Below are positions 1 to 64,000 of a DNA stretch of 64,000 nucleotides, in pieces. This DNA is from OCS116 cluster bacterium AG-435-F03 (GTDB lineage Bacteria > Pseudomonadota > Alphaproteobacteria > MED-G09). Position numbers and translations under genes: made by a program. The notes under the pieces were generated by a model, which did not search any database, had not been told where the DNA came from, and saw only the letters and a program-made list of their open reading frames with translations. Each line of letters begins with the position of its first letter. Positions within the stretch are counted from its first letter, which is position 1. The DNA lies in the NCBI GenBank assembly GCA_003212795.1, contig QCOV01000003.1:75001-139000 (forward strand), written 5' to 3'.

Positions 1-632
1 TCAGGTTCTGGTAAAACAGCTACAGTTGCAGCCGAGGTATGAATTCTTCCGCTTGACTCTGTTGCCGGAACTCTTTGAACTCTATGCACACCAGATTCAA
101 ATTTTAATTTCGAAAATACATTTTCTCCAGAAATTGATAAAATGATTTCTTTATATCCACCGACATCGCCATCAGATAAAGCCATTATTTGTGTTTTCCA
201 TTTATTTAAATCACTATATCTTTGATACATTCTATATAAGTCTCCAGCAAAGATAGCCGCTTCATCACCTCCTGTTCCTGCTCGTATTTCTAGAATAACA
301 TCGTTAGCATCGGCCTTATCTTTGGGTAAAAGCATTAATTGGATGGACTCTTCTATTTGTAATATATTTTCTTTTAATTCTTCTAATTCAGTTTTTGCAA
401 GATCGAGCATTTCAGGATCAGATGAATCATCATTGATAATATCATTTAATTCTTCGCTTTCTGTTTGGAATTTTTTCCAATCAACAATTGCGTTTTTTAA
501 TGGCTCAATTTCTGAATATTCTTTCGAGAATTTTACATAATCTTCTGAAGATAATTCACTACTTAGAGATTTCTCTAACTCGCTTGATCTATCTAATATG
601 CTTTCTAACTTATCTAATGGTATTTGAGTCAT
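1..632 (-). CDS. prfA: Peptide chain release factor 1 (partial, C-terminus outside window)
   Basis: Release factor 1 reads UAA/UAG stop codons and triggers peptide release on the ribosome. Translating from the ATG at 632 gives 210 residues, open to the window edge. A coiled N-terminal domain is followed by [18 protein letters not shown] (about 115-132) and [20 protein letters not shown] (about 178-197), both hallmarks of class I release factors. The GGQ catalytic loop would lie just past the cut, so its absence is an edge effect. It is the last visible gene of a lysC-ispG-prfA series, 18 bases after ispG. RF1 is favoured over RF2 by the N-terminal sequence; the codon-recognition tripeptide is not visible. 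Confidence 0.93.
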
Positions 633-650
633 ATTTATTAATGTCTTTAT

Positions 651-1739
651 TTATTTTTGTTTTATTTTTTTTTCAACTTCATTAACAATTGAGTCAATTA
701 ACTCATCATTATTTCGTTTTGCAAGTTGCTTTCCATCGACATAAAGCATTCCACTGTCATTTCCACCGCCAGTAAATCCTACATCTGACATAGTAGCTTC
801 ACCAGGGCCATTAACTACACAACCAATTACAGAAATTGTAAATGGTTCAGAAATACTTGATAAACGTTCTTCTAACTTTTTTACTGTACCGATAACATCA
901 AAACCTTGTCTCGCGCATGAAGGGCACGAAATTATATTAACTCCTCGATGTCTTAGTCCAAGACTTTTTAAAATACTAAAACCAACTTTTATCTCTTCAA
1001 CTGGGTCTGCAGATAGAGAAACTCTTAATGTATCGCCAATTCCTTGAGCCAGAAGCTGACCAATGCCAATGGAAGATTTAATTGTGCCATCCATTAATCC
1101 ACCAGCTTCGGTAATGCCTAAATGAAGAGGAGCATCGGTTACTTTTGATAACTCTTTATATGACTCAACTGTAAGTAAAACATTTGAAGTTTTTACAGAT
1201 ATCTTAAAATTATTAAAATCTAAATCTCTTAAAATATTTTCATGGAATAATGCACTCTCAACCATTGCTGATGGCGAAGGTCCTTTATATTTTTCAAGTA
1301 TATTTTTTTCTAAAGATCCGCCATTAACACCTATTCTAATTGAACAATCGTTATCTTTGGCAGCCTTAACGACTTCTTTAACCCTATCAATAGATCCAAT
1401 ATTGCCTGGATTAATTCTTAAACATGATGCACCAGATTCTGCTGCTTCTATTGCCCTTTTATAATGAAAATGAATATCAGCAACTATTGGAACATTAGTT
1501 TGATCAACTATCTCTTTTAGAGATTTTGACGACTCCTCGTCAGGACAAGAAATTCTAACAATATCAGCACCTGCATCCTCTAAGTCCAATACTTGTTTTA
1601 TTGTTGATTTGATGTCCCGTGTATCAGTATTTGTCATTGATTGAACACTAATAGGCGCATCACCTCCGACAGGTATGTCTCCGACATATATTTTTCTTGT
1701 CTTATTCCTTTTAATATCTATCCCATAAGGATTATTCAT
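651..1739 (-). CDS. ispG: 4-hydroxy-3-methylbut-2-en-1-yl diphosphate synthase (flavodoxin)
   Basis: IspG converts 2-C-methyl-D-erythritol cyclodiphosphate to HMBPP in the MEP isoprenoid pathway, using a [4Fe-4S] cluster in the cytoplasm. The 362-residue protein is close to the E. coli length. It begins with the typical [20 protein letters not shown] segment and contains the TIM-barrel stretch [20 protein letters not shown]. The cluster ligands are visible as CPSC (Cys272, Cys275) and [10 protein letters not shown] (Cys307, with the Glu close behind). It sits 30 bases downstream of lysC and 18 bases upstream of prfA on the same strand, so co-transcription is likely. Confidence 0.97.
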
Positions 1740-1769
1740 TAGTTACCTTTCAAATAAAATCAGATAAAT

Positions 1770-2999
1770 TTACCTATCTAATATAAAGGACTGATGTAGC
1801 ATATTAACAGCTTTTTCAGCCTGCTCATTGCTAATGAGAATAGATATTTTTATTTCTGAAGTAGAAATAACATCAATATTTATATCATTTTCAGACAATA
1901 TGCTGAACATCTTAGCTGCTACACCTGCATTACTTCGCATGCCAACACCAATAATGGAAATTTTAGCAATGTTACTATCAGTCAATAAACTTTCATATGG
2001 AACATCATCTTTAATTTGTTCCATAATTTTTTCTGCGTCCAACAAATCATCTTTAGGTATTGTAAAAGTTATATCAGTTGTCCTAGAACTTTCTGAAATA
2101 TTCTGTACGATCATATCAACATTGATATTATTTTCTGAGAGAGATGAAAATATTTTAGCTGCAATACCAGGTTTATCTCTTACGCCTATTAAAGTTATTT
2201 TACAATCATTCAGGCTTGAAGTTACACCTGTAACAACGCGTTGGTCATTAATTGCGTCCTCTTCTGTAACAATAGTTCCAGCATCTTCTTTATTCTCGTT
2301 AGCAAAACTAGATAATACCCTTAAAGCAACATTATTTGTCATAGCAGTCTCAACTGATCTTGTTTGAAGAACTTTAGCTCCCAAAGATGCCATTTCTAAC
2401 ATTTCTTCATATGATACTTTATCAAGTCTTTTGGCCTCAGGTACTTTGTTGGGATCAGTTGTATATACGCCATCTACATCAGTATATATGTCACAATAAT
2501 CAGCGTTTATGGCTGCAGCAATTGCCACAGCTGATGTATCAGAGCCTCCTCTTCCTAGAGTTGAAACTCGTCCTTCTGATGTAATGCCTTGAAATCCAGG
2601 AATAACACATACTTTTTTATCTTTGAGAATCTTATTTATAAGCTCTGATTTTATAGCTTCAATTCTTGCAGATTTATGATCATTAGATGTCAAAATAGGA
2701 ATTTGCCATCCTAGACAAGAACTTGCACCTATACCATTTTCATTCAGCGCTGCTGCAAGCAAACCAACACTTACTTGCTCTCCAGAAGAAATAACGACAT
2801 CGTATTCTTCAGGACTAAAGTTATCAGAGATATCTTTTGTAAGATTGATTAAGCGGTCTGTTTCTCCAGCCATAGCGGATAAAACGACTACAACTTCATG
2901 TCCCTCATCATATACTGATTTAACAATATTTGAGACATTTTGTATTCTATCAATACTTCCAACAGATGTTCCACCAAATTTCATAACGATACGTGACAT
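1770..2999 (-). CDS. lysC: Aspartate kinase
   Basis: Aspartokinase phosphorylates L-aspartate, the first step to lysine, threonine, methionine and diaminopimelate. The N-terminal kinase domain has MKFGGTSVGS near the start and GRGGSDTSAVAIAAA around residue 150. Two C-terminal ACT domains (about 265-409) carry the usual regulatory region, so feedback inhibition by lysine and/or threonine is expected from the family. I chose the ATG at 2999: GGAG lies six bases upstream and the protein then starts MSRIVMKFGG. An in-frame ATG at 3002 and a TTG at 3011 are less well placed. It is divergent from ubiG across a 127-base gap and first in the lysC-ispG-prfA series. Confidence 0.96.
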   Translation of the reverse strand: MSRIVMKFGGTSVGSIDRIQNVSNIVKSVYDEGHEVVVVLSAMAGETDRLINLTKDISDNFSPEEYDVVISSGEQVSVGLLAAALNENGIGASSCLGWQIPILTSNDHKSARIEAIKSELINKILKDKKVCVIPGFQGITSEGRVSTLGRGGSDTSAVAIAAAINADYCDIYTDVDGVYTTDPNKVPEAKRLDKVSYEEMLEMASLGAKVLQTRSVETAMTNNVALRVLSSFANENKEDAGTIVTEEDAINDQRVVTGVTSSLNDCKITLIGVRDKPGIAAKIFSSLSENNINVDMIVQNISESSRTTDITFTIPKDDLLDAEKIMEQIKDDVPYESLLTDSNIAKISIIGVGMRSNAGVAAKMFSILSENDINIDVISTSEIKISILISNEQAEKAVNMLHQSFILDR

Positions 3000-3126
3000 C
3001 ATGATCTCCAAAATTATTTCAAAATTTATCCTTAATTAGTTATATAGATTACTCTATATAAGCTGGACAAGTAATAGATAATGTATAGGACTCATAGGAG
3101 CAAGCATAAGTGAAGAAGAAATTAAG

Positions 3127-3858
3127 ATGAATACAACCATAGATCCTTTAGAAAAAGAAAAATTTTCAAAAATGGCAGAAGAGTGGTGGGACCCAACGGG
3201 AAAGTTCAAAGCCTTACATAAATTTAACCCTAAAAGGATTGAATTTATTAGGGATAAATTGGTTGAACACTTTTCAATTGAGTCCGATTTAGAAAATCCT
3301 TTTTCAAACCTTGATATTTTAGATATTGGTTGCGGAGGTGGTCTTTTATCTGAACCAATGTCAAGATTAGGAGCGAATGTTACAGGCATTGATATTGTAG
3401 ATAAAAATATCAATGTAGCAAAAACGCATTCTGAAGAACAAAACTTAGAAATTGATTATAAAATTACAACTGCTGAAGAACTTGCATTGGGTAAGAAGAA
3501 ATTTGATGTGATATTAAATATGGAAGTTATAGAACATGTAGCAGATTTAAATTTATTTATTGAGTCTTGTGAAAAATTATTGAAAAAGAATGGACTGCTT
3601 TTCTTTGCCACATTAAATAGAAATATATTGTCCTTTGGTTTAGCCATAGTTGGTGCAGAATATATTCTTGGCTGGCTACCTAAAGGTACCCATAATTGGA
3701 AGAAATTTATTACACCTGAAGAATTAAAAATAATCTTTAGATCAAGCGGTTTGAATATTACAGATATTATGGGAATGAAATATAACCCTATCTATGATAG
3801 TTGGTATTTATCCGAAGATACAAGTGTAAATTATCTTGGTACTGCTATTAAATCTTAA
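3127..3858 (+). CDS. ubiG: Ubiquinone biosynthesis O-methyltransferase
   Basis: UbiG performs both O-methylation steps of ubiquinone synthesis using S-adenosylmethionine. At 243 residues it has the normal family length. The N-terminal segment FSKMAEEWWDPTGKFKALHK is diagnostic for UbiG, and motif I is ILDIGCGGGLLSEPMSRLGA (about 69-88). The region NMEVIEHVAD and the C-terminal GTHNWKKFITPEEL also fit. A purine-rich GAAGAAG lies upstream of the ATG. The gene is divergent from lysC, a common alphaproteobacterial arrangement. Its TAA overlaps the stop codon of the convergent DUF1178 gene in a shared TTAA at 3855-3858. Confidence 0.95.
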   Translation: MNTTIDPLEKEKFSKMAEEWWDPTGKFKALHKFNPKRIEFIRDKLVEHFSIESDLENPFSNLDILDIGCGGGLLSEPMSRLGANVTGIDIVDKNINVAKTHSEEQNLEIDYKITTAEELALGKKKFDVILNMEVIEHVADLNLFIESCEKLLKKNGLLFFATLNRNILSFGLAIVGAEYILGWLPKGTHNWKKFITPEELKIIFRSSGLNITDIMGMKYNPIYDSWYLSEDTSVNYLGTAIKS

Positions 3859-4271
3859 TTCTTAGATTTAGGATTTAAAGATGGCAAAGGCTGAACATTA
3901 ATGCCTTCCTCTATAAGGTCTTTTGCTTCCTCAACTGTTGTTTCGCCATAAATATCTTTTTGTTCTTTTTCTTCATAATGCATCGCTCTAGCTTCATCAG
4001 GAAACTTATCACCAACATATTCATAATTTTCCTTAACGTGTTTTTTGATCTTATTCATAACCATCTCAACTTTCTTAACATCACTTTTAGGAGCTTTCTG
4101 ATTTGATTTAGAAGGGATATTCGGAGCCATAATTGATTTGCTAATTTTTTTTGAACCACAAAGAGGACATTCGACTGAAGATTCTTCTAATTGTTTTTGA
4201 CAAGTATCATAGTCAGAAAACCAAGCTTCAAAATTATGTTCTTGGTCACAAATGAGGGAATATTTAATCAT
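3855..4271 (-). CDS. DUF1178 family protein (function unknown)
   Basis: This 138-residue protein begins with the DUF1178 signature: MIKYSLICDQEHNFEAWF, a C..Q spacing, and a zinc-ribbon-like CPLCGSKKISKSIMAP at about 37-52. The only cysteine pair suitable for metal is CPLC, together with Cys9 and Cys23. The function of the family is not known to me. The gene overlaps grxC by four bases (ATGA), so the two are translationally coupled. The pairing with a glutaredoxin and ubiG is common in alphaproteobacteria, which supports the identification. Its stop shares TTAA with ubiG on the other strand. Confidence 0.88.
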   Translation of the reverse strand: MIKYSLICDQEHNFEAWFSDYDTCQKQLEESSVECPLCGSKKISKSIMAPNIPSKSNQKAPKSDVKKVEMVMNKIKKHVKENYEYVGDKFPDEARAMHYEEKEQKDIYGETTVEEAKDLIEEGINVQPLPSLNPKSKN

Positions 4272-4519
4272 GATAAAAGCTTTTCAAGATCACCACTTCT
4301 ATCAATTGCATATAAATCATCATAACCACCTACATGTGTATCATTGATAAAAATTTGAGGGACGGACCGCTTACCATTAGCTTTTTCAATCATTTCCATC
4401 ATGAGATCTGGATTATCGCCAACATATATTTCTTTATAATCTAATCTTTTACTTTGCAGTAAAGCCTTCGCTTTTTCACAATAAGGGCACATAGGTCCGG
4501 TATAAATTATAATATCCAT
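4268..4519 (-). CDS. grxC: Glutaredoxin 3
   Basis: Glutaredoxin 3 is a small cytoplasmic thiol-disulfide oxidoreductase reduced by glutathione. The 83-residue protein has the dithiol active site CPYC at residues 12-15, the cis-proline segment KRSVPQIFINDTHVGG, and the GGYDDLYAID glutathione-binding end. Length and motifs match GrxC rather than a monothiol CGFS glutaredoxin. It is the upstream partner of the DUF1178 gene with a four-base overlap. The gap of 72 bases to the divergent methyltransferase gene at 4592 would hold both promoters. Confidence 0.96.
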   Translation of the reverse strand: MDIIIYTGPMCPYCEKAKALLQSKRLDYKEIYVGDNPDLMMEMIEKANGKRSVPQIFINDTHVGGYDDLYAIDRSGDLEKLLS

Positions 4520-4591
4520 TTCATCCTCTATGCTTATAATATGGTAAATTGGTAATTAAATTCAAGATTTCTTAATAAAAAGAGCTATTTG

Positions 4592-5422
4592 ATGCACAAC
4601 AGAAAACTTATAAAAGTTAGGCAAGAAAAAGAAAATATAAATAATTTCGAAGAAAAAATCTTTTTCAAAGACTATCAGAACGATTTTGTTGAAAGAGTTT
4701 CACTCATTAATGAAAATTTTGAAAAGTCTCTTGCGTTTGGTTTTCGAGGATCAAAACTAGAATTTTCAAAAAATGTAAAAAATGTAATTTATGGAAATCT
4801 TGGAAAAAGTAATAAAACAAATATTATCTATGATGAAGAGTTAATGCCCTTTAAAGAGTCATCATTAGATTTAATTATGAGTTTCTTTAATCTTCATTTT
4901 GCAAATGATGTACCGGGTATTCTTTATCAAACATTAAGGAGTCTAAAACCAAATGGCTTATTTATAGCCTCTATGTTTTGTGAAAATACTCTGCAAGAAC
5001 TCAATTACTCTTTTATTAAAGCCGAGGAGGAGATTTGCGGAGGAATGAGTCCAAGAGTAAGTCCTTTTGCTAAGTTACAAGCTTTGGCTTCATTAATGCA
5101 GGAAATAAATTTTTCTTTACCAGTTGCTGATATTGACCGTCATTCTGTCTATTATAAACATCCATCAAATTTATTAACCGACTTAAAAAAACTCGGAGAA
5201 ACAAATTCCCTTCTAAGAATGAATAAATCATTCTTAAGAAAAGATGTTTTGAATAGAATGTATGAAATTTATATCGATAATTTTTCCAAAGATGGAAAAA
5301 TTGTTGCCACTTTTGAAATAGCTTGGCTCACGGGATGGAAATATCATGAAAGTCAGCAAAAACCTCTTAAGAGAGGATCAGGAATGACTAATATGGTTGA
5401 GGGCGTGAAAAAATTTGAATAA
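4592..5422 (+). CDS. NDUFAF5-like SAM-dependent methyltransferase-fold protein
   Basis: The 276-residue protein matches the bacterial relatives of mitochondrial NDUFAF5, a complex I assembly factor that modifies an arginine of the NDUFS7 subunit. The matching segments are SLDLIMSFFNLHFANDVPGI (about 90-109), GGMSPRVSPFAKLQALASLM and the C-terminal HESQQKPLKRGSG. Its place next to grxC is typical for alphaproteobacteria, although the usual comF neighbour is missing. The canonical glycine-rich motif I is degenerate (FGFRGSKLEF), so the exact reaction is uncertain. The ATG at 4592 is preferred over the TTG at 4589. It may be annotated as BioC, but no biotin genes are nearby. Confidence 0.8.
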   Translation: MHNRKLIKVRQEKENINNFEEKIFFKDYQNDFVERVSLINENFEKSLAFGFRGSKLEFSKNVKNVIYGNLGKSNKTNIIYDEELMPFKESSLDLIMSFFNLHFANDVPGILYQTLRSLKPNGLFIASMFCENTLQELNYSFIKAEEEICGGMSPRVSPFAKLQALASLMQEINFSLPVADIDRHSVYYKHPSNLLTDLKKLGETNSLLRMNKSFLRKDVLNRMYEIYIDNFSKDGKIVATFEIAWLTGWKYHESQQKPLKRGSGMTNMVEGVKKFE

Positions 5423-5427
5423 AAGAA

Positions 5428-7005
5428 TTAGAGCTTACCTTCAATAGCCTTATCAATGAGATCAATAACTTCTTTAACGCCATAAAGGATAATAAATGAA
5501 CCCAATCTTGGTCCTTGCGTTTGTCCAAGAAGAATTTCATATAAAGCAGAAAACCAATCCTTCAAAGACTCAAAATGACTATTCATTCCAATATCATAAA
5601 TTATAGTTTGAATTTTCTCTGGATCAGTTTCATTTTCCATCTCTAGAAGGTTTTCTTTAAGAGTTTCAAGATATTCAATCTCTTGTTTTTCTGGTTTACG
5701 ATATTTTTTAGTAGGTAAAACAAAGTCCTTGTAATATTCCAATGCGAAAACAACTAATTGATCAATATATTGACTGGCCTCTTCAGAAATATCGTCAAAA
5801 TATCCCTTTATAAAACCCCAGATTACTTCTTTGCTACTGGCTTGAGAGGCGCTAACGAGATTTAAAATCAGTGAAAATGTAACCGGACTTTCAATTATTA
5901 TTGGATTACCGTCATGAATATGAAAAACCGGATTACTTAATTGATCTTTTACTTCTTGGTTAGGATATTTTTCTGAAAAACTTTGATATTCATCTACAGC
6001 TTTAGGAATAACATCAAATGTTAGTTTTTTTGCTCTTCTTGGATTCTGATACATATATAAGATGAGACTTTCTTTTGAAGCAAATTTAAGCCAGTCATCT
6101 ATTGAAATACCATTACCCTTAGATTTAGATATCTTTTCACCTTTTTCATCAAAAAATAATTCATAATTGAAACCAACTGGAGCAAAACCTCCAATTGCTT
6201 TACATATTTTTCCTGAAAGAGTTACAGATTCAATTAAGTCTTTTCCTGCCATCTCATAATCAACATCTAATGCAACCCAACGCATTGCCCAATCAGCTTT
6301 CCATTGTAATTTACATTTACCACCTAAAATGGATGTTTCTTTTTCTTCCTGCGTATTTGGATGCTCATATAAAATTGATTTTTCTTTTGTATTGTAATCT
6401 AAAACTTTTGCGAGTAGTACCTGTCCAGTGTCCGGACAAATAGGTAGAAAAGGTGAATAAGTTTTTTTTCTTTCCTCACCTATCGTTGGTAAAATGATAT
6501 TTATAATTGCTTCATAATTTTCTAAGATCTTAGATAATGTCTCATCAAAATTACCATTCTTGTAATAATCTGTTGCACTAGCAAATTCATATTCAAAACC
6601 AAATTGATCGAGAAACTCTTTTAATAAATTATTATTATGATCAGCAAAACTTGAAAATTTATGATAAGGATCAGGAATATCTGATAATGGCTTTTCTAAA
6701 TTTTCAGATAATATTTTAGAATTTGGAATATTATCAGGGACTTTTCTTAATGCATCCATGTCATCAGAAAAACATATTAATTTTGTTTCGATGCTTTTAT
6801 CTAATACCTTAAGAGCATGCCTAACCATTGATGTCCGAGCAACTTCTCCAAAAGTACCTATATGAGGTAAACCTGAAGCTCCATAACCAGTTTCAAACAC
6901 GGCACTATTGGAACCTGACTTTTCAAGGCGCTTTAAAATTTTTCTTGCCTCTTCGAAAGGCCATGACTTGCTTTCTTGGGCTACAGATATTATTGATTTA
7001 TTCAT
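5428..7005 (-). CDS. lysS: Lysine--tRNA ligase, class I
   Basis: This class I lysyl-tRNA synthetase (also called LysK) charges tRNA-Lys. Class I LysRS occurs in archaea and in most alphaproteobacteria instead of the class II enzyme. The 525-residue protein shows the HIGH-type motif ASGLPHIGTFGEVARTSMV (about 44-62), the segment MRWVALDVDYEMAGKDLIES, and the KMSKS-type motif KISKSKGNGIS near residue 290. The C-terminal helical anticodon-binding region is present. The start codon at 7005 overlaps the start codon of the divergent gene at 7004, so its promoter must lie inside that gene unless the mRNA is leaderless. Confidence 0.96.
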   Translation of the reverse strand: MNKSIISVAQESKSWPFEEARKILKRLEKSGSNSAVFETGYGASGLPHIGTFGEVARTSMVRHALKVLDKSIETKLICFSDDMDALRKVPDNIPNSKILSENLEKPLSDIPDPYHKFSSFADHNNNLLKEFLDQFGFEYEFASATDYYKNGNFDETLSKILENYEAIINIILPTIGEERKKTYSPFLPICPDTGQVLLAKVLDYNTKEKSILYEHPNTQEEKETSILGGKCKLQWKADWAMRWVALDVDYEMAGKDLIESVTLSGKICKAIGGFAPVGFNYELFFDEKGEKISKSKGNGISIDDWLKFASKESLILYMYQNPRRAKKLTFDVIPKAVDEYQSFSEKYPNQEVKDQLSNPVFHIHDGNPIIIESPVTFSLILNLVSASQASSKEVIWGFIKGYFDDISEEASQYIDQLVVFALEYYKDFVLPTKKYRKPEKQEIEYLETLKENLLEMENETDPEKIQTIIYDIGMNSHFESLKDWFSALYEILLGQTQGPRLGSFIILYGVKEVIDLIDKAIEGKL

Positions 7006-7411
7006 GACATTATTAAATCCAAACGATGCTCTTATTTATAGCATGACTCTATCTTCTGCAATAGATGGGGAAATATCAAACAAAGAGATGCAATTTATAC
7101 AGACTTGTATCAATAATTTACCAATCTTCAAAACCTATAATAGTGAGGACTTAGAAAAAACATTAAGTATGTTTTTTGAATTATTAAGTGGCGATAATGA
7201 TCCAGAAACAATTATAGAATTAATTGACCAGGCTTTAGATAAAAAAAATAAATATATCGCATATGCTTTATCTGTAGAGATTATGATGGTTGAAGAAAAC
7301 TTCACTAATGAAAAGTTACGCTTATTAGAGTTACTTGAAAAAAACTTTGAAATTAATGATCTTGAATCAGCATCAATTAAATATACAATCAAGACTAAGT
7401 ACTCTGATTAA
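7004..7411 (+). CDS. TerB-like small helical protein
   Basis: The 135-residue all-helical acidic protein starts MTLLNPNDALIYSMTLSSAI and resembles the TerB (tellurite-resistance B) superfamily found as a single-domain protein in alphaproteobacteria. Family relatives carry metal-binding acidic residues; here D20/E22 and E28 sit in the first helix pair. The open frame extends upstream into lysS, but the ATG at 7004 is the best start by comparison with the usual N-terminus of this protein group. The start codon overlaps the divergent lysS start by two bases. It is followed 16 bases later by a methyltransferase gene on the same strand. Its function is unknown. Confidence 0.72.
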   Translation: MTLLNPNDALIYSMTLSSAIDGEISNKEMQFIQTCINNLPIFKTYNSEDLEKTLSMFFELLSGDNDPETIIELIDQALDKKNKYIAYALSVEIMMVEENFTNEKLRLLELLEKNFEINDLESASIKYTIKTKYSD

Positions 7412-7427
7412 ATCAAAAGGGAATGTC

Positions 7428-8174
7428 ATGAACTTGATCTTTTTCAAACCTAGAAATATCGGCTTTTTAATGCGTATGATTAAAGAGAGACTACTAGAAT
7501 TGTTTCTAAAAAGAGAAGATTTGGCTTCTGATGTTAGAAACTATGTCTTAAATAATGCAAAAAAGAATGATCCCGATAGTGTGCTATATACAATGGATGA
7601 ATTTGCAAAAAGAAAAAGATTTTTAATGAATGTTGGAGATGTTAAAGGCAAAATTTTAACAGATGAAATTAAAAAGTTAGGATCAAATCTAACTATCTTA
7701 GAGCTTGGATGTTTTTGCGGTTATTCAGCCATATTGATGGCCAAGACTCTTGGAGAACAAGGTAAAGTCATTTCCATAGAAATTAGTAAACATTATGCCA
7801 AAATCGCAAATGAAATAATCGAATTTTCTGGCCTAAAAAACAAAGTTATTATTATAGAAGGACCATCAGAAAAAATAATCCCAACACTACGATATGAATT
7901 CGATCTTGTTTTTATTGATCATTGGAAAGATTTATACAAAAGAGATCTTCAGCTAATCGAAAAAAGAGGTTTATTAAAAAATCAATCAATTGTATTTGCA
8001 GATAATGTTGGGAGTCTCATTGAAGCATTAGTGGGTAAAAGGGGTAAATCAACAGATTATCTAGAATATGTAAGAAATCATAAGAATTTTCAGAGTAAAA
8101 ATATAAATACAAACTTAGAATATTCTAATGCTGAAGATGCCGTCGAAATATCGACCTATAGAGTTAAGCATTAG
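7428..8174 (+). CDS. COMT-type O-methyltransferase
   Basis: The 248-residue protein has a Rossmann SAM-binding motif, ILELGCFCGYSAILMAKTLG, at about residues 87-106, then GKVISIEISKHYAKIANEII and an acidic metal-site region FDLVFIDHWKD. This arrangement is that of catechol-O-methyltransferase and related class I enzymes. The substrate cannot be told from sequence. The ATG at 7428 is preceded by AAAAGGGA at a good distance; the longer frame back to 7335 would overlap the upstream gene and lacks such a site. The TAG stop overlaps the stop of the convergent gene in TTAG. Confidence 0.82.
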   Translation: MNLIFFKPRNIGFLMRMIKERLLELFLKREDLASDVRNYVLNNAKKNDPDSVLYTMDEFAKRKRFLMNVGDVKGKILTDEIKKLGSNLTILELGCFCGYSAILMAKTLGEQGKVISIEISKHYAKIANEIIEFSGLKNKVIIIEGPSEKIIPTLRYEFDLVFIDHWKDLYKRDLQLIEKRGLLKNQSIVFADNVGSLIEALVGKRGKSTDYLEYVRNHKNFQSKNINTNLEYSNAEDAVEISTYRVKH

Positions 8175-8590
8175 AAATCTTCGCATTCATCCGGGTTAAT
8201 GGCACATTTATTTTCAAAAACGCCCGTGAAAAGTCCTCCTTTAGAATTATTCGTTGCTTTATTTCTTATAGTTTTCTTATTTGGAAATGCCTGTTGGAAA
8301 GCATTATTTGAAATCTCATAAATGCTTTTATTTTGATTTAATTTATCATTTGCATAATAGTTTTCAACAATAACTAATAATTGTTGATTAATAATCTCAT
8401 AACCAATATCAATCTTATTGTTGCTGATCATTTCATCAAATATACCTCGAAGATAACCGACACAGTAAGAGCTGGAATCAGTATTTGCAGTTTCGCCGCA
8501 TTTATTGAGAAAATCGACAGCTTTTAATTGTTTTGTAAAGACGCAAGAAACTAACACTATAGAAATTATCAATATAATTTTATTTTTCAT
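8171..8590 (-). CDS. Small exported protein, Rap1a/Tai-like
   Basis: The 139-residue protein has a hydrophobic N-terminal segment (about residues 4-20) followed by QLKAVDF. It may be cleaved by signal peptidase I after LKA, or it may be a lipoprotein because LVSC at residues 13-16 fits a lipobox. The body contains DFLNKCGE and SYCVGYLRGIFDEM (about 42-55), which recall the Rap1a/Tai immunity-protein fold found widely in proteobacteria as exported small proteins. Four cysteines are present in the mature part. There is no toxin gene next to it. The family assignment is tentative. Confidence 0.6.
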   Translation of the reverse strand: MKNKIILIISIVLVSCVFTKQLKAVDFLNKCGETANTDSSSYCVGYLRGIFDEMISNNKIDIGYEIINQQLLVIVENYYANDKLNQNKSIYEISNNAFQQAFPNKKTIRNKATNNSKGGLFTGVFENKCAINPDECEDF

Positions 8591-8599
8591 AATCCTTCA

Positions 8600-9658
8600 T
8601 TATCCAGCTAATTCAAATGTTTTTTCAACAGAGCTATCTTTATCAGAAAAATTGTTATTAATATGTCTTAAATTATTATAAAAGATTGTAGCAGCTTTAC
8701 TCCAAGAATATTTTTTTGAAAATTCTCTTATCTTCTCACCATTAAGACTATAACATTTTTCGATCGATTCCTTTAAGTTGTTTGATAAAAATCCAACGCT
8801 TTGAGATGTAATGATATCTTTTGGGCCAGTTACAGGAAAAGCTGCAACAGGAGTACCACTCGCTAAAGCTTCCAGAATAACTAAACCAAAAGTATCTGTA
8901 ACGGAAGGAAAAACAAAAACATCAGATGATGCATAATATTCTGCAAGTTCATTACCAAATTTGTATCCTAAAAAATGTGTATCTTTATATTGTGTTTTTA
9001 ATTCTTCTAGTTGAGGTCCATCACCAATTATAATTTTAGAACCTATTAAATCTAAGTCTAAAAAAAATTTAATCCCTTTTTCAATACTTACCCTTCCTAC
9101 ATATAAATGAATTGGCTTCTTAAATTGTTTTAAATCAATTTTTTTTTGTGGACTGAATAACTCTAAATCTACACCCCTCGTCCACATCGAAATATTATTA
9201 AATTCTCTTTTTTCAAGATCATTTTTTAAACTTTCGGTTGATACCATCATCCCGCTCGATTTTTTATGAAACCATCTCATATATTTATACCCCCATGAAG
9301 AGTTTATTGGGAATCTTGAACTTATAAATTCAGGAAATTTTGTATGATAACTGGTTGTATAGTGATAATTATTTTTATTTAGAAATCTCCTGGCAGATAT
9401 ACCTATTGGGCCCTCTGTTGCAATATGGATGTAATCTGGATTAAAATGTTTAAGTATTTTCTTTATTTTATTGCTAGATAGAAAAGTTAATTTAATTTCA
9501 GGATATGTAGGACAGGGAAGATTGAAATTTGTACAAGGATCAATAACTTTAACAATATGTCCGTCTTTTTGTAATTCACTGATAGTTTTTTCTAAGGTTA
9601 CTACAACACCATTAACCTGAGGATGCCAAGCATCAGTAAAGATAATTATTCTACTCAA
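8600..9658 (-). CDS. agt: Agt-like glycosyltransferase (phospholipid-remodelling glycolipid synthase)
   Basis: The 352-residue GT4-family (GT-B fold) glycosyltransferase begins IIIFTDAWHPQVNGVVVTLE and has the donor-binding region FPSVTDTFGLVILEALASGT (about 251-270). The family transfers a hexose from a nucleotide sugar, and the closest group I know (Agt) makes glycosyl-diacylglycerol that replaces phospholipids when phosphate is scarce. The four-base overlap (ATGA) with the upstream plcP-like gene, and the PHO box ahead of both, strongly favour that role. Motif reading alone would also allow a mannosyltransferase of cell-wall or lipid synthesis. It acts at the inner membrane. Confidence 0.82.
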   Translation of the reverse strand: MSRIIIFTDAWHPQVNGVVVTLEKTISELQKDGHIVKVIDPCTNFNLPCPTYPEIKLTFLSSNKIKKILKHFNPDYIHIATEGPIGISARRFLNKNNYHYTTSYHTKFPEFISSRFPINSSWGYKYMRWFHKKSSGMMVSTESLKNDLEKREFNNISMWTRGVDLELFSPQKKIDLKQFKKPIHLYVGRVSIEKGIKFFLDLDLIGSKIIIGDGPQLEELKTQYKDTHFLGYKFGNELAEYYASSDVFVFPSVTDTFGLVILEALASGTPVAAFPVTGPKDIITSQSVGFLSNNLKESIEKCYSLNGEKIREFSKKYSWSKAATIFYNNLRHINNNFSDKDSSVEKTFELAG

Positions 9659-10488
9659 ACTTCTTGCCCCAAACCCATAGTAACTTTATCTTTTATTTTA
9701 ATTTTTTCAGAGAGTATTGATTTATCTTTAATCCAATCAATTAATTCTAATTCGCCATCTAAATGCTCGACTAAGGCTGTGCATGACTCTACCCAATCTC
9801 CAGTATTTATATATAAAATATCTTCATACATTTTCATCTCAGCATGATGAACATGCCCACAAATCACACCATCTACACCTCTTTTTTTTCCATCTTGAAC
9901 AACTTTATTGCTAAAATCTGAAACAAACTGTACCGCTCTTTTGACCTTTAATTTTAGCCAAGCTGAAATTGACCAATAATTTAATCCGAATTTTGAGCGC
10001 CACCTATTTATTTTAGTATTAAGACCAAGAACAAAGACATAAAGCATATCTCCTATTGTTGCTATCCATGGAGCTTTAACGCAAATATCGTCATATATAT
10101 CACCATGAATTAATAAAAACTTTCTTCCATCAATAGATTCGTAAATTAATTCATTTTGAATATTTATTGATGAAAAATTACATTTATCAAATGACCTTAG
10201 GTCCTCATCATGATTCCCTGGAATATAAACTACATTAGTTCCTTCATTTGCTTTTTTTAGAATTATATCAACTACAATAGAATGCTTATTTGGCCAATAC
10301 CAAGATTTCTTTAATCTCCAACCATCAAAAATATCACCTAACAAATAAATATTTTCTGATTCTGTATTATTTAAGAAATCTATTAAATAATCAACTTTAC
10401 ACCCTCTAGTACCAAGATGAATATCAGAGATAAATATACTCTTATAATTTTTTTTTGTAGTTAGTTTTTCTTTTACAGATTTAAGCAT
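9655..10488 (-). CDS. plcP: PlcP-like metallophosphoesterase (phospholipase C type)
   Basis: The 277-residue calcineurin-like phosphoesterase has every metal motif: SDIHLG (21-26), GDIFDGW, GNHDED, LIHGDIYD and CGHVHHAEM. Such proteins are often labelled UDP-2,3-diacylglucosamine pyrophosphatase, but segments such as WRLKKSWYWPNKHS and NTGDWVESCTALVEH match the PlcP group, which removes phosphocholine or phosphoethanolamine head groups during phosphate starvation. The adjacent agt, the coupling overlap and the PHO box 40 bases upstream of the start all point the same way. The diacylglycerol made would be the acceptor for Agt. Confidence 0.84.
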   Translation of the reverse strand: MLKSVKEKLTTKKNYKSIFISDIHLGTRGCKVDYLIDFLNNTESENIYLLGDIFDGWRLKKSWYWPNKHSIVVDIILKKANEGTNVVYIPGNHDEDLRSFDKCNFSSINIQNELIYESIDGRKFLLIHGDIYDDICVKAPWIATIGDMLYVFVLGLNTKINRWRSKFGLNYWSISAWLKLKVKRAVQFVSDFSNKVVQDGKKRGVDGVICGHVHHAEMKMYEDILYINTGDWVESCTALVEHLDGELELIDWIKDKSILSEKIKIKDKVTMGLGQEV

Positions 10489-10527
10489 AACAAATTCTTT
10501 TTATAGAACTTTATTTGATCTGATTTC

Positions 10528-10545
10528 GTGACACTAGAATGACAG
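10528..10545 (-). promoter_or_regulatory. PHO box upstream of plcP-agt
   Basis: Read on the minus strand the site is CTGTCAT-TCTA-GTGTCAC: two 7-base half-sites at an 11-base period, as in the PhoB consensus CTGTCAT-N4-CTGTCAT (7/7 and 5/7 matches). It ends 39 bases before the plcP start. A weak -10 candidate, TCAAAT, follows after nine bases. This predicts PhoB activation under phosphate limitation. Confidence 0.78.
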
Positions 10546-10566
10546 TCTTATTAAAAATTTATAATT

Positions 10567-11736
10567 TTATATTTGTTTAAAATGTTTAGAGAGTTTTAGC
10601 CCTTGTTTCTGATAGTTAGAGCCTATTGACGATCCATAAGACCTTTCAGGTAGTTCTAGAAGCCTTTCATAAATCAATCTTCCAACAATTTGTGAATCCT
10701 CAAGGATGAATGGTACTTCCCAACTCCTAATTTCCAAAACAGCTTTAGACCCTTTACCTTCTGATGAATTGTGACCAAAACCTGGATCGAAAAAACCAGC
10801 ATAATGAACCCTGAATTCACCTACTGATGGTTTAAACGGCACCATTTCAGCAGCATGACTTGGAGGAATAGCAATAGATTCAGATGAAGATAAAATATAA
10901 AACTCTCCAGGATCAAGAATAATTCTTTGACCTTCAGTTGCAAAAACAGGATCCCAATACTTTTCCATATCATAGGCATCCTTTTTATCTATATCTATTA
11001 AACCAGCATGCCTCTTTGCTTTCCAGCCAACTATGTCTTCTGCAGCCTCTCCTTTTAGGTCAACAGATAATGCTAGGCCCTCAGATATATTAACCTTTCC
11101 ATCATAAACAATATTGTCTTCTGAGTGTAATCTCTTAAGCTCAGTATCAGAATTTGTTGGTCTTCCTCGCCTAAATCTCATTTGACTTAATCGTGAACCT
11201 TTTCTGACTATCACTGGGAAAGTTCGAGGTGAAATCTCAAGCCAAAGATGACCTTTATAACCATTTGGTATTTTGTCAAATTCATGAGTTCCATCACATA
11301 TTAATCTTGTAAAAACATCTATTCTTCCAGTAGAACTTTTAGGATTTGCAACAGCAATTATTCTTTCTGGAAGGGATAAAGCCTCCATTAATGGAACAAG
11401 ATATACGCAACCAGTCTCAAGAACGGCACCATCTGTAATATCAATTCTGTGTAGAGCAAAATCTTTTAATTTTCTATTCACAGAACCACCTGATGGTAAA
11501 AAACTTGCCCTAATTCTATATGCTGTATCTGCTAATCTTAAATCTAGGCTCGCAGGTTGAATTTGTTCATCATTTATTTCTCCTTGAGACCAAATTTCAC
11601 CATTTTCAATCATCGAGCGGATCATTTGACCCGGCAGCACTCCAGAAATCTGAGCTTTTTGTCCTGGTGCTCCATCAAAGTCACTAGTTGTCTCTTTTGT
11701 GTCAGGAAATAAATCTGGTATTTTCTTTTCTGCCAT
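10567..11736 (-). CDS. dcd: 2'-deoxycytidine 5'-triphosphate deaminase (long alphaproteobacterial form)
   Basis: The enzyme deaminates dCTP to dUTP for thymidylate synthesis. At 389 residues it is the double-domain form found in alphaproteobacteria, twice the size of E. coli Dcd. The motifs are QPASLDLRLADTAYRI (about 61-76), ANPKSSTGRIDVFTRLI (about 129-145) and GYKGHLWLEISPRTFPV in the N-terminal half. The trimeric dUTPase-like fold appears again in the C-terminal half, with AGFFDPGFGHN and AVLEIRSWEVPFILED. The ATG at 11736 gives MAEKKIPDLFPDTKE; the first 25 residues are probably flexible. Confidence 0.92.
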   Translation of the reverse strand: MAEKKIPDLFPDTKETTSDFDGAPGQKAQISGVLPGQMIRSMIENGEIWSQGEINDEQIQPASLDLRLADTAYRIRASFLPSGGSVNRKLKDFALHRIDITDGAVLETGCVYLVPLMEALSLPERIIAVANPKSSTGRIDVFTRLICDGTHEFDKIPNGYKGHLWLEISPRTFPVIVRKGSRLSQMRFRRGRPTNSDTELKRLHSEDNIVYDGKVNISEGLALSVDLKGEAAEDIVGWKAKRHAGLIDIDKKDAYDMEKYWDPVFATEGQRIILDPGEFYILSSSESIAIPPSHAAEMVPFKPSVGEFRVHYAGFFDPGFGHNSSEGKGSKAVLEIRSWEVPFILEDSQIVGRLIYERLLELPERSYGSSIGSNYQKQGLKLSKHFKQI

Positions 11737-11807
11737 CTTTTAAGCGATCCTAAAAAACTATATTAATTTAGTATATGAGTATAAAACATAATTAAAATAA
11801 TAATATA

Positions 11808-13265
11808 ATGAATATTGCAACAATTGATATAAGACCCGTTCTATCAGTCTTGGGATTTTTTCTCCTAGGATTGTCTGCCACTATGTTTGTTCCAGCAATA
11901 GTTGATCTGATCTATAATAATTCTGGATGGGATAATTTTGTTATCAGCTCAATTATTACTAGTTTTGTTGGATTAATGTTCTTTCTAGTATCAAGAGGGA
12001 ATAAAAGTGAATTAAATACAAAAAGTGCTTTTCTTCTTGTTACCTTAAGCTGGATTATTTTATCAATTTTCTCTTCTGTTCCTTTTCTTCTTTCAACGAA
12101 TGTTACAGGTATAACTAATGCATTTTTTGAGTCTGTATCAGGATTAACAACTACTGGCTCTACAATAATTGATGATATTGAAAGTACTTCAGAAGGTATA
12201 ATTGTTTGGAGAAGCCTTTTACAGTGGTTAGGCGGTATTGGTATAATTGTCAGTGCTATTTCTATTCTTCCTAGTCTTGGCGTCGGTGGTATGCAGTTGT
12301 TTAAATTGGAAAGCTCTGACTCGACAGAAAAACTAATGCCGAGAACAGCAAATTTAGCTACCGAAATAATTTTTTTATATATTTTATTAACATCAATATG
12401 TGCGACACTTTATTGGGTCTGCGGTCTATCTTTTTTCGACTCTGCAAATCATGCAATGACAACTATTGCTACAGGTGGCTTCTCATCTAATTCTCAATCA
12501 ATAGGGGGTTATAATAATTTCTCAATAGAATATGTTTGTATTCTTTTTATGATTCTCTCTAGCCTTCCATTTGTTCTTTATCTCAAAACACTTAGAGGTA
12601 AGCCTTTAGCGTTGATTAAAGATGAGCAAGTAACTGGTTTCTTTAAAACTTTATTCTTAGCAATCATTTTAATCGCAGTTTTTTTATTGGTTCAAAATAA
12701 TTTTGAATTACAGATTCCTCTTAGACAAATTATATTCAATGTTACATCAATTCTAACTGGCACTGGATACACTTCAACATCATATGATCAATGGGGAACT
12801 CCAGCAATTATCGTGTTTCTTGCTATTACATTTATTGGAGGCTGTGCAGGTTCAACTACTTGCGGGTTAAAGGTTTTCAGACTACAGGTCATATTAAAAA
12901 ATTCTGGTCAGGTTATGAATAAATTAATAAGCCCAAATCGTGTGACCAATCATAAATATAATGGCGAAAACTTAACTTTAGAAATCGTTGAATCTGTTAT
13001 GACATTTTTATTTATATTCTTCGTAACTTTCGTAATTATTTCATTTCTTCTCTCATTATCTGGTCTGGATATTTTAACATCAGTATCTGCAGCTGCTACA
13101 TCGATATCAAATGTTGGACCAGGGCTTGGAAATTTAATTGGACCAGCTTACAGCTTCGAAGAGATACCAGAATTTTCAAAGTGGGTTTTATCTTTTGGCA
13201 TGCTGGCTGGGAGATTAGAGTTTTTAACTTTTCTTGTTATTTTTAGTCGTTCTTTTTGGAAATAA
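11808..13265 (+). CDS. trkH: TrkH family potassium uptake protein
   Basis: This is the inner-membrane K+ channel subunit of the Trk system, 485 residues with about ten membrane helices. The four pore-loop filters are visible in order: SGLTTTGSTI (about 110), TIATGGFSSN (about 220), ILTGTGYTST (about 315) and SISNVGPGLG (about 430). The conserved GGIGIIV segment follows the first loop. No trkA (NAD-binding regulator) is adjacent. The gene is divergent from dcd across 71 AT-rich bases and convergent with argF across three bases. Confidence 0.94.
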   Translation: MNIATIDIRPVLSVLGFFLLGLSATMFVPAIVDLIYNNSGWDNFVISSIITSFVGLMFFLVSRGNKSELNTKSAFLLVTLSWIILSIFSSVPFLLSTNVTGITNAFFESVSGLTTTGSTIIDDIESTSEGIIVWRSLLQWLGGIGIIVSAISILPSLGVGGMQLFKLESSDSTEKLMPRTANLATEIIFLYILLTSICATLYWVCGLSFFDSANHAMTTIATGGFSSNSQSIGGYNNFSIEYVCILFMILSSLPFVLYLKTLRGKPLALIKDEQVTGFFKTLFLAIILIAVFLLVQNNFELQIPLRQIIFNVTSILTGTGYTSTSYDQWGTPAIIVFLAITFIGGCAGSTTCGLKVFRLQVILKNSGQVMNKLISPNRVTNHKYNGENLTLEIVESVMTFLFIFFVTFVIISFLLSLSGLDILTSVSAAATSISNVGPGLGNLIGPAYSFEEIPEFSKWVLSFGMLAGRLEFLTFLVIFSRSFWK

Positions 13266-13268
13266 AAC

Positions 13269-14186
13269 TTAACTCAAGCACCACCTAATAATACTTTTTT
13301 GTGCGTGAACCCTATTTTCTGCTTCATCCCAAACTACTGAATTGACTCCATCAATAACATCAGCGTCAACTTCCTCTCCTCTATGAGCAGGTAAACAATG
13401 AAGAAAAATTGCATCTGAAGATGCCATCGAGATTTTGTTAGAATCTACTTTATACGGTTCAAGAATTTTTCTTTTTTGATCATTATCATCTTCTCCCATA
13501 GAGAACCAAGTATCAGTAATTATACAATCACAATCTTTGGCAGCATCATTAGGATCTAGATCAGTAGTTATATTTGGAAAACCACTTACCAAATTATTAT
13601 CTACTGAATAATCTTTTGGTGAACATATTCTTAATTCAAAACCAATAATTTGTGCGGCATGTATCCAACTTGTTAACATATTATTTGCAGGACCAAACCA
13701 TACATAACTCTTATTTTCGATATCACCAATCTTCTCTTTAACTGTAATTAAATCAGCTAAAACTTGGCAGGGATGGGATTTATCGGTTAACCCGTTAATT
13801 ACAGGTATTGATGCATTTTTTGCAAAATTTTCTAAAGTCGAATGCTTATTTGTTCTTAACATTGCAATATCAACATATCTTGAAATGACTTTTGCAGTAT
13901 CATCAATTGTTTCTCCTCTACCTAATTGCATATCAGACATATTTGCATAAATAGTTTTCCCACCTAATTGATACATTGCTGTTTCAAATGAAAATCTTGT
14001 TCTTGTAGAAGGTTTTTCAAAAATTGTTGCTAGTATTTTATTTTTTGCGCATGCATCTTCATCAACAGATGCCATACCATTCTTCGATGACATGTTCTTT
14101 TTGTTTATTCCATCTTCAATTAAGAAAATAAGTTCATTCTTATTGAATTGGGTAAGATCAATGAAATCTTTTTTTGTTTCAGTCAT
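13269..14186 (-). CDS. argF: Ornithine carbamoyltransferase
   Basis: OTCase makes citrulline from ornithine and carbamoyl phosphate in arginine synthesis. The 305-residue protein carries the carbamoyl phosphate motif EKPSTRTRFSFE (about 57-68), the segment SHPCQVLADL (about 136-145), and the ornithine/catalytic motif HCLPAHRGEEVDADVI near residue 265. It begins 14 bases after argD on the same strand, so argD-argF is an operon. It ends three bases from the convergent trkH stop. Confidence 0.96.
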   Translation of the reverse strand: MTETKKDFIDLTQFNKNELIFLIEDGINKKNMSSKNGMASVDEDACAKNKILATIFEKPSTRTRFSFETAMYQLGGKTIYANMSDMQLGRGETIDDTAKVISRYVDIAMLRTNKHSTLENFAKNASIPVINGLTDKSHPCQVLADLITVKEKIGDIENKSYVWFGPANNMLTSWIHAAQIIGFELRICSPKDYSVDNNLVSGFPNITTDLDPNDAAKDCDCIITDTWFSMGEDDNDQKRKILEPYKVDSNKISMASSDAIFLHCLPAHRGEEVDADVIDGVNSVVWDEAENRVHAQKSIIRWCLS

Positions 14187-14200
14187 TTCTTATTATATTT

Positions 14201-15370
14201 CTATCTAGGTAAATTTTCTAGTGTGATATTTAGTAAGTTGAAAAACTCCTCAATATCATTTTTCTCAGTATTCAAAGGTGGTAACAATCTAATTATATTG
14301 TCAGCAGCTGGTACCAATAATAAACCATTATTTAAAGCGGTTTCGGCTATCAATGTATTTTCGACTTCACATTTTATACCAAGCATAAAACCTCTTCCTC
14401 TCACTGAAGTAATTTTATCCTTATGATTTTCTATAATGTCATTTATTCCCGCCAATAGGAATTCTGATAATGACTTAACATTTGAAAGGATTTTTTCTTC
14501 ATCAATAATTTCAAGAACTTTAAGCGCTACTGAACAAGCTAGCGGATTACCACCAAAAGTCGACCCATGAGAGCCATGGACCATTCCAGATGATGCATCT
14601 GTTGAAGCCAATATAGCTCCTATTGGAAAACCTGCTCCTAAACCTTTTGCAAGAGTAATTATATCTGGTTCAACTCCAGCCCATTCATGCGAGAAAAAAT
14701 CCCCAGTCCTTCCTAAACCACATTGAACCTGATCAAGAATCATTAATACGCCATGTTTACTTGTTAGATCTCTAATCATTTGTAAGTCTTCTTTTGGTGT
14801 GAGCCTTATTCCCCCCTCACCTTGTATTGGCTCAATAAGCACTGCAGCTGTCTTATTAGAGATCTTTTCTTCCAATTGTTGTTGGGATAGCTCTATATTT
14901 TCGAAACCAGAAGGAAGAGGTCCAAATCCTTCAGTATGTTTGGGATTTGCTCCAGCTGCTAAAGTAGCTAAAGTCCTTCCATGGAACGCATTCTTAAAAG
15001 TAATGATGTCTGTCCTATCTTTATCACCTTTTTCAAAATGATATTTCCTTGAGGTTTTAATTGCTCCTTCAACAGCTTCAGCTCCCGAATTACAAAAAAA
15101 TACTTTATCGGCAAAACTTATATCGCATAATTTTTTAGCTAATTTTTGCTGTTCCGGAATATGATATAAATTCGAAACATGCCAAACATTATCAATAGCC
15201 TCATGCATTACCTTTTTTATTTCTGGATGACCATGACCCAAAACATTTACGGCAATACCTGCTGCAAAATCTAAATACTTTCCACCATCATTATCGTACA
15301 ACCAAGAACCCTCGCCTTTCGAAAAAGATATTGGGTATCTCTTATATGTATCCATTAGATTTTCGATCAT
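14201..15370 (-). CDS. argD: Acetylornithine aminotransferase
   Basis: ArgD is a PLP enzyme that converts N-acetylglutamate semialdehyde to N-acetylornithine, and often also acts in lysine synthesis. The 389-residue class III aminotransferase shows FCNSGAEAVEGAIKTSRKYH, the PLP-binding LDQVQCGLGRTGDFF, and the Schiff-base lysine in TLAKGLGAGFPIGA around residue 242. The ATG at 15370 follows GAGGT at a short spacing. It is upstream partner of argF, 14 bases away. The direct neighbour argF favours arginine biosynthesis over related omega-aminotransferases. Confidence 0.94.
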   Translation of the reverse strand: MIENLMDTYKRYPISFSKGEGSWLYDNDGGKYLDFAAGIAVNVLGHGHPEIKKVMHEAIDNVWHVSNLYHIPEQQKLAKKLCDISFADKVFFCNSGAEAVEGAIKTSRKYHFEKGDKDRTDIITFKNAFHGRTLATLAAGANPKHTEGFGPLPSGFENIELSQQQLEEKISNKTAAVLIEPIQGEGGIRLTPKEDLQMIRDLTSKHGVLMILDQVQCGLGRTGDFFSHEWAGVEPDIITLAKGLGAGFPIGAILASTDASSGMVHGSHGSTFGGNPLACSVALKVLEIIDEEKILSNVKSLSEFLLAGINDIIENHKDKITSVRGRGFMLGIKCEVENTLIAETALNNGLLLVPAADNIIRLLPPLNTEKNDIEEFFNLLNITLENLPR

Positions 15371-15414
15371 GTGTACCTCAAACTAAAATTTTTAGCTTTC
15401 ATACTCTTTATTTT

Positions 15415-16227
15415 CTAAGTCTTCAACCTCCAACCGCTCTTAAGAAGGAAGTGACTTATTATAATCAAGATTAGATTCAGTATTGTCAGGAAGATAGCTC
15501 CAAAGATCAAATCGCCATCAGCATTACCAACAAAGCCATATCTGAAACCATCAATGACATAGAAAAATGGATTATACTCAATCAAATAAAGGGCAAATTC
15601 GGGCATTCTTTTAACTGAATAAAATGTTCCCGATAAAAAAGATAAAGGTACAATTATAAAATTTGTTATTGTCCCTAAATGGTCAAATTTCTCTGCCCAT
15701 ATACCTGTTATTATGCCTATTGATGAAAGCATAAGTGAACCAGAAATTAAGTAGAAGAATATTGCCCATATGTTTTCGAAGTTAAAATTTACAAAAAAGG
15801 ACATACAAAAAATTGCACCTAAAGCAACTATAACCCCTCTAGTTACTCCCCCTAATGAGATAGCAGTATTTAATTCTATCTCTCCTAAAGGAGGCAAAAG
15901 AATATCAACTATATTTCCTTGTATCTTTGAAATTAATAAAGATGAAGAAGTATGAGCGAAGGCTTGTTGAAGAACAGACATCATTATTAAACCTGGAGCT
16001 AAAAACTCAATGAATGGTGCACCATTTACATCTGGTCTCAAATCACCCAATGCAATAGTGAATATTGCCATAAAAAGAAGTGAAGTCGCTATTGGAGCTG
16101 CAATCGTTTGAAAAAAGATTTTAATAAACCTATAAACTTCTTTTTTGTATAAGGTCCATAACCCATACCAGTTTATACTGCCGGGAACTCTTGGCTCCCT
16201 CCAATGATAATTTTCATTTTCATCCAT
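15415..16227 (-). CDS. ABC-2 type transporter permease
   Basis: The 270-residue protein has six predicted membrane helices after a cytoplasmic N-terminus with the charged segment LYKKEVYRFIKIFFQT. It shows the ABC-2 permease signature region SGTFYSVKRMPEFALYLIEY-NPFFYVIDGFRYGF (about 205-240). Proteins like this export lipids, polysaccharide or drugs with a separate ATPase. No ATPase gene is next to it here, so the substrate is unknown. It lies 44 bases upstream of argD on the same strand. Confidence 0.88.
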   Translation of the reverse strand: MDENENYHWREPRVPGSINWYGLWTLYKKEVYRFIKIFFQTIAAPIATSLLFMAIFTIALGDLRPDVNGAPFIEFLAPGLIMMSVLQQAFAHTSSSLLISKIQGNIVDILLPPLGEIELNTAISLGGVTRGVIVALGAIFCMSFFVNFNFENIWAIFFYLISGSLMLSSIGIITGIWAEKFDHLGTITNFIIVPLSFLSGTFYSVKRMPEFALYLIEYNPFFYVIDGFRYGFVGNADGDLIFGAIFLTILNLILIIISHFLLKSGWRLKT

Positions 16228-16377
16228 TTTTCAACTTAATCTTTATAATAATAGAATATCAACATCTATATTAGCTGTATTTCCAAAAAAACAACAATTT
16301 TTAACTAAAATATAAATCTATATCTTGTGCCAAAGTTATTTTTAGCATACCATATATACTTAAAAAAAGGGTGAAAA

Positions 16378-16887
16378 ATGGCTTGGACGGATGATAGAGT
16401 AGAAATTCTTAAAAAATTATGGGCAGAAGGTTTAAGTGCTAGTCAAATTGCTAGAGAACTTGGTGATGTTACTAGAAATGCCGTTATTGGTAAGGTTCAT
16501 AGGTTAGGTTTAGCTGGTAGAGCTAGTCCTACAAAACCAAAAAGTAGGTTAAGGCATAGAGAACATATTGATTATGGAGAGTCTTCGTACCCTGGAAGCT
16601 CAAGATCAAGAATTAATGATAATGTTAAACCACTTGTTATGCCTGAGCCAGCAGTGACATCTGATGGTGAACCTATTAATATTTTATCCTTAAATGAAAA
16701 AGTATGTAAATGGCCTATTGGCGAACCTGGAGATGATGATTTCAGATTCTGCGGCAACCGCAAAGAAAATGGCTCTCCTTATTGCGCTGAACATACAAGA
16801 GTAGCTTATCAGCCGCTTGAAAAGAAAAAGAAGAAGAACAAACTTTTAAATAAGAGAATGCCCGCATCCAAAATTAATAATTTTTAA
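16378..16887 (+). CDS. gcrA: GcrA cell-cycle regulator
   Basis: GcrA is an alphaproteobacterial transcription factor that acts with sigma-70 at promoters carrying methylated GANTC sites. The 169-residue protein has the N-terminal helix-turn-helix MAWTDDRVEILKKLWAEGLS and NAVIGKVHRLGLAGRAS (about 34-50). The C-terminal conserved CKWPIGEPGDDDFRFCGN and YCAEH cysteine/histidine region is also present. The start follows AAAAAAAGGGTGAAAA. The 150-base upstream gap shows a possible promoter, TTGTGC with TACCAT 17 bases later. Its stop shares TTAA with phoB on the opposite strand. Confidence 0.95.
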   Translation: MAWTDDRVEILKKLWAEGLSASQIARELGDVTRNAVIGKVHRLGLAGRASPTKPKSRLRHREHIDYGESSYPGSSRSRINDNVKPLVMPEPAVTSDGEPINILSLNEKVCKWPIGEPGDDDFRFCGNRKENGSPYCAEHTRVAYQPLEKKKKKNKLLNKRMPASKINNF

Positions 16888-17576
16888 TTTTCTAGTGAAT
16901 AACCTGCAGATCTTACTGTTCTAATTGGATCTTTTGTTCCTTTAATACTAAGAGCCTTCCTAAGTCTTCCAATATGGACATCTACAGTTCTAATCTCAAC
17001 ATTTATATTATCAACTCCCCAAACATGATCTAGAAGCTGCTCTCTTGAAAATACTCTCCTAGGTTGCTTAATAAAACAGTTCAGTAATTTAAACTCAGTC
17101 GGTCCAATATCAATTTCCTTGCCGCTTCGTGTAACTTTATATTCTCTTAGATTAACGCTAATATCTCCAACATTAATCTCATCAGCATCGTTTGCATTTG
17201 ATCTTCTTAAAAGAGCTTTTATTCTTGCCATTAGTTCTGGAAATGAAAAAGGTTTTGTTAAATAATCATCTGCTCCGGTATCAAGCCCTCGAATTTTGTC
17301 ATTTTCATCTCCTAATGCAGTTAACATAATTATTGGCAAGGAGTTAAAGTCTGAATTCCCGCGTATTCGTCTACAAACCTCTATTCCTGAAAGTTTTGGA
17401 ATCATCCAATCCAAAATTACTAAATCAAATTTACTCTCTTTTAGTCTATCCATTGCTTGCTCCCCATCGGATGCAATTATAGATTTATAACCTACTTTAT
17501 TAAGATTATACTCTATTAACATTGAAAGATTTTCTTCATCTTCTACAACAAGAATTTTTTTATCTTCATTAGCCAT
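16884..17576 (-). CDS. phoB: Phosphate regulon response regulator PhoB
   Basis: PhoB is the OmpR-type activator of phosphate-starvation genes, binding PHO boxes when phosphorylated by PhoR. The 230-residue protein has the receiver domain with acidic pocket EDEEN, phospho-acceptor Asp in LVILDWMIPKLSG (about D55) and Lys in DYLTKPFSFPEL. The winged-helix domain contains EFKLLNCFIKQPRRVFSREQ and the DNA-contact segment NVEIRTVDVHIGRLRKAL, matching PhoB. It is the last gene of the porin-pst-phoU-phoB cluster and stops on a TTAA shared with gcrA. Confidence 0.96.
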   Translation of the reverse strand: MANEDKKILVVEDEENLSMLIEYNLNKVGYKSIIASDGEQAMDRLKESKFDLVILDWMIPKLSGIEVCRRIRGNSDFNSLPIIMLTALGDENDKIRGLDTGADDYLTKPFSFPELMARIKALLRRSNANDADEINVGDISVNLREYKVTRSGKEIDIGPTEFKLLNCFIKQPRRVFSREQLLDHVWGVDNINVEIRTVDVHIGRLRKALSIKGTKDPIRTVRSAGYSLEN

Positions 17577-17587
17577 ATTAAACTCTT

Positions 17588-18289
17588 TTAAAAAGTTGTT
17601 TCATTTTCAATTTGAATCTTTTCTTCATCAGTGAGATCTTCGCCTGTTACAATAAAGTGAGTTTCCTCAGCTATATTAGTTGCCTGATCTCCAACTCTTT
17701 CAAGATATCTAGCAATAAATAGTAATGGCACTAAGGTATTAATAGCATCAGGATTTGATTTTATTGCATTTAAAATTTCTGTCAAAACACCTGAATATAA
17801 TGAGTCTATCTCACTATCTGATCGCCATACTTTCAGAGCATTTTGACAATTTTTATTTCCATAATCATCCAGAACCAAAGCTAAATTAGAATGCACCTTA
17901 ATACTCATATTAATTAGATGGTTAATCGTATCTTCTGACTCTGCTTCATTTAGGGCGCCCTTAACTATTCTTTTTGAAATACCCTTACACATATCTCCAC
18001 ACCGCTCTAGGTATAAGGCCATCTTCACCGCTGAAAAAACTAACCTTAGATCATTAGCCATAGGCTGACGAGAAGCTAAAATATTAAAAACTTTGTTTTC
18101 AACTGATTGGCCTAAATCATTAATTTGGGCATCAGAATCAATTATTTCCTGAGCTAAATTATGATCATTATTCTTAAAAGTGGTTTCAACTCTTTTTAGC
18201 GCCTCCAAAACTAGTGCGCCCATAGTGATTATTCCATCAGATATCTCATTTAATTCTCCATCAAAAGAACTTACAATATGTTCACTCAT
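17588..18289 (-). CDS. phoU: Phosphate signalling protein PhoU
   Basis: PhoU links the Pst transporter to PhoR and keeps the Pho regulon off when phosphate is plentiful. The 233-residue helical protein contains two PhoU repeats with conserved metal-site motifs: ALYLERCGDMCKGISKRIV (about 89-107) and ARYLERVGDQATNIAEETHF (about 194-213). It starts three bases after the pstB stop, so it is in the same operon, and it is followed by phoB after 11 bases. Confidence 0.96.
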   Translation of the reverse strand: MSEHIVSSFDGELNEISDGIITMGALVLEALKRVETTFKNNDHNLAQEIIDSDAQINDLGQSVENKVFNILASRQPMANDLRLVFSAVKMALYLERCGDMCKGISKRIVKGALNEAESEDTINHLINMSIKVHSNLALVLDDYGNKNCQNALKVWRSDSEIDSLYSGVLTEILNAIKSNPDAINTLVPLLFIARYLERVGDQATNIAEETHFIVTGEDLTDEEKIQIENETTF

Positions 18290-18291
18290 TT

Positions 18292-19107
18292 TTAACCATA
18301 CCTTCCAGTTACATATGCTTCAGTTTGTTCATTGTCTGGCGATCTAAAAATCTTTTCTGTATCACCAACCTCAATAAGATTACCAAGATGAAAGAAAGCT
18401 GTCCTTTGTGAAACTCTTGCAGCCTGCTGCATAGAATGTGTCACTATTACAATAGTATAATTTACCTTTAGCTCATCAATTAATTCTTCTATTCGTGCGG
18501 TAGCGATCGGATCAAGTGCGGAACAAGGCTCATCCATAAGTATAATTTCTGGATCAACTGCTATAGCTCTAGCTATACATAACCTCTGTTGCTGTCCACC
18601 GGATAGAGCTGTTCCTGGCTCATTTAATCTATCTTTAATTTCATCCCATAACCCAGCCTTTATAAGGCTATCCTCAACCTTATTATTCATATCTGATTTA
18701 TTCAAAAATCTGCCATGAAGTTTAGGGCCATAAGCAACATTATCAAAAACAGATTTTGGAAAAGGATTTGGTTTTTGAAATACCATTCCTATTTTTGCTC
18801 GAAGCTCTACTACATCAATTTCAGGATCATATATATCCTGTCCGTTTATAATAATTGATCCATTAAAAGAACATGTTTCAATAACATCGTTCATTCTATT
18901 AAGACATCTTATAAATGTTGATTTGCCACAACCTGATGGACCTATAAGTGACGTAACCTCTTTTTCATTGATATTTAGGTCAACATTAAAAAGAGCTTGT
19001 TTATCATCATAAAAGACATTCACATCAGTACAATGAATTAAAGATTTCTTTTCCATCTTTGTATCGACATCATCAATATTTACATTCTGATCCATTTCAG
19101 TCACCAT
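18292..19107 (-). CDS. pstB: Phosphate ABC transporter ATP-binding protein PstB
   Basis: PstB is the ATPase of the high-affinity phosphate importer. The 271-residue protein has Walker [10 protein letters not shown] (about 57-65), the ABC signature [15 protein letters not shown], and Walker [16 protein letters not shown], followed by the H-loop THSMQQA. The [14 protein letters not shown] and [18 protein letters not shown] segments are typical of PstB. It has an N-terminal extension of about 28 residues, rich in acidic residues. The start overlaps the end of pstA by seven bases. Confidence 0.97.
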
Positions 19108-20336
19108 TTTAGTTCATACTTTTTACGCAAAATAACTGCGGCTAAGTTAATGATTATTAACAAGAATATCAGAACAAGCGTCGCTGCGCTAGTTTTTGCA
19201 ACAAATGCTCTTTCTGGACTATCTGCCCATATGTATACTTGAACTGGCAGGGCTGTTGCTGGATCCATTACTGACTGTGGAATATCGACAACAAATGCTA
19301 CCATTCCGATCAGCAAAAGAGGTGCTGACTCGCCAAATGCTCGCGCTAACCCAATAATTGTTCCTGTTAGTATACCTGGCAATGCTGCTGGAAGTATATG
19401 TTGAAAAACAACTTGCATTTCTGATGCACCCATCGCTAAAGCGGCTTCTCTTATCGATGGAGGAACAGATTGGAGTGAAGCTCTTGTAGCTATAATTATG
19501 ACTGGCAAAGTCATTAATGATAAAACACAACCGCCAACTAAAGGTGCAGACCTTGGCATACCAAAAAAATTAATAAATAGTGCTAAACCTAATAAACCAA
19601 AAACTATAGATGGAACTGCAGCAAGATTATTAATATTAACTTCTATAAAATCTGTAATCCTGTTTTTCGATGCAAAACTTTCTAAATAAATAGCTGCCAA
19701 AACACCAATAGGAAAACTAATAATAAGAGTTATTAAAATCGTATACATAGATCCAATAACAGCACCTAAAACACCTGCTATTTCAGGCTCTCTGCTATCA
19801 CCATTAGTAAATAAATTACTTGAGAATTTTTTTTCTACAAGACCCTTTTCTTGAAATCCCTCTAGCCATAATATTTCTTGATCATTTAATCTTCTCTCAT
19901 TTTCAGGAAGATTTTTATCAATACCAAATTTATAAAATAAATCTGCATCATCTGAAAAGAGTATATAGAAATTAAAATTCTTCTCATACAATGACTCATC
20001 CTCTTCCAATGCATCTCTCAAATCATAGGCTGCTCCGGAAGAAAAAAGTTTAGAAAAACTTCTTCTGCATTTTCTATCATCACATTCAGAATCTAAAGAA
20101 AAGATTGTTTCACGGATTATTCCTCTGTAATCCAAATCATCTTTATCAATGAACTCATTTGCTAACTTTATTTCTAAATTAATTCCATAGTTGGTAAAAG
20201 CAGGAATTGAACGATATGTCATTGATGAAATAATAACTACCAACATTACCATGGCCAAGAAAAGAGAGGCTAGACCATAAATTTTGAATCTGGTTTCAGC
20301 AAACTTTCTTTTTAATGTTAAAGCTTTATCAGTCAT
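19101..20336 (-). CDS. pstA: Phosphate ABC transporter permease PstA
   Basis: PstA is one of the two inner-membrane permeases of the Pst phosphate importer. The 411-residue protein is of the long alphaproteobacterial type. A first helix (about 20-42) is followed by a roughly 150-residue soluble region with two cysteines (ECDDRKC), then the permease core with [18 protein letters not shown] and the EAA loop [20 protein letters not shown] (about 292-311). It overlaps pstC by eight bases and pstB by seven, so translation is coupled along the operon. Confidence 0.95.
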
Positions 20337-21714
20337 AACGCTCTCTATATCTTCTAACAGTAATCATTGCTATTACATTTAAAATTAATGTTATAAAAAA
20401 TAAAACTAAACCTAATGCAAAAGCTGCTAAGGTTTTAGGGCTATCAAATTCTTGATCTCCCACTAATAATGTGACTATTTGCACTGTAACAGTTGTAACA
20501 GCAGAAAGCGGATTAGCCGTTAAGTTTGCAGCTAATCCTGCAGCCATAACAACAATCATTGTTTCACCAATAGCTCTTGAAATTGCAAGAAGCATTGCAC
20601 CAACAATACCTGGTAAGGCAGCTGGAAAGATGACTTTTTTTATCGTTTCGGATTTTGTTGCGCCAAGAGCAAGAGATCCATCTCTTAAACTTTCAGGTAC
20701 TGCTGACATAACATCATCTGATAAAGAAGATACATATGGAATAATCATAATACCCATAACTAAACCAGCAGCTAGTGCTGATTCTGTAGAAACAGTTAAA
20801 CCCAATGTTTCTCCTGATGACCTTATGAACGGCCCAACAGAAAGAGCAGCAAAAAAACCATAAACAACAGTAGGTATTCCAGCTAAAATTTCCAACATTG
20901 GTTTAAAATAGTTCCTAACACTAGGTTTTGCATATTGGGATAAATAAATTGCTGAATATAAGCCTAATGGAGCAGCAACAATCATAGCAATAAATGTAAT
21001 TAGGAGTGTGCCAGTAAAAATTGGAATTGCACCAAAACTTCCTGAAGAACCTACTTGATCTTCTCTAATGGCGGTTTGAGGAGACCAATGTGTCCCAAAC
21101 ATAAATTCAGTGAATCCTACTTGGGAGAAGAATCTAAGTGTTTCAAAAATTAAAGATAAGATAATACCAAAAGTTGTCAAAACGGCTACTGTTGAAAAAA
21201 TAAAGAAAATAAATCTAAGAATTTTCTCTACATTACGTCTTGCGTCAAACCTCATATTTAGACGACTGATTGCAAAAAAACCAAGAGCCCCACTTAATAA
21301 GGATATTATTGAAAGGAATAATGTCCTATACAAAAAATATTGATTATATAATCCATTAGCTGACTCTATAGATAGTATATCTAAAGATATCAAAACATCT
21401 AAATTTCGAATATTATCTTTAATTACATTTACCGAATAATTTACTTCATCTTGACCTATCAAAATGATTGATTCTGGTAAACGCTCAAAAATAAATAATT
21501 CTTTAACTGAAGCATCAATAACAATAAAGATAAGTAATAATAATAGTGGAACTAACTGAGACCATAATAAAGAATACAAACCATGATAGTTTGGCATTGA
21601 TCTTAATGGTAAATTATTGATTAGATGAGATTTTGCTCTTGAGCTAGAGATAGCAAAGGATAGAAGACCGCAGCTTAAAATAAAGGTCAGGCTTATTAAA
21701 ATGTCTGTAGTTAT
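20329..21714 (-). CDS. pstC: Phosphate ABC transporter permease PstC, probable AUA start
   Basis: PstC is the second permease of the Pst phosphate importer. The core has the permease segment PLGLYSAIYLSQYA and the EAA loop LRDGSLALGATKSETIKKVI. The first conventional start (ATG at 21597) would remove a hydrophobic N-terminal helix and the SHLINNLPLRSMPNYHGLYS region that long alphaproteobacterial PstC proteins have. The frame stays open upstream to 21714, where an ATA codon lies six bases after a perfect GGAGG and 30 bases after the pstS stop. No ATG, GTG or TTG is in frame there. I therefore annotate 461 residues from ATA; 422 residues from 21597 is the conservative alternative. Confidence 0.85.
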   Translation of the reverse strand: MTTDILISLTFILSCGLLSFAISSSRAKSHLINNLPLRSMPNYHGLYSLLWSQLVPLLLLLIFIVIDASVKELFIFERLPESIILIGQDEVNYSVNVIKDNIRNLDVLISLDILSIESANGLYNQYFLYRTLFLSIISLLSGALGFFAISRLNMRFDARRNVEKILRFIFFIFSTVAVLTTFGIILSLIFETLRFFSQVGFTEFMFGTHWSPQTAIREDQVGSSGSFGAIPIFTGTLLITFIAMIVAAPLGLYSAIYLSQYAKPSVRNYFKPMLEILAGIPTVVYGFFAALSVGPFIRSSGETLGLTVSTESALAAGLVMGIMIIPYVSSLSDDVMSAVPESLRDGSLALGATKSETIKKVIFPAALPGIVGAMLLAISRAIGETMIVVMAAGLAANLTANPLSAVTTVTVQIVTLLVGDQEFDSPKTLAAFALGLVLFFITLILNVIAMITVRRYRERYD

Positions 21715-21720
21715 TTCTAT

Positions 21721-21725
21721 CCTCC
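21721..21725 (-). promoter_or_regulatory. Ribosome binding site that defines an upstream pstC start
   Basis: GGAGG on the minus strand, six bases ahead of an ATA codon that opens the full-length PstC frame. It lies between the pstS stop (21744) and pstC, and no other start codon is at a useful distance downstream of it in this frame. Confidence 0.7.
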
Positions 21726-21743
21726 ACTATTTTCATGATATGA

Positions 21744-22799
21744 TTATAATTCTAATTCAACCAAATTCTTAGTATTTGATTTAACTTTCTTATATTCATC
21801 TCTAGGTAATGGTATCAACCCCTTATCGACTAAATATCCATCAGTACCCATTGAACTTCCACTTGTAAACTCTTTTGCGAATTGAACAATAGAAGGTTTC
21901 ATTCTGATATGATTCTTCTTAATATAGAAGTATAGTGATCTAGAAATAGCATAATCACCAGATAAAATTTTCTCGAATTCTGGTGATACTCCATTAACAT
22001 TAGCTCCTTGAAGTTTATCAGAATTTTGATCTAGGAAACTGTATCCAAATATACCAATCGCATTAGGATTTGAATCTAATTTTTGAACAATAAGATTGTC
22101 ATTTTCACCAGCTTCAATAAAAGCACCATCCTCTCTTACTGTACGAGCAATTTTCTTAAACTCGCTTTTACCCGCTTTAGAACTACCTCTTAATTCTTTT
22201 AAGGCAGGAAAAGATTTAGCACCTTTATCCATAGCTAATTCAACAAAAGCATCACGTGTTCCCGATGTTGGGGGAGGCCCAAGAACTTCTATTTTGATAT
22301 TAGGAAGCGATGGATTAACATCTTGCCATGTTTTATATGGATTATCTTGCAATTTTGAACCATCTTCATTAGCAGGTACTTTTTCAGCAAGTCCAAGATA
22401 TATATCACGTGTTGTTAGATTAAAAACTTCTCCTTTTTTAGAGTTAGCAAGAACAATTCCATCATATCCAACCTTTACTTCAACGATCTTAATTCCTGCT
22501 TTAGTACATTTTTTATATTCCTTACTTTTAATTCTTCTTGAAGCATTAGTAATATCTGGATGCTCAGGACCCATCCCAGCACAGAATAATTTCATTCCGC
22601 CACCAGAACCAGTTGATTCCACGATAGGTGTTTTGTATTTAGTTGTTCTACCAAACTCTTCAGCAACAGCTGTTGAGAATGGGAAAACAGTTGATGATCC
22701 AACGATACGGATTTGCTCTTCAGCCTGTATATTAACGGCAAAGAGAGAAATCACTGCGAAGGAAAAACCAACTATTATTGTTTTTAAAGATTTTTTCAT
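21744..22799 (-). CDS. pstS: Phosphate-binding periplasmic protein PstS
   Basis: PstS captures phosphate in the periplasm for the PstCAB importer. The 351-residue protein has a signal peptide with cleavage expected after NIQA (residue 26). The phosphate-site loops are RIVGSSTVFPFSTAVAEEFG (about 31-50), ESTGSGGGMKLFCAG and GPPPTSGTRDAFVELAM, all typical of the PstS of the IVGSSTV type. It lies 30 bases downstream of the porin gene in the same direction and starts the pst part of the operon under the PHO box at 23853. Confidence 0.96.
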   Translation of the reverse strand: MKKSLKTIIVGFSFAVISLFAVNIQAEEQIRIVGSSTVFPFSTAVAEEFGRTTKYKTPIVESTGSGGGMKLFCAGMGPEHPDITNASRRIKSKEYKKCTKAGIKIVEVKVGYDGIVLANSKKGEVFNLTTRDIYLGLAEKVPANEDGSKLQDNPYKTWQDVNPSLPNIKIEVLGPPPTSGTRDAFVELAMDKGAKSFPALKELRGSSKAGKSEFKKIARTVREDGAFIEAGENDNLIVQKLDSNPNAIGIFGYSFLDQNSDKLQGANVNGVSPEFEKILSGDYAISRSLYFYIKKNHIRMKPSIVQFAKEFTSGSSMGTDGYLVDKGLIPLPRDEYKKVKSNTKNLVELEL

Positions 22800-22829
22800 T
22801 TTTTTCTCCGTAAATTAAAATATATAATC

Positions 22830-23783
22830 CTAGTACATGTCAAAGCTAAATTTGTATTGCATACCAAACATGATCTCTTCAGACTCTTTTGAAGAATCTG
22901 CAAAAGATTTGTCTACATAGTTAAAATACAACTTTAATGGTTTAGCAATTTTATAGTCAAAACCAACACCTGTTAGTTCAGCGCCCGTTTTAATCATATC
23001 GGATTCACCATACATAATTTTTAGTGCTGTTTTCTTTGATAATTTAGCTTTCAATGAAACTACATATCCATCATCATCATATTTTCCTGTTGTATCTTCT
23101 GATTCCTGCCAAATAAGGCCTAAAGTAATTGGTTTTCCAAGTGGAATTTGGGCAGCAAACCTTGTTGTATCAAAGAAATAACCTTTTTGAGGAACCTCAG
23201 AATCAAAAGCTAAAGCAAAAAATGCTTTATTGCCACCAAGCTTACCTTTCCATTCTGCTGAAACTGAAAAACCTTCTTCATCAGCTTTTTCCATTATAGC
23301 CATCACATTTATAGTGAAACCATTTGCCTTTGGCGAAGACCATTGGACAACTTTTTTACTTCTATTTTCGCCCCAAAGAATATTTTTTATATCACCTGCA
23401 GTATCGTTAAATAGATCAACTTTACCTTGCGCTTTTTTTACAGGTGTATCATGCATACCCATAAATACTTTACCAAAAGCACCCTTTAAACCGACATAAC
23501 TATTTCTTTGTTTAAATGTCGGATCACCATCAACAGGATCTGTTTGCCATTCATATTTATAAATAACAGTAGTTCCATTATCAAAAGTTTGCGAGCCCTT
23601 TACACCAATTCGCGATGCATGAGATTTAACATCAGTAACTGAACCACCACTTGCTTTATCTGTACTTGCAATAGCAAGATCTAAGCGACCATATATTGAA
23701 GGCGCAGCTGTAACAGATTCTACAGCCATAAAAGCAAAAAGAGTTGCAATTATTGAAAATTTAATAAGTTTAATTTTAGACAT
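22830..23783 (-). CDS. Outer membrane porin, phosphate-starvation induced
   Basis: The 317-residue protein has a signal peptide (cleavage near SVTA/APS, residue 27) and then the porin start APSIYGRLDLAIAS. Segments such as RNSYVGLKGAFGKVFMGMHD and the C-terminal MQYKFSFDMY, ending in an aromatic residue, are typical of the Gram-negative trimeric porin family (Porin_4 type). Its position between a PHO box and pstS suggests it lets phosphate or phosphate esters cross the outer membrane during starvation, like PhoE or OprP; that role is inferred from context. The start follows AAAGGGG. Confidence 0.88.
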   Translation of the reverse strand: MSKIKLIKFSIIATLFAFMAVESVTAAPSIYGRLDLAIASTDKASGGSVTDVKSHASRIGVKGSQTFDNGTTVIYKYEWQTDPVDGDPTFKQRNSYVGLKGAFGKVFMGMHDTPVKKAQGKVDLFNDTAGDIKNILWGENRSKKVVQWSSPKANGFTINVMAIMEKADEEGFSVSAEWKGKLGGNKAFFALAFDSEVPQKGYFFDTTRFAAQIPLGKPITLGLIWQESEDTTGKYDDDGYVVSLKAKLSKKTALKIMYGESDMIKTGAELTGVGFDYKIAKPLKLYFNYVDKSFADSSKESEEIMFGMQYKFSFDMY

Positions 23784-23836
23784 AAGCCTACCCCTTTATT
23801 AGTTTAAAAAAGGAAATAAACACTCTTAAAGTATGA

Positions 23837-23870
23837 ATTGTATTAAACTTATATGACAGTTTTATGATAT
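23837..23870 (-). promoter_or_regulatory. PHO-box promoter of the porin-pst-phoU-phoB operon
   Basis: On the minus strand 23870-23853 reads ATATCAT-AAAA-CTGTCAT, an 11-base-period PHO box with the second half-site perfect and the AAAA spacer of the E. coli consensus. Exactly ten bases later is TACAAT (23842-23837), a good -10. In Pho promoters the box replaces the -35. It sits between the phoR stop and the porin start. Confidence 0.85.
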
Positions 23871-23895
23871 AAAACTTTTTATAGCTTTATAAAGA

Positions 23896-25164
23896 TTACA
23901 GAAGCTCAAAAATTAGAGAGACTTGTGTCCCTTCCCCAATTTTGCTAGAAATTTTTAATTCTGCATTGTGCCGATTCGCAATATGTTTCACAATACTTAA
24001 ACCCAATCCAGTTCCACCCTTTTTCTTGCTATCCTCTGGATCTACTCGATAAAACCTTTCACTTAATCTTTCTAAGTGAATATCGTCAATGCCCAAACCA
24101 TTATCTTTAATATTTAAAATGGCATTTTGATCTTTAGTGAAAAGCTCAATAATAACATCGCCATTTTTATTATTATATCTAATTGCATTTTCTATTAAAT
24201 TCAAAAACGCTCTTCTTAAATCATTCTGTTCGCCAATAATAAAGGTATCATCTTTAGGGATTGATAATTTTAAATTAATTTGCTCTTTTTTTGTTAAAAT
24301 AAGAAGAGACTCCGCAACTTCCTCAATTATTAGATTAAGGTTAACCTTCTCTTCTAATGTAATATTTTCTCTCATTTCTAAGTAATTCAATGACAAAAGA
24401 TCCTCAATTAGTGTCTGCACCCTCTCTGCTTCATCACCTAATTTTTTTAGAAATTTTTTCTGCATTTTAGGGTCCTCATCACCAAAATTAAGTAAAGTTT
24501 CTGTCAAACCGAGGATTACAGAAATGGGGGTTTTCAACTCATGACTAGCATTAGAAATAAATTCTGTCCGAATTTTTGATAGTCTTTTTAATTCGGTAAT
24601 ATTTTTAAGGTAAATTACTACTTCACCTTCATTATTCCTATTATTTATCCCTTTTACAGCATTTGCAATATTGGTTTCAAAAAATAATTCTTCATCTAAT
24701 GAAATATCTATTTTTTTTGATATGTTCTCTTCACGTACTTCTTGAATAGAATTCATGAGATTAGCTGATGGAATTATTGATGTTAATCTTATAATGTCTT
24801 CGCTATCAAATGCTTTGTTATCAAAAAAGATAATCTGTGCATTTGTATTATAGAAAATTATTTCCTCTTTTTTGTTCACGATAATTAAAGCGTCAGGTAG
24901 TGAATTTAAACTTTCAACAATATAATCAAAATAAGTATCTTCGGAAAATTTTTGTATATTATTTGCTACATTAACATCATTTTTTTGTACCACCGTAATT
25001 ACAAGAAGTCCGCTGGCAAAAAGCACAATAAAAACCAGATAAGATAAGATTGTTATTGCCCCAGCAAAATACAATAGGATAAAGATAAAGGATGCAAGGC
25101 CAAGTATTGGCATACTTGATTCTAAATTTTGTTTAAAATCTGATCTTTTATCTCTTTCTTTCAT
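23896..25164 (-). CDS. phoR: Phosphate regulon sensor kinase PhoR
   Basis: PhoR phosphorylates PhoB in response to Pst/PhoU signalling. The 422-residue protein has two short membrane helices (about 17-57), a PAS-like region around 85-190 (LPDALIIVNKKEEIIFYNTN), the HisKA box FISNASHELKTPISVILGLT (His about 205), and the ATPase motifs NLIENAIRYNN, DNGLGI and GGTGLGLSIVKHIANRHN. It lies upstream of the PHO-box promoter and so has its own transcription start; phoB is at the far end of the following operon. Absence of a large periplasmic domain is normal for PhoR. Confidence 0.93.
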   Translation of the reverse strand: MKERDKRSDFKQNLESSMPILGLASFIFILLYFAGAITILSYLVFIVLFASGLLVITVVQKNDVNVANNIQKFSEDTYFDYIVESLNSLPDALIIVNKKEEIIFYNTNAQIIFFDNKAFDSEDIIRLTSIIPSANLMNSIQEVREENISKKIDISLDEELFFETNIANAVKGINNRNNEGEVVIYLKNITELKRLSKIRTEFISNASHELKTPISVILGLTETLLNFGDEDPKMQKKFLKKLGDEAERVQTLIEDLLSLNYLEMRENITLEEKVNLNLIIEEVAESLLILTKKEQINLKLSIPKDDTFIIGEQNDLRRAFLNLIENAIRYNNKNGDVIIELFTKDQNAILNIKDNGLGIDDIHLERLSERFYRVDPEDSKKKGGTGLGLSIVKHIANRHNAELKISSKIGEGTQVSLIFELL

Positions 25165-25273
25165 TTTCTTTTTTAAACTTATGTCAAATTTCTAATTATA
25201 ATAGATAATATATAAAACAAAAAATTTTATAATATAGTGATAAAATTATTATATACTTAAACGAGACAATATT

Positions 25274-25783
25274 ATGGATTTAAATTTACTTTTATGGAGA
25301 CATGCTAAGACTGAAATTGGATTTCATGATCATGATAGGAATCTGACCAAAAGAGGTAAGAGTGATGCAAATATTGTTGGAAAATATATTTTAGAAAACA
25401 CATTATCTTTTAAAATTTTAACATCATCTTCAAATAGAACAGTGCAAACGACTAAAACTTTATTAGATTTATCTTTTCAAAAGAATAATTTTCAAATCAT
25501 TGAAGATTTGTATTTAGCTTCCGATGATGAAATGAAAGATATAATATTCTCTTATAAGAAAGAAAGTCAGAATATTATTTGTATTGCTCATAATCCTGGT
25601 ATTCATCAATTAGCTTTATCATTAGTCAAAAAAAGCTCTATCGATCCTAAATTTGAAAAGATAAATCACAAATATCCCACAGCAGCTCTTGCTGTTATAA
25701 AAATTAAAGATGGTAATTGGGAAAACTTATATAACAACCAAAATGAATTAATAGATTTTATTACGCCCAAAGATTTGAAGTAA
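25274..25783 (+). CDS. sixA: Phosphohistidine phosphatase SixA-like
   Basis: The 169-residue histidine phosphatase has the RHG-type motif LLLWRHAKTEIG (about 5-16), where RHA carries the phospho-accepting His, and the second catalytic His in ICIAHNPGIHQLAL (about 101-114). SixA removes phosphate from phosphohistidine domains of signalling or phosphotransferase proteins. Small size and the WRHAKTE motif favour SixA over phosphoglycerate mutases. It is divergent from phoR across 109 AT-rich bases, in which I see no PHO box. Confidence 0.88.
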   Translation: MDLNLLLWRHAKTEIGFHDHDRNLTKRGKSDANIVGKYILENTLSFKILTSSSNRTVQTTKTLLDLSFQKNNFQIIEDLYLASDDEMKDIIFSYKKESQNIICIAHNPGIHQLALSLVKKSSIDPKFEKINHKYPTAALAVIKIKDGNWENLYNNQNELIDFITPKDLK

Positions 25784-25789
25784 ATATAT

Positions 25790-26578
25790 TTATTCAAATC
25801 CTCTTATTGGTAATTCTTTATAATTAAAACCCTTTTCAATTGTTGGCTTAATTGTTGAAAAAAAAGGAGACAAGTCAAAGTCTCTGGGTACAAACAATGA
25901 ATAATGTCGAATATGGTAGTATTCTTTTTCAATATACTGACTGTGTTTAACTCCTCTATAGGAAACTTCTTTTAACTTTTTTTCCTTTTGGATAACTGGC
26001 AATATTGGATAACTAATAGATTGGAATGCTTTTGCAATTAATGTGGAACAAATTACTTTTGAAGGTGTTCCAGATCCGAGAGCAAGCATTCTTCTTCTAA
26101 ATCGAATTGGAACAGGTGGTTGTGGAAGTAAATATCTCATTAAATCAATAATATTTTTTCTATCATAATCAAGACCAATAGATTCAATCATGAATTCAAT
26201 TACCTTTTCTTTTTCAAGATCAGATAAGCCAGCTGGTCTACAAATTCTAGTGTTAAATTTTTCATATTTTGATAAAGGAACTGCTATAACTCCATCTTTT
26301 AAATCTGATTCAATTAAAATAGCATCCGAACCAAACTTTTGAGAAAATTTATTATTTTTACCGAGATAAAAAGCTGCATGCGACCATGTTGATTGAGTAA
26401 GATATTTTATTGCAGAAGAAACCCTCTGATTTCCATCAACCAATAAAATGTCACCGGGTTGCATAACTGACTCAAGATCTCGTAAATTAAATGGACTTCT
26501 ATTTTCGTACTCTTTAATTGGTTTTTGAAGCCATTCTACAATTAGTTTATTTAATTTCTCAAAGATTTGAAACACCAA
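25790..26578 (-). CDS. YiiX/YebB-like permuted papain-fold (NlpC/P60, C92) protein
   Basis: The 262-residue protein contains the permuted papain-like layout: MQPGDILLVDGNQRVSSAIK then QSTWSHAAFYLG with the His (about residue 66), and the Cys in PSKVICSTLIAKAFQSISYP (about 174-193). This is the C92/YiiX group, thought to act on lipids or amide bonds. There is no signal peptide. It overlaps the upstream MAPEG gene by 20 bases, which places it last in a four-gene membrane-related operon. The substrate is unknown. Confidence 0.78.
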   Translation of the reverse strand: MVFQIFEKLNKLIVEWLQKPIKEYENRSPFNLRDLESVMQPGDILLVDGNQRVSSAIKYLTQSTWSHAAFYLGKNNKFSQKFGSDAILIESDLKDGVIAVPLSKYEKFNTRICRPAGLSDLEKEKVIEFMIESIGLDYDRKNIIDLMRYLLPQPPVPIRFRRRMLALGSGTPSKVICSTLIAKAFQSISYPILPVIQKEKKLKEVSYRGVKHSQYIEKEYYHIRHYSLFVPRDFDLSPFFSTIKPTIEKGFNYKELPIRGFE

Positions 26579-26939
26579 TCACAATAGCGGTAAACCCCAT
26601 AATACTCATTAAAAGAAATGTACCTTGAGCACCTATTAAACGAGGATAATTAGCTCCAGGACTTCTGCTCATTCCCCATGCGTGTAATACCCTAAAGATA
26701 ACAAGTAGACCTCCCATTGTATGAACAATATGTGGATGAACACCTGATATCTCTATAAGAAAAAGAAGAAATAAAGAAAGTGGTACATTTTCGATAAAAT
26801 TAGATTGCACTCTTTGAACTGTATTATCTCTCCATTCTGGTTCTTTATCTCCTCTTAAACGAACATAAAGGACCTGGTTTGCCAATAGAACGGATAGTAA
26901 GATTAATATTCCAGCATATAATAAAGTGATCGATGCCAT
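26559..26939 (-). CDS. MAPEG family membrane protein
   Basis: The 126-residue protein has four hydrophobic helices and the MAPEG signature: LYVRLRGDKEPEWRDNTVQR (about 25-44) followed by SNFIENVPLSLFLLFL, then VFRVLHAWGMSRSPGANYPR. The family includes glutathione-linked membrane enzymes and bacterial proteins of unknown role. Its start shares one base with the stop of the preceding gene (TAATG), and its end overlaps the next gene by 20 bases. Confidence 0.88.
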   Translation of the reverse strand: MASITLLYAGILILLSVLLANQVLYVRLRGDKEPEWRDNTVQRVQSNFIENVPLSLFLLFLIEISGVHPHIVHTMGGLLVIFRVLHAWGMSRSPGANYPRLIGAQGTFLLMSIMGFTAIVIGVSNL

Positions 26940-27166
26940 TATAACGCTCCTAAAATAACAAATATAATACCAATGACTGATAAGCTAATACCTATCCATG
27001 CATATTGATCGAACCAAAAAAGCATGAAGGCCTTTTGTGAGCCTTTTTCAGCGGTTGCAGTTTCTCCAGACTTGAGCTGTCTTGGTAATCCTGAAACCCA
27101 AAAAATTTGCAATCCTAACCATAAAAAACCAAGACCTATTGGAATAAACCAAAAATTTTCATCCAT
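26939..27166 (-). CDS. Small two-helix membrane protein, unknown
   Basis: The 75-residue protein has two hydrophobic segments, about residues 6-26 and 51-73, joined by a polar loop (RQLKSGETATAEKGSQK). I do not recognise the family. It lies 25 bases downstream of the oxidoreductase gene and its TAA overlaps the start of the MAPEG gene by one base, so it is a real, coupled member of this operon. It may be a partner of the MAPEG protein; this is inference from coupling only. Confidence 0.75.
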   Translation of the reverse strand: MDENFWFIPIGLGFLWLGLQIFWVSGLPRQLKSGETATAEKGSQKAFMLFWFDQYAWIGISLSVIGIIFVILGAL

Positions 27167-27191
27167 GTTTAGACTCCCTTACTCATTTTCA

Positions 27192-28265
27192 TCATGAACC
27201 TACTTTTAAAGATATCAGAGGAAGATCAAGAAAAGAAACAAAACCTGGCTCAGCATCACAGACATAAGGTATCGCATTTACCCCATGCATAGCTGTTGAA
27301 ATAAGAGGATCATCATTCCAGTCATGACTGAAAGAGACTTTCATTTTTGGCACTCCCTCAACTTCTACAGTAACACCTACAGGATCATTCCATTCTGGCG
27401 CTGAATCTTCGCTCGCTCTATAAATTGCCTCTTGAATAATTGTAACATCATTAGAGCAATTTCCTGTCCATTTACGTCTTTGTGCAGCAATAGTTCCTTT
27501 AGCAATTTTACCTGCAGCAATTTCAAAGTCTTTTTCAGCAGTAACCAGTTTTAAATCTTCTTCAACATCTAAAACTTCCACACCTATTCCTTCAGCAATG
27601 AGATAAATAGCTTCTTTAAATAAACCTGATAACCACGCCTCATAGCGTTCAGCTTCAACTTCATATTCTTCCATAGTCTTGCCCATAAGCATCCCATCAA
27701 TAACGATCTCTTTTGAAGGATAATAAGAAAACTCTGAACTCTCACTTACAATTATTTTTTTAATTTCCTGAGACATCCCAGTCATTGTAAGAGGGACCAA
27801 CTCAGCAAGCCAACCAGGATTATATCCTGTTCCATGCAAGCTTACTCCGCCCTCTTTACATGCGCTTTCAATTTCATTTAAATAATCTTCTCCAAATGCT
27901 TTAGGAAAAAGAAAACCAACTGTAGTAACTACATTAATTCCACTTCTTAGAATTTTGATAATATTTTTTTTATCGAGATCGGGGTCCTCATTAACTCTAA
28001 ATGAGGCTAAAGGAGTATAATTAATACAATCAATATCTAAATCTGCATTTAAAAATTCATCTATATTATTTGTAGCTTTTACCCCTAATTCTTCAATGCC
28101 AATAATGGCTCCAGCATCCATCCCGATTTTGTTTTCATCAGAAACTATTAAACCGGAAAGATTTAAATCTTTTCTATTATTAATACCAATGATTGAAGCC
28201 TTACCAACATTGCCGCTTGACCATTGAACAACATTATATGTTTCTTTTTTCAAAATATTCTCCAT
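27192..28265 (-). CDS. DapB-like NAD(P)-dependent oxidoreductase
   Basis: The 357-residue protein starts with a Rossmann motif, YNVVQWSSGNVGKASIIGIN (about 10-29), and shows the features of the dihydrodipicolinate-reductase-like family (YNPGWLAELVPL, about 149-160), which also holds 2,4-diaminopentanoate dehydrogenase. Such proteins occur mainly in actinobacteria and marine proteobacteria and act on unknown amino or oxo substrates. True DapB is much shorter. The ATG at 28265 lacks an upstream ribosome site; a TTG at 28253, six bases after GGAG, is a credible alternative start. Confidence 0.75.
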   Translation of the reverse strand: MENILKKETYNVVQWSSGNVGKASIIGINNRKDLNLSGLIVSDENKIGMDAGAIIGIEELGVKATNNIDEFLNADLDIDCINYTPLASFRVNEDPDLDKKNIIKILRSGINVVTTVGFLFPKAFGEDYLNEIESACKEGGVSLHGTGYNPGWLAELVPLTMTGMSQEIKKIIVSESSEFSYYPSKEIVIDGMLMGKTMEEYEVEAERYEAWLSGLFKEAIYLIAEGIGVEVLDVEEDLKLVTAEKDFEIAAGKIAKGTIAAQRRKWTGNCSNDVTIIQEAIYRASEDSAPEWNDPVGVTVEVEGVPKMKVSFSHDWNDDPLISTAMHGVNAIPYVCDAEPGFVSFLDLPLISLKVGS

Positions 28266-28350
28266 TTATTAAAAAATATCTTAATTTGCTAATTAGATTA
28301 TGTCATGAGATTTACATTTTAATATAAACTATTCATATAAATAAATTTAT

Positions 28351-28379
28351 AAAAAAAGGCCATCACTAGAGTGATGGCC
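28351..28379 (-). terminator. Intrinsic terminator after ppx
   Basis: GGCCATCACT and its exact complement form a 10-base inverted repeat at 28358-28379 (practical loop of four bases). On the minus strand the hairpin is followed by seven Ts (28357-28351). It lies 70 bases downstream of the ppx stop and would end the arsC-aquaporin-ppk2-ppx transcript. Confidence 0.9.
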
Positions 28380-28448
28380 TGAACTTATTTAAGCTGAATA
28401 AAACATTGTGGGGAGGTTAGTAATATTCAAACAAATTCGCTAACACAT

Positions 28449-29378
28449 TTAAGCGCACAATGTGTCATATTTATAAACATTAGGTAAAACTTTTTTTATT
28501 TGCGAATAGGCTATTCCATCTATTAATCCCCAAGGTAATGCATAAATTTTTTTTATTTTAAGCTTTTGAGCTATATATAGATATATTGAACCAGTATATT
28601 TTATAGTTTCTGCTCTATCAGAGGTAATATTAAGGAGATCACTTGTGCGCTTTTTATCGAGATAGCTAATAGAATAAATTAAATCATTAAAATCTTCAGT
28701 TTTAAAATTATCTTTATTTTGTTTTTTTATTAAACCTCTTATTCCTCCACCGCTACCAAACATATAATTAAAATTTTTATTTTCAAAATTTGATAAGTAA
28801 TTACCCATTTCTTGCCATTTGAGTTTATTGATTTTTGACTGATATAAAGAAACACCGCCAATAGGAAAGGATTTTAAATCAAAAATTTTTCCTCCTTTAA
28901 TAAATATTAATTCTGTACTACCTCCGCCAACATCAACTATGACATAATTTTTTTCTGTATTTGTTTTATCAATTAATGTGTTATTAGGAATACCAAGATT
29001 CTTAATAAGTTTGATTTCATCTTCACCAGAGATAACTTCTATTTCAAGGTCACAAAATTTTCTCAACTCATTAATAATATTTCCTCTATTTTTTGCCTGC
29101 CTGATTGCAGCAGTTGCGCAAGCTCGAACATAATTAACCCCATTGTCTTTTGCTGTTTTTTCAAAGTCTTTTAAAAGTTTACCCAATTTTTTAATCGTCT
29201 TCTTTTTAATTTTTTTATTGGACCCATCATAAATATCTTTTGCTAGTCGTAATGGTACTCTTCTTCTTAATTCCTTGATTTCATATAAAGATTCACATGC
29301 AGCGTCATAATTATATATTCTATTTTTGATAGAATTTGAGCCTATATCTATTGCTGATATTTTAAACGAATCACCCAA
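28449..29378 (-). CDS. ppx: Ppx/GppA family exopolyphosphatase
   Basis: The 309-residue protein belongs to the ASKHA-fold Ppx/GppA family: ISAIDIGSNSIKNRIY (about 7-22), ACATAAIRQAKN (about 88-99), and the phosphate-loop VIVDVGGGSTELIFIKGG (about 143-160). Members cleave terminal phosphate from polyphosphate or pppGpp. It is the short form lacking the C-terminal HD-like domain. It overlaps ppk2 by eight bases, so a polyphosphate synthesiser/user and a degrader are made together, apparently under phosphate control. Confidence 0.9.
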   Translation of the reverse strand: MGDSFKISAIDIGSNSIKNRIYNYDAACESLYEIKELRRRVPLRLAKDIYDGSNKKIKKKTIKKLGKLLKDFEKTAKDNGVNYVRACATAAIRQAKNRGNIINELRKFCDLEIEVISGEDEIKLIKNLGIPNNTLIDKTNTEKNYVIVDVGGGSTELIFIKGGKIFDLKSFPIGGVSLYQSKINKLKWQEMGNYLSNFENKNFNYMFGSGGGIRGLIKKQNKDNFKTEDFNDLIYSISYLDKKRTSDLLNITSDRAETIKYTGSIYLYIAQKLKIKKIYALPWGLIDGIAYSQIKKVLPNVYKYDTLCA

Positions 29379-30198
29379 GATATTTAGATAGTATCTTGTA
29401 TTGATTATAATTCAAATTTTCAAAGACTTCTCCCTCATAGATAAATTGATAATGTCTAGATTCATTATCTAAATTTCTGGGCTTTAAAACTTTTTTCTTA
29501 TTATATTCCAACTTATTTATGAGGTAATGCATTGATGAAATTCTAGCTAATCTTTTATTATGAGCATTAATAACAACCCACGGAGCTTTATTTGTTGATG
29601 TTCTTTCAAACATTTGTTCTTTATATAATTTAAAAACATCAAACTTATTCACAATTTGAGAGTCAGTATCAGAAAATTTCCAATATTTAATTGGGCTATC
29701 TTTTCGAGATTTAAGCCTGTGTTGCTGAGATTCTTTATCAATAGATAAATAAAACTTCACCAACTCAACTTTATCATCCATGAGCTCTTCTTCCCATGTG
29801 TTAACTCTATTCATAAAATTTTTATATTGCCTTTGAGAACAAAATCCTAAAGTTGGCTCAATTAACGCTCTGCTATACCATGAGCGATCAAAAAAAACTA
29901 TTTCACCAGGTTTTGGAATTTTTTTTTCATATCGATGAAACCAATTCTTTGACTCCGCTTTTGTAGGAACCCCCAAGTGAACATAAGAAATTTTATCAGG
30001 TATTAAATTTTCAGAAAATTGCTTTATTGCTGCAGTTTTACCTGCTGAATCTCTACCTTCAAAAATAACGGCTATTTTTCTTTTGTTATTAATAACATCT
30101 TGCTGAAGTTTTACTAACTCTACTTGGAGACGATATTTCTCATTTGCATATGCTTTCTGAGATAATTTCTTATATTCTCTTAGATCATAAATAATCAT
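29371..30198 (-). CDS. ppk2: Polyphosphate kinase 2 family protein
   Basis: PPK2 enzymes transfer phosphate between polyphosphate and nucleotides, often making ATP or GTP from polyphosphate. The 275-residue protein has Walker A IFEGRDSAGKTAAIKQF (about 45-61), the lid/Walker B region GEIVFFDRSWYSRALIEP (about 98-115) and WKFSDTDSQ, all typical of PPK2 class I. It lies 27 bases downstream of the aquaporin gene and overlaps ppx. Preference for ADP or AMP cannot be read safely from sequence. Confidence 0.93.
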   Translation of the reverse strand: MIIYDLREYKKLSQKAYANEKYRLQVELVKLQQDVINNKRKIAVIFEGRDSAGKTAAIKQFSENLIPDKISYVHLGVPTKAESKNWFHRYEKKIPKPGEIVFFDRSWYSRALIEPTLGFCSQRQYKNFMNRVNTWEEELMDDKVELVKFYLSIDKESQQHRLKSRKDSPIKYWKFSDTDSQIVNKFDVFKLYKEQMFERTSTNKAPWVVINAHNKRLARISSMHYLINKLEYNKKKVLKPRNLDNESRHYQFIYEGEVFENLNYNQYKILSKYLG

Positions 30199-30225
30199 TA
30201 ATACTCTCCAGTTAAATGACTTACA

Positions 30226-30888
30226 TTATTTTTTGTTCAAAAACCTTATGAAATAAAATGCTATTAGAGCCCCAATTATTTGTGCAATTATAAAGATCAA
30301 AATAGAATTTGGGTTTATTCCAGTAAAATTATCAGTAAAAACTCTTGATATTGTAACAGCAGGATTGGCAAAAGAAGTTGAAGAAGTGAACCAATAAGCT
30401 CCAGAAATATATAATCCTACACTTGCAGCAATAGTATTAGATTTATTTGCTTCAATTAGTCCAAATATAGTTGCTACTAATCCAAATGTAGCAATTATTT
30501 CACTAATAAATAACTTATCCGAATATCTCTCAACCTGAGAAAAGACAAATAGATAATCTGTAAACATATAATTTGCAATTATCGCACCCAAAATTCCGCC
30601 AAAGATTTGAGCAGTAGAAAAATTTATAAATTGTTTAATTGTTAAATCGCCTCTCAACATAAAACAAAATGAAACTACGGGATTAAAATGTGCCCCTGAA
30701 TAAGTAGAAAAAATATTGATAAGAACAAAAAGCATTACACCAGTAGCTAATGTATTTGCAATAAGTTGGTTGCCGGGTGAATCATTAAATAAATTTTCAG
30801 CCATATGACCCGAACCAATAACAGTTGCAACTAAAAAGAATGTACCAATTAATTCACTAAGAAGTTTTTTAGTCATTTGCTGCCTCAA
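30226..30888 (-). CDS. Aquaporin/aquaglyceroporin (AqpS-like)
   Basis: The 220-residue MIP channel has six membrane helices and both half-helix motifs: SGAHFNPVV (about 64-72) and SFANPAVTIS (about 171-180). The first NPA box is NPV, a substitution also common in bacterial arsenic-operon aquaporins. The gene overlaps arsC by 20 bases. In Sinorhizobium the AqpS channel lets arsenite made by ArsC leave the cell, and the same pairing here suggests the same job. Other small neutral solutes remain possible. Confidence 0.88.
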   Translation of the reverse strand: MRQQMTKKLLSELIGTFFLVATVIGSGHMAENLFNDSPGNQLIANTLATGVMLFVLINIFSTYSGAHFNPVVSFCFMLRGDLTIKQFINFSTAQIFGGILGAIIANYMFTDYLFVFSQVERYSDKLFISEIIATFGLVATIFGLIEANKSNTIAASVGLYISGAYWFTSSTSFANPAVTISRVFTDNFTGINPNSILIFIIAQIIGALIAFYFIRFLNKK

Positions 30889-31420
30889 TTAAATAATTAC
30901 TAATCACCAAAGAAATTTGGTTTCTTCGGTCACTCTTTTTCAAATCTTGAAATTCCTTTTTTTTGGCAATAAATTCAGTTGAAGCAACAGCATCTTTTAA
31001 GAATTGAAATCGTAAACTCAAAATAATAAAAATATTTTCAAAAGCTTTCATAGCTTCATCTTCTGATGAAAAAATTGCTGGATCATCTAAATTCCATGAA
31101 ATCTTCGGAATATCACCAAGCCAAACTGGACATGATGTTTCTTCGGCATTTTGACACAATGTCACTATAATATCAGGTGACCAAGATCCTTTTATTTTTT
31201 TTTCAATATTAAATTCTTCCCAAGATTTACTTCTTAAATATGATTTACTGATAGCAAATTTTTTGAGTGTTTTAATGCAAAATGGATTAACTTCGCCAAC
31301 TGGATCACTCCCTGCTGACTGAAAGGATAGATCATCAAACTCAAAGCTGTTAGCAATGCCTTCAGCCATTATTGACCTAGCAGAATTTCCTGTACACAAA
31401 AAAAGAATCTTATTTTTCAT
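30869..31420 (-). CDS. arsC: Arsenate reductase, low-molecular-weight phosphatase type
   Basis: The protein begins KILFLCTGNSARSIMAEGIA with the phosphatase P-loop C-X5-R (Cys9, Arg15), as in thioredoxin- or glutaredoxin-linked ArsC, and it has VTLCQNAEETSCPVW with further cysteines for the redox relay and ISWNLDDPA near residue 105. At 183 residues it is about 40 longer than the usual form, with a basic C-terminal helix. It overlaps the aquaporin gene. No arsR or arsB is adjacent; a PHO-box-like promoter lies directly upstream. A protein tyrosine phosphatase is less likely. Confidence 0.87.
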   Translation of the reverse strand: MKNKILFLCTGNSARSIMAEGIANSFEFDDLSFQSAGSDPVGEVNPFCIKTLKKFAISKSYLRSKSWEEFNIEKKIKGSWSPDIIVTLCQNAEETSCPVWLGDIPKISWNLDDPAIFSSEDEAMKAFENIFIILSLRFQFLKDAVASTEFIAKKKEFQDLKKSDRRNQISLVISNYLIEAAND

Positions 31421-31446
31421 AAGTCCAAACTATTTTATTGCGCGTT

Positions 31447-31480
31447 AATATAATTGATTAATATTACAGAAATATTACAA
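31447..31480 (-). promoter_or_regulatory. PHO-box-like promoter of arsC-aquaporin-ppk2-ppx
   Basis: On the minus strand 31480-31463 reads TTGTAAT-ATTT-CTGTAAT, matching CTGTCAT-N4-CTGTCAT at 5/7 and 6/7. Ten bases later is TATATT (31452-31447), a good -10, the same spacing as at the porin promoter. The site begins 15 bases from the lysR stop and ends 26 bases from the arsC start. Confidence 0.68.
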
Positions 31481-31494
31481 AGTATTTTAAAAAA

Positions 31495-32439
31495 TTATAG
31501 AAATACTTCGTCTTTAACACCAAAGAGAACACCGCGCATCCAAGCATTTGCTGGATCATCAGTAGATCTTTTATTCCATATCATTTTCACTGAAAATTCA
31601 TCTGATTTAAATGGTAGAGAAACTACATCAAATTCATCTTTGTTATTTACTAGGGCGCTAACATTACTTGATAATGATATAATACAGTCTGTCTCGCGAA
31701 CTATTTCAATTGCAGCTTGATAATAATTCACTGATACCATTTTATTTCGTTTTCTTCCCATTTTCGCTAATGTCACATCTACAGGGCTATTACTGATACC
31801 ATCTATACTAATGAATACATGGTCTGCAGCTAAAAAGTTTTCAAAACTTATCTTATTATTTTTAATTAATGGATGGCCTTTCCTTGCAACGCATCGATAA
31901 GTATCACGATAAACTTCAAAGCTATCAAAATATTCATCAAATCTTTGTCCAACAGGTGATTCCATTTCCTGGACCATATGTGGATCGGCAGCCAAGATAA
32001 AATCAATATCATGATTTTTTAATCTTTCTAAAACACCATTTTGCAAAGCAATATTTGTTATTTTTATTTTTGGTGCTTCTTCTTGAAGTGTTTGAACTAC
32101 CCTAGCGGCAACTTTTGATGCAGCAACATCAGGTGTACAAAAAACAAATCTTTTTTCAGACTCTGCTGGATTAAAACCTTCACGTGTCAATGTACCATCA
32201 ATTAATTCCAGTGCTTTTTTTATAGGACCAACAAATTCTAAGGCTGCAGGTGTTGGCTGCATGCGATCGCCTGATCGAAAAAAAAGATCATCCTTCATTG
32301 TATAACGCAATCTATTAAGAGCGTTACTTACAGCAGATTGGGATAAATTAAGTTTATCAGAAGCTTTTGTTATTGAGCCTTCGTCAAAGATTGAATCAAA
32401 GACAACAAGCAGATTTAAATCAAGATTATTAAAATTCAT
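31495..32439 (-). CDS. LysR family transcriptional regulator
   Basis: The 314-residue protein has the N-terminal winged helix-turn-helix: NLDLNLLVVFDSIFDEGSIT and LSQSAVSNALNRLR (about 33-46). The C-terminal part (about 90-300) is the type 2 periplasmic-binding-like effector domain. The start is close to the NodD/LinR type with FNNLDLNLL. It is divergent from two small ORFs and the SMP-30 gene across about 100 bases, so it may control that side. Its effector is unknown. Confidence 0.92.
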   Translation of the reverse strand: MNFNNLDLNLLVVFDSIFDEGSITKASDKLNLSQSAVSNALNRLRYTMKDDLFFRSGDRMQPTPAALEFVGPIKKALELIDGTLTREGFNPAESEKRFVFCTPDVAASKVAARVVQTLQEEAPKIKITNIALQNGVLERLKNHDIDFILAADPHMVQEMESPVGQRFDEYFDSFEVYRDTYRCVARKGHPLIKNNKISFENFLAADHVFISIDGISNSPVDVTLAKMGRKRNKMVSVNYYQAAIEIVRETDCIISLSSNVSALVNNKDEFDVVSLPFKSDEFSVKMIWNKRSTDDPANAWMRGVLFGVKDEVFL

Positions 32440-32543
32440 TTTATGAATACTCTACATTTTTATAATTCATTTGATAAATATATAGGAGATCACTATATAT
32501 AAGTCAATATTAATTCACTGACATAATTTTTATAGGAGAAAAA

Positions 32544-32621
32544 ATGTCAATACTTAAAAACATACTAATAGTGTTCTTATTCGCATCGGTGCTAATAGCA
32601 ATACAACCTGTTTTTATATAG
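32544..32621 (+). CDS. Small ORF: 25-residue membrane peptide
   Basis: This ORF is too short for usual gene calls. It encodes 25 residues starting MSILKNILIVFLFASV, a single hydrophobic helix with a basic N-terminus, ending in TAG. AGGAG lies six bases before the ATG, a near-ideal ribosome site in this AT-rich genome. It is divergent from lysR. I recognise no family; it could be a membrane microprotein or a leader peptide for the structured RNA that follows. Confidence 0.5.
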   Translation: MSILKNILIVFLFASVLIAIQPVFI

Positions 32622-32684
32622 TTTCGACGATCAGTCAATATTGATTTAACTGATTAACAAAATTTAGCTGAAAAGCAAACGGTA

Positions 32685-32739
32685 TTGGGTAATCTTACCA
32701 TCCTTCCCCCTCCCAACCCTTCAAGGTGGGATTACCCAA
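32685..32739 (+). ncRNA. Structured RNA element with C-rich loop
   Basis: TTGGGTAATC at 32685-32694 pairs perfectly with GATTACCCAA at 32730-32739. Inside, CCATCCTT (32698-32705) can pair with AAGGTGG (32723-32729) with one bulge, leaving a pyrimidine-rich loop with CCCCCTCCC. There is only a short A-rich tail, so it is not a plain terminator. It lies between two small ORFs. The C-rich loop could pair with Shine-Dalgarno sequences, as in alphaproteobacterial CCUCCUCCC-motif small RNAs; this is an analogy, not a family match. Confidence 0.5.
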
Positions 32740-32758
32740 AAAACTTTAGGAAAGAAAA

Positions 32759-32920
32759 ATGAATTTAAATAAAGATATAATAGATTTTAAAGAACCAGAA
32801 CTTAGAAAAAAAGTTGATAGAATCCAATATGAGAGAGAAATGACATCAATTGCTATATTTTTATTTATAGAAAAACTTTCAAAATTCTTCGGAATTTCAC
32901 AATCTCAATTCAAACAATAA
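32759..32920 (+). CDS. Small ORF: 53-residue charged protein
   Basis: This 53-residue ORF follows AGGAAAG with good spacing. The N-terminal 28 residues are strongly charged (KEPELRKKVDRIQYEREM), then a hydrophobic stretch (SIAIFLFIEKLSKFFGI, about 30-46) that could be an amphipathic membrane-binding helix. I do not recognise the family. It lies 19 bases after the RNA hairpin and 38 bases before the SMP-30 gene. Coding is supported by the ribosome site and position only. Confidence 0.5.
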   Translation: MNLNKDIIDFKEPELRKKVDRIQYEREMTSIAIFLFIEKLSKFFGISQSQFKQ

Positions 32921-32958
32921 TTTAAAACAACAACATTTTGTTCTATATTTTCTCTGTA

Positions 32959-33819
32959 ATGAGAGAAAACACAATCGTAGTTGATGGATTAACTTTTCCT
33001 GAAGGCCCAAGGTGGTACAAGGATAAATTATATTTTTCGGATTTTTTTACTCATCAAGTTTACGCTACAGACCCCTTAGGGGACTGCACTAGTATACTTA
33101 AAGTGCCTAACCAGCCATCCGGTTTAGGATGGTTACCTGATGGAACTCTTCTTGTTGTTTCTATGATTGATCAAAAAGTTTTAGCATATAAAGATAATGC
33201 ATTAACAGAATATGCAGACTGTTCTGAATATGCCAATTTTCATTGTAATGATATGATAGTGAATACGAATGGGAATGCGTATATTGGGAATTTTGGTTTT
33301 AACAGTCGTAATAATGAAAGTATCAAATCTACAAATCTCATTCTTGTTCGACCGAATGAGAAACCTATAGTAGCTGCAGATGATCTCTATTTCCCTAACG
33401 GAACAATCATAACAGAGGACAACAAAACTTTAATAATAGGTGAAACTTACGCTGCAAAATTAACTGCTTTTGATATTAATGATGATGGATCATTATCAAA
33501 CAGAAGATTATGGGCTGATTTAGCTAATATAGAGAAAGACTATAGGCCAGTTCCTGATGGAATATGTCTTGATAAAGAAAATGCCATTTGGATGGCCTCT
33601 CCAAGCACAAATGAAGTCATTCGAATACAAGAAGGTGGCATCATACTTGATAAAATAAGTGTTCAAACAAATGCTTACGCTTGTGTATTGGGAGGAAAAG
33701 ATAGAAGAACATTATTTGTTTGCACATCAGGAGGTTCGGATATGCAATCCTGTATAGAGAAGAAAGAAGGTAGAATAGAATCTTTTCAAGTTGATATTCC
33801 AGGAGCTGGAATTCCATAA
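32959..33819 (+). CDS. SMP-30/gluconolactonase-like protein
   Basis: The 286-residue beta-propeller hydrolase has the metal-site elements of the SMP-30 family: TFPEGPRWYKDKLYFSDFFT (about 11-30, with the first Glu), FPNGTIITEDNKTLIIGETY (about 145-164), and VPDGICLDKENAIWMASPST (about 198-217). Members hydrolyse sugar lactones or similar esters with a divalent metal. I chose the ATG at 32959; a TTG at 32938 would add seven residues. It has its own terminator directly after the stop. It points toward the TonB receptors, suggesting carbohydrate or aromatic-lactone use. Confidence 0.86.
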   Translation: MRENTIVVDGLTFPEGPRWYKDKLYFSDFFTHQVYATDPLGDCTSILKVPNQPSGLGWLPDGTLLVVSMIDQKVLAYKDNALTEYADCSEYANFHCNDMIVNTNGNAYIGNFGFNSRNNESIKSTNLILVRPNEKPIVAADDLYFPNGTIITEDNKTLIIGETYAAKLTAFDINDDGSLSNRRLWADLANIEKDYRPVPDGICLDKENAIWMASPSTNEVIRIQEGGIILDKISVQTNAYACVLGGKDRRTLFVCTSGGSDMQSCIEKKEGRIESFQVDIPGAGIP

Positions 33820-33824
33820 AAAAA

Positions 33825-33853
33825 CCCCAGCTAAACTGGGGTTTTTCTTTTTT
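33825..33853 (+). terminator. Bidirectional intrinsic terminator
   Basis: CCCCAG-CTAAA-CTGGGG hairpin (33825-33841) followed by TTTTTCTTTTTTT on the plus strand and preceded by an A-run, so it can serve the SMP-30 gene and also the convergent TonB receptor gene ending at 33867. Confidence 0.9.
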
Positions 33854-33866
33854 TATTTAGTTAAAT

Positions 33867-36335
33867 TTACCATTTAACTCCAGCCTCAATACCATAAGAC
33901 ATTGGTGGACCATATAATGTAAAGTTCCAAAGACCGGCAACGTTGTTAGATCCGTCTCTGTACATTTCATCATTTAAGTTCTGTCCCCACAATTTAACAT
34001 AATATTGATCGGCAGCATCTCTCCAAGTTACATTAGCGCTTATAATAGTTCTTTCCTCAAGCTGACTGTAAATCGGATTAGTAGGTTGAGTTTCAGCCTC
34101 ATCTTGGAAATAAGTATTAAGGTTATATGTAACCGAACCCATATCACCTAATTCTTGATCATATGTAAAAGATAAATACCAACTTAGTTCTGGTGAGAAA
34201 GGTAAGCCAAAGCCACTAAAATCAGTTGGATTATCAATACCATCATTTGGTGTTTCATCCCAAACAAAGATATCATATTTATGATCCATAACGGCTACAT
34301 TACCATCAATACGAAGATTATCTGTCGCAAGATAATTAAATTCTAGCTCAAAGCCTTCGTTTGTAGATTTACCAGCATTAACTTTAACAGTTTCCTGATA
34401 AGGTGGAATTGGTAATGGAAGAACCTGATTTCTTTGTAGATCTTCAAATTCAGTATTAAAGATAGCTACATTTAGTCTTAAACGACCATCCATAAAGTCA
34501 CCCTTCATACCAAGTTCAATATTCGTATTGGTTTCTGGATCATAAGGATAAGCACAAGAATATGTTGTTGAGCAAGTTTCAGTATAACCACCTGCCATAA
34601 ACCCTGTTGCCAATGAAGCATAGAACATCACATCTTCATTCATTGTATAATCAACAACAAATCTGTAAGTTGATTCACTCCAATCGTCTTTATTATCAAC
34701 ACAGATTGTTCTTAAATCACATGATAACCAGTCAGTATTATATAGAGCAATATCACTGTCACGAGTATAACCACCTGTACTAATATTATTATTTGGTCTG
34801 CCTAAAGCATTATTACCAAGAGTTCCTGTTTCACGAACAAACTGTTTTTCATCTTCTGTTTCACGAATACCTGCAGAAATTCTCCAAGCTTCATTTATTT
34901 CATAAGTAAAATCAAAGTAATATGCCTTACTTGTTCTGTTTTGATGAGTAGCAGTAGATGAATAATCAGTATGAATCCATCCTGGTACACCAAGGAACCA
35001 TTGAAGACCAACAGCAGCATAAGCAGCAAAGTTTAGATTGTCCTCAGCATAACTCACACCTGCTGTAAAATTAAATGGACCATCAAATTCACTTGTTAAA
35101 CGAAACTCTTGTTGCATTTGGTCTCTCTCGGTATTTCTAGAAGCATCATATAAACTTGCAAAAGCTTCACCAGTATAAGTACTAGCATTCCTCTCTTCAT
35201 GATTTCTATAACCCGTTATTGACTTTAATGTGTAGTTATCGCCAATAGCAAAAGTTTGGTTAAAGTAAATACCTTTACTATCCATTCTGTGGCCCTTACA
35301 AATCGAAATTACAGAATTACAATGATAGCTTTCTCCAGTGGCATATGGATTGCTCCATTTCTCTCCACCCCAATTAGGTGAAGGAGTATGGATTCCAGGA
35401 AAACCTAATAAACAAAAAAGTTGGCCACCAGGACAATCAGTTTCATTAACTGTAGGAGGTGAACCAGAGTCATCTTTACTAATTTCAAAAATTAGATGAC
35501 CAGAATAACTTGCATTTGGTTCAAATAGTAATTTAACTTTAGCAGCTAAAACATCTTTACCACCAAGATCTCCGCCATCACCAACATTTGATAAGCTTGT
35601 TCCATCATCAGGCCAAGCTGCGGCTGGATTAAGAACAATTGGTCCAGGAAAATCACCAGCTGGTTTAGAGTTAGTATAAAAACCTTGGCTCTTATCCCAA
35701 ATAGCTGCAACTCTCATTGCAATCTTTCCTTCAACAATTGGCGCATTAAGAGCAAGTTTAAATTTATTTATACTTCCTTCATTCCAATCGTATTGACCTG
35801 CCATAGCACTAAACTCACCTGACCATTCGTCAAGTACAGGCTTTTTTGTTGTCACTGAAATCACACCACCAGTAGCATTCTTTCCGAAGAGAGTTCCTTG
35901 CGGACCTCTATAAACCTCGATTTGTTCAATATCAAACATTTCAATAAACTGGGATTGCACATGATTTAATCCAAAGTCATCAACCAAAAAAGCAACTGAG
36001 GGGTCTTCTGTAACTAGAATAGAAATACTTCCTGTACCTCTAATTCCACCTGCAACAGCATTAAATGCAGGTTGCAAAGTTAAGGTTACATTAGGTACCA
36101 AACTAGCAATTGCTCTTGGATCATTTGCATTTTGATTAGCAAAAGCCTGTTCAGTAATAGCTGAAACAGCTATCGCGGCATCTTGCTGGCCAATATCACG
36201 CTTAGTTCCCGTAACAATAATTTCCTCTATTTCTAACCTACTACTTGGCCCTTCTTCTTGAGCATAAGATGTGTTGATTAAAAATAATGAGAAAGCAATA
36301 GCTATCGTTAAGTTTATTCTAGTAATTATTTTCAT
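33867..36335 (-). CDS. TonB-dependent outer membrane receptor (second of tandem pair)
   Basis: The 822-residue receptor has a signal peptide (cleavage after SYA, residue 25), the start EEIIVTGTKRDIGQQD of the plug, the plug motif GIRGTGSISI and VEVYRGPQG-type IEVYRGPQGTLFGKNATGGV (about 139-158), and a 22-strand barrel ending GIEAGVKW with terminal aromatic. Such receptors import iron complexes, cobalamin or carbohydrates using TonB energy. It follows a paralogous receptor gene by 24 bases, and the two share the plug almost residue for residue, so this is a tandem duplication. The ligand is not readable. Confidence 0.93.
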   Translation of the reverse strand: MKIITRINLTIAIAFSLFLINTSYAQEEGPSSRLEIEEIIVTGTKRDIGQQDAAIAVSAITEQAFANQNANDPRAIASLVPNVTLTLQPAFNAVAGGIRGTGSISILVTEDPSVAFLVDDFGLNHVQSQFIEMFDIEQIEVYRGPQGTLFGKNATGGVISVTTKKPVLDEWSGEFSAMAGQYDWNEGSINKFKLALNAPIVEGKIAMRVAAIWDKSQGFYTNSKPAGDFPGPIVLNPAAAWPDDGTSLSNVGDGGDLGGKDVLAAKVKLLFEPNASYSGHLIFEISKDDSGSPPTVNETDCPGGQLFCLLGFPGIHTPSPNWGGEKWSNPYATGESYHCNSVISICKGHRMDSKGIYFNQTFAIGDNYTLKSITGYRNHEERNASTYTGEAFASLYDASRNTERDQMQQEFRLTSEFDGPFNFTAGVSYAEDNLNFAAYAAVGLQWFLGVPGWIHTDYSSTATHQNRTSKAYYFDFTYEINEAWRISAGIRETEDEKQFVRETGTLGNNALGRPNNNISTGGYTRDSDIALYNTDWLSCDLRTICVDNKDDWSESTYRFVVDYTMNEDVMFYASLATGFMAGGYTETCSTTYSCAYPYDPETNTNIELGMKGDFMDGRLRLNVAIFNTEFEDLQRNQVLPLPIPPYQETVKVNAGKSTNEGFELEFNYLATDNLRIDGNVAVMDHKYDIFVWDETPNDGIDNPTDFSGFGLPFSPELSWYLSFTYDQELGDMGSVTYNLNTYFQDEAETQPTNPIYSQLEERTIISANVTWRDAADQYYVKLWGQNLNDEMYRDGSNNVAGLWNFTLYGPPMSYGIEAGVKW

Positions 36336-36359
36336 TTTAATTCCCCTTAATTACATATT

Positions 36360-38900
36360 TTAATAATTGAATTTAGCTCTAACACCAATAGATCTAGGAG
36401 CTCCATATCTAGCAAAGTTCCAAAGTGTAGCAACTGGGTTAGCAGATACTCTGAATACTTCATCAGTAAGGTTTTTACCCCAAAGTGTAAGTGCCATATT
36501 TTCATTAACTTCCCAAGTTACAAAACCATTAACAAGCGTTCTTTCTTCAGCTTGTGTATTACGCTTTTGTAAAATAACTGGATTGTCAGCTGTTCCACCG
36601 GCTGCATTAGCAGGTAGTGGGCTTAATTCAAATTCATCACGATGATGGAAACCTAAATTATATATAAGTGAACCACCTGAAGCTAAATCCTGGAAGTATG
36701 TCACAGATAAACCAGCTGTTAATTCTGGAGAAAATGGAACATTAAGACTTGAAAGATCAGGATTAATTGTAACACCAGAAGGTGCGCCAGCTGTTAATGT
36801 ACCAGCATCCAGACCAGGAGAATATTCGTCATATTCATGATCAAGTATACCTAAGAAACCATCAAAACGTAGGTTGTCTGTTGGAACATAAGTAGCTTCA
36901 ATTTCAAAACCAGTTGCTGTTGATTCACCTTCGTTAACAGCAGCAGTTTCCTGGAATTGTGTATCACCAACTAAACGAACTTTCACTGAGTCTCTTTGAA
37001 GACTTTCATACTCTGTTTGGAAAACAGCAGCATTCAATCTCAATCTACCTTCCATTAAATCAGCTTTCAAGCCAAGTTCAATGTTAGTATTTTCCTCATC
37101 GTTATAAGGCTGACAAGTAAATGTTGATCCACATGTTTCTGTAAAACCACCTGCAACATAACCCGTTGCAATACTTCCGTATATTAGCGTGTTTTCATTC
37201 AATGCATAATCTAGAACAACTCTCCAAGTGTCTGCTTCAAAATCTTTACTATCATCAATAGCAACACCGAAGTCTTCTTTGTTTAGAGGATTTGTCCAAG
37301 GTCCTAAATATTGATCAGGTGTAAATATAAGAGCAAAGCTAGCTCCATCAGGTGCATATTGACGTCTATAGAAGTCTTTTTCATCTTCTGTGTGTCTAGC
37401 ACCAACTGTTAATTTTAATTGATCACTAATGTCATAACTAGCATCAATGTAAACAGCTTTACTTGTTCTATCCTGACCAGATGCCTGAATTTCAGCAACA
37501 TTTGCAAATTGTAATGCTCCTGAAGTACCGGCCGGTGAAATTAAGTCAACAAAACCTAAATTACCATAAACAAGAAACTCAACATCATCAGTATAATAAG
37601 CTGCGCCTGCAACAAAATTAAAAGGTCCATCATAATCTGAAGTTATTCTGAATTCTTGTTGGAATTGTTCTCTTCTTGTATTTCTTGCAGCGTCATAAAG
37701 TGATGTAAAAGACTCACCAGTATATGTACTATTTAATATTTCATCTTGATCTCTTTGACCTGTGATAGATTTAAGAGTGAAGTTTTCAAAATTAAATGTT
37801 TGAGTTAAGTAAACACCTTCAACTTCAATTTCATGTCCTCTAGCAACACAAGTAAAGGTATTACATGTTCTAGATTCACCTGTGATAAAAGGATTGCCTG
37901 GATAAGGTCCGTCTCTATAACCTGGAAAACCTAATATTGGGAATAAATAAGCTTCCGCGCCACCGCCAGGTGTATCATTTGCCGTAGCAGGTGCATCACC
38001 TTGATCATCAAGTAATTCATAAGTTAAATCTGCTCTGTAGAAATCATTAGGCTGATAAAGCACTTTAAATTTAGCAGCAAGAACATCCTTACCACCAATT
38101 TTACCACCATCACCTACTGATGTATAAGTGCCATCTGCATTTTTAGTAGTGCCTTTATCATTAATTTGTCCACCCTCAGAATATAAAGCTAATGCTCCAG
38201 GACCACCAATTGCGAGTATATTCCCAGATGGCTTACTATTAGTCCAATAGCCTTCTTCTTCATCTTGAATAACAGATATACGTACAGCTAATTTGTCTCC
38301 AATGGGGAAATTAATTGCTGCATTTATTTTTTCGATTGATGCATCATTTGAAGCATACTGACCATAAGTTGCTTCAACATCAAAGGTAGTTTCACCAAGA
38401 ACAGGTTTCTTTGTTGTGAAAGCAATCGCACCACCAGTTGTATTCTTACCGAATAATGTTCCTTGGGGACCACGGTAAATCTCAACCTGCTCCATATCGA
38501 ACATTTCGATAGCTTGAGCTTGCACATGGTTAAACGCAAAATCATCAACCACAATACCAACAGATGGGTCTTTAGTTACAAGAATTGAAATAAAACCTGT
38601 ACCACGCATACCACCTGCAATAGCATTAAAACCATTTTGAGGAGTTAAAGTAACATTAGGCGCAAGTTGTCCAAGGGCAAAAACATCATTTCTAAATGTA
38701 TTTTCAAGTTGCTGTTCTGTAATTGTTGATACAGCTATAGGAACATCCTGCTGAGAAATATCTCTTTTCGTTCCTGTCACAATAATTTCTTCAATACCAA
38801 GACGACCATCTGAGACAGTTTCATCTTGAGCGAATGCATTAAAGTTTAATCCTAATGTAAATATAAATGAAATAATTGTTAAAAATCTGATTGAAAGCAT
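36360..38900 (-). CDS. TonB-dependent outer membrane receptor (first of tandem pair)
   Basis: The 846-residue receptor has a signal peptide (cleavage after AFA, about residue 24), EEIIVTGTKRDISQQDVPIA, GGMRGTGFISILVTKDPSVG, the plug motif VEIYRGPQGTLFGKNTTGGA, and a barrel ending GVRAKFNY. The ATG at 38900 follows GGGGAGG. It is the promoter-proximal gene of the pair. The barrel loops differ from the downstream paralogue more than the plug does, which suggests different ligands. Upstream lies a long intergenic region with direct repeats and a partial Fur-like half-site (TGAGAATC). Confidence 0.93.
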   Translation of the reverse strand: MLSIRFLTIISFIFTLGLNFNAFAQDETVSDGRLGIEEIIVTGTKRDISQQDVPIAVSTITEQQLENTFRNDVFALGQLAPNVTLTPQNGFNAIAGGMRGTGFISILVTKDPSVGIVVDDFAFNHVQAQAIEMFDMEQVEIYRGPQGTLFGKNTTGGAIAFTTKKPVLGETTFDVEATYGQYASNDASIEKINAAINFPIGDKLAVRISVIQDEEEGYWTNSKPSGNILAIGGPGALALYSEGGQINDKGTTKNADGTYTSVGDGGKIGGKDVLAAKFKVLYQPNDFYRADLTYELLDDQGDAPATANDTPGGGAEAYLFPILGFPGYRDGPYPGNPFITGESRTCNTFTCVARGHEIEVEGVYLTQTFNFENFTLKSITGQRDQDEILNSTYTGESFTSLYDAARNTRREQFQQEFRITSDYDGPFNFVAGAAYYTDDVEFLVYGNLGFVDLISPAGTSGALQFANVAEIQASGQDRTSKAVYIDASYDISDQLKLTVGARHTEDEKDFYRRQYAPDGASFALIFTPDQYLGPWTNPLNKEDFGVAIDDSKDFEADTWRVVLDYALNENTLIYGSIATGYVAGGFTETCGSTFTCQPYNDEENTNIELGLKADLMEGRLRLNAAVFQTEYESLQRDSVKVRLVGDTQFQETAAVNEGESTATGFEIEATYVPTDNLRFDGFLGILDHEYDEYSPGLDAGTLTAGAPSGVTINPDLSSLNVPFSPELTAGLSVTYFQDLASGGSLIYNLGFHHRDEFELSPLPANAAGGTADNPVILQKRNTQAEERTLVNGFVTWEVNENMALTLWGKNLTDEVFRVSANPVATLWNFARYGAPRSIGVRAKFNY

Positions 38901-39162
38901 AATGTAATCCTCCCCACAAAGTGATTGATTGCTTCAAGTAGTGAACTCAATTTAATTAAAGTGATTCTCATATATTAAGAGGCTAATTTCAACTTTTATT
39001 TTTCGAAATTATTGAATTACCATATTTAGAGTAGAAATTATCGAAATAACAATATATAGGGGTTTTTTATTACAGAAAATGCGTTAAAAAGCCCTAAAAA
39101 TGGGATTTACTAGATAGTTTTTTAAACATATTATCTTATAGTTAATTTTAATAGGATTTGAA
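38901..39162. other. Intergenic region with direct repeats (TonB receptor / yaaA)
   Basis: This 262-base gap holds two near-identical direct repeats: GAAATTATTGAATTAC (39005-39020) and GAAATTATCGAAATAAC (39034-39050), 29 bases apart start to start. They may be operator sites. A TGAGAATC half-site on the minus strand (complement of GATTCTCA at about 38963-38970) resembles half of the Fur box at 47582, but its second half is poor. I see no gene. Confidence 0.45.
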
Positions 39163-39936
39163 ATGATTATAGTTCTTTCTCCAGCAAAAACCTTAGATTA
39201 CTCTTCTTCGGAAAATATAAGTGATTTCTCATCACCGGAATTTCTCAATAAATCAAAAAATTTAATTAATGAGTTGAAAAAAAAGAATGCTAAAGAGATT
39301 TCTAGCTTAATGAAATTAAGTGAAAAACTTACATCATTAAATCTTGAAAGATATCAAAACTGGAAAGCACAAAAAAAACCCTCAGATAATGCAAAACAAT
39401 CAATTTATGTTTTTAAGGGCGATGTTTATCAAGGATTAGATGTTGATAGTTTTGCACAAAAAGATATTAGCTTTGCTCAAAAACACCTAAGAATTTTATC
39501 TGGCTTATATGGCATCCTTAAACCATTAGATATTATTGAGCCATATAGATTAGAAATGGGAACTAAATTACAAACTAAAAATGGATCTGATTTATATGAT
39601 TTTTGGGGGAAAGATATTTCAAAAAAAATTGAAAAAGAACTTAATGATATGAACTCCAATTTATTAATCAATTTAGCATCTAATGAATATTATGACTCAG
39701 TTCAGTCTTTATCGAATAATATTAATGTTGTTTCCCCTGTTTTTAAAGATAAAGGGAAAGATGGAAAGTTTAAAATAATTAGCTTTTATGCAAAAAAAGC
39801 TAGAGGTTACATGGCATCTTGGTTGGTCAAAAATAAAATTAAAAAAGAGCAGGATATCCATTCATTTTCTGAAGAAGGATACAGTTTTTCAATTGAGGAA
39901 TCTAGTAATGGCGTCCCTGTTTTTTTAAGGGGTTAA
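39163..39936 (+). CDS. yaaA: YaaA/DUF328 (UPF0246) family protein
   Basis: The 257-residue protein begins MIIVLSPAKTLDYSS, the YaaA signature. It also has AIYVFKGDVYQGLD-type IYVFKGDVYQGLDVDSFAQK (about 81-100), LRILSGLYGILKPLDIIEPY RLEMG, and the C-terminal KIISFYAKKARGYMASWLVK. In E. coli YaaA lowers free iron during peroxide stress. Length matches the family. It stands alone on the plus strand, 262 bases from the divergent TonB receptor. Confidence 0.95.
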   Translation: MIIVLSPAKTLDYSSSENISDFSSPEFLNKSKNLINELKKKNAKEISSLMKLSEKLTSLNLERYQNWKAQKKPSDNAKQSIYVFKGDVYQGLDVDSFAQKDISFAQKHLRILSGLYGILKPLDIIEPYRLEMGTKLQTKNGSDLYDFWGKDISKKIEKELNDMNSNLLINLASNEYYDSVQSLSNNINVVSPVFKDKGKDGKFKIISFYAKKARGYMASWLVKNKIKKEQDIHSFSEEGYSFSIEESSNGVPVFLRG

Positions 39937-39987
39937 TTTTTTATTGAGATCATATCTTTGTTGATTTATAAAGGCTTATTCAAATAT

Positions 39988-40063
39988 GGGGCCATAGCTC
40001 AGTTGGGAGAGCGCCTGCTTTGCAAGCAGGAGGTCGTCGGTTCGATCCCGTCTGGCTCCACCA
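39988..40063 (+). tRNA. tRNA-Ala (anticodon TGC)
   Basis: A full cloverleaf of 76 bases including encoded CCA. The acceptor stem GGGGCCA pairs with TGGCTCC (one G-T). The D arm is AGCTCAGTTGGGAGAGC. The anticodon stem CCTGC/GCAGG holds loop TTTGCAA with TGC at its centre. The T arm GTCGGTTCGATCCCGTC type is present. It is not inside an rRNA operon here; it lies alone between yaaA and hemB. Confidence 0.97.
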
Positions 40064-40144
40064 TTAATTTCTAAAAATAAATGATAACCATAATGATTAA
40101 GCCTTAAACTTGACTTAATTGATATAAAACTAGATTAAAGAATA

Positions 40145-41140
40145 ATGAAAATAGAAAGATCATATCCAGATACAAGGATGCGTAGAATTAGGAAAAGTTC
40201 TGCCTTGAGAGAAATGCTTGCGGAAACAACATTATCAAAAGCAGATCTTATACAACCTATATTTATAAAAGAAGATTTGAAAGGTAGAGAAGCCATTAAA
40301 TCAATGCCTGGAATAAATCGTTTAGGTCTTGATATTTTGAATGACGAAATAAAGAAAATTATAGATTTAGGTATAAAATCAGTAGCAGTTTTTCCAGTCA
40401 TTAATGAAGAAAAAAAAGATGAAATAGGCTCACAAGCAACAATCGAAAATAATTTTATTTGCGAGGCTATATCTGCAATAAAAAAAAACTATCCTGATTT
40501 GGTGGTTATAGCAGATGTAGCATTAGATCCTTACACTGATCATGGGCATGATGGATTACTAAATGAAACTGGTGATGTGGATAATGATTTAACACTTCCA
40601 GCTTTAAGAGAGCAGGCACTTGTTTTAGCTAAGGCAGGAACAGATATAATTGCTCCCTCAGATATGATGGATGGAAGAATTAAAATAATTAGAGATGCAC
40701 TAGAACAAAATGATTTTATAAATACACTTATACTTGCTTATTCAGCAAAGTTTAGTTCAAAATTTTATGGGCCTTTTAAAGATGCAGTAGAATCAGCAAA
40801 ATTTTTTGGTAACAAAACTAAAGATACATATCAAATGCCCGTCCAGAATATAAATGAAGCATTGCATGAAGTAGCTTTGGATATTCAAGAGGGAGCTGAC
40901 ATTGTAATGGTTAAACCTGGTATGCCTTATTTAGATGTAATTAAAGCTGTTAAAGACGAATTTAAGGTTCCAACTTTTGCTTATCAAGTAAGTGGTGAAT
41001 ACTCCATGCTAAAAAATGCTGTGGAAACTGGACTCTTAAGTGATGATGTTATTAAAGAGTCCCTCTTATCTTTCAAAAGAGCAGGAGCAGATTGTATCTT
41101 AACCTACTTTGCTTCAGAAATTGCTAAAGACTTATCCTAA
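40145..41140 (+). CDS. hemB: Delta-aminolevulinic acid dehydratase (porphobilinogen synthase)
   Basis: HemB condenses two 5-aminolevulinate molecules to porphobilinogen in heme synthesis. The 331-residue protein has both active-site lysines, in AYSAKFSSKFYGPF (about 199-212) and ADIVMVKPGMPYLD (about 249-262). The metal region reads DVALDPYTDHGHDGLL (about 122-137) and lacks the cysteines of zinc enzymes, so this is the magnesium/potassium type found in alphaproteobacteria. The convergent methyltransferase stop is one base away. Confidence 0.97.
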   Translation: MKIERSYPDTRMRRIRKSSALREMLAETTLSKADLIQPIFIKEDLKGREAIKSMPGINRLGLDILNDEIKKIIDLGIKSVAVFPVINEEKKDEIGSQATIENNFICEAISAIKKNYPDLVVIADVALDPYTDHGHDGLLNETGDVDNDLTLPALREQALVLAKAGTDIIAPSDMMDGRIKIIRDALEQNDFINTLILAYSAKFSSKFYGPFKDAVESAKFFGNKTKDTYQMPVQNINEALHEVALDIQEGADIVMVKPGMPYLDVIKAVKDEFKVPTFAYQVSGEYSMLKNAVETGLLSDDVIKESLLSFKRAGADCILTYFASEIAKDLS

Positions 41141-41141
41141 A

Positions 41142-42209
41142 TTAAGCTTTAGCCTCTAAAACAATATTAGACTCAATATCAAGACACCTTCTTTCAATAT
41201 TTTCAAAACCTGCCTCATTGAGAACTGAACGTAACCTTTTCTCTCCGGCTTGGGCACCAAGCTGCAATCCAACTTCTTGTGCTCTTGATGTCGGAACACA
41301 TATTAAAGTTGAAAAAGAATAGTAAAGTCCTGATTGTGAATTCAGATTATCCTTTAATTCATCATTAGCAAATGGTTCAACAAGCATAAAAGTCCCATCA
41401 TCATTAAGTGTGTTTAAAATGGCCTTTGATACTCCTACTGGATCACCCATATCGTGCAAAGCATCAAATATACATGCAAAATCATATCCTTTTTCGGGAA
41501 TATTTTTTGCGTCAGAAACAGCAAATTCAATATTATCTACACCCTCTATCTTTGCCTTTTCTCTTGCTTTAATAATTGATGGTTCATGGAAATCATATCC
41601 ATATATTTTAGATTTAGGAAAGGTTTTTGCCATAAGAAGTGAAGAAGAACCCAAGCCACAACCTATATCAGCAACAGTTGCTCCGGCTTCAAGCTTTTCT
41701 TTTACTCCATCAAGAGATGGTATCCAGTTTTCTAAAAGATTAGTTACATAAATAGGTCTAAAGAATCTATCAGTACCACAGAAACAGCACTCGTGGTGTT
41801 CTTCCCATGGTCTTCCTCTACCAGTTTTAAATACATCTAATGCAACATCGTGAGTAGCATATTGAGCAACGATACCTTGGAATAGCCCTTGCATACATGT
41901 TGGCTCACCTTCATGAGCAAAAATTGCTGCTTGCTCAGGAGTTAAACTAAATTGATCACTATCTTCATGATAAGTGATATAACCCATTGCAGCATTAGCC
42001 GATAACCACTCTAATAAATATCTTTCATCAAGATTTGTTTTTTTTGCAAGAACTTCAGCAGAACATGGACCATGCTCATCAAGAGAAGAATATACTCCTG
42101 CTTGATCGCCAATATATGCAACTAATAGACTCCCTGCAGCTGAAACATTTTCAAAAACTTTACCGGTTAATTCCATTAATTTTTCTTCATTAAGCTCAAC
42201 CTTACTCAT
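41142..42209 (-). CDS. Class I SAM-dependent methyltransferase with N-terminal winged helix
   Basis: The 355-residue protein has a winged-helix dimerisation domain (about 20-100; CSAEVLAKKTNLDERYLLEW) and a Rossmann methyltransferase domain with motif I ATVADIGCGLGSSSLLMAKT (about 177-196), then IYGYDFHEPSIIKARE and DFACIFDALHDMGDP. This layout is that of O-methyltransferase-like proteins of unknown substrate. A CCFCG segment near residue 143 adds three cysteines. The ATG at 42209 has AAGGAG upstream at good spacing and is preferred over the GTG at 42212. Confidence 0.82.
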   Translation of the reverse strand: MSKVELNEEKLMELTGKVFENVSAAGSLLVAYIGDQAGVYSSLDEHGPCSAEVLAKKTNLDERYLLEWLSANAAMGYITYHEDSDQFSLTPEQAAIFAHEGEPTCMQGLFQGIVAQYATHDVALDVFKTGRGRPWEEHHECCFCGTDRFFRPIYVTNLLENWIPSLDGVKEKLEAGATVADIGCGLGSSSLLMAKTFPKSKIYGYDFHEPSIIKAREKAKIEGVDNIEFAVSDAKNIPEKGYDFACIFDALHDMGDPVGVSKAILNTLNDDGTFMLVEPFANDELKDNLNSQSGLYYSFSTLICVPTSRAQEVGLQLGAQAGEKRLRSVLNEAGFENIERRCLDIESNIVLEAKA

Positions 42210-42281
42210 CACTAACTCCTTGTTTATTAATTAAATAATCTATAGAAAAAATTGTTTTGAAGAAATAAAAATGATTATTTT

Positions 42282-43595
42282 TTATGAACTTTTCATCACT
42301 AAAGCCTCGGCAAAAGGCTTTCTTCCAAAATAAAATATTAGAAAAGATATTGGCCCACAAATTAAAAATATTGTGGCCATAGATAAATCTATAGCCATTT
42401 CATTTTTGAAAACCTTATCCGTAAAAAATGCTACCACCATTGGGCCTAATCCGTATCCAGTAATATTTACTGTAAAGACATACAATCCTGATACAACGCC
42501 TCTATACTGATTTGGGGTGATATTTTGAAGCGATGTTGCAAACAAAGCCAGAGGAAGTGTAATAAAAAAACTAGTTATAAAAATACCAATCAAGACAGTG
42601 CTTGAACTTAGACTTAGGAATGTAATGGGACCTATTATAGTTAAAGCAATTGCTGTAACGATACAAACAACGATAGTAGCCGCATTAACATTTAACTTAG
42701 TTAGATATTTTTCGATAACGGGACCTGAAACAACACCCAAAGATCCTGCAAACAAAGCTACTAGGCCATATTGATCTCCAATTCTTGTATGCTCCCATCC
42801 ATGTATTCTATGTAAAAAAGTTGGAACCCAAGATTGTACGCCATATAAAAGAACAATTATAAAAGCTGATCCTATTAAAAGTGGTATATAGGCTCCAATA
42901 TTTTTAATTACATAAGAAAAAACATCTCTAATAGAATCTTTTTCATCTTTATCAGTAACTATTACTTCTTTTCTTACAGGATCTTTCAGGGCAAACATAA
43001 ATAAGCCTAAGATCACTCCAGGTACTGCAATTATAAGAAATATAATTTGCCACGGTTGAACAATAATACTTTCAAATAAAGTTACTGGTTCATTATAAAT
43101 TCTTAGAATCTGAGCTCCAAATAGCAAAGATAGGCCTTGGCCTATATAAGGACCCATTAAGTATATACTCATTGGAAAGCTTCTTTTCTCAATTGGGAAT
43201 AGATCTGAGATAATTGACCATGATGCAGGCGTTAGAGCTGCTTCACCAGCACCTACACCTGATCTTGATATAACTAATTGCCAAGAATTTTTTGAAAGAC
43301 CACAAGCTGCAGTCGCTACACTCCAAATAATTATACCACCTATAAGCACTCGAACGCGGTTTACCTTATCAACAATTCTTCCAAAAGGAATACTAAATAT
43401 TATGTAAGCAAGAACAAAACCCCATCCCTGGATAAATGATATCTCAAAATCAGTAAGGCCCATATCCTCTTTGATTGGAACAACAAGATAGTTAATCATT
43501 TGCCTATCAATAAATGAAATAATATAGGCAAATAAAAGAATAGAAGTAAAAAACCAAGCATAAATTGGTTTTGGCCATGAAGTAGAATTAGTCAA
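42282..43595 (-). CDS. Major facilitator superfamily transporter
   Basis: The roughly 437-residue protein has 12 membrane helices, the loop 2-3 motif PFGRIVDKVNRVRVLIGG (about 72-89), and SFIDRQMINYLV in the first helix, as in spinster-like and organic-anion MFS members. No ATG is available near the N-terminus. I chose the TTG at 43595, which follows GGGG by six bases; another in-frame TTG at 43607 lies inside the T-run of the preceding terminator. Expression may depend on read-through of that terminator. The substrate is unknown. Confidence 0.82.
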   Translation of the reverse strand: MTNSTSWPKPIYAWFFTSILLFAYIISFIDRQMINYLVVPIKEDMGLTDFEISFIQGWGFVLAYIIFSIPFGRIVDKVNRVRVLIGGIIIWSVATAACGLSKNSWQLVISRSGVGAGEAALTPASWSIISDLFPIEKRSFPMSIYLMGPYIGQGLSLLFGAQILRIYNEPVTLFESIIVQPWQIIFLIIAVPGVILGLFMFALKDPVRKEVIVTDKDEKDSIRDVFSYVIKNIGAYIPLLIGSAFIIVLLYGVQSWVPTFLHRIHGWEHTRIGDQYGLVALFAGSLGVVSGPVIEKYLTKLNVNAATIVVCIVTAIALTIIGPITFLSLSSSTVLIGIFITSFFITLPLALFATSLQNITPNQYRGVVSGLYVFTVNITGYGLGPMVVAFFTDKVFKNEMAIDLSMATIFLICGPISFLIFYFGRKPFAEALVMKSS

Positions 43596-43605
43596 TTTTT
43601 TCCCC

Positions 43606-43639
43606 AAAAAAAAACCCTACCAAGATAGTAGGGTTTTTT
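43606..43639 (-). terminator. Strong bidirectional-looking terminator after the secreted-paralogue array
   Basis: CCCTAC-CAAGATA-GTAGGG hairpin at 43615-43633, with nine As at 43606-43614 (Ts on the minus strand) and six Ts at 43634-43639. It lies 26 bases after the last array gene and immediately before the MFS gene start. Confidence 0.9.
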
Positions 43640-43665
43640 ATAAAAGTTAAGTTTCTTTATTTAAT

Positions 43666-44355
43666 TTATTTTTCCCAACTCTTTACTAAGTACACTAAAG
43701 AACGAGACATTACTTTTCTAAATTTGTTAGCCCTTTGAAGGTAATTTTGTCCTTCTGCTGTAGCTAATGAGCTATCAAGATTAGACATAGCTTCTTCAAG
43801 TGAAGAGCCATTAATAACAACATAATGAGTTCGATTATCAACACCAGTAAATGTATCTGCAAATACGGTAATGCTTCCATTTGGGTTGGCACTATTCAAA
43901 AACTTACCAAGACTTTTTACAAAGGCAGCATTATCTTTTGCTTTTATATCAATTAAAATTCCTACTGGAGCATTTGGGTCTTGTTCACCAGCTGAAAGAA
44001 TAGGTGTACCAGCTCCATTAAGAACCCAAGTAACATTTTGATTTAATGTTGATAAAAGTGCTTGGCCTTCTGCAGAACCATTTACAATACTGTTATTTTT
44101 TTCAAATTGATCAGGTCCTGAGTGTTCGGCAACCATGCAATGGGTTATATTATTCTCTCCGTTTAATGGAAATGCATATAGCCTATGCGTAGACATACCG
44201 TCTGAAGAAGATGAGTTTAAAAATCCATCAAATGCACTTACTACATTATTAGCTGTTTCAAGAGCATTGAAGCAGTAATATGCGTGTAAAGGTGCTGCCT
44301 TTACATTTCCAGTAAAAATAAAAAATGCAAAAGCAATAGTTAAAATATATTTCAT
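43666..44355 (-). CDS. Secreted two-repeat protein, array member 5 (divergent)
   Basis: The 229-residue protein has a signal peptide (cleavage after VKA, residue 20). I recognise no named family. The mature part is two similar halves: STHRLYAFPLNGENNITHCM then SAEGQALLSTLNQ in the first, and NGSITVFADTFTGVDNRTHYVV then TAEGQNYLQRANK in the second. This layout fits a duplicated ferredoxin-like (dimeric alpha-beta barrel type) domain. Only two cysteines are present, both in the first half, unlike members 1-4. It is the last gene of the array, 23 bases after member 4, and is followed by a terminator. Confidence 0.75.
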   Translation of the reverse strand: MKYILTIAFAFFIFTGNVKAAPLHAYYCFNALETANNVVSAFDGFLNSSSSDGMSTHRLYAFPLNGENNITHCMVAEHSGPDQFEKNNSIVNGSAEGQALLSTLNQNVTWVLNGAGTPILSAGEQDPNAPVGILIDIKAKDNAAFVKSLGKFLNSANPNGSITVFADTFTGVDNRTHYVVINGSSLEEAMSNLDSSLATAEGQNYLQRANKFRKVMSRSLVYLVKSWEK

Positions 44356-44378
44356 TTTTTTCTCCTTTAAATAAAACT

Positions 44379-45170
44379 TTAATTTGGCCTGTTATAAACT
44401 TTTTCATGCATTAGCATTGGGTCACTGCATTTAGCATATTCAGTTTCATATTCATCTCGAAATCTCCAACCTCCCTCTGCAGCTTCAACTTTTTTAGATT
44501 GCATTACTGATTCCATATCAGGGAATAAGACAACATGTGCAAAAGTTGGATAATTAGCTCCTCCAAGTAGTGGTACCATTGTTAACCAACCAATTGCACC
44601 ATTTGGATTTTCTTCCATTCTTGCAGCAGCCTTATTATGAAAAGCTATCAAGTCATCAGGGCTTTTCTCGTCACGAATACTACACCAATTCCATTCAGCA
44701 TATCGACTATCGCCTTCATTTAAAGCTTCTTCATTTGCATAATTAAAGTAAGCAGAATTCATCTTCATGTAACATGTAGAAACCTCACCCCATTCATTAA
44801 GTATGTCTTGACCCTCTTTTGTTTCAGTTAATTTATCCCAGCCCTTTCCATGCGTTTCGAAAGGTCCAGCCATAAATTCTACAAAATCATAAGATGGCGG
44901 GTTATCAAAATCACCATGTTGAAAATGAGGAGTTTGAATAGCAAGAAATGTTTCTACACCATTCTTTTTTGCCCAATTGAAGTATCTTTCGTTAAGAGTC
45001 TCGTATCGCTCCATTGAGATACCTTCATTTAATCTGCAAATATTTGCTTGAATAGCAAAAGCAGAATCGGATGTAATCCCAGCTCCAAGCCTATTATCTT
45101 GAGCATTTACGGGATTAAAAATTAAGAAAATTGTAAATACTAAACTAAATAATAATATATTTTTTTTCAT
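44379..45170 (-). CDS. Secreted two-repeat cysteine protein, array member 4
   Basis: The 263-residue protein has a signal peptide (cleavage after VNA, residue 23). Each half of the mature protein starts at a Cys (IQANICRLNEGISMERY, Cys45; WNWCSIRDEKSPDD) and ends at a Cys (WGEVSTC; YETEYAKC). Conserved shared segments with members 2 and 3 include KKNGVETF, YDFVEF, ETKEGQ, GAIGW and FAHVVLFPD. The fold is probably two ferredoxin-like units, each closed by a disulfide; this is inferred. Unlike its three upstream neighbours the mature end is QDN, not DDH. The function is unknown. Confidence 0.78.
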   Translation of the reverse strand: MKKNILLFSLVFTIFLIFNPVNAQDNRLGAGITSDSAFAIQANICRLNEGISMERYETLNERYFNWAKKNGVETFLAIQTPHFQHGDFDNPPSYDFVEFMAGPFETHGKGWDKLTETKEGQDILNEWGEVSTCYMKMNSAYFNYANEEALNEGDSRYAEWNWCSIRDEKSPDDLIAFHNKAAARMEENPNGAIGWLTMVPLLGGANYPTFAHVVLFPDMESVMQSKKVEAAEGGWRFRDEYETEYAKCSDPMLMHEKVYNRPN

Positions 45171-45184
45171 TATTTTTCCTTTTA

Positions 45185-45961
45185 TTATTGAGGTAATCTA
45201 TTGAGAACTTGCACATCATATAATTCTTCACCTCTACAAGTTGCATATTGTTTTTCATAATCTCGGTAATGTTTCCAACCACCTTGAGCGATTGTTTTTT
45301 GATGCTTCATTGAGGCTTTATTATCAGGAAAAATTATAATATGAGCAAATTGTCCTGGTGCACTTGCTCCTCCAAGTCGAGGAATAATGCCTGCCCAACC
45401 TATGATACCCTGATCATTGCCCTCAAGATTTTTAGCCATTTCAGAATGTTTTTGCAAAACCTCTTCAGCACTAACATTATCATTGATAGTGCACCAATTC
45501 CAAGTTGCGACTCTTTCGTCAGCTTTTGCTAGAGCATCTTCATCTGACCACAAAGTAACTCCTGTTCCCATTTTAGGATAGCAATCCGCTGCAGCTTGCC
45601 ATTGTGCATTTAGTTTTTGACCTTCCTTAGAGTCCAACCATAAATCCCAGGCTTCACCTGAAGTTTCATGAGTAGAACCTAATATTTCTAGGAAATCATA
45701 GGTTAATGGGTTACCAGTTGTTCCATGAGAAAATAATGGAAAGTGACGAACATAAAATGTTTCTACATTATTCTTTTTTGACCATTTCACATAATCTTGT
45801 GTAACAGCATTATATTCTTTTAATGATACACCCTCTTTAAGTTTGCATACATTAACTTGAACATTAGAAACATTTGGAAGCTCTTCATAATGATCATCTG
45901 AGTAGACATCAAAAGAAAAGACAAAAAATCCAGTAATAAAAAAGGTTAATAATTTTTTCAT
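45185..45961 (-). CDS. Secreted two-repeat cysteine protein, array member 3
   Basis: The 258-residue protein has a signal peptide (cleavage after VYS, residue 21) that would leave Asp-Asp-His at the N-terminus. Cysteines occur at the start and end of each half: VQVNVCKLKEG (Cys39), WQAAADC, TWNWCTINDNVS and YEKQYATCRG. It is clearly paralogous to member 2: YVKWSKKNNVETF, EGQKLNAQWQ, GIIGWAG, PGQFAHIIIFPD and GGWKHYRDYEKQ have near matches there. It lies 13 bases after member 2. No enzyme motif is recognised; an N-terminal DDH could bind copper or nickel. Confidence 0.8.
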   Translation of the reverse strand: MKKLLTFFITGFFVFSFDVYSDDHYEELPNVSNVQVNVCKLKEGVSLKEYNAVTQDYVKWSKKNNVETFYVRHFPLFSHGTTGNPLTYDFLEILGSTHETSGEAWDLWLDSKEGQKLNAQWQAAADCYPKMGTGVTLWSDEDALAKADERVATWNWCTINDNVSAEEVLQKHSEMAKNLEGNDQGIIGWAGIIPRLGGASAPGQFAHIIIFPDNKASMKHQKTIAQGGWKHYRDYEKQYATCRGEELYDVQVLNRLPQ

Positions 45962-45974
45962 GCTTATTCTCCTG

Positions 45975-46748
45975 TTAACTATTTGGATTATTAATTACTT
46001 GTTCAATCATAAAGGCATCACCGCGACATGTTGCAAAATCTTTTTGATAATCTCTATAATCTTTCCAACCACCATCAGATTGAGCTTGCTGATATATTTG
46101 TGCCGCTTCAACATTTGGATATACAGCAATATGGGCAAAATCACCTGGAGCTTGATCAGTTCCTATTCTTGGAAATAAATTAGCCCAACCAATAATCCCT
46201 AATGAATCTTCTTCAAGAATTTTTGCTCGTCTATCATGCTCGGCTATCAAATCTTCATATGATACGCCATCATTTAAAGAACACCAATTCCATGCAACGA
46301 TTCTATTATTATCTTTATTAATTTCATCTTGGTTTACATATAAAGGTACTGCCGCACCCTGCTTAACTCTGCAATCAGCAAGTTTTTGCCATTTTTCGTT
46401 TAATTTTTGACCATCACTTGTACCAAGCCATTTATCCCAACCTTTCCCACTAACAGAATGTGTTGACCACAAAAGTTCCATAAAATCATATCCTGCATCA
46501 AACCAACTATCTTGTGGATATAAAGGTGTTTGTCTTGCAAAAAATAATTCTACATCATGTTTTTTTGACCATTTAACATAATCATCAATCATTTCATCAT
46601 ATTGCTTGATTGAAGTATTTCCTTTCAAAGTACAAAGTTGTACTTGAACGTTAAAAACTTCTGTTCCGTCAGATGCATGATCATCAGCAAAAACAAAATT
46701 ATTAAAACCAAAAAAAGCTATAAAGCCAAAAGTTAAATATTTTTTCAT
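45975..46748 (-). CDS. Secreted two-repeat cysteine protein, array member 2
   Basis: The 257-residue protein has a signal peptide (cleavage after VFA, residue 21) leaving DDHASDG. The four framing cysteines are in VQVQLCTLKGN (Cys39), WQKLADC, AWNWCSLNDGVS and YQKDFATCRG. Internal duplication is visible as two units of about 95 residues. It shares most conserved tryptophans and the YDFMELL and FAHIAVYPN strands with member 3. The gap to member 1 is 17 bases. The family is unknown to me; similar two-unit folds occur in dimeric alpha-beta barrel proteins, some of which bind heme, but no ligand residue is assigned. Confidence 0.8.
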   Translation of the reverse strand: MKKYLTFGFIAFFGFNNFVFADDHASDGTEVFNVQVQLCTLKGNTSIKQYDEMIDDYVKWSKKHDVELFFARQTPLYPQDSWFDAGYDFMELLWSTHSVSGKGWDKWLGTSDGQKLNEKWQKLADCRVKQGAAVPLYVNQDEINKDNNRIVAWNWCSLNDGVSYEDLIAEHDRRAKILEEDSLGIIGWANLFPRIGTDQAPGDFAHIAVYPNVEAAQIYQQAQSDGGWKDYRDYQKDFATCRGDAFMIEQVINNPNS

Positions 46749-46765
46749 AATCGTATTCTCCTTAA

Positions 46766-47536
46766 CTATTCATCACCATTACGTAATAAATTTGTTGTGT
46801 AAATTCTTGGGCTATCACAATCTACAACTGAACCCCAAGTATCTTGAAGGGCCGTATTGCCAGGTTGATAACCAGCTTGTCTAGCTTTGCCCATTTCTTC
46901 ATAATTAGACCAACCTGCACCAACTTTAATATCCCAATCGGCATCCAATTCATTACCAGCATCAGGAACAAATATAGCAATGAGAGGGTCAGCGCCTGTT
47001 GTTTCAATATACTTATTAAAATCTCCTGCTGCTTTCATTAAATCAGCCATATTTTTACCATCTCTAAATTTACAATTTGCGAGTTGGAAAGGATTATTTT
47101 TAGTTTTATCTTGATCCCAATCAACTTGTCTTGCTGGTAATACAGCAAATATAGATCTTGGACTACATGTTGCCACTTCATTAAATTTAAGTCCTATTGT
47201 TTGTTCACCTTCTTGAACCCAGTTTTCCATTGTGTTTCCGTAGTTCTCAAAATTCGGGCTAAATCCAAACCATATATAATCGAATGATAGCATTCCTTGA
47301 CTTACTGCAAATGGCGCCATTGACCATGCAGAGTAATTTAGATCCTTTCTATCGGCCCATTTATCCCATTCTTTAACGACTTTATTTAAATCATTTGCAG
47401 ATTTTCCATCATTAAAAGAGCATGCTAGCATTTCTGCTACAGCAGGGCCTACTGGTTGATGATCATCAGCATAAGTTAAATTAGTGGTTAATAAAAAAAT
47501 TAGCGATAAAGCAAAAATAGATATAGATTTATTCAT
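46766..47536 (-). CDS. Secreted two-repeat cysteine protein, array member 1
   Basis: The 256-residue protein has a signal peptide (cleavage after TYA, residue 23) leaving DDHQPVG. It follows the same plan as members 2-4 but is more divergent: MLACSFNDGKSANDLNK (Cys39) to KFNEVATC, and QLANCKFRDGKNMADLMK to WGSVVDC. Conserved W.KW near residue 57 is shared. It is the promoter-proximal gene, with a Fur-type box 46 bases upstream of the ATG and a GGGAG ribosome site. The function is unknown. Confidence 0.78.
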   Translation of the reverse strand: MNKSISIFALSLIFLLTTNLTYADDHQPVGPAVAEMLACSFNDGKSANDLNKVVKEWDKWADRKDLNYSAWSMAPFAVSQGMLSFDYIWFGFSPNFENYGNTMENWVQEGEQTIGLKFNEVATCSPRSIFAVLPARQVDWDQDKTKNNPFQLANCKFRDGKNMADLMKAAGDFNKYIETTGADPLIAIFVPDAGNELDADWDIKVGAGWSNYEEMGKARQAGYQPGNTALQDTWGSVVDCDSPRIYTTNLLRNGDE

Positions 47537-47581
47537 TAGAAACTCCCTTATTTAAAACCCAAGCAAAAAACCTTGCATTAT

Positions 47582-47596
47582 TGAGAATCGTTATCA
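47582..47596. promoter_or_regulatory. Fur-type 7-1-7 operator upstream of the secreted-paralogue array
   Basis: TGAGAAT-C-GTTATCA on the plus strand matches TGATAAT-N-ATTATCA at 12 of 14 positions and is itself nearly palindromic. It lies 46 bases upstream of the first array gene (minus strand) and 170 bases upstream of the divergent cupin gene. The rest of the 229-base gap is AT-rich with no further feature seen. Confidence 0.65.
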
Positions 47597-47765
47597 ACAA
47601 TTTTTTTTTATTTATTATTATTTTCTTACACACATTCAGTATAAAAAAATATTTTTTATACATAATATTGTGGATAACTTTTATTTTTGAACTAAAGAAC
47701 AATATTTTATTTCCTAAAGCATATTTTTTTATTTAAAATTCTATCGTCAAAAAAGGAAAAGAAAA

Positions 47766-48305
47766 ATGGAAAATCTCAGGAGAATTATTACTGGTCATAA
47801 TGAAGATGGAAAATCAATAATTTCTATTGATGGTCCTCCTGCAAGAATATTAGGTGAAGATGTTGGAGGATTATTTGAAATCTGGAATACTGATGGAGAA
47901 CAAATAAATTCTCTAGATAATAAAGATAGAGCTGATATCGATGTTATTTTATCACCCCCTAAAAATGGGACAAAGTTTAGATACTTTGCTATCAAACCAA
48001 CACCTGAAGGTATACCAAGAGAAAAACTGGAAGAAGCTACAGCTAGGGCATTCGAATTAATGGGTGCAGCGCATGAAAGAGTTGATACATCAAGACACCC
48101 AGCAATGCATAAAACAAAAACTATTGATTACATAATTTTGTTAAGCGGTGATGTAACTCTATTACTTGATGAAGATGAAGTGAGACTCAAACCATTTAAT
48201 GTTGTTGTACAAAGAGGTACAAATCATGCGTGGGTTAATAACGGTAATGAGCCAGCATTGCTTATAGCGGTTTTAATAGATAGTGATTTGAAAGATAAAG
48301 CTTAA
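47766..48305 (+). CDS. Cupin domain protein
   Basis: The 179-residue protein has a C-terminal cupin barrel: MHKTKTIDYIILLSGDVTLL (about 117-136), LLDEDEVRLKPFNVVVQRGT and HAWVNNGNEPALLIAVL. The pattern resembles cupins near aromatic-degradation genes. Of the usual metal ligands only the His before KTKTIDY (HKTK) and HAW are obvious, so metal binding is uncertain. The ATG follows AAAAAAGGAAAAG. Its TAA shares TTAA with the convergent Rieske gene. Confidence 0.83.
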   Translation: MENLRRIITGHNEDGKSIISIDGPPARILGEDVGGLFEIWNTDGEQINSLDNKDRADIDVILSPPKNGTKFRYFAIKPTPEGIPREKLEEATARAFELMGAAHERVDTSRHPAMHKTKTIDYIILLSGDVTLLLDEDEVRLKPFNVVVQRGTNHAWVNNGNEPALLIAVLIDSDLKDKA

Positions 48306-49654
48306 GAATTTTTAAAAGTACGATATTCTTCAAGCCTTTTTTTGTTATCGTTTGGATGTGTCCATTCTTCAGTTATTTTAGGTTCAACTTTAAGATCATT
48401 AGGAATTCTATTTAAACCTATTATTTTATCAACCTGCTCATGCCAATGATATATCCTTGCCTCTTGATAGCTCAATGGGACGCCGTCAAAAACATATGAA
48501 TCAACGGCTTTTTGGATCCAACCACCAAAGTGAAGGTCTTCATCTAGAACTTTATTGAAACCATCAATCGCAATATCCCATATTTCTGGTCTTTTGCCTT
48601 TCCCCCAATGCGGAGCTACCCAAAAAACTTCAAAAATACACTCATCAATTGCTGTAGGCCACCATAGTAAGATTGGAAAGCCTTTTTCCGACATAGGAGA
48701 TACAAAATTAGGAACTAAATTATAAGATTGAGTACATGTCCTTGCAATATAACCACATGTTTCGATTTCTGGTCTATTATCTTCAACTTTATAGGTTTGG
48801 TTTTTATAATATTTTGATGGTTTGCCTTTTTTTCCATTAGCTTGTTTAAGGGCATCAGGATTTGCTTTTAAAGCAACTTCAGGAAGATCAGGAAAAGTTC
48901 TACTTGGAGCAACCATTCTACCGTGTCCATTTGGATAAAATGTGTTTACATTTCCAGTATAATCTAAGCCCGTGTGAACAGTTTCCGGATGTATAGACTG
49001 AACATGATAGACTTCCATGTTTGCTTCCAAAGCAATTTTCCAATTGCATTTTAGTTTATAAGTATAGTGATCAATAAGACTTAAATTCTCAAATTGAAAT
49101 TCTTGAATTTCATCATATATAACGCCAAGATTTTCTTTTAGACTTTCCGCATCTAAGTCAAAGTTCACAAAAATTAAATTTCCTAAAAGTTCAACCTTAA
49201 CCTTGTGGAGACTTCTACATGAATCATCAAATTCAACGAAATCTTTTGGATCTCTTTTTCCTATCAAATTCCCGTCATGATCATATGTCCAACCATGGTA
49301 CCCACAAACTAATTTATCTGATTGACCAAACTCATCTAGAACTATTGCTGCACCTCGATGTCTACACATATTATAAAATGCAGTTACACTTTCTTTACTT
49401 TTTCTAACCAAAATAACAGGTTGCCCTGCCTTATCCCATAATTTGTAACTTCCAACCTCAGGGATTTCATCAAGGTGTCCTGCAAGCAACCAACTTTGCT
49501 TCCATAAATATTCTTTTTCAAGATCAAAAAACTCTTTGTCTGTGTAACGTTTACCAGGTAGATCAGGAAGCTTGGGAAAATCCTTTGGAGGAGATTTTCT
49601 TTTTCTCTCATAATCTATTAGATCTTTGAGTTGATCAATTTGTTCTTGATTCAC
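48302..49654 (-). CDS. Rieske non-heme iron aromatic-ring-type oxygenase, alpha subunit
   Basis: The 450-residue protein has the Rieske [2Fe-2S] motif CRHRGA (about 92-97) and CGYHGW (about 112-117), and the mononuclear iron site HVQSIHPETV with Asp in VLDEDLHFG. Such enzymes add oxygen to aromatic rings or demethylate quaternary amines, using a separate reductase. No reductase gene is adjacent. The GTG start at 49654 follows AGGGG by six bases. The family-level call is firm; the substrate is not readable. Confidence 0.92.
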   Translation of the reverse strand: MNQEQIDQLKDLIDYERKRKSPPKDFPKLPDLPGKRYTDKEFFDLEKEYLWKQSWLLAGHLDEIPEVGSYKLWDKAGQPVILVRKSKESVTAFYNMCRHRGAAIVLDEFGQSDKLVCGYHGWTYDHDGNLIGKRDPKDFVEFDDSCRSLHKVKVELLGNLIFVNFDLDAESLKENLGVIYDEIQEFQFENLSLIDHYTYKLKCNWKIALEANMEVYHVQSIHPETVHTGLDYTGNVNTFYPNGHGRMVAPSRTFPDLPEVALKANPDALKQANGKKGKPSKYYKNQTYKVEDNRPEIETCGYIARTCTQSYNLVPNFVSPMSEKGFPILLWWPTAIDECIFEVFWVAPHWGKGKRPEIWDIAIDGFNKVLDEDLHFGGWIQKAVDSYVFDGVPLSYQEARIYHWHEQVDKIIGLNRIPNDLKVEPKITEEWTHPNDNKKRLEEYRTFKNS

Positions 49655-49745
49655 ATCTAGCCCCTAAAAATATATTGAATGTATTATAAAATTATCGTGT
49701 AGTAAAATATGATTTAGCAAAAATAAATCTATATATGGAGAAAAA

Positions 49746-50153
49746 ATGATAAAAGGCGGCTGTTTATGCGGTAAAATTAGATACGAATTTAAACAAGAGG
49801 ATGTAATTTCAGCAGGAAATTGTCATTGCAAAGATTGTCAAAAAGCAACAGGTAGTGGAAAAGCTACAATTGTTTACATTCCATCAAAAAGTTTGAAAAT
49901 AAATGATGATTACAAAATATATTCCGTAATTGGTCACGAGGGCTCAAATGTTCATAGGGGATTTTGTCCAGATTGTGGATCGCCAATAATTAGCTATGTT
50001 TCAGAACAACCTGATATCAAATTTATAAAGGCTGGAAGTTTAGATGATTCTTCTTGGCTTAAAATTGAATCAAATTTTTGGAGTGATACCGCAAATCATT
50101 GGGATCCAGTAGATGAAAAACTACCAACATTTGAAAAAAATCCACCACTTTAA
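49746..50153 (+). CDS. GFA (glutathione-dependent formaldehyde-activating) family protein
   Basis: The 135-residue protein shows the GFA zinc-site pattern: GGCLCGKIRYEF (Cys6, Cys8), CHCKDCQKATGSG (about 27-39) and FCPDCGSPIISYV (about 76-88). The family binds zinc; formaldehyde activation is shown only for some members. It leads a four-gene plus-strand set with enoyl-CoA hydratase, VOC and NmrA-like genes. The ATG follows GGAG with good spacing. Confidence 0.92.
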   Translation: MIKGGCLCGKIRYEFKQEDVISAGNCHCKDCQKATGSGKATIVYIPSKSLKINDDYKIYSVIGHEGSNVHRGFCPDCGSPIISYVSEQPDIKFIKAGSLDDSSWLKIESNFWSDTANHWDPVDEKLPTFEKNPPL

Positions 50154-50170
50154 TATTGAAAGGAAACACT

Positions 50171-50956
50171 ATGAACTTTGAAACAATATTATATGAAAAG
50201 AAAAATAACTCAGCTTTAATTACACTAAATAGACCTAAAAAATTAAATGCTTGGACTCCTTTTATGGCTGAAGAACTTGCTTCAGCTATAAATGAAGCTA
50301 ACAAAGATAGTTCAGTTGGGGCAATAGTTATGACAGGTGCAGGAAAAGGTTTCTGCGCAGGTGCAGATATTGAAGAAACTTTTCAAACAAGAATAGATGG
50401 AAAAGATCCAGGTAATGATACCCAATCAGGTAGTGGGGGCATGCCCAAGCATGTAAATTGGGTCAAGTTAATTAGGGAGTCAAAACCTATGATTGCTGCA
50501 GTGAATGGTGCTGCTGTTGGTATAGGTATTACAATGGTTTTACCTTTTGATATTATTATGGCATCTGAAAAGGCAAAGTTTGGAATGTTCTTTATTCAAA
50601 TGGGTTTGGTACCTGAATTAGCAAGTAGCCATTTTTTAGTACAAAGAATGGGTTTTGGTAAAGCTAGTGAAATGTGTTTATCTGGTAGATTGGTAAAAGC
50701 TGAAGAAGCTAAAGAATCTAATTTAATTGATTTTATAACATCAGAAGATGAACTTTTATCAGAAGCAATGAATAAAGCTGACGAAATAGGAGCTAATCCT
50801 AATCCTCAGCTAAAAATGGTTAAAGAACTATTAAGCCTTAATGGAAGTGAGGTTGATTTAGAAAAAGCACAGGAACGTGAAAGTGCATTATTAAGAGAAT
50901 GCTGGAAAACTGAAGAGCATAAAGAAGCGGTCAAAAAGTTTTTAGAAAAAACCTAA
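50171..50956 (+). CDS. Enoyl-CoA hydratase/isomerase family protein
   Basis: The 261-residue crotonase-fold protein has LITLNRPKKLNAWTPFMAEE, the oxyanion-hole motif MTGAGKGFCAGADIEETFQT (about 58-77) and AAVNGAAVGIGITMVLPFDI (about 115-134). It hydrates or isomerises an acyl-CoA double bond. The catalytic-glutamate region reads IQMGLVPELASSHFL. The ATG at 50171 follows AAAGGA; an upstream in-frame TTG at 50156 is unlikely. It lies 17 bases after the GFA gene. Confidence 0.93.
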   Translation: MNFETILYEKKNNSALITLNRPKKLNAWTPFMAEELASAINEANKDSSVGAIVMTGAGKGFCAGADIEETFQTRIDGKDPGNDTQSGSGGMPKHVNWVKLIRESKPMIAAVNGAAVGIGITMVLPFDIIMASEKAKFGMFFIQMGLVPELASSHFLVQRMGFGKASEMCLSGRLVKAEEAKESNLIDFITSEDELLSEAMNKADEIGANPNPQLKMVKELLSLNGSEVDLEKAQERESALLRECWKTEEHKEAVKKFLEKT

Positions 50957-50960
50957 TAAC

Positions 50961-51476
50961 ATGTTCAGCTCAAACAAACCTATTATACAAATTGCTTATG
51001 GGGTGGAAGACATTGTCACAGAAGCAGAAAAATGGTCAAAAAGATTCAATATTGGACCTTTTTACTTCAATAAGCACATAGAGGTTTCCGAATCCAAAAT
51101 TAATGGAATTGAAAAAAAATTTGATCACTCATCTGCATATGGATGGAAAGAAAACTTTATGATCGAACTTATAAGTGATCACTCAAAGGTAAATTTATAT
51201 AATAATGGAATTCATCATATTGCTTGGATTGCCGATGACTTTGTCCAAGAAAGTGAAGAATTAAAAAAACAGGATTGTAAAGAAGTTCTTTTTGCTAGAG
51301 CTGGTGATAGGAATGGAATGAGATTTTCTTGGTTTGATCCAGGAAAAGAAATTGGTCATTTTTATGAAATTTACGAAAATAATGATTCATTAAAAAATTT
51401 TTATTCATATATTTACAAAGCGTCATTAGAATGGGATGGTACAAATCCCGTAAGACATATTTCAGAAATAGGTTAG
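50961..51476 (+). CDS. VOC (glyoxalase/bleomycin-resistance fold) protein
   Basis: The 171-residue protein has two beta-alpha-beta-beta-beta units: IIQIAYGVEDIVTEAEKWSK at the start, NFMIELISDHSK, then GIHHIAWIADDF (about 85-96) and a final EIGHFYEIYEN (about 130-140). Possible metal ligands are the His in HHIAW, Glu in FMIEL and the final Glu. It begins four bases after the enoyl-CoA hydratase stop, so they are co-transcribed. Its substrate is unknown; methylmalonyl-CoA epimerase is a relative but the match is weak. Confidence 0.82.
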   Translation: MFSSNKPIIQIAYGVEDIVTEAEKWSKRFNIGPFYFNKHIEVSESKINGIEKKFDHSSAYGWKENFMIELISDHSKVNLYNNGIHHIAWIADDFVQESEELKKQDCKEVLFARAGDRNGMRFSWFDPGKEIGHFYEIYENNDSLKNFYSYIYKASLEWDGTNPVRHISEIG

Positions 51477-51485
51477 GAGGAAATT

Positions 51486-52439
51486 ATGGCATTAGTTACT
51501 GTATTAAGCGCAAGTGGAAGACCAGGTCTAGCTCAGGTTCGACAACTTATAAAAGCTGGATATGAAGTAAGAGGAACAACTAGAAATCCTGAAAGATTAA
51601 GTCAATTTGATGATATTGAAGTGGTAAGCGCTGACTACAATGATCCGGACTCAGTTTATGAAGCATGTTTAGGGGCTGATTCAGTATTTTATACTAGACC
51701 TTCATTTGAAGAGTCACATAAAGCTCTTGATTTCGCAGCCACAGTAGGTTCTGCAGCAAAAAGGGCTAATGTAAGAAGACTTATTTATAATACTTGCTGC
51801 TGGGGTCCTCCTGAAGAATTAGGTGATGTCGGTCAAGCTGGCTATGATAGCGTTAAATTAATGATTAATACTTTAAAACAAGCTGGAGTTCAGACTACTA
51901 CATTTCAACCAGTTCTATTTATGGATAATCTTTTAACTGATTGGGCTAGAGAAGATATAATGAATAACAATTTATATACATATCCTCATAATCCTAATCT
52001 TGAAGCAAGCTGGATATGTCTTGATGATGTAGCAAAATTTATGATTGCTGCAATTGATAGAGATGACTTAATTGGTAGAAATATAAATATTGGTGGACCT
52101 GAAGTATTTACTCCTCCTAGAGTTGCAGATCTTCTATCAGGTCACTTTGGTAAACCTATCAAGTATGAAGAGCTAAGTTTAGTTGATTTTTCTAATAGAC
52201 TCTATGATATCTTTTTTGCAGATATTGATGAAGATATGAGAGGTGGTCGATCCGAAAATAGAGACGCTTTTATTGAAAGTATGTCAGACTTTTATAAATT
52301 CAATAATGTGTCTGAACATAAACCTTTCAAAGTTGATATGGCGCCTGTTTTAAAAGAAATACCAATTGAACTTACACCTTTTAGTGAATGGATTAGCCAA
52401 CAAGATTGGAATGAAAAAGTTGATACGAAAGCAGGTTAA
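51486..52439 (+). CDS. NmrA-like NAD(P)-binding protein
   Basis: The 317-residue atypical short-chain dehydrogenase starts LVTVLSASGRPGLAQVRQLI (about 3-22), where GRPGLAQ replaces the usual GATG.G dinucleotide motif, then VRGTTRNPERLSQFDDIEVV and NTCCWGPPEEL. NmrA-like proteins sense or use NADP(H). A strong AGGAGG lies just before the ATG. It ends the plus-strand catabolic set and shares TTAA with the convergent korB stop. Confidence 0.85.
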   Translation: MALVTVLSASGRPGLAQVRQLIKAGYEVRGTTRNPERLSQFDDIEVVSADYNDPDSVYEACLGADSVFYTRPSFEESHKALDFAATVGSAAKRANVRRLIYNTCCWGPPEELGDVGQAGYDSVKLMINTLKQAGVQTTTFQPVLFMDNLLTDWAREDIMNNNLYTYPHNPNLEASWICLDDVAKFMIAAIDRDDLIGRNINIGGPEVFTPPRVADLLSGHFGKPIKYEELSLVDFSNRLYDIFFADIDEDMRGGRSENRDAFIESMSDFYKFNNVSEHKPFKVDMAPVLKEIPIELTPFSEWISQQDWNEKVDTKAG

Positions 52440-53491
52440 GAAAAGCTCTTATTAACTTGGCGAAGCTTTTTATGACCTGGGGTAAGATCCTTTTTCTTAA
52501 GTTGATTCAAAGGTTTTTCAGTTGTAAGCAGGGTATCGTGAAGATCTTCTTCGTTTTGATCTAAATATATTAACCCGGTAATAATTTCTCCTTTGTCACG
52601 TGAGTCATTAATCTTGCCAATTGCTTTTCTTCTGCTACCTGGATCATAACTCTTGTTTAATTTATGAAGCAACATCTTTGATCCATCATGAACATTAACT
52701 TCGATTGATTTTCCTTCTGCATAGTTAACAGAAATTTCTTCATTTTCAGGAATAACATCAAGGAATCCAACAGCTTCATTATGCTCTCTGAAATATTCAT
52801 AACTCTTAGTTGACTGAGCGTGATTATTAAAGGTAACACAAGGTGAAATTACATCTATAAATGCAAAACCTTTGTAGCTAAGTGCTGCTCTGATTAAAGG
52901 TATCAACTGATCTTTATCTCCAGAAAAACTACGCGCAACAAATCCTGCTCCTAATTGAATGGCAAGTGCAGCTAGATCAATTGACTCAAACATATTATCT
53001 ACACCTTTTCTACTCTTTGATTCTTTGTCATTAGTGGCTGAAAATTGACCTTTAGTTAAACCATATGTCCCATTGTTTTCACATATATAAACCATATTTA
53101 ATCGTCTACGCATAATATGGCAAAATTGACCTAATCCTATTGACGCCGTATCACCATCGCCAGATACACCTAGATAATATAAATCTCTATTGGCTAGATT
53201 AGCTCCAGTAGCAACTGATGGCATTCTTCCATGCACAGAGTTAAAACCATGAGATTTATTCAAGAAGTATGTAGGTGTTTTTGAAGAGCATCCAATGCCA
53301 GAGAGTTTTGCCAACCTATGAGCAGGTATAGATAATTGAAAACACGCCTCAATAATAGCAGAAGATACTGAGTCATGACCACATCCTGCACATAAAGTAG
53401 ATAAAGCCCCCTCATAATCCCTTCTTGTTAAACCAAGTTTATTTTTTGGTAAATTGGGGTGTCTAGCATTTGGTTTTTTTATAAAACTCAT
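52436..53491 (-). CDS. korB: 2-oxoacid:ferredoxin oxidoreductase, beta subunit
   Basis: The 351-residue TPP-binding subunit contains LCAGCGHDSVSSAIIEACFQ (about 33-52), the TPP motif YLGVSGDGDTASIGLGQFCH (about 106-125) and ENNGTYGLTKGQFSAT. This matches the beta subunit of 2-oxoglutarate (or pyruvate) ferredoxin oxidoreductases, which cleave 2-oxoacids to acyl-CoA and pass electrons to ferredoxin. It starts four bases after the alpha subunit stop. The C-terminal extension of about 70 residues is basic. Confidence 0.92.
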   Translation of the reverse strand: MSFIKKPNARHPNLPKNKLGLTRRDYEGALSTLCAGCGHDSVSSAIIEACFQLSIPAHRLAKLSGIGCSSKTPTYFLNKSHGFNSVHGRMPSVATGANLANRDLYYLGVSGDGDTASIGLGQFCHIMRRRLNMVYICENNGTYGLTKGQFSATNDKESKSRKGVDNMFESIDLAALAIQLGAGFVARSFSGDKDQLIPLIRAALSYKGFAFIDVISPCVTFNNHAQSTKSYEYFREHNEAVGFLDVIPENEEISVNYAEGKSIEVNVHDGSKMLLHKLNKSYDPGSRRKAIGKINDSRDKGEIITGLIYLDQNEEDLHDTLLTTEKPLNQLKKKDLTPGHKKLRQVNKSFS

Positions 53492-53495
53492 TTTT

Positions 53496-55328
53496 TTAAG
53501 CCGCTGTTCTTGATTTTTTAACTTTTGCTATAATTTTTTTATTGTCCTTAACTTTTGATTTAAATTCATCAACAATAAACTTTGCAGTTAATGGACTTCC
53601 ATCAAAATTTAAAATGGAAACAAATTGATTTATATCTATTTCTAATTCATTTGAAATTAAAAATTTCATTTGTGCATCTCTATTTTGCTCAAGAATAAAT
53701 AAGTGATCATTTTCACTGATAAACTTTTCAAGAGTCTTATCAAATGGGAAGGAGCGAATACGAATCTTATTTATATCGTAGCCTTCCTCACTTAAATAAT
53801 CTATTGCTTCATCAACGGCAGGGGCTGTAGAACCAAAATAAATTAATCCAACATCGGTTTTATTTTTTGCATTTCTTCTAATTGATTTAGGTAAATATTT
53901 TGTGGATTTGTTGAATTTTTTTGTAATTCTTAAAAGATTTTCAGCATTAATTCTTCCGTCTTCAGTATATCCAGCAAAAGCGTCATGGGAAGTACCTCTT
54001 GTAAAAAAAGATCCTTTACTTGGGTGTGTCCCTGGAATAGTTCTATACGGAATTCCATCACCATCAATATCTAAATATCTTCCCCACATTTCAATTGAAT
54101 CAAGGTCTTTAGCCGATAAGACCTTACCTCTATCAAAATTATGCTTATCATCATAACTTAATTCATCTACCACCCAATCATTCATACCAATATCCAAATC
54201 ACTCATAAATATTACAGGAGTTTGAAGTCTTTCAGCTATATCAAAGGCATCCACAGACATTTCAAAACATTCTTTAGGGTCAGAAGGAAAAAGGAGTATT
54301 TGTTTGGTATCACCATGAGAAGCATATGCTGAAGATAAAATATCTGACTGTTGCGTTCTAGTTGGCATACCAGTTGATGGCCCCCCTCTTTGGATATTAA
54401 AAAGAACCAGAGGGATTTCAGCAAAATATGCTAGACCAAGAAATTCAGACATAAGAGATACACCTGGTCCTGAAGTAGCGGTAAATGCTCTTGCGCCATT
54501 CCAATTAGCTCCTATAGCCATACCTATTGCCGATAGCTCATCTTCAGCCTGAACAACAGCGCCTTTAATGTTACCTTTTGAATCAGATCTAAACATATGA
54601 AGATATTTTTCAAAGGCTTCAGCCAATGATGTTGATGGAGTAATAGGATACCATGAAGCAACAGTAGCGCCTGCAAATATACAACCCAGTCCAGAAGCTT
54701 CATTGCCCTGTATCATAATTTTCTTATTTTTTTGTTTCATCAATTTTAATTGCAAACCAAAATCAGACGATAAATTTTCTTGAGCATATTTTCGGCCTAA
54801 ACCAAGTGCATGTAAATTTGGTTCAATTAATTTAGGTTTTTTTTGAAACTCTTCTTTTATCAAACCTTTTAAAACAGAAATATCTATTTTAAAAAGAACA
54901 GATAAGGCACCTAAACAAATAATGTTTTTAAATAATTGCCTTTGTCTTGGATCATCATAATGTTCGGCACAAATACTGGCCATTGGTATTCCAATAACAT
55001 TAATATCTTTTCTCGGAAATCTCCTTTCCATGGTACTATCGTAAATAAGGTAACCACCTTTAACTAATTCCTTAAGATCAGACTGATATGTTTGTGGATT
55101 TAGAGCTATTAGACAATCTACACCATCTCTTCTTGCTATATAGCCATCTTTATTCACTCGAATTTCATACCATGTTGGTAGTCCTTGAATATTTGATGGG
55201 AAAATATTTTTTGGGCTAACAGGTATCCCCATTCTAAAAATAGTTTTAGCAAACATTAGATTTGCACTAGCAGATCCTGAACCATTAACATTAGCAAACT
55301 TAATTACAAAATCGTTCACTTTTGTCAT
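53496..55328 (-). CDS. korA: 2-oxoacid:ferredoxin oxidoreductase, fused gamma-alpha subunit
   Basis: The 610-residue protein fuses the gamma domain (about 1-190; ANVNGSGSASANLMFAKTIF) with the alpha domain (about 200-610; GNEASGLGCIFAGATVASWY and PSTSLAEAFEKYL, then TATSGPGVSLMSEFLGLAYF and QRGGPSTGMPTRTQQSD). This is the KorA layout of the type with two genes. The ATG at 55328 overlaps the upstream stop by four bases (ATGA), so production is coupled with the flavoprotein. Choice of 2-oxoglutarate over branched-chain or aromatic 2-oxoacids is not proven by sequence. Confidence 0.92.
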   Translation of the reverse strand: MTKVNDFVIKFANVNGSGSASANLMFAKTIFRMGIPVSPKNIFPSNIQGLPTWYEIRVNKDGYIARRDGVDCLIALNPQTYQSDLKELVKGGYLIYDSTMERRFPRKDINVIGIPMASICAEHYDDPRQRQLFKNIICLGALSVLFKIDISVLKGLIKEEFQKKPKLIEPNLHALGLGRKYAQENLSSDFGLQLKLMKQKNKKIMIQGNEASGLGCIFAGATVASWYPITPSTSLAEAFEKYLHMFRSDSKGNIKGAVVQAEDELSAIGMAIGANWNGARAFTATSGPGVSLMSEFLGLAYFAEIPLVLFNIQRGGPSTGMPTRTQQSDILSSAYASHGDTKQILLFPSDPKECFEMSVDAFDIAERLQTPVIFMSDLDIGMNDWVVDELSYDDKHNFDRGKVLSAKDLDSIEMWGRYLDIDGDGIPYRTIPGTHPSKGSFFTRGTSHDAFAGYTEDGRINAENLLRITKKFNKSTKYLPKSIRRNAKNKTDVGLIYFGSTAPAVDEAIDYLSEEGYDINKIRIRSFPFDKTLEKFISENDHLFILEQNRDAQMKFLISNELEIDINQFVSILNFDGSPLTAKFIVDEFKSKVKDNKKIIAKVKKSRTAA

Positions 55329-57106
55329 TTCTTGCAACCATCATGGGACTGAGCTCCAAAATAAAAGAATTTTTGCATATCCCAGGCACCAGTTGGACAT
55401 CTCTCAGCACACAAACCACAGTGCAAGCAAAGATCTTCGTCTTTAACCATAACCCTCTTCGTAGGTAATTTTCCAGAAACATATAAATCTTGAGCAAGAT
55501 TAAGAGCTGGTACCCTAATATTTTCTCTTAACTCTTGTTCATCAGCATTTTGAATAAAATTAATACAATCTTCTGGGCATATATCGACACATGCATCACA
55601 TTCAATACATCTTTTTTCTTCAAAAACTGTCTGAACATCGCAATTTAGACATCTGGCAGCCTCTTCAAATGCCATTCTGTCATCATAACCTAATTCAACT
55701 TCAACTTTTCTATCAGCTAATGTAACTTTTGGATCAGCATGAGGAACTGCTAATCTATCTACTTCTGCATAACCATTGTCGTAAGACCATTCATGTAAAC
55801 CCATTTTTGTTGATTCAAGAAAAACATGGGGCTCAGGTCTTTTTTTAAGACTCTTATTATTACAAAATAAATCAATTGAAATTGCAGCTTGATGAGCATG
55901 TGCAACAGCCGTTATTATGTTCTCTGGCCCCCAAGCAGCATCTCCTCCAAAGAAAACTTTAGGTAAAGTTGATTGCATTGTTGTGCGATCAACAATTGGC
56001 ATATCCCATTCGCCAAACTCAATACCAATATCTTTTTCAATCCACTCAAAGGCGTTATCCTGACCAATAGCCATTAGAACATCATCACACTCAACAATTT
56101 CAAGAGGCTCTCCTGTTGGTATGAGCTTTCTTCTTCCATCTTTATACTCAGCTTTTACTTTTTCAAATGCAACAGCTTTAAGCTTGCCATTTTTATGAAT
56201 AAATTCTTTTGGAACATGGTTTTCATAAATCGGAATATTCTCCATTTCAGCTTCTTCAATTTCCCAATCTGAAGCTTTCATATCTACTTTTGGAGATCTA
56301 ACATAAACTCTAACATCTTTACCACCAAGTCTTATAGCAGTTCTACAACAATCCATTGCAGTATTTCCACCTCCAAGAACAATAACTTTCTTGCCAATTT
56401 TTTTTACATGTTCAAATGCAACAGATGCTAGGAAGTCAATACCAATATGGATGTTCTTATCACATTCTTCTCGACCAGGTATATTTAGATCTTTTCCTTT
56501 TGGCGCTCCTGTTCCAACAAAAACTGCATCAAAATCTTCCTTTAAAAATTCTTTTAGGCTTTTAATTTCTTTATTATATTCAACTTCAACTCCCATATTA
56601 ATAATACGATCACACTCTTCATTTAGAACCTCTTCAGGAAGTCTAAATGATGGAATATTTGTTCGCATCAATCCGCCCGGAACGGGATCTCTTTCAAAGA
56701 TTGTACATTCATAACCTAAGGGCATTAAGTCTCGCGCAACTGCAAGAGAAACGGGCCCGGCACCTAATAAAGCTATTTTTTTTCCATTTTTCTGCTCTGG
56801 TGCAGTAGGTATCAAATCATCTATTTCACCCTTATAATCAGCAGCTACTCTTTTCAATCGACATATAGCAACGGGCTCATCCTCTACTCGAACCCTTCTG
56901 CACGCGGGCTCACAAGGTCGATCACATGTCCTTCCGAGGATTCCGGGAAATACATTTGACTCCCAGTTAATCATATATGCATCTGTATATCTTCCAGCCG
57001 CAATTAATCGAATATATTCCGGAACAGGTGTGTGGGCAGGACAAGCCCATTGACAATCAACTACCTTATGAAAGTATTCTGGATTCGATATTTTAGTCGG
57101 CTTCAT
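55325..57106 (-). CDS. GltD-like flavoprotein with C-terminal two-[4Fe-4S] ferredoxin domain
   Basis: The 593-residue protein has the N-terminal iron-sulfur domain of glutamate synthase small subunits (CQWACPAHTPVPEYIRLIAA; GRTCDRPCEPACRR), an FAD motif GAGPVSLAVARDL (about 116-128), an NAD(P)H motif VLGGGNTAMDCCRTAIRLG (about 245-263) and GGDAAWGPENIITAVAHAHQ. Two ferredoxin motifs follow: CIECDACVDICPEDC and CLHCGLCAERCPTG. It likely carries electrons between ferredoxin-type clusters and NADPH for KorAB, with which it is coupled. No gltB is present, so true glutamate synthase is unlikely. Confidence 0.9.
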   Translation of the reverse strand: MKPTKISNPEYFHKVVDCQWACPAHTPVPEYIRLIAAGRYTDAYMINWESNVFPGILGRTCDRPCEPACRRVRVEDEPVAICRLKRVAADYKGEIDDLIPTAPEQKNGKKIALLGAGPVSLAVARDLMPLGYECTIFERDPVPGGLMRTNIPSFRLPEEVLNEECDRIINMGVEVEYNKEIKSLKEFLKEDFDAVFVGTGAPKGKDLNIPGREECDKNIHIGIDFLASVAFEHVKKIGKKVIVLGGGNTAMDCCRTAIRLGGKDVRVYVRSPKVDMKASDWEIEEAEMENIPIYENHVPKEFIHKNGKLKAVAFEKVKAEYKDGRRKLIPTGEPLEIVECDDVLMAIGQDNAFEWIEKDIGIEFGEWDMPIVDRTTMQSTLPKVFFGGDAAWGPENIITAVAHAHQAAISIDLFCNNKSLKKRPEPHVFLESTKMGLHEWSYDNGYAEVDRLAVPHADPKVTLADRKVEVELGYDDRMAFEEAARCLNCDVQTVFEEKRCIECDACVDICPEDCINFIQNADEQELRENIRVPALNLAQDLYVSGKLPTKRVMVKDEDLCLHCGLCAERCPTGAWDMQKFFYFGAQSHDGCKK

Positions 57107-57251
57107 TCAATAATCCCCCTGACAATTGAGCAAACCGAATCAATTTTAAAAATTGATTTTCTAACTAATAAAATTGACTTTATCTCTAGTCAATCAAAAT
57201 ACGATTTAAAAGTAGCCAATAATTGTGGCAATATAATGTTTTTTTATTGAA
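57107..57251. other. Spacer with two inverted repeats (sucB / flavoprotein)
   Basis: Two inverted repeats lie in this 145-base gap. AATCAATTTT and AAAATTGATT flank one base at 57138-57158 (perfect). ATTGACT and AGTCAAT flank eight bases at 57173-57194. They could be operators or weak RNA hairpins separating sucAB from the flavoprotein-korAB genes. Neither is followed by a clear T-run long enough for a strong terminator. No ORF is supported. Confidence 0.5.
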
Positions 57252-58403
57252 TTATTCTTTATAAAGATTAGCCGGATTTTCTATCTCATTTTTTATGTGG
57301 ACAAGAAATGAAACAGCCTCTTTTCCATCAATAATTCTATGATCATAACTTAGAGCAAGATACATCATTGGTCTTATTTCAATTTTACCCTCCACAGCGA
57401 TAGGCCTATCTTGAATCTTATGCATTCCAAGAATAGCGGTTTGGGGGGCATTCAATATCGGTGTTGATAGAAGCGATCCAAAAACCCCACCGTTGGAAAT
57501 AGTGAATGTACCACCCTGCATCTCCTCAATAGTGAGTTTACCTTTCCGAGCTTTTTCAGAGTATTTTAATGTTAATTTTTCTATATCACTAATCCTCAAT
57601 AAATCTGCATCTTTTATAATTGGAACAGTTAAGCCTCTATCAGTAGAAACAGCTACTCCAATATCTTTAAAACCATGGAAAACAATTTCTTCACCATCAA
57701 TACTTGCATTAACTTGAGGGTACTCATTTAAAGCACTAACTGCAGCGGATACAAAAAAGCCCATATATCCTAATTTTATTTGATTTTTTTTAAAAAAGTC
57801 TTCGCCTTTCTGTTCTCTTATTTTCATTATTTCAGTCATATCAACTTCATTGAAAGTTGTAAGCATGGCAGTTTCTCTTTGAACATTTACCAAACGTTCG
57901 GCAACTGTTTTTCTTAATCTGCTCATGGGGATCCTTTTGGTCTCTCTGACTACTTCTTCTTTTGTTATCCGCTCATTATTAGAAATATAATTTATTAAAT
58001 CTTGTTTAATAATCCGGCCTGATTTACCAGTGCCTTTTATAAGGCTTAAGTCTATCTCATTATCTTTAGCAAATTTATTTACTGAATTACTAATTAACGG
58101 TTCGTTATTTTCTATTTTAGGTGTTTCATCTTTTTTAGATTTTTTTTCTTTAATTAATTCTCTTTCACCAACTTCATATTCGCCAATAACTTCTCCACTG
58201 TTAACTACCTCACCCTCAGCTTTAAAAATTTTAGTCATAACGCCATCATTAGCTGCTACCACCTCAATAACAACTTTATCAGTTTCAATTTCTGCTAAAA
58301 CTTCATCTTGAATAATCATTTCGCCTTCTAATTTTTTCCAATTAGCTATCACGCCTTCTTCAACAGATTCAGGATATGTTGGTGATAAAATATTTTCCTT
58401 CAT
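57252..58403 (-). CDS. sucB: Dihydrolipoyllysine-residue succinyltransferase (E2 of 2-oxoglutarate dehydrogenase)
   Basis: The 383-residue E2 protein has the lipoyl domain with modified lysine in [13 protein letters not shown] (about 42-54), a peripheral-subunit-binding domain ([20 protein letters not shown], about 112-131) and the catalytic domain ending [16 protein letters not shown], with the His/Asp active site. [20 protein letters not shown] is typical of SucB. It lies three bases after sucA. No lpdA (E3) or other TCA gene is adjacent. Confidence 0.96.
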
Positions 58404-58406
58404 TTT

Positions 58407-61310
58407 TTAATCCTTACCTAGAGTTAAATCGATTAATTTTTTTTGTTGTTTAATATGAATTTTCATTTGTCCTACAGCTGGAGCAGATGATGGTGGCCTA
58501 CTCATCAATCTAAATTCTCTCTTTAAACCAATATTTTTTAGAACTCTATTTAATCTATGTCTTTGACCATACCATGCCCCTTGATTTCTTGGCTCCTCTT
58601 GGCACCAAATAAATTCTGAAGCATTTTTATATTTACTTAATATTTTTTCAGTTTCTTTATACGGAAATGGGTATAATTGTTCTAAACGGATAATTGCTAT
58701 ATCACTTTGATTGTTTTCATCTTTTTGTTTTTTAAGATCATGATATATTTTTCCACTACAAAGAATTACCTTTCTTAGTTTTTTTGTTAAATTTGATTCA
58801 TCATCGAAAATATATTCAAATTTTCCTAATGTAAGTTCATCAATATTTGAAGATGCATATTTATTTCTTAACAAACTTTTAGGGGTAATAACAATAAGGG
58901 GAGTTCTATTATTTCTAATAGCTTGCCTTCTTAGGAGATGAAACATTTGGGCTGCAGTACTGGGCATACATATTTGTATATTTTGTTCAGCACATAATTG
59001 AAGAAATCTCTCTATACGAGCACTACTATGCTCAGGCCCCATACCTTCATATCCATGCGGCAGTAAAAGGACTAAACCTGATAATCTTTCCCACTTATGC
59101 TGTGCGCTAGCAATAAATTGGTCTATTACAACTTGAGCTCCATTAGAAAAATCACCAAATTGAGCTTCCCAAATTACTAAGCCTGTTGGCCATGTTGCCG
59201 AATACCCATACTCAAATCCTAGAACTGCCTCCTCTGATAATATTGAGTCATAAATTCCAATATTTGTATTTCCTTTTTCAGCAAATTTATTCAGTGGATA
59301 GTAAGTTCTCCCATCCTCTTGATCAAACATCACAGCATGTCTGTGATCAAATGTTCCTCTCCTTATATCTTGTCCACTAAATCTAATTGGGTATCCCTCA
59401 CGCAAAAGACTCGAATATGCTGCAATCTCAGCAAATCCCCAATTAAATTCACATTTTCCTTCAGCCATATCTATTCTTTGCTTAATTATATTTTTGACTT
59501 TTTTCTGCAAAACAAAACCACTTGGAATATCAGCGATTGTTCGAGCATCATCAATTAGTTGATCCTGTTTGACAGTTGTATCAGTATTTTCATCCCACCT
59601 AGCATCAATGAACTGATCCCATTCAAACCATAAGTCATCATTCTTTATTTTTGATAAGTTAAGGGCGACGCTTTCATCTTTTTCAATTGATGATCTGTAA
59701 GATTTTTTAAATTCATCAAATTCTTCTGAAGTAATATCATTATTTTGTATTAATTTATCTTTATATGATTTCAATACGGAAGGATGTTGTTTAATTTTTT
59801 TATACATCACGGGTTGTGTTGAAGATGGATCATCCGCTTCATTATGGCCACTTCTTCGATAACCAATTAAATCAATAACAATATCCTTTTTAAATTCTTC
59901 ACGATAATCTGAAGCCAATTTAGATATATAAATTACTGCTTCGGGATCATCAGCATTTACATGAAATATTGGTACTTCAATAAACTTTGCTATATCTGTT
60001 GAATATCGTGTTGAACGTGAATCCTTTGGATTATCCGTTGTGAAACCTATTTGATTATTTATGATCACATGGATAGTTCCTCCAACTCCATATCCTCTAG
60101 TTTGAGACATTTGAAGCGTTTCCATGACAACTCCCTGTCCACTAAATGAAGCATCACCATGAATTAGGATTGGTACAACTTTATTTCTTTCTCTATCATT
60201 TAATCTATCTTGCCTTGCTCGAACAGACCCAATTACAACGGGGTCTACTATTTCTAAATGCGATGGATTATTAATGAGTGAGACATGAACGTCACCATTA
60301 GTTGTATGTATATTTGATGAGAATCCTAAATGATATTTAACATCACCAGTGCTAGAACCCTTCAGGTCATAGTTTTCTTCAAATTCGGCAAATAAATCTT
60401 TTGGCTTTTTACCTAAAATATTTATCAGTAAATTTAATCTCCCTCTATGAGCCATTCCAAAACAAATTTGTTCAGCACTATTTTTTGATGTCTGCTCAAT
60501 TAAGGTATCAATGAGAGGTATTAGAGATTCACATCCATCTATACCAAATCTTTTCATGCCAGGGTATTTTGCAGAAAGATATTTCGCCAAACCTCTTGCA
60601 GAAATTAATCTTTTCAAAATAAAGATTTTTTCATTTAAATTTATTTTTTTGTAATTATTATTCTCAAATCTATCAATTATCCAGTTTCTTTCACTTTCAT
60701 CAGATATATGCGAAAATTCCAGGCCTATATTACCGCTATATTTTTTTGTAATAGATTCTTTTAACTCTTTTAAAAAGATTTTATTTTTTGAACCTTTAGG
60801 ATAATCATTTCCAACGCGTTCTTCTGGGCTTATGCCTTCCAATAATTTTTCAGCATAAATCAAATCAATATGGACATCCTTCTGAGCTAATTGGAGCGGA
60901 TCTAAATCGGCAGCCGTATGACCAAAACTTCTATACGCATTAATATAATAATTAGCTTTACCATTAATAGTTAATGGTAATGTTTTTTGAAAGTATCCAT
61001 TATTAACTTTTTTATATTCTTTGTTATTATTTTGATGCTTTCTTAACTTATTCTTAAAACTATCTACAACCTCTGAATAGATAATGTCGTCTTTAAAATC
61101 ATCAGTCTCAGAAAGAGATACAAAGAGATCTCTCCAATCCTTTGATATGACATCCGGATTATTTAAAAAAGTTTCATAAAGTTTATCAAGGTAGGATAAA
61201 TGTCCACCCGATAGATGAGAGTCAGAATAATGTTCTGCCATAGTTTTGTTAAGACTACTTTTACTCTCTTTACCTTGATTTTTACTATTGGAATCTATGT
61301 TAGATTTCAT
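58407..61310 (-). CDS. sucA: 2-oxoglutarate dehydrogenase E1 component
   Basis: SucA decarboxylates 2-oxoglutarate with TPP in the TCA cycle. Motifs in order: HLSYLDKLYETFLNNPDVIS near the N-terminus, ICFGMAHRGRLNLLINILGK, LIHGDASFSGQGVVMETLQM, HVIINNQIGFTTDNPKDSRS and LLLPHGYEGMGPEHSSARIE. I chose the ATG at 61310 (967 residues), seven bases after AAAGG; an in-frame ATG at 61346 adds 12 residues but has no ribosome site ahead of it. Full length, no sign of damage. It forms an operon with sucB. Confidence 0.95.
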   Translation of the reverse strand: MKSNIDSNSKNQGKESKSSLNKTMAEHYSDSHLSGGHLSYLDKLYETFLNNPDVISKDWRDLFVSLSETDDFKDDIIYSEVVDSFKNKLRKHQNNNKEYKKVNNGYFQKTLPLTINGKANYYINAYRSFGHTAADLDPLQLAQKDVHIDLIYAEKLLEGISPEERVGNDYPKGSKNKIFLKELKESITKKYSGNIGLEFSHISDESERNWIIDRFENNNYKKINLNEKIFILKRLISARGLAKYLSAKYPGMKRFGIDGCESLIPLIDTLIEQTSKNSAEQICFGMAHRGRLNLLINILGKKPKDLFAEFEENYDLKGSSTGDVKYHLGFSSNIHTTNGDVHVSLINNPSHLEIVDPVVIGSVRARQDRLNDRERNKVVPILIHGDASFSGQGVVMETLQMSQTRGYGVGGTIHVIINNQIGFTTDNPKDSRSTRYSTDIAKFIEVPIFHVNADDPEAVIYISKLASDYREEFKKDIVIDLIGYRRSGHNEADDPSSTQPVMYKKIKQHPSVLKSYKDKLIQNNDITSEEFDEFKKSYRSSIEKDESVALNLSKIKNDDLWFEWDQFIDARWDENTDTTVKQDQLIDDARTIADIPSGFVLQKKVKNIIKQRIDMAEGKCEFNWGFAEIAAYSSLLREGYPIRFSGQDIRRGTFDHRHAVMFDQEDGRTYYPLNKFAEKGNTNIGIYDSILSEEAVLGFEYGYSATWPTGLVIWEAQFGDFSNGAQVVIDQFIASAQHKWERLSGLVLLLPHGYEGMGPEHSSARIERFLQLCAEQNIQICMPSTAAQMFHLLRRQAIRNNRTPLIVITPKSLLRNKYASSNIDELTLGKFEYIFDDESNLTKKLRKVILCSGKIYHDLKKQKDENNQSDIAIIRLEQLYPFPYKETEKILSKYKNASEFIWCQEEPRNQGAWYGQRHRLNRVLKNIGLKREFRLMSRPPSSAPAVGQMKIHIKQQKKLIDLTLGKD

Positions 61311-61418
61311 CCGAAGGCCTTTATAATAGTCCTCCCCCCGAACCATAAATAATTTTATAATTAATAAATATGACTGCTGTAATAGTCAATAATCTTTGAA
61401 AACTTCACAAATGATTAT

Positions 61419-61799
61419 CTATCCAAGTATTCTCGATGTTTCTTCTTCATAGGCCTTCATATCAAAATAATCTCTCCAATTACAAATAAGGCCATCTTTA
61501 AATTCCATTACACCCATAACTAAAATACTCATCCATTGACCATTTATTTCAAATCTGTCAGTTCTTTCAGTTAATACTACTCCATCCTCGTTTTCAGCTA
61601 TTTGATGAACTATCCATTCAATATTTGTGGCCATTTGAACAAATGGCTCCAAGTTGGCTCTAATCGCATCTTTACCTGTTTGAGGCTCCATGGGAATATT
61701 GTGATAAAAACAATCATCAGATAATAAACTCATAATTCCTTCAATATCTCTATTGTTCCAATGATTAATAAAATCCATTACTTTTTCTTGATTGCTCAT
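61419..61799 (-). CDS. Limonene-1,2-epoxide hydrolase-like (SnoaL-fold) protein
   Basis: The 126-residue protein has a cystatin/NTF2-like fold. The segment VVLTERTDRFEINGQWMSIL (about 69-88) followed by VMEFKDGLICNWRDYFDMKA matches the Arg-X-Asp and terminal Asp catalytic triad of limonene-epoxide hydrolases. The true substrate is likely a different epoxide or none. It overlaps the ligase gene by four bases, so the two are coupled; this hints at a shared catabolic step. Confidence 0.83.
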   Translation of the reverse strand: MSNQEKVMDFINHWNNRDIEGIMSLLSDDCFYHNIPMEPQTGKDAIRANLEPFVQMATNIEWIVHQIAENEDGVVLTERTDRFEINGQWMSILVMGVMEFKDGLICNWRDYFDMKAYEEETSRILG

Positions 61800-63319
61800 T
61801 TTATCTCCTTAAAAATCTTACTATATTTCTCTTTCAAAACCTTCTTTTGTACCTTACCCATAGCATTTCTTGGTAATTCATCTAACCAAATATATCTGAT
61901 AGGACACTTAAATTTTGCAATAGAATTTAACAGTATTTCTTCAATACTGTCATCTGAAATGATATCTTTAGCTTTATTAGAAATTAAAATTGCAACTACT
62001 GCTTCCCCCAAATCATCGTGAGGGCAACCAATCACTGCGCTTTCCTGAATGCCTTCAATTTCATCTAAAATTAATTCTATTTCCTTAGGATAGATATTAT
62101 ATCCACCTGAAATTAACATATCAGTAGATCTACCAAATAAAGTCAGCCTTCCTTCATAATCTAGTTTACCAATATCACCAGTTATAAAAAAGCCATCCAA
62201 TCTGAACTCTTTTTTAGTTTTCTCTTCCAATCGCCAATATCCACTGAAAACATTTGGCCCCTTTACTTCAACAATCCCTCGACTATCTGCTGGTAGTATT
62301 TGTCCTTTTTCATCAGACACTCTTATATCTATATCTGGTAAAGCAAATCCTACGGTTCCGGCTATTCTATCTCCATTTAAAGGATTAGATGTAATCATTC
62401 CAGTTTCTGACATTCCATATCTTTCAAGTATATTGTGATCTGTCCTTTTCTTAAATTCTAAAAATACATTATCTGTGAGTGGAGCGGATCCAGAAATAAA
62501 TAATCGTATATTCTTACATGTGCTTTTATTAAAATTATCTTTAGATAATAATCTACTGTAATAAGTTGGAACACCCATCATGACCGTTGCATCTGGTAGC
62601 CTTCTAATTAAAGTATCAGGAGAAAATTTTTTAATAAAAATGATTTTAGACCCACTTAAAAGAATTGTATGAAGAGCAACAAATAGACCATGAACATGAA
62701 ATATTGGAAGAGCATGAATCAGAATATCACTTTCATTGAAACCCCAAGCACTAACAAGTGCATTGCCATTAGACTCTAAATTCCTATGAGTTATCATAGC
62801 ACCTTTAGATTTTCCTGTTGTTCCTGAAGTAAATATTATAGAGGCAATATCATTTTCATCTAATTCTTCTATATTATTATCTTCTTTTAATTCAGAAATT
62901 TCATCAGTAAGCTCAGTATTCTCTGTATCTAAAATAAATGTTTTTATATTTGGAAAATCTAATAACAAGTCTTTATGTTCATCAAACTTATTATTGCTCA
63001 AAAATATTAATTGAGGCTCTACATTATTGATAAAATATGACATTTCATTTGATGTATAAGCAGTATTTAAAGGAATATAAATTATCCCTTTTTTTAAACA
63101 GCTGAGATAGAGAGCTACGGAGTGAACATTTTTTTCAGCTTGAACAATAATTCTACTTCCTTTTTTTAAGCTAAGATTTCTTAAGAAAGTTGAAAATTGA
63201 GAAGTTAATTTTTTTATATCATTATATTTCCATTTTTCTCCAGACTCCTCTTCAATGAAGATATTGTCTGAGTATTTGTTAAAATTATCATTAAGAATTC
63301 TGTAAAAATTTTGATTCAT
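61796..63319 (-). CDS. Acyl-CoA synthetase, malonyl-CoA-synthetase-like
   Basis: The 507-residue AMP-forming ligase has the ATP motif IIFTSGTTGKSKGAMITHRN (about 163-182), MMGVPTYYSRLL, LFISGSAPLTDNVFLEFKKR, ILERYGMSETGMITSNPLNG, the hinge FGRSTDMLISGGYNIYPKEI and the catalytic lysine end RNAMGKVQKKVLKEKY. The combination VMMGVPTYYSRLL with RLFISGSAPL is typical of malonyl-CoA synthetase (MatB), but methylmalonate or other short acids are possible. It starts nine bases after the gamma-glutamyltransferase stop on the same strand. Confidence 0.87.
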   Translation of the reverse strand: MNQNFYRILNDNFNKYSDNIFIEEESGEKWKYNDIKKLTSQFSTFLRNLSLKKGSRIIVQAEKNVHSVALYLSCLKKGIIYIPLNTAYTSNEMSYFINNVEPQLIFLSNNKFDEHKDLLLDFPNIKTFILDTENTELTDEISELKEDNNIEELDENDIASIIFTSGTTGKSKGAMITHRNLESNGNALVSAWGFNESDILIHALPIFHVHGLFVALHTILLSGSKIIFIKKFSPDTLIRRLPDATVMMGVPTYYSRLLSKDNFNKSTCKNIRLFISGSAPLTDNVFLEFKKRTDHNILERYGMSETGMITSNPLNGDRIAGTVGFALPDIDIRVSDEKGQILPADSRGIVEVKGPNVFSGYWRLEEKTKKEFRLDGFFITGDIGKLDYEGRLTLFGRSTDMLISGGYNIYPKEIELILDEIEGIQESAVIGCPHDDLGEAVVAILISNKAKDIISDDSIEEILLNSIAKFKCPIRYIWLDELPRNAMGKVQKKVLKEKYSKIFKEIK

Positions 63320-63328
63320 AATACATGT

Positions 63329-64000
63329 TTAGTTAATAGGGATAACCAAACCTTCCCTTCTTGAGTCAGCTCCTCCGATATATCCTTCCCCGACTTTTTT
63401 GGCTACATGTAAACCGCTTCTTTTTCTTTTGATGGATACTTTATGACCTATTGCCTCAAGAAACTTTTGATGCTCTTCAAGTTCAGTACCTTTTTCCAAT
63501 TCAGTTACATCTTTTTTTCTCATATAATGCGGAATATCTACTGACTCTTGAGGTGTCATGTCCCAGTCAAGTAGGCCTAAAATCGACTTAGCAACATATC
63601 CAATAATACTTGTTCCTCCTGGAGACCCAGTTAAAGAATGAATATTGTTATTTTTATCAAAAATTATTGTTGGTGACATTGAAGATAAAGGGCGCTTTCC
63701 TGCTTCAACTCTATTGGCAGTTGGGGCACCATCATAATGTGGTAAAAATGAAAAATCTGTTAATTCATTATTTAACATAAACCCTCCGGCCATAATATGA
63801 CTTCCAAATGGGCCTTCGATTGTCGATGTCATTGAAATTGCATTCCCATAGAGGTCTACAATTACAAGATGGCTTGTTGAGTCTCTGGATATATCTATAT
63901 TTTCAGAATATTTTTTAGCTCCTTCAGGTTTTCCAGGCTTAGGGTTTCGTATGGAATTGGTCTCGCTAACAACACTAACTCTGTCACGTAAATATTTTTC
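63329..64000 (-). CDS. ggt: Gamma-glutamyltransferase (partial, N-terminus outside window)
   Basis: The frame is open from the window edge, giving 223 residues of the C-terminal part. It contains the autoprocessing/catalytic threonine region SRDSTSHLVIVDLYGNAISM and the substrate-binding SLTGSPGGTSIIGYVAKSIL, ending with GEGYIGGADSRREGLVIPIN. In GGT the Thr at the start of the small subunit is both the cleavage site and the nucleophile; here it would be Thr in STSH. The enzyme acts in the periplasm on glutathione and other gamma-glutamyl compounds. The conventional ATG inside (63832) is not the gene start. Confidence 0.9.
   Translation of the reverse strand, partial: EKYLRDRVSVVSETNSIRNPKPGKPEGAKKYSENIDISRDSTSHLVIVDLYGNAISMTSTIEGPFGSHIMAGGFMLNNELTDFSFLPHYDGAPTANRVEAGKRPLSSMSPTIIFDKNNNIHSLTGSPGGTSIIGYVAKSILGLLDWDMTPQESVDIPHYMRKKDVTELEKGTELEEHQKFLEAIGHKVSIKRKRSGLHVAKKVGEGYIGGADSRREGLVIPIN

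Follow-up and report, generated by a model that had tools for sequence, protein, structure and literature searches.

The window, a stretch of 64,000 nucleotides from contig QCOV01000003.1 of OCS116 cluster bacterium AG-435-F03, belongs to a genome of 1.44 Mb whose relatives are Alphaproteobacteria of the PS1 clade / OCS116 cluster. The open reading frame list of the window contains five consecutive minus-strand genes, W1 to W5 (43666-47536), which are separated by gaps of 17, 13, 14 and 23 bases, respectively, and followed by a strong intrinsic terminator of -16.1 kcal/mol (z = -4.56). A layout of five minus-strand genes with short gaps and a terminator had been reported in a preliminary description made from the sequence alone, and is borne out. 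The terminator behind W5 was overlooked by a simple terminator scan. The features of the locus are collected in Table 1.

Table 1. Genes and regulatory features at the W1-W5 locus (positions in the window)
Feature	Position	Strand	Properties
W1 (member 1)	46766..47536	-	predicted to be exported; 256 aa; two units; Cys 39/124 + 155/240; relatives in PS1 and Halieaceae
W2 (member 2)	45975..46748	-	predicted to be exported; 257 aa; two predicted βαββαβ units; Cys 39/126 + 156/241; conserved H171, H206
W3 (member 3)	45185..45961	-	258 aa; W2 paralogue
W4 (member 4)	44379..45170	-	263 aa; W2 paralogue
W5 (member 5)	43666..44355	-	predicted to be exported; 229 aa; same predicted fold; separate sequence family; core of the locus; H72 and H177 matching across the two units
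Intrinsic terminator downstream of W5	43609..43639	-	14-bp stem, T run
Fur-like palindrome TGATAACGATTCTCA upstream of W1	47582..47596	-	motif match and conservation
Second conserved promoter block TTATCCACAATATTATGTATA	47657..47677	-	one copy in the genome
MFS transporter	42282..43607	-	constant downstream neighbour
Cupin-domain protein	47766..48305	+	divergent neighbour, missing in some relatives
Rieske oxygenase alpha subunit	48302..49654	-	constant neighbour, tracks W5 presence

The N-termini of all five proteins, as read from the sequence, have the characteristic features of a Sec-type signal: (i) a basic start; (ii) a hydrophobic stretch; (iii) an A/S-x-A/S-like cleavage site. The signal peptides described earlier are confirmed by this reading; such a signal is retained in most relatives, and residues 1-27 of W2 and 1-19 of W5 are disordered in AlphaFold models. 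The proteins are probably located in the periplasm. W1-W4 possess exactly four cysteines each, in register and framing two units (Table 1 for W1 and W2; 39/127/157/242 in W3 and 45/133/163/248 in W4), while W5 has cysteines at 28 and 73 only. The framing cysteines, with the first at residue 39 in three members and 45 in the fourth, and the smaller number in member 5 had been recognised correctly in the preliminary description. The four-cysteine set is invariant among the relatives of W2-W4 (54/54) and of W1 (13/13). In ferredoxin-like sheets each unit has its first strand beside its last. In the W2 model C39 and C126, and likewise C156 and C241, are placed on or beside these strands; since the framing cysteines fall on or near neighbouring strands, a disulfide tying the first to the last strand is probable in each unit of W1-W4.

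The internal repeat is detectable in the single sequences of W1 and W5, with half-to-half local scores of 65 and 69, respectively, against 27 +/- 5 for shuffles (0/500 as high). For W2, W3 and W4 as single sequences the half-to-half score is not significant against shuffles. Profile comparison of a protein's own halves gave a probability of 95% for W1a-W1b and 99% for W5a-W5b, but only 60% for W2a-W2b, and the cross-matches of halves reached 92% (W1a-W2a) and 96% (W1b-W2b). The two-unit plan is thereby upheld, for W1 and W5 by sequence and for W2-W4 by profiles and a model; in the latter three the predicted plan rests on the weak profile match, the cross-matches with the halves of W1 and the W2 model. 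Sequence homology of W5 with W1-W4 was tested as well, and neither sequence nor profile comparison detected a match. The placement of member 5 in one expanded family has to be corrected: the same two-unit fold is predicted for it, but it represents a sequence family separate from W1-W4.

AlphaFold, run on W2 and W5 with custom alignments, yielded confident models with a mean pLDDT of 87.6 and pTM of 0.81 for W2, and of 83.4 and 0.80 for W5. In both models the DSSP strings give βαββαβ twice in tandem, that is, a dimeric alpha+beta barrel of the pseudo-dimer type, which SCOP classes as ferredoxin-like. The internal repeat is visible in these predictions, which together with the fold comparison had been called for earlier, and the ferredoxin-like, dimeric alpha-beta barrel units then proposed are borne out by the two models and their Foldseek matches. 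Against the PDB, Foldseek ranked 2PGC first for both proteins (W5: E 2.7e-10, TM 0.65/0.72; W2: E 1.4e-6, TM 0.61/0.73), followed by the putative monooxygenases 3F44 and 3MCS, an anthrone oxidase-like protein and the PenE monooxygenase. Further matches are chlorite dismutase, coproheme decarboxylase and sulfur oxygenase reductase; a polyketide cyclase was matched by W2 only (E 1.8e-3).

The best structural match of the two models, 2PGC, resembles the array proteins as a single chain (about 205 aa) from an ocean metagenome, but shares only 9-14% identity with them, and it was not recovered by the profile search of PDB sequences. It is the JCSG structure of the Global Ocean Sampling (GOS) protein JCVI_PEP_1096685590403 and belongs to a set of five structures that represent novel GOS families, with function not given (PMC2557142). 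The chains of 3F44, 3MCS, 5F9P and PenE, a group of putative ABM-type monooxygenases and anthrone oxidase-like proteins, are likewise two-unit alpha+beta barrels (Foldseek E of 2e-8 to 5e-7 for W5 and 2.5e-6 to 1.6e-3 for W2); however, they show no significant sequence match to the array proteins, which differ in their predicted export and tandem arrays. Cld, HemQ/ChdC and DyP peroxidases also contain two ferredoxin-like units per chain (TM mostly about 0.4-0.6), whereas a sequence match to the Cld/ChdC superfamily or to DyP peroxidases is lacking and W1-W4 add paired cysteines and an export signal.

In accordance with the earlier statement that no named family could be recognised, W1-W5 have no match in Pfam or NCBIfam. 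The Pfam scan of 54 W2-type and 17 W5-type relatives returned nothing significant; the sole barrel-clan match among the 54 W2-type members was to the alpha+beta barrel family NIPSNAP (PF07978), in one member and at a non-significant E of 0.045. The chlorite dismutase / ChdC family PF06778 and the ABM (antibiotic biosynthesis monooxygenase) profile were matched neither by W1-W5 nor by the same 54 and 17 relatives. The PHROGs scan gave nothing significant, and PDB sequence searches with single protein and profiles gave nothing usable. Nothing marks the genes as viral or plasmid-borne: one member searched in each of viral contigs, plasmids and phages found no relatives. A known fold here carries undescribed families, exported, cysteine-framed and in tandem, with nothing matching in the libraries searched.

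Polar residues that hardly vary are H171 (67/67), R149 (65/67) and H206 (64/67) in the W2 type, and H72 (36/36), R213 (34/36) and H177 (33/36) in the W5 type. H206 of W2 and H177 of W5 lie at strand 3 of unit 2, E91 of W2 and H72 of W5 at strand 3 of unit 1; tryptophan and glycine are also abundantly conserved. In chlorite dismutase / ChdC the proximal histidine that ligates heme lies in the C-terminal unit; H171 would be the candidate for this position in the W2 type. The pattern of conserved polar residues looks like that of a binding or active site, and the barrel should enclose a pocket that conserved His, Trp and Arg would line.

In three PS1 genera the array slot is constant, between the Rieske oxygenase (with the cupin gene optional) and the MFS transporter, and it holds one to five genes: W5 only in G008, G009 and G012, two genes in G014, three in G011, G016 and G017, four in G004, and five in G000, G001 and G002. 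The five-gene array of the preliminary description is present in the window but is not a fixed unit. W5 is the core member of the locus, and W1-W4 are additions. In G012 the Rieske side lies past the contig end, and the Rieske orthologue is absent from the genome. In G007 an old-yellow-enzyme-type flavoenzyme occupies the slot in place of the array, and an amidohydrolase is also present at some PS1 loci. Across 18 genomes, several of them incomplete, the Rieske orthologue and W5 occur together in 11, are both missing in 5 and are found alone in 1 and 1, respectively (Fisher p about 0.004), an association for which genome linkage alone could account. The Rieske neighbour is also less telling than in most genomes, since PS1 genomes carry about 7-22 Rieske-type matches each. 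In the tree of W2-W4-type proteins a branch with support 96/86 has every PS1 member on the same side, and several subgroups are common to two PS1 genera, indicating that the paralogues arose before the genus split and were unevenly lost.

Beyond PS1, nearly all relatives revealed by a scan of genome contigs belong to marine Gammaproteobacteria, above all to Halieaceae/Luminiphilus/K189A. The Halieaceae cassette keeps the order [W2 type]-[W1 type]-[W5 type] and is found beside AzlCD and an amino-acid permease; the link to Rieske oxygenase and MFS transporter is thus not universal. In a second Halieaceae context a lone W2-type gene stands amid genes for an amidase, a carboxylesterase, acyl-CoA dehydrogenases, an enoyl-CoA hydratase, an M19 dipeptidase and a TonB receptor. 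More distant paralogues number up to six per genome. The family is rare in an even sample of the class (3/385 genomes, every one from the window's taxonomic family) and of the phylum (1/399, the window's own genome); W5-type genes occur in 29/140 genomes of the taxonomic family of one Halieaceae locus. That two classes share the cassette, with hardly any occurrence between them, points tentatively to horizontal exchange between PS1 and Halieaceae.

Upstream of W1, the palindrome TGATAACGATTCTCA agrees with TGATAATnATTATCA at 12/14 positions. This match alone is weak, because equally good sites are common in the AT-rich genome (63, compared with 41 for a reversed control). At the array promoter a relaxed pattern scores 13-14/14 in four genomes of the window's genus, where at most 1/300 shuffles is as good, and 11-13 in other genomes, mostly in the same block and weaker in the sister genus; these scores are somewhat flattered, as the pattern was written after the sites had been seen. 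In three Luminiphilus-type loci the canonical core TGAAAATGATTCTCA lies upstream of the W2-type gene, and 0/334 control upstream regions score as high; upstream of most Halieaceae loci the box was not found. The candidate Fur-like site is thus supported by conservation and by the three Luminiphilus-type loci, beyond a single match, and the Fur-type box noted earlier is present as a sequence match. The genome encodes two Fur-family regulators, and the neighbours of other Fur-box-like sites across it revealed no iron regulon. Iron control of the array is plausible. The second promoter block TTATCCACAnTATTATGTATA is likewise conserved. A replication origin at a DnaA-box-like block found no support, as the GC-skew shows no lasting change and only two TTATCCACA occur in the window.

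The most economical reading sees the array products as exported proteins, or enzymes, that handle a ligand and belong, in PS1, to a small-molecule pathway with the Rieske oxygenase and the MFS transporter. More specifically, it is tentatively proposed that they have a pocket in which a small organic ligand is bound or converted ahead of its import and oxidation; we infer the ligand type, role, location and regulation alike. Each chain would fold alone into a pseudo-dimeric alpha+beta barrel, probably in the periplasm, which the ligand would enter, perhaps via TonB receptors a few genes away. The pocket would bind or chemically alter this small molecule, probably aromatic or otherwise hydrophobic, before the MFS transporter takes it over from the barrel proteins and the neighbouring Rieske oxygenase oxidises it in the cytoplasm. 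W5 would act as the core component, with the paralogues W1-W4 probably widening the ligand range or dose, and iron scarcity would probably raise transcription via the Fur-like operator.

A plain degradation role by itself leaves that operator unexplained. The conserved palindrome at the array promoter (though weaker in the sister genus), the TGAAAATGATTCTCA sites of the Luminiphilus-type homologues, whose score none of the 334 controls reached, and the two Fur-family regulators would fit periplasmic proteins made under iron limitation with heme or iron as their ligand, similar to hemophores or to chlorite dismutase, as would the invariant histidines and a fold resembling chlorite dismutase and coproheme decarboxylase. 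However, no heme- or siderophore-uptake gene adjoins the array, none of the nearest TonB receptors reaches any curated cut-off for siderophores or heme, and the chlorite dismutase family has no sequence match; moreover, box-like sites this good are common in the genome and the box is missing from most Halieaceae loci. The earlier proposal of iron, heme or metal binding is not supported and went beyond the evidence; a heme or iron role is considered rather unlikely. Iron control and a catabolic neighbourhood would be covered together by the catabolism of an iron chelate, in which a TonB receptor and the pocket proteins capture a siderophore that hydrolases and the Rieske oxygenase degrade. The amidase, esterase, dipeptidase and TonB receptor beside the Halieaceae W2-type gene speak for it, as do the Fur-like site with the Rieske oxygenase, the MFS transporter and, in some PS1 loci, the amidohydrolase. 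Yet this explanation combines features of different loci, and in the hydrolase-bearing Halieaceae loci the region upstream of the W2-type gene has no Fur-like site, so that it is judged very unlikely. The least credence is given to envelope structural or stress proteins without a small-molecule ligand, their residues kept for stability: the abundant Trp/Gly conservation and the paired cysteines fit a stable exported scaffold, but invariant His and Arg at matching strand/helix places, and several old, divergent and unevenly lost paralogues, fit ligand recognition better.

Ligand handling before import and oxidation is accordingly the preferred reading. Its most extended form is unlikely as a whole: an undescribed, iron-responsive exported system whose tandem, disulfide-closed double-unit barrels would trap a marine organic compound, perhaps an iron chelate, and transform it to feed a Rieske-oxygenase pathway, and which would have been exchanged between PS1 and marine Halieaceae. 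Two marine clades have retained the families, which in PS1 are associated with a Rieske oxygenase and whose conservation resembles that of a binding or active site. The identity of the ligand would show which molecule these ocean bacteria handle at the array locus, and might hint at what the orphan structure 2PGC does.

The promoter region of the five-gene array for exported double-barrel proteins contains a conserved 21-bp block, present as one copy in the genome, within which a perfect DnaA-box-like nonamer has been identified. The block is kept 5' of the array in eight further genomes of the PS1/OCS116 clade (PS1), in one of which the cupin gene was not found at the locus. Where other genomes have W5 (the core array member), flanked by the Rieske oxygenase and MFS transporter genes, genome G007 has an old-yellow-enzyme-type flavoenzyme.

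Features of the array locus and of its counterpart in G007
Feature	Location	Strand	Remarks
21-bp block TTATCCACAATATTATGTATA	window 47657-47677	minus	upstream of array
2-oxoacid:ferredoxin oxidoreductase genes	window 52436-55337	minus	TPP enzyme C-terminal and POR domains
old-yellow-enzyme-type flavoenzyme gene	L191 6475-7602		genome G007

The Rieske oxygenase alpha subunit gives about 7-22 matches per PS1 genome (G000, the genome studied here, and relatives), a remarkably high count for genomes of only 0.9-1.4 Mb. The proximity of the 2-oxoacid:ferredoxin oxidoreductase genes to the array is surprising beside the oxygenase-rich content of this marine genome.

In the Halieaceae, the wider superfamily extends beyond the members of the W2-W1-W5-type cassette. 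W5-type and W1-type genes are dispersed outside the cassette in G410, a gammaproteobacterial genome of the K189A clade (L133, L140). Contig NZIT01000067.1 (L068), labelled as SAR116 cluster bacterium, groups tightly with the Halieaceae by sequence and gene order, and is probably misbinned.
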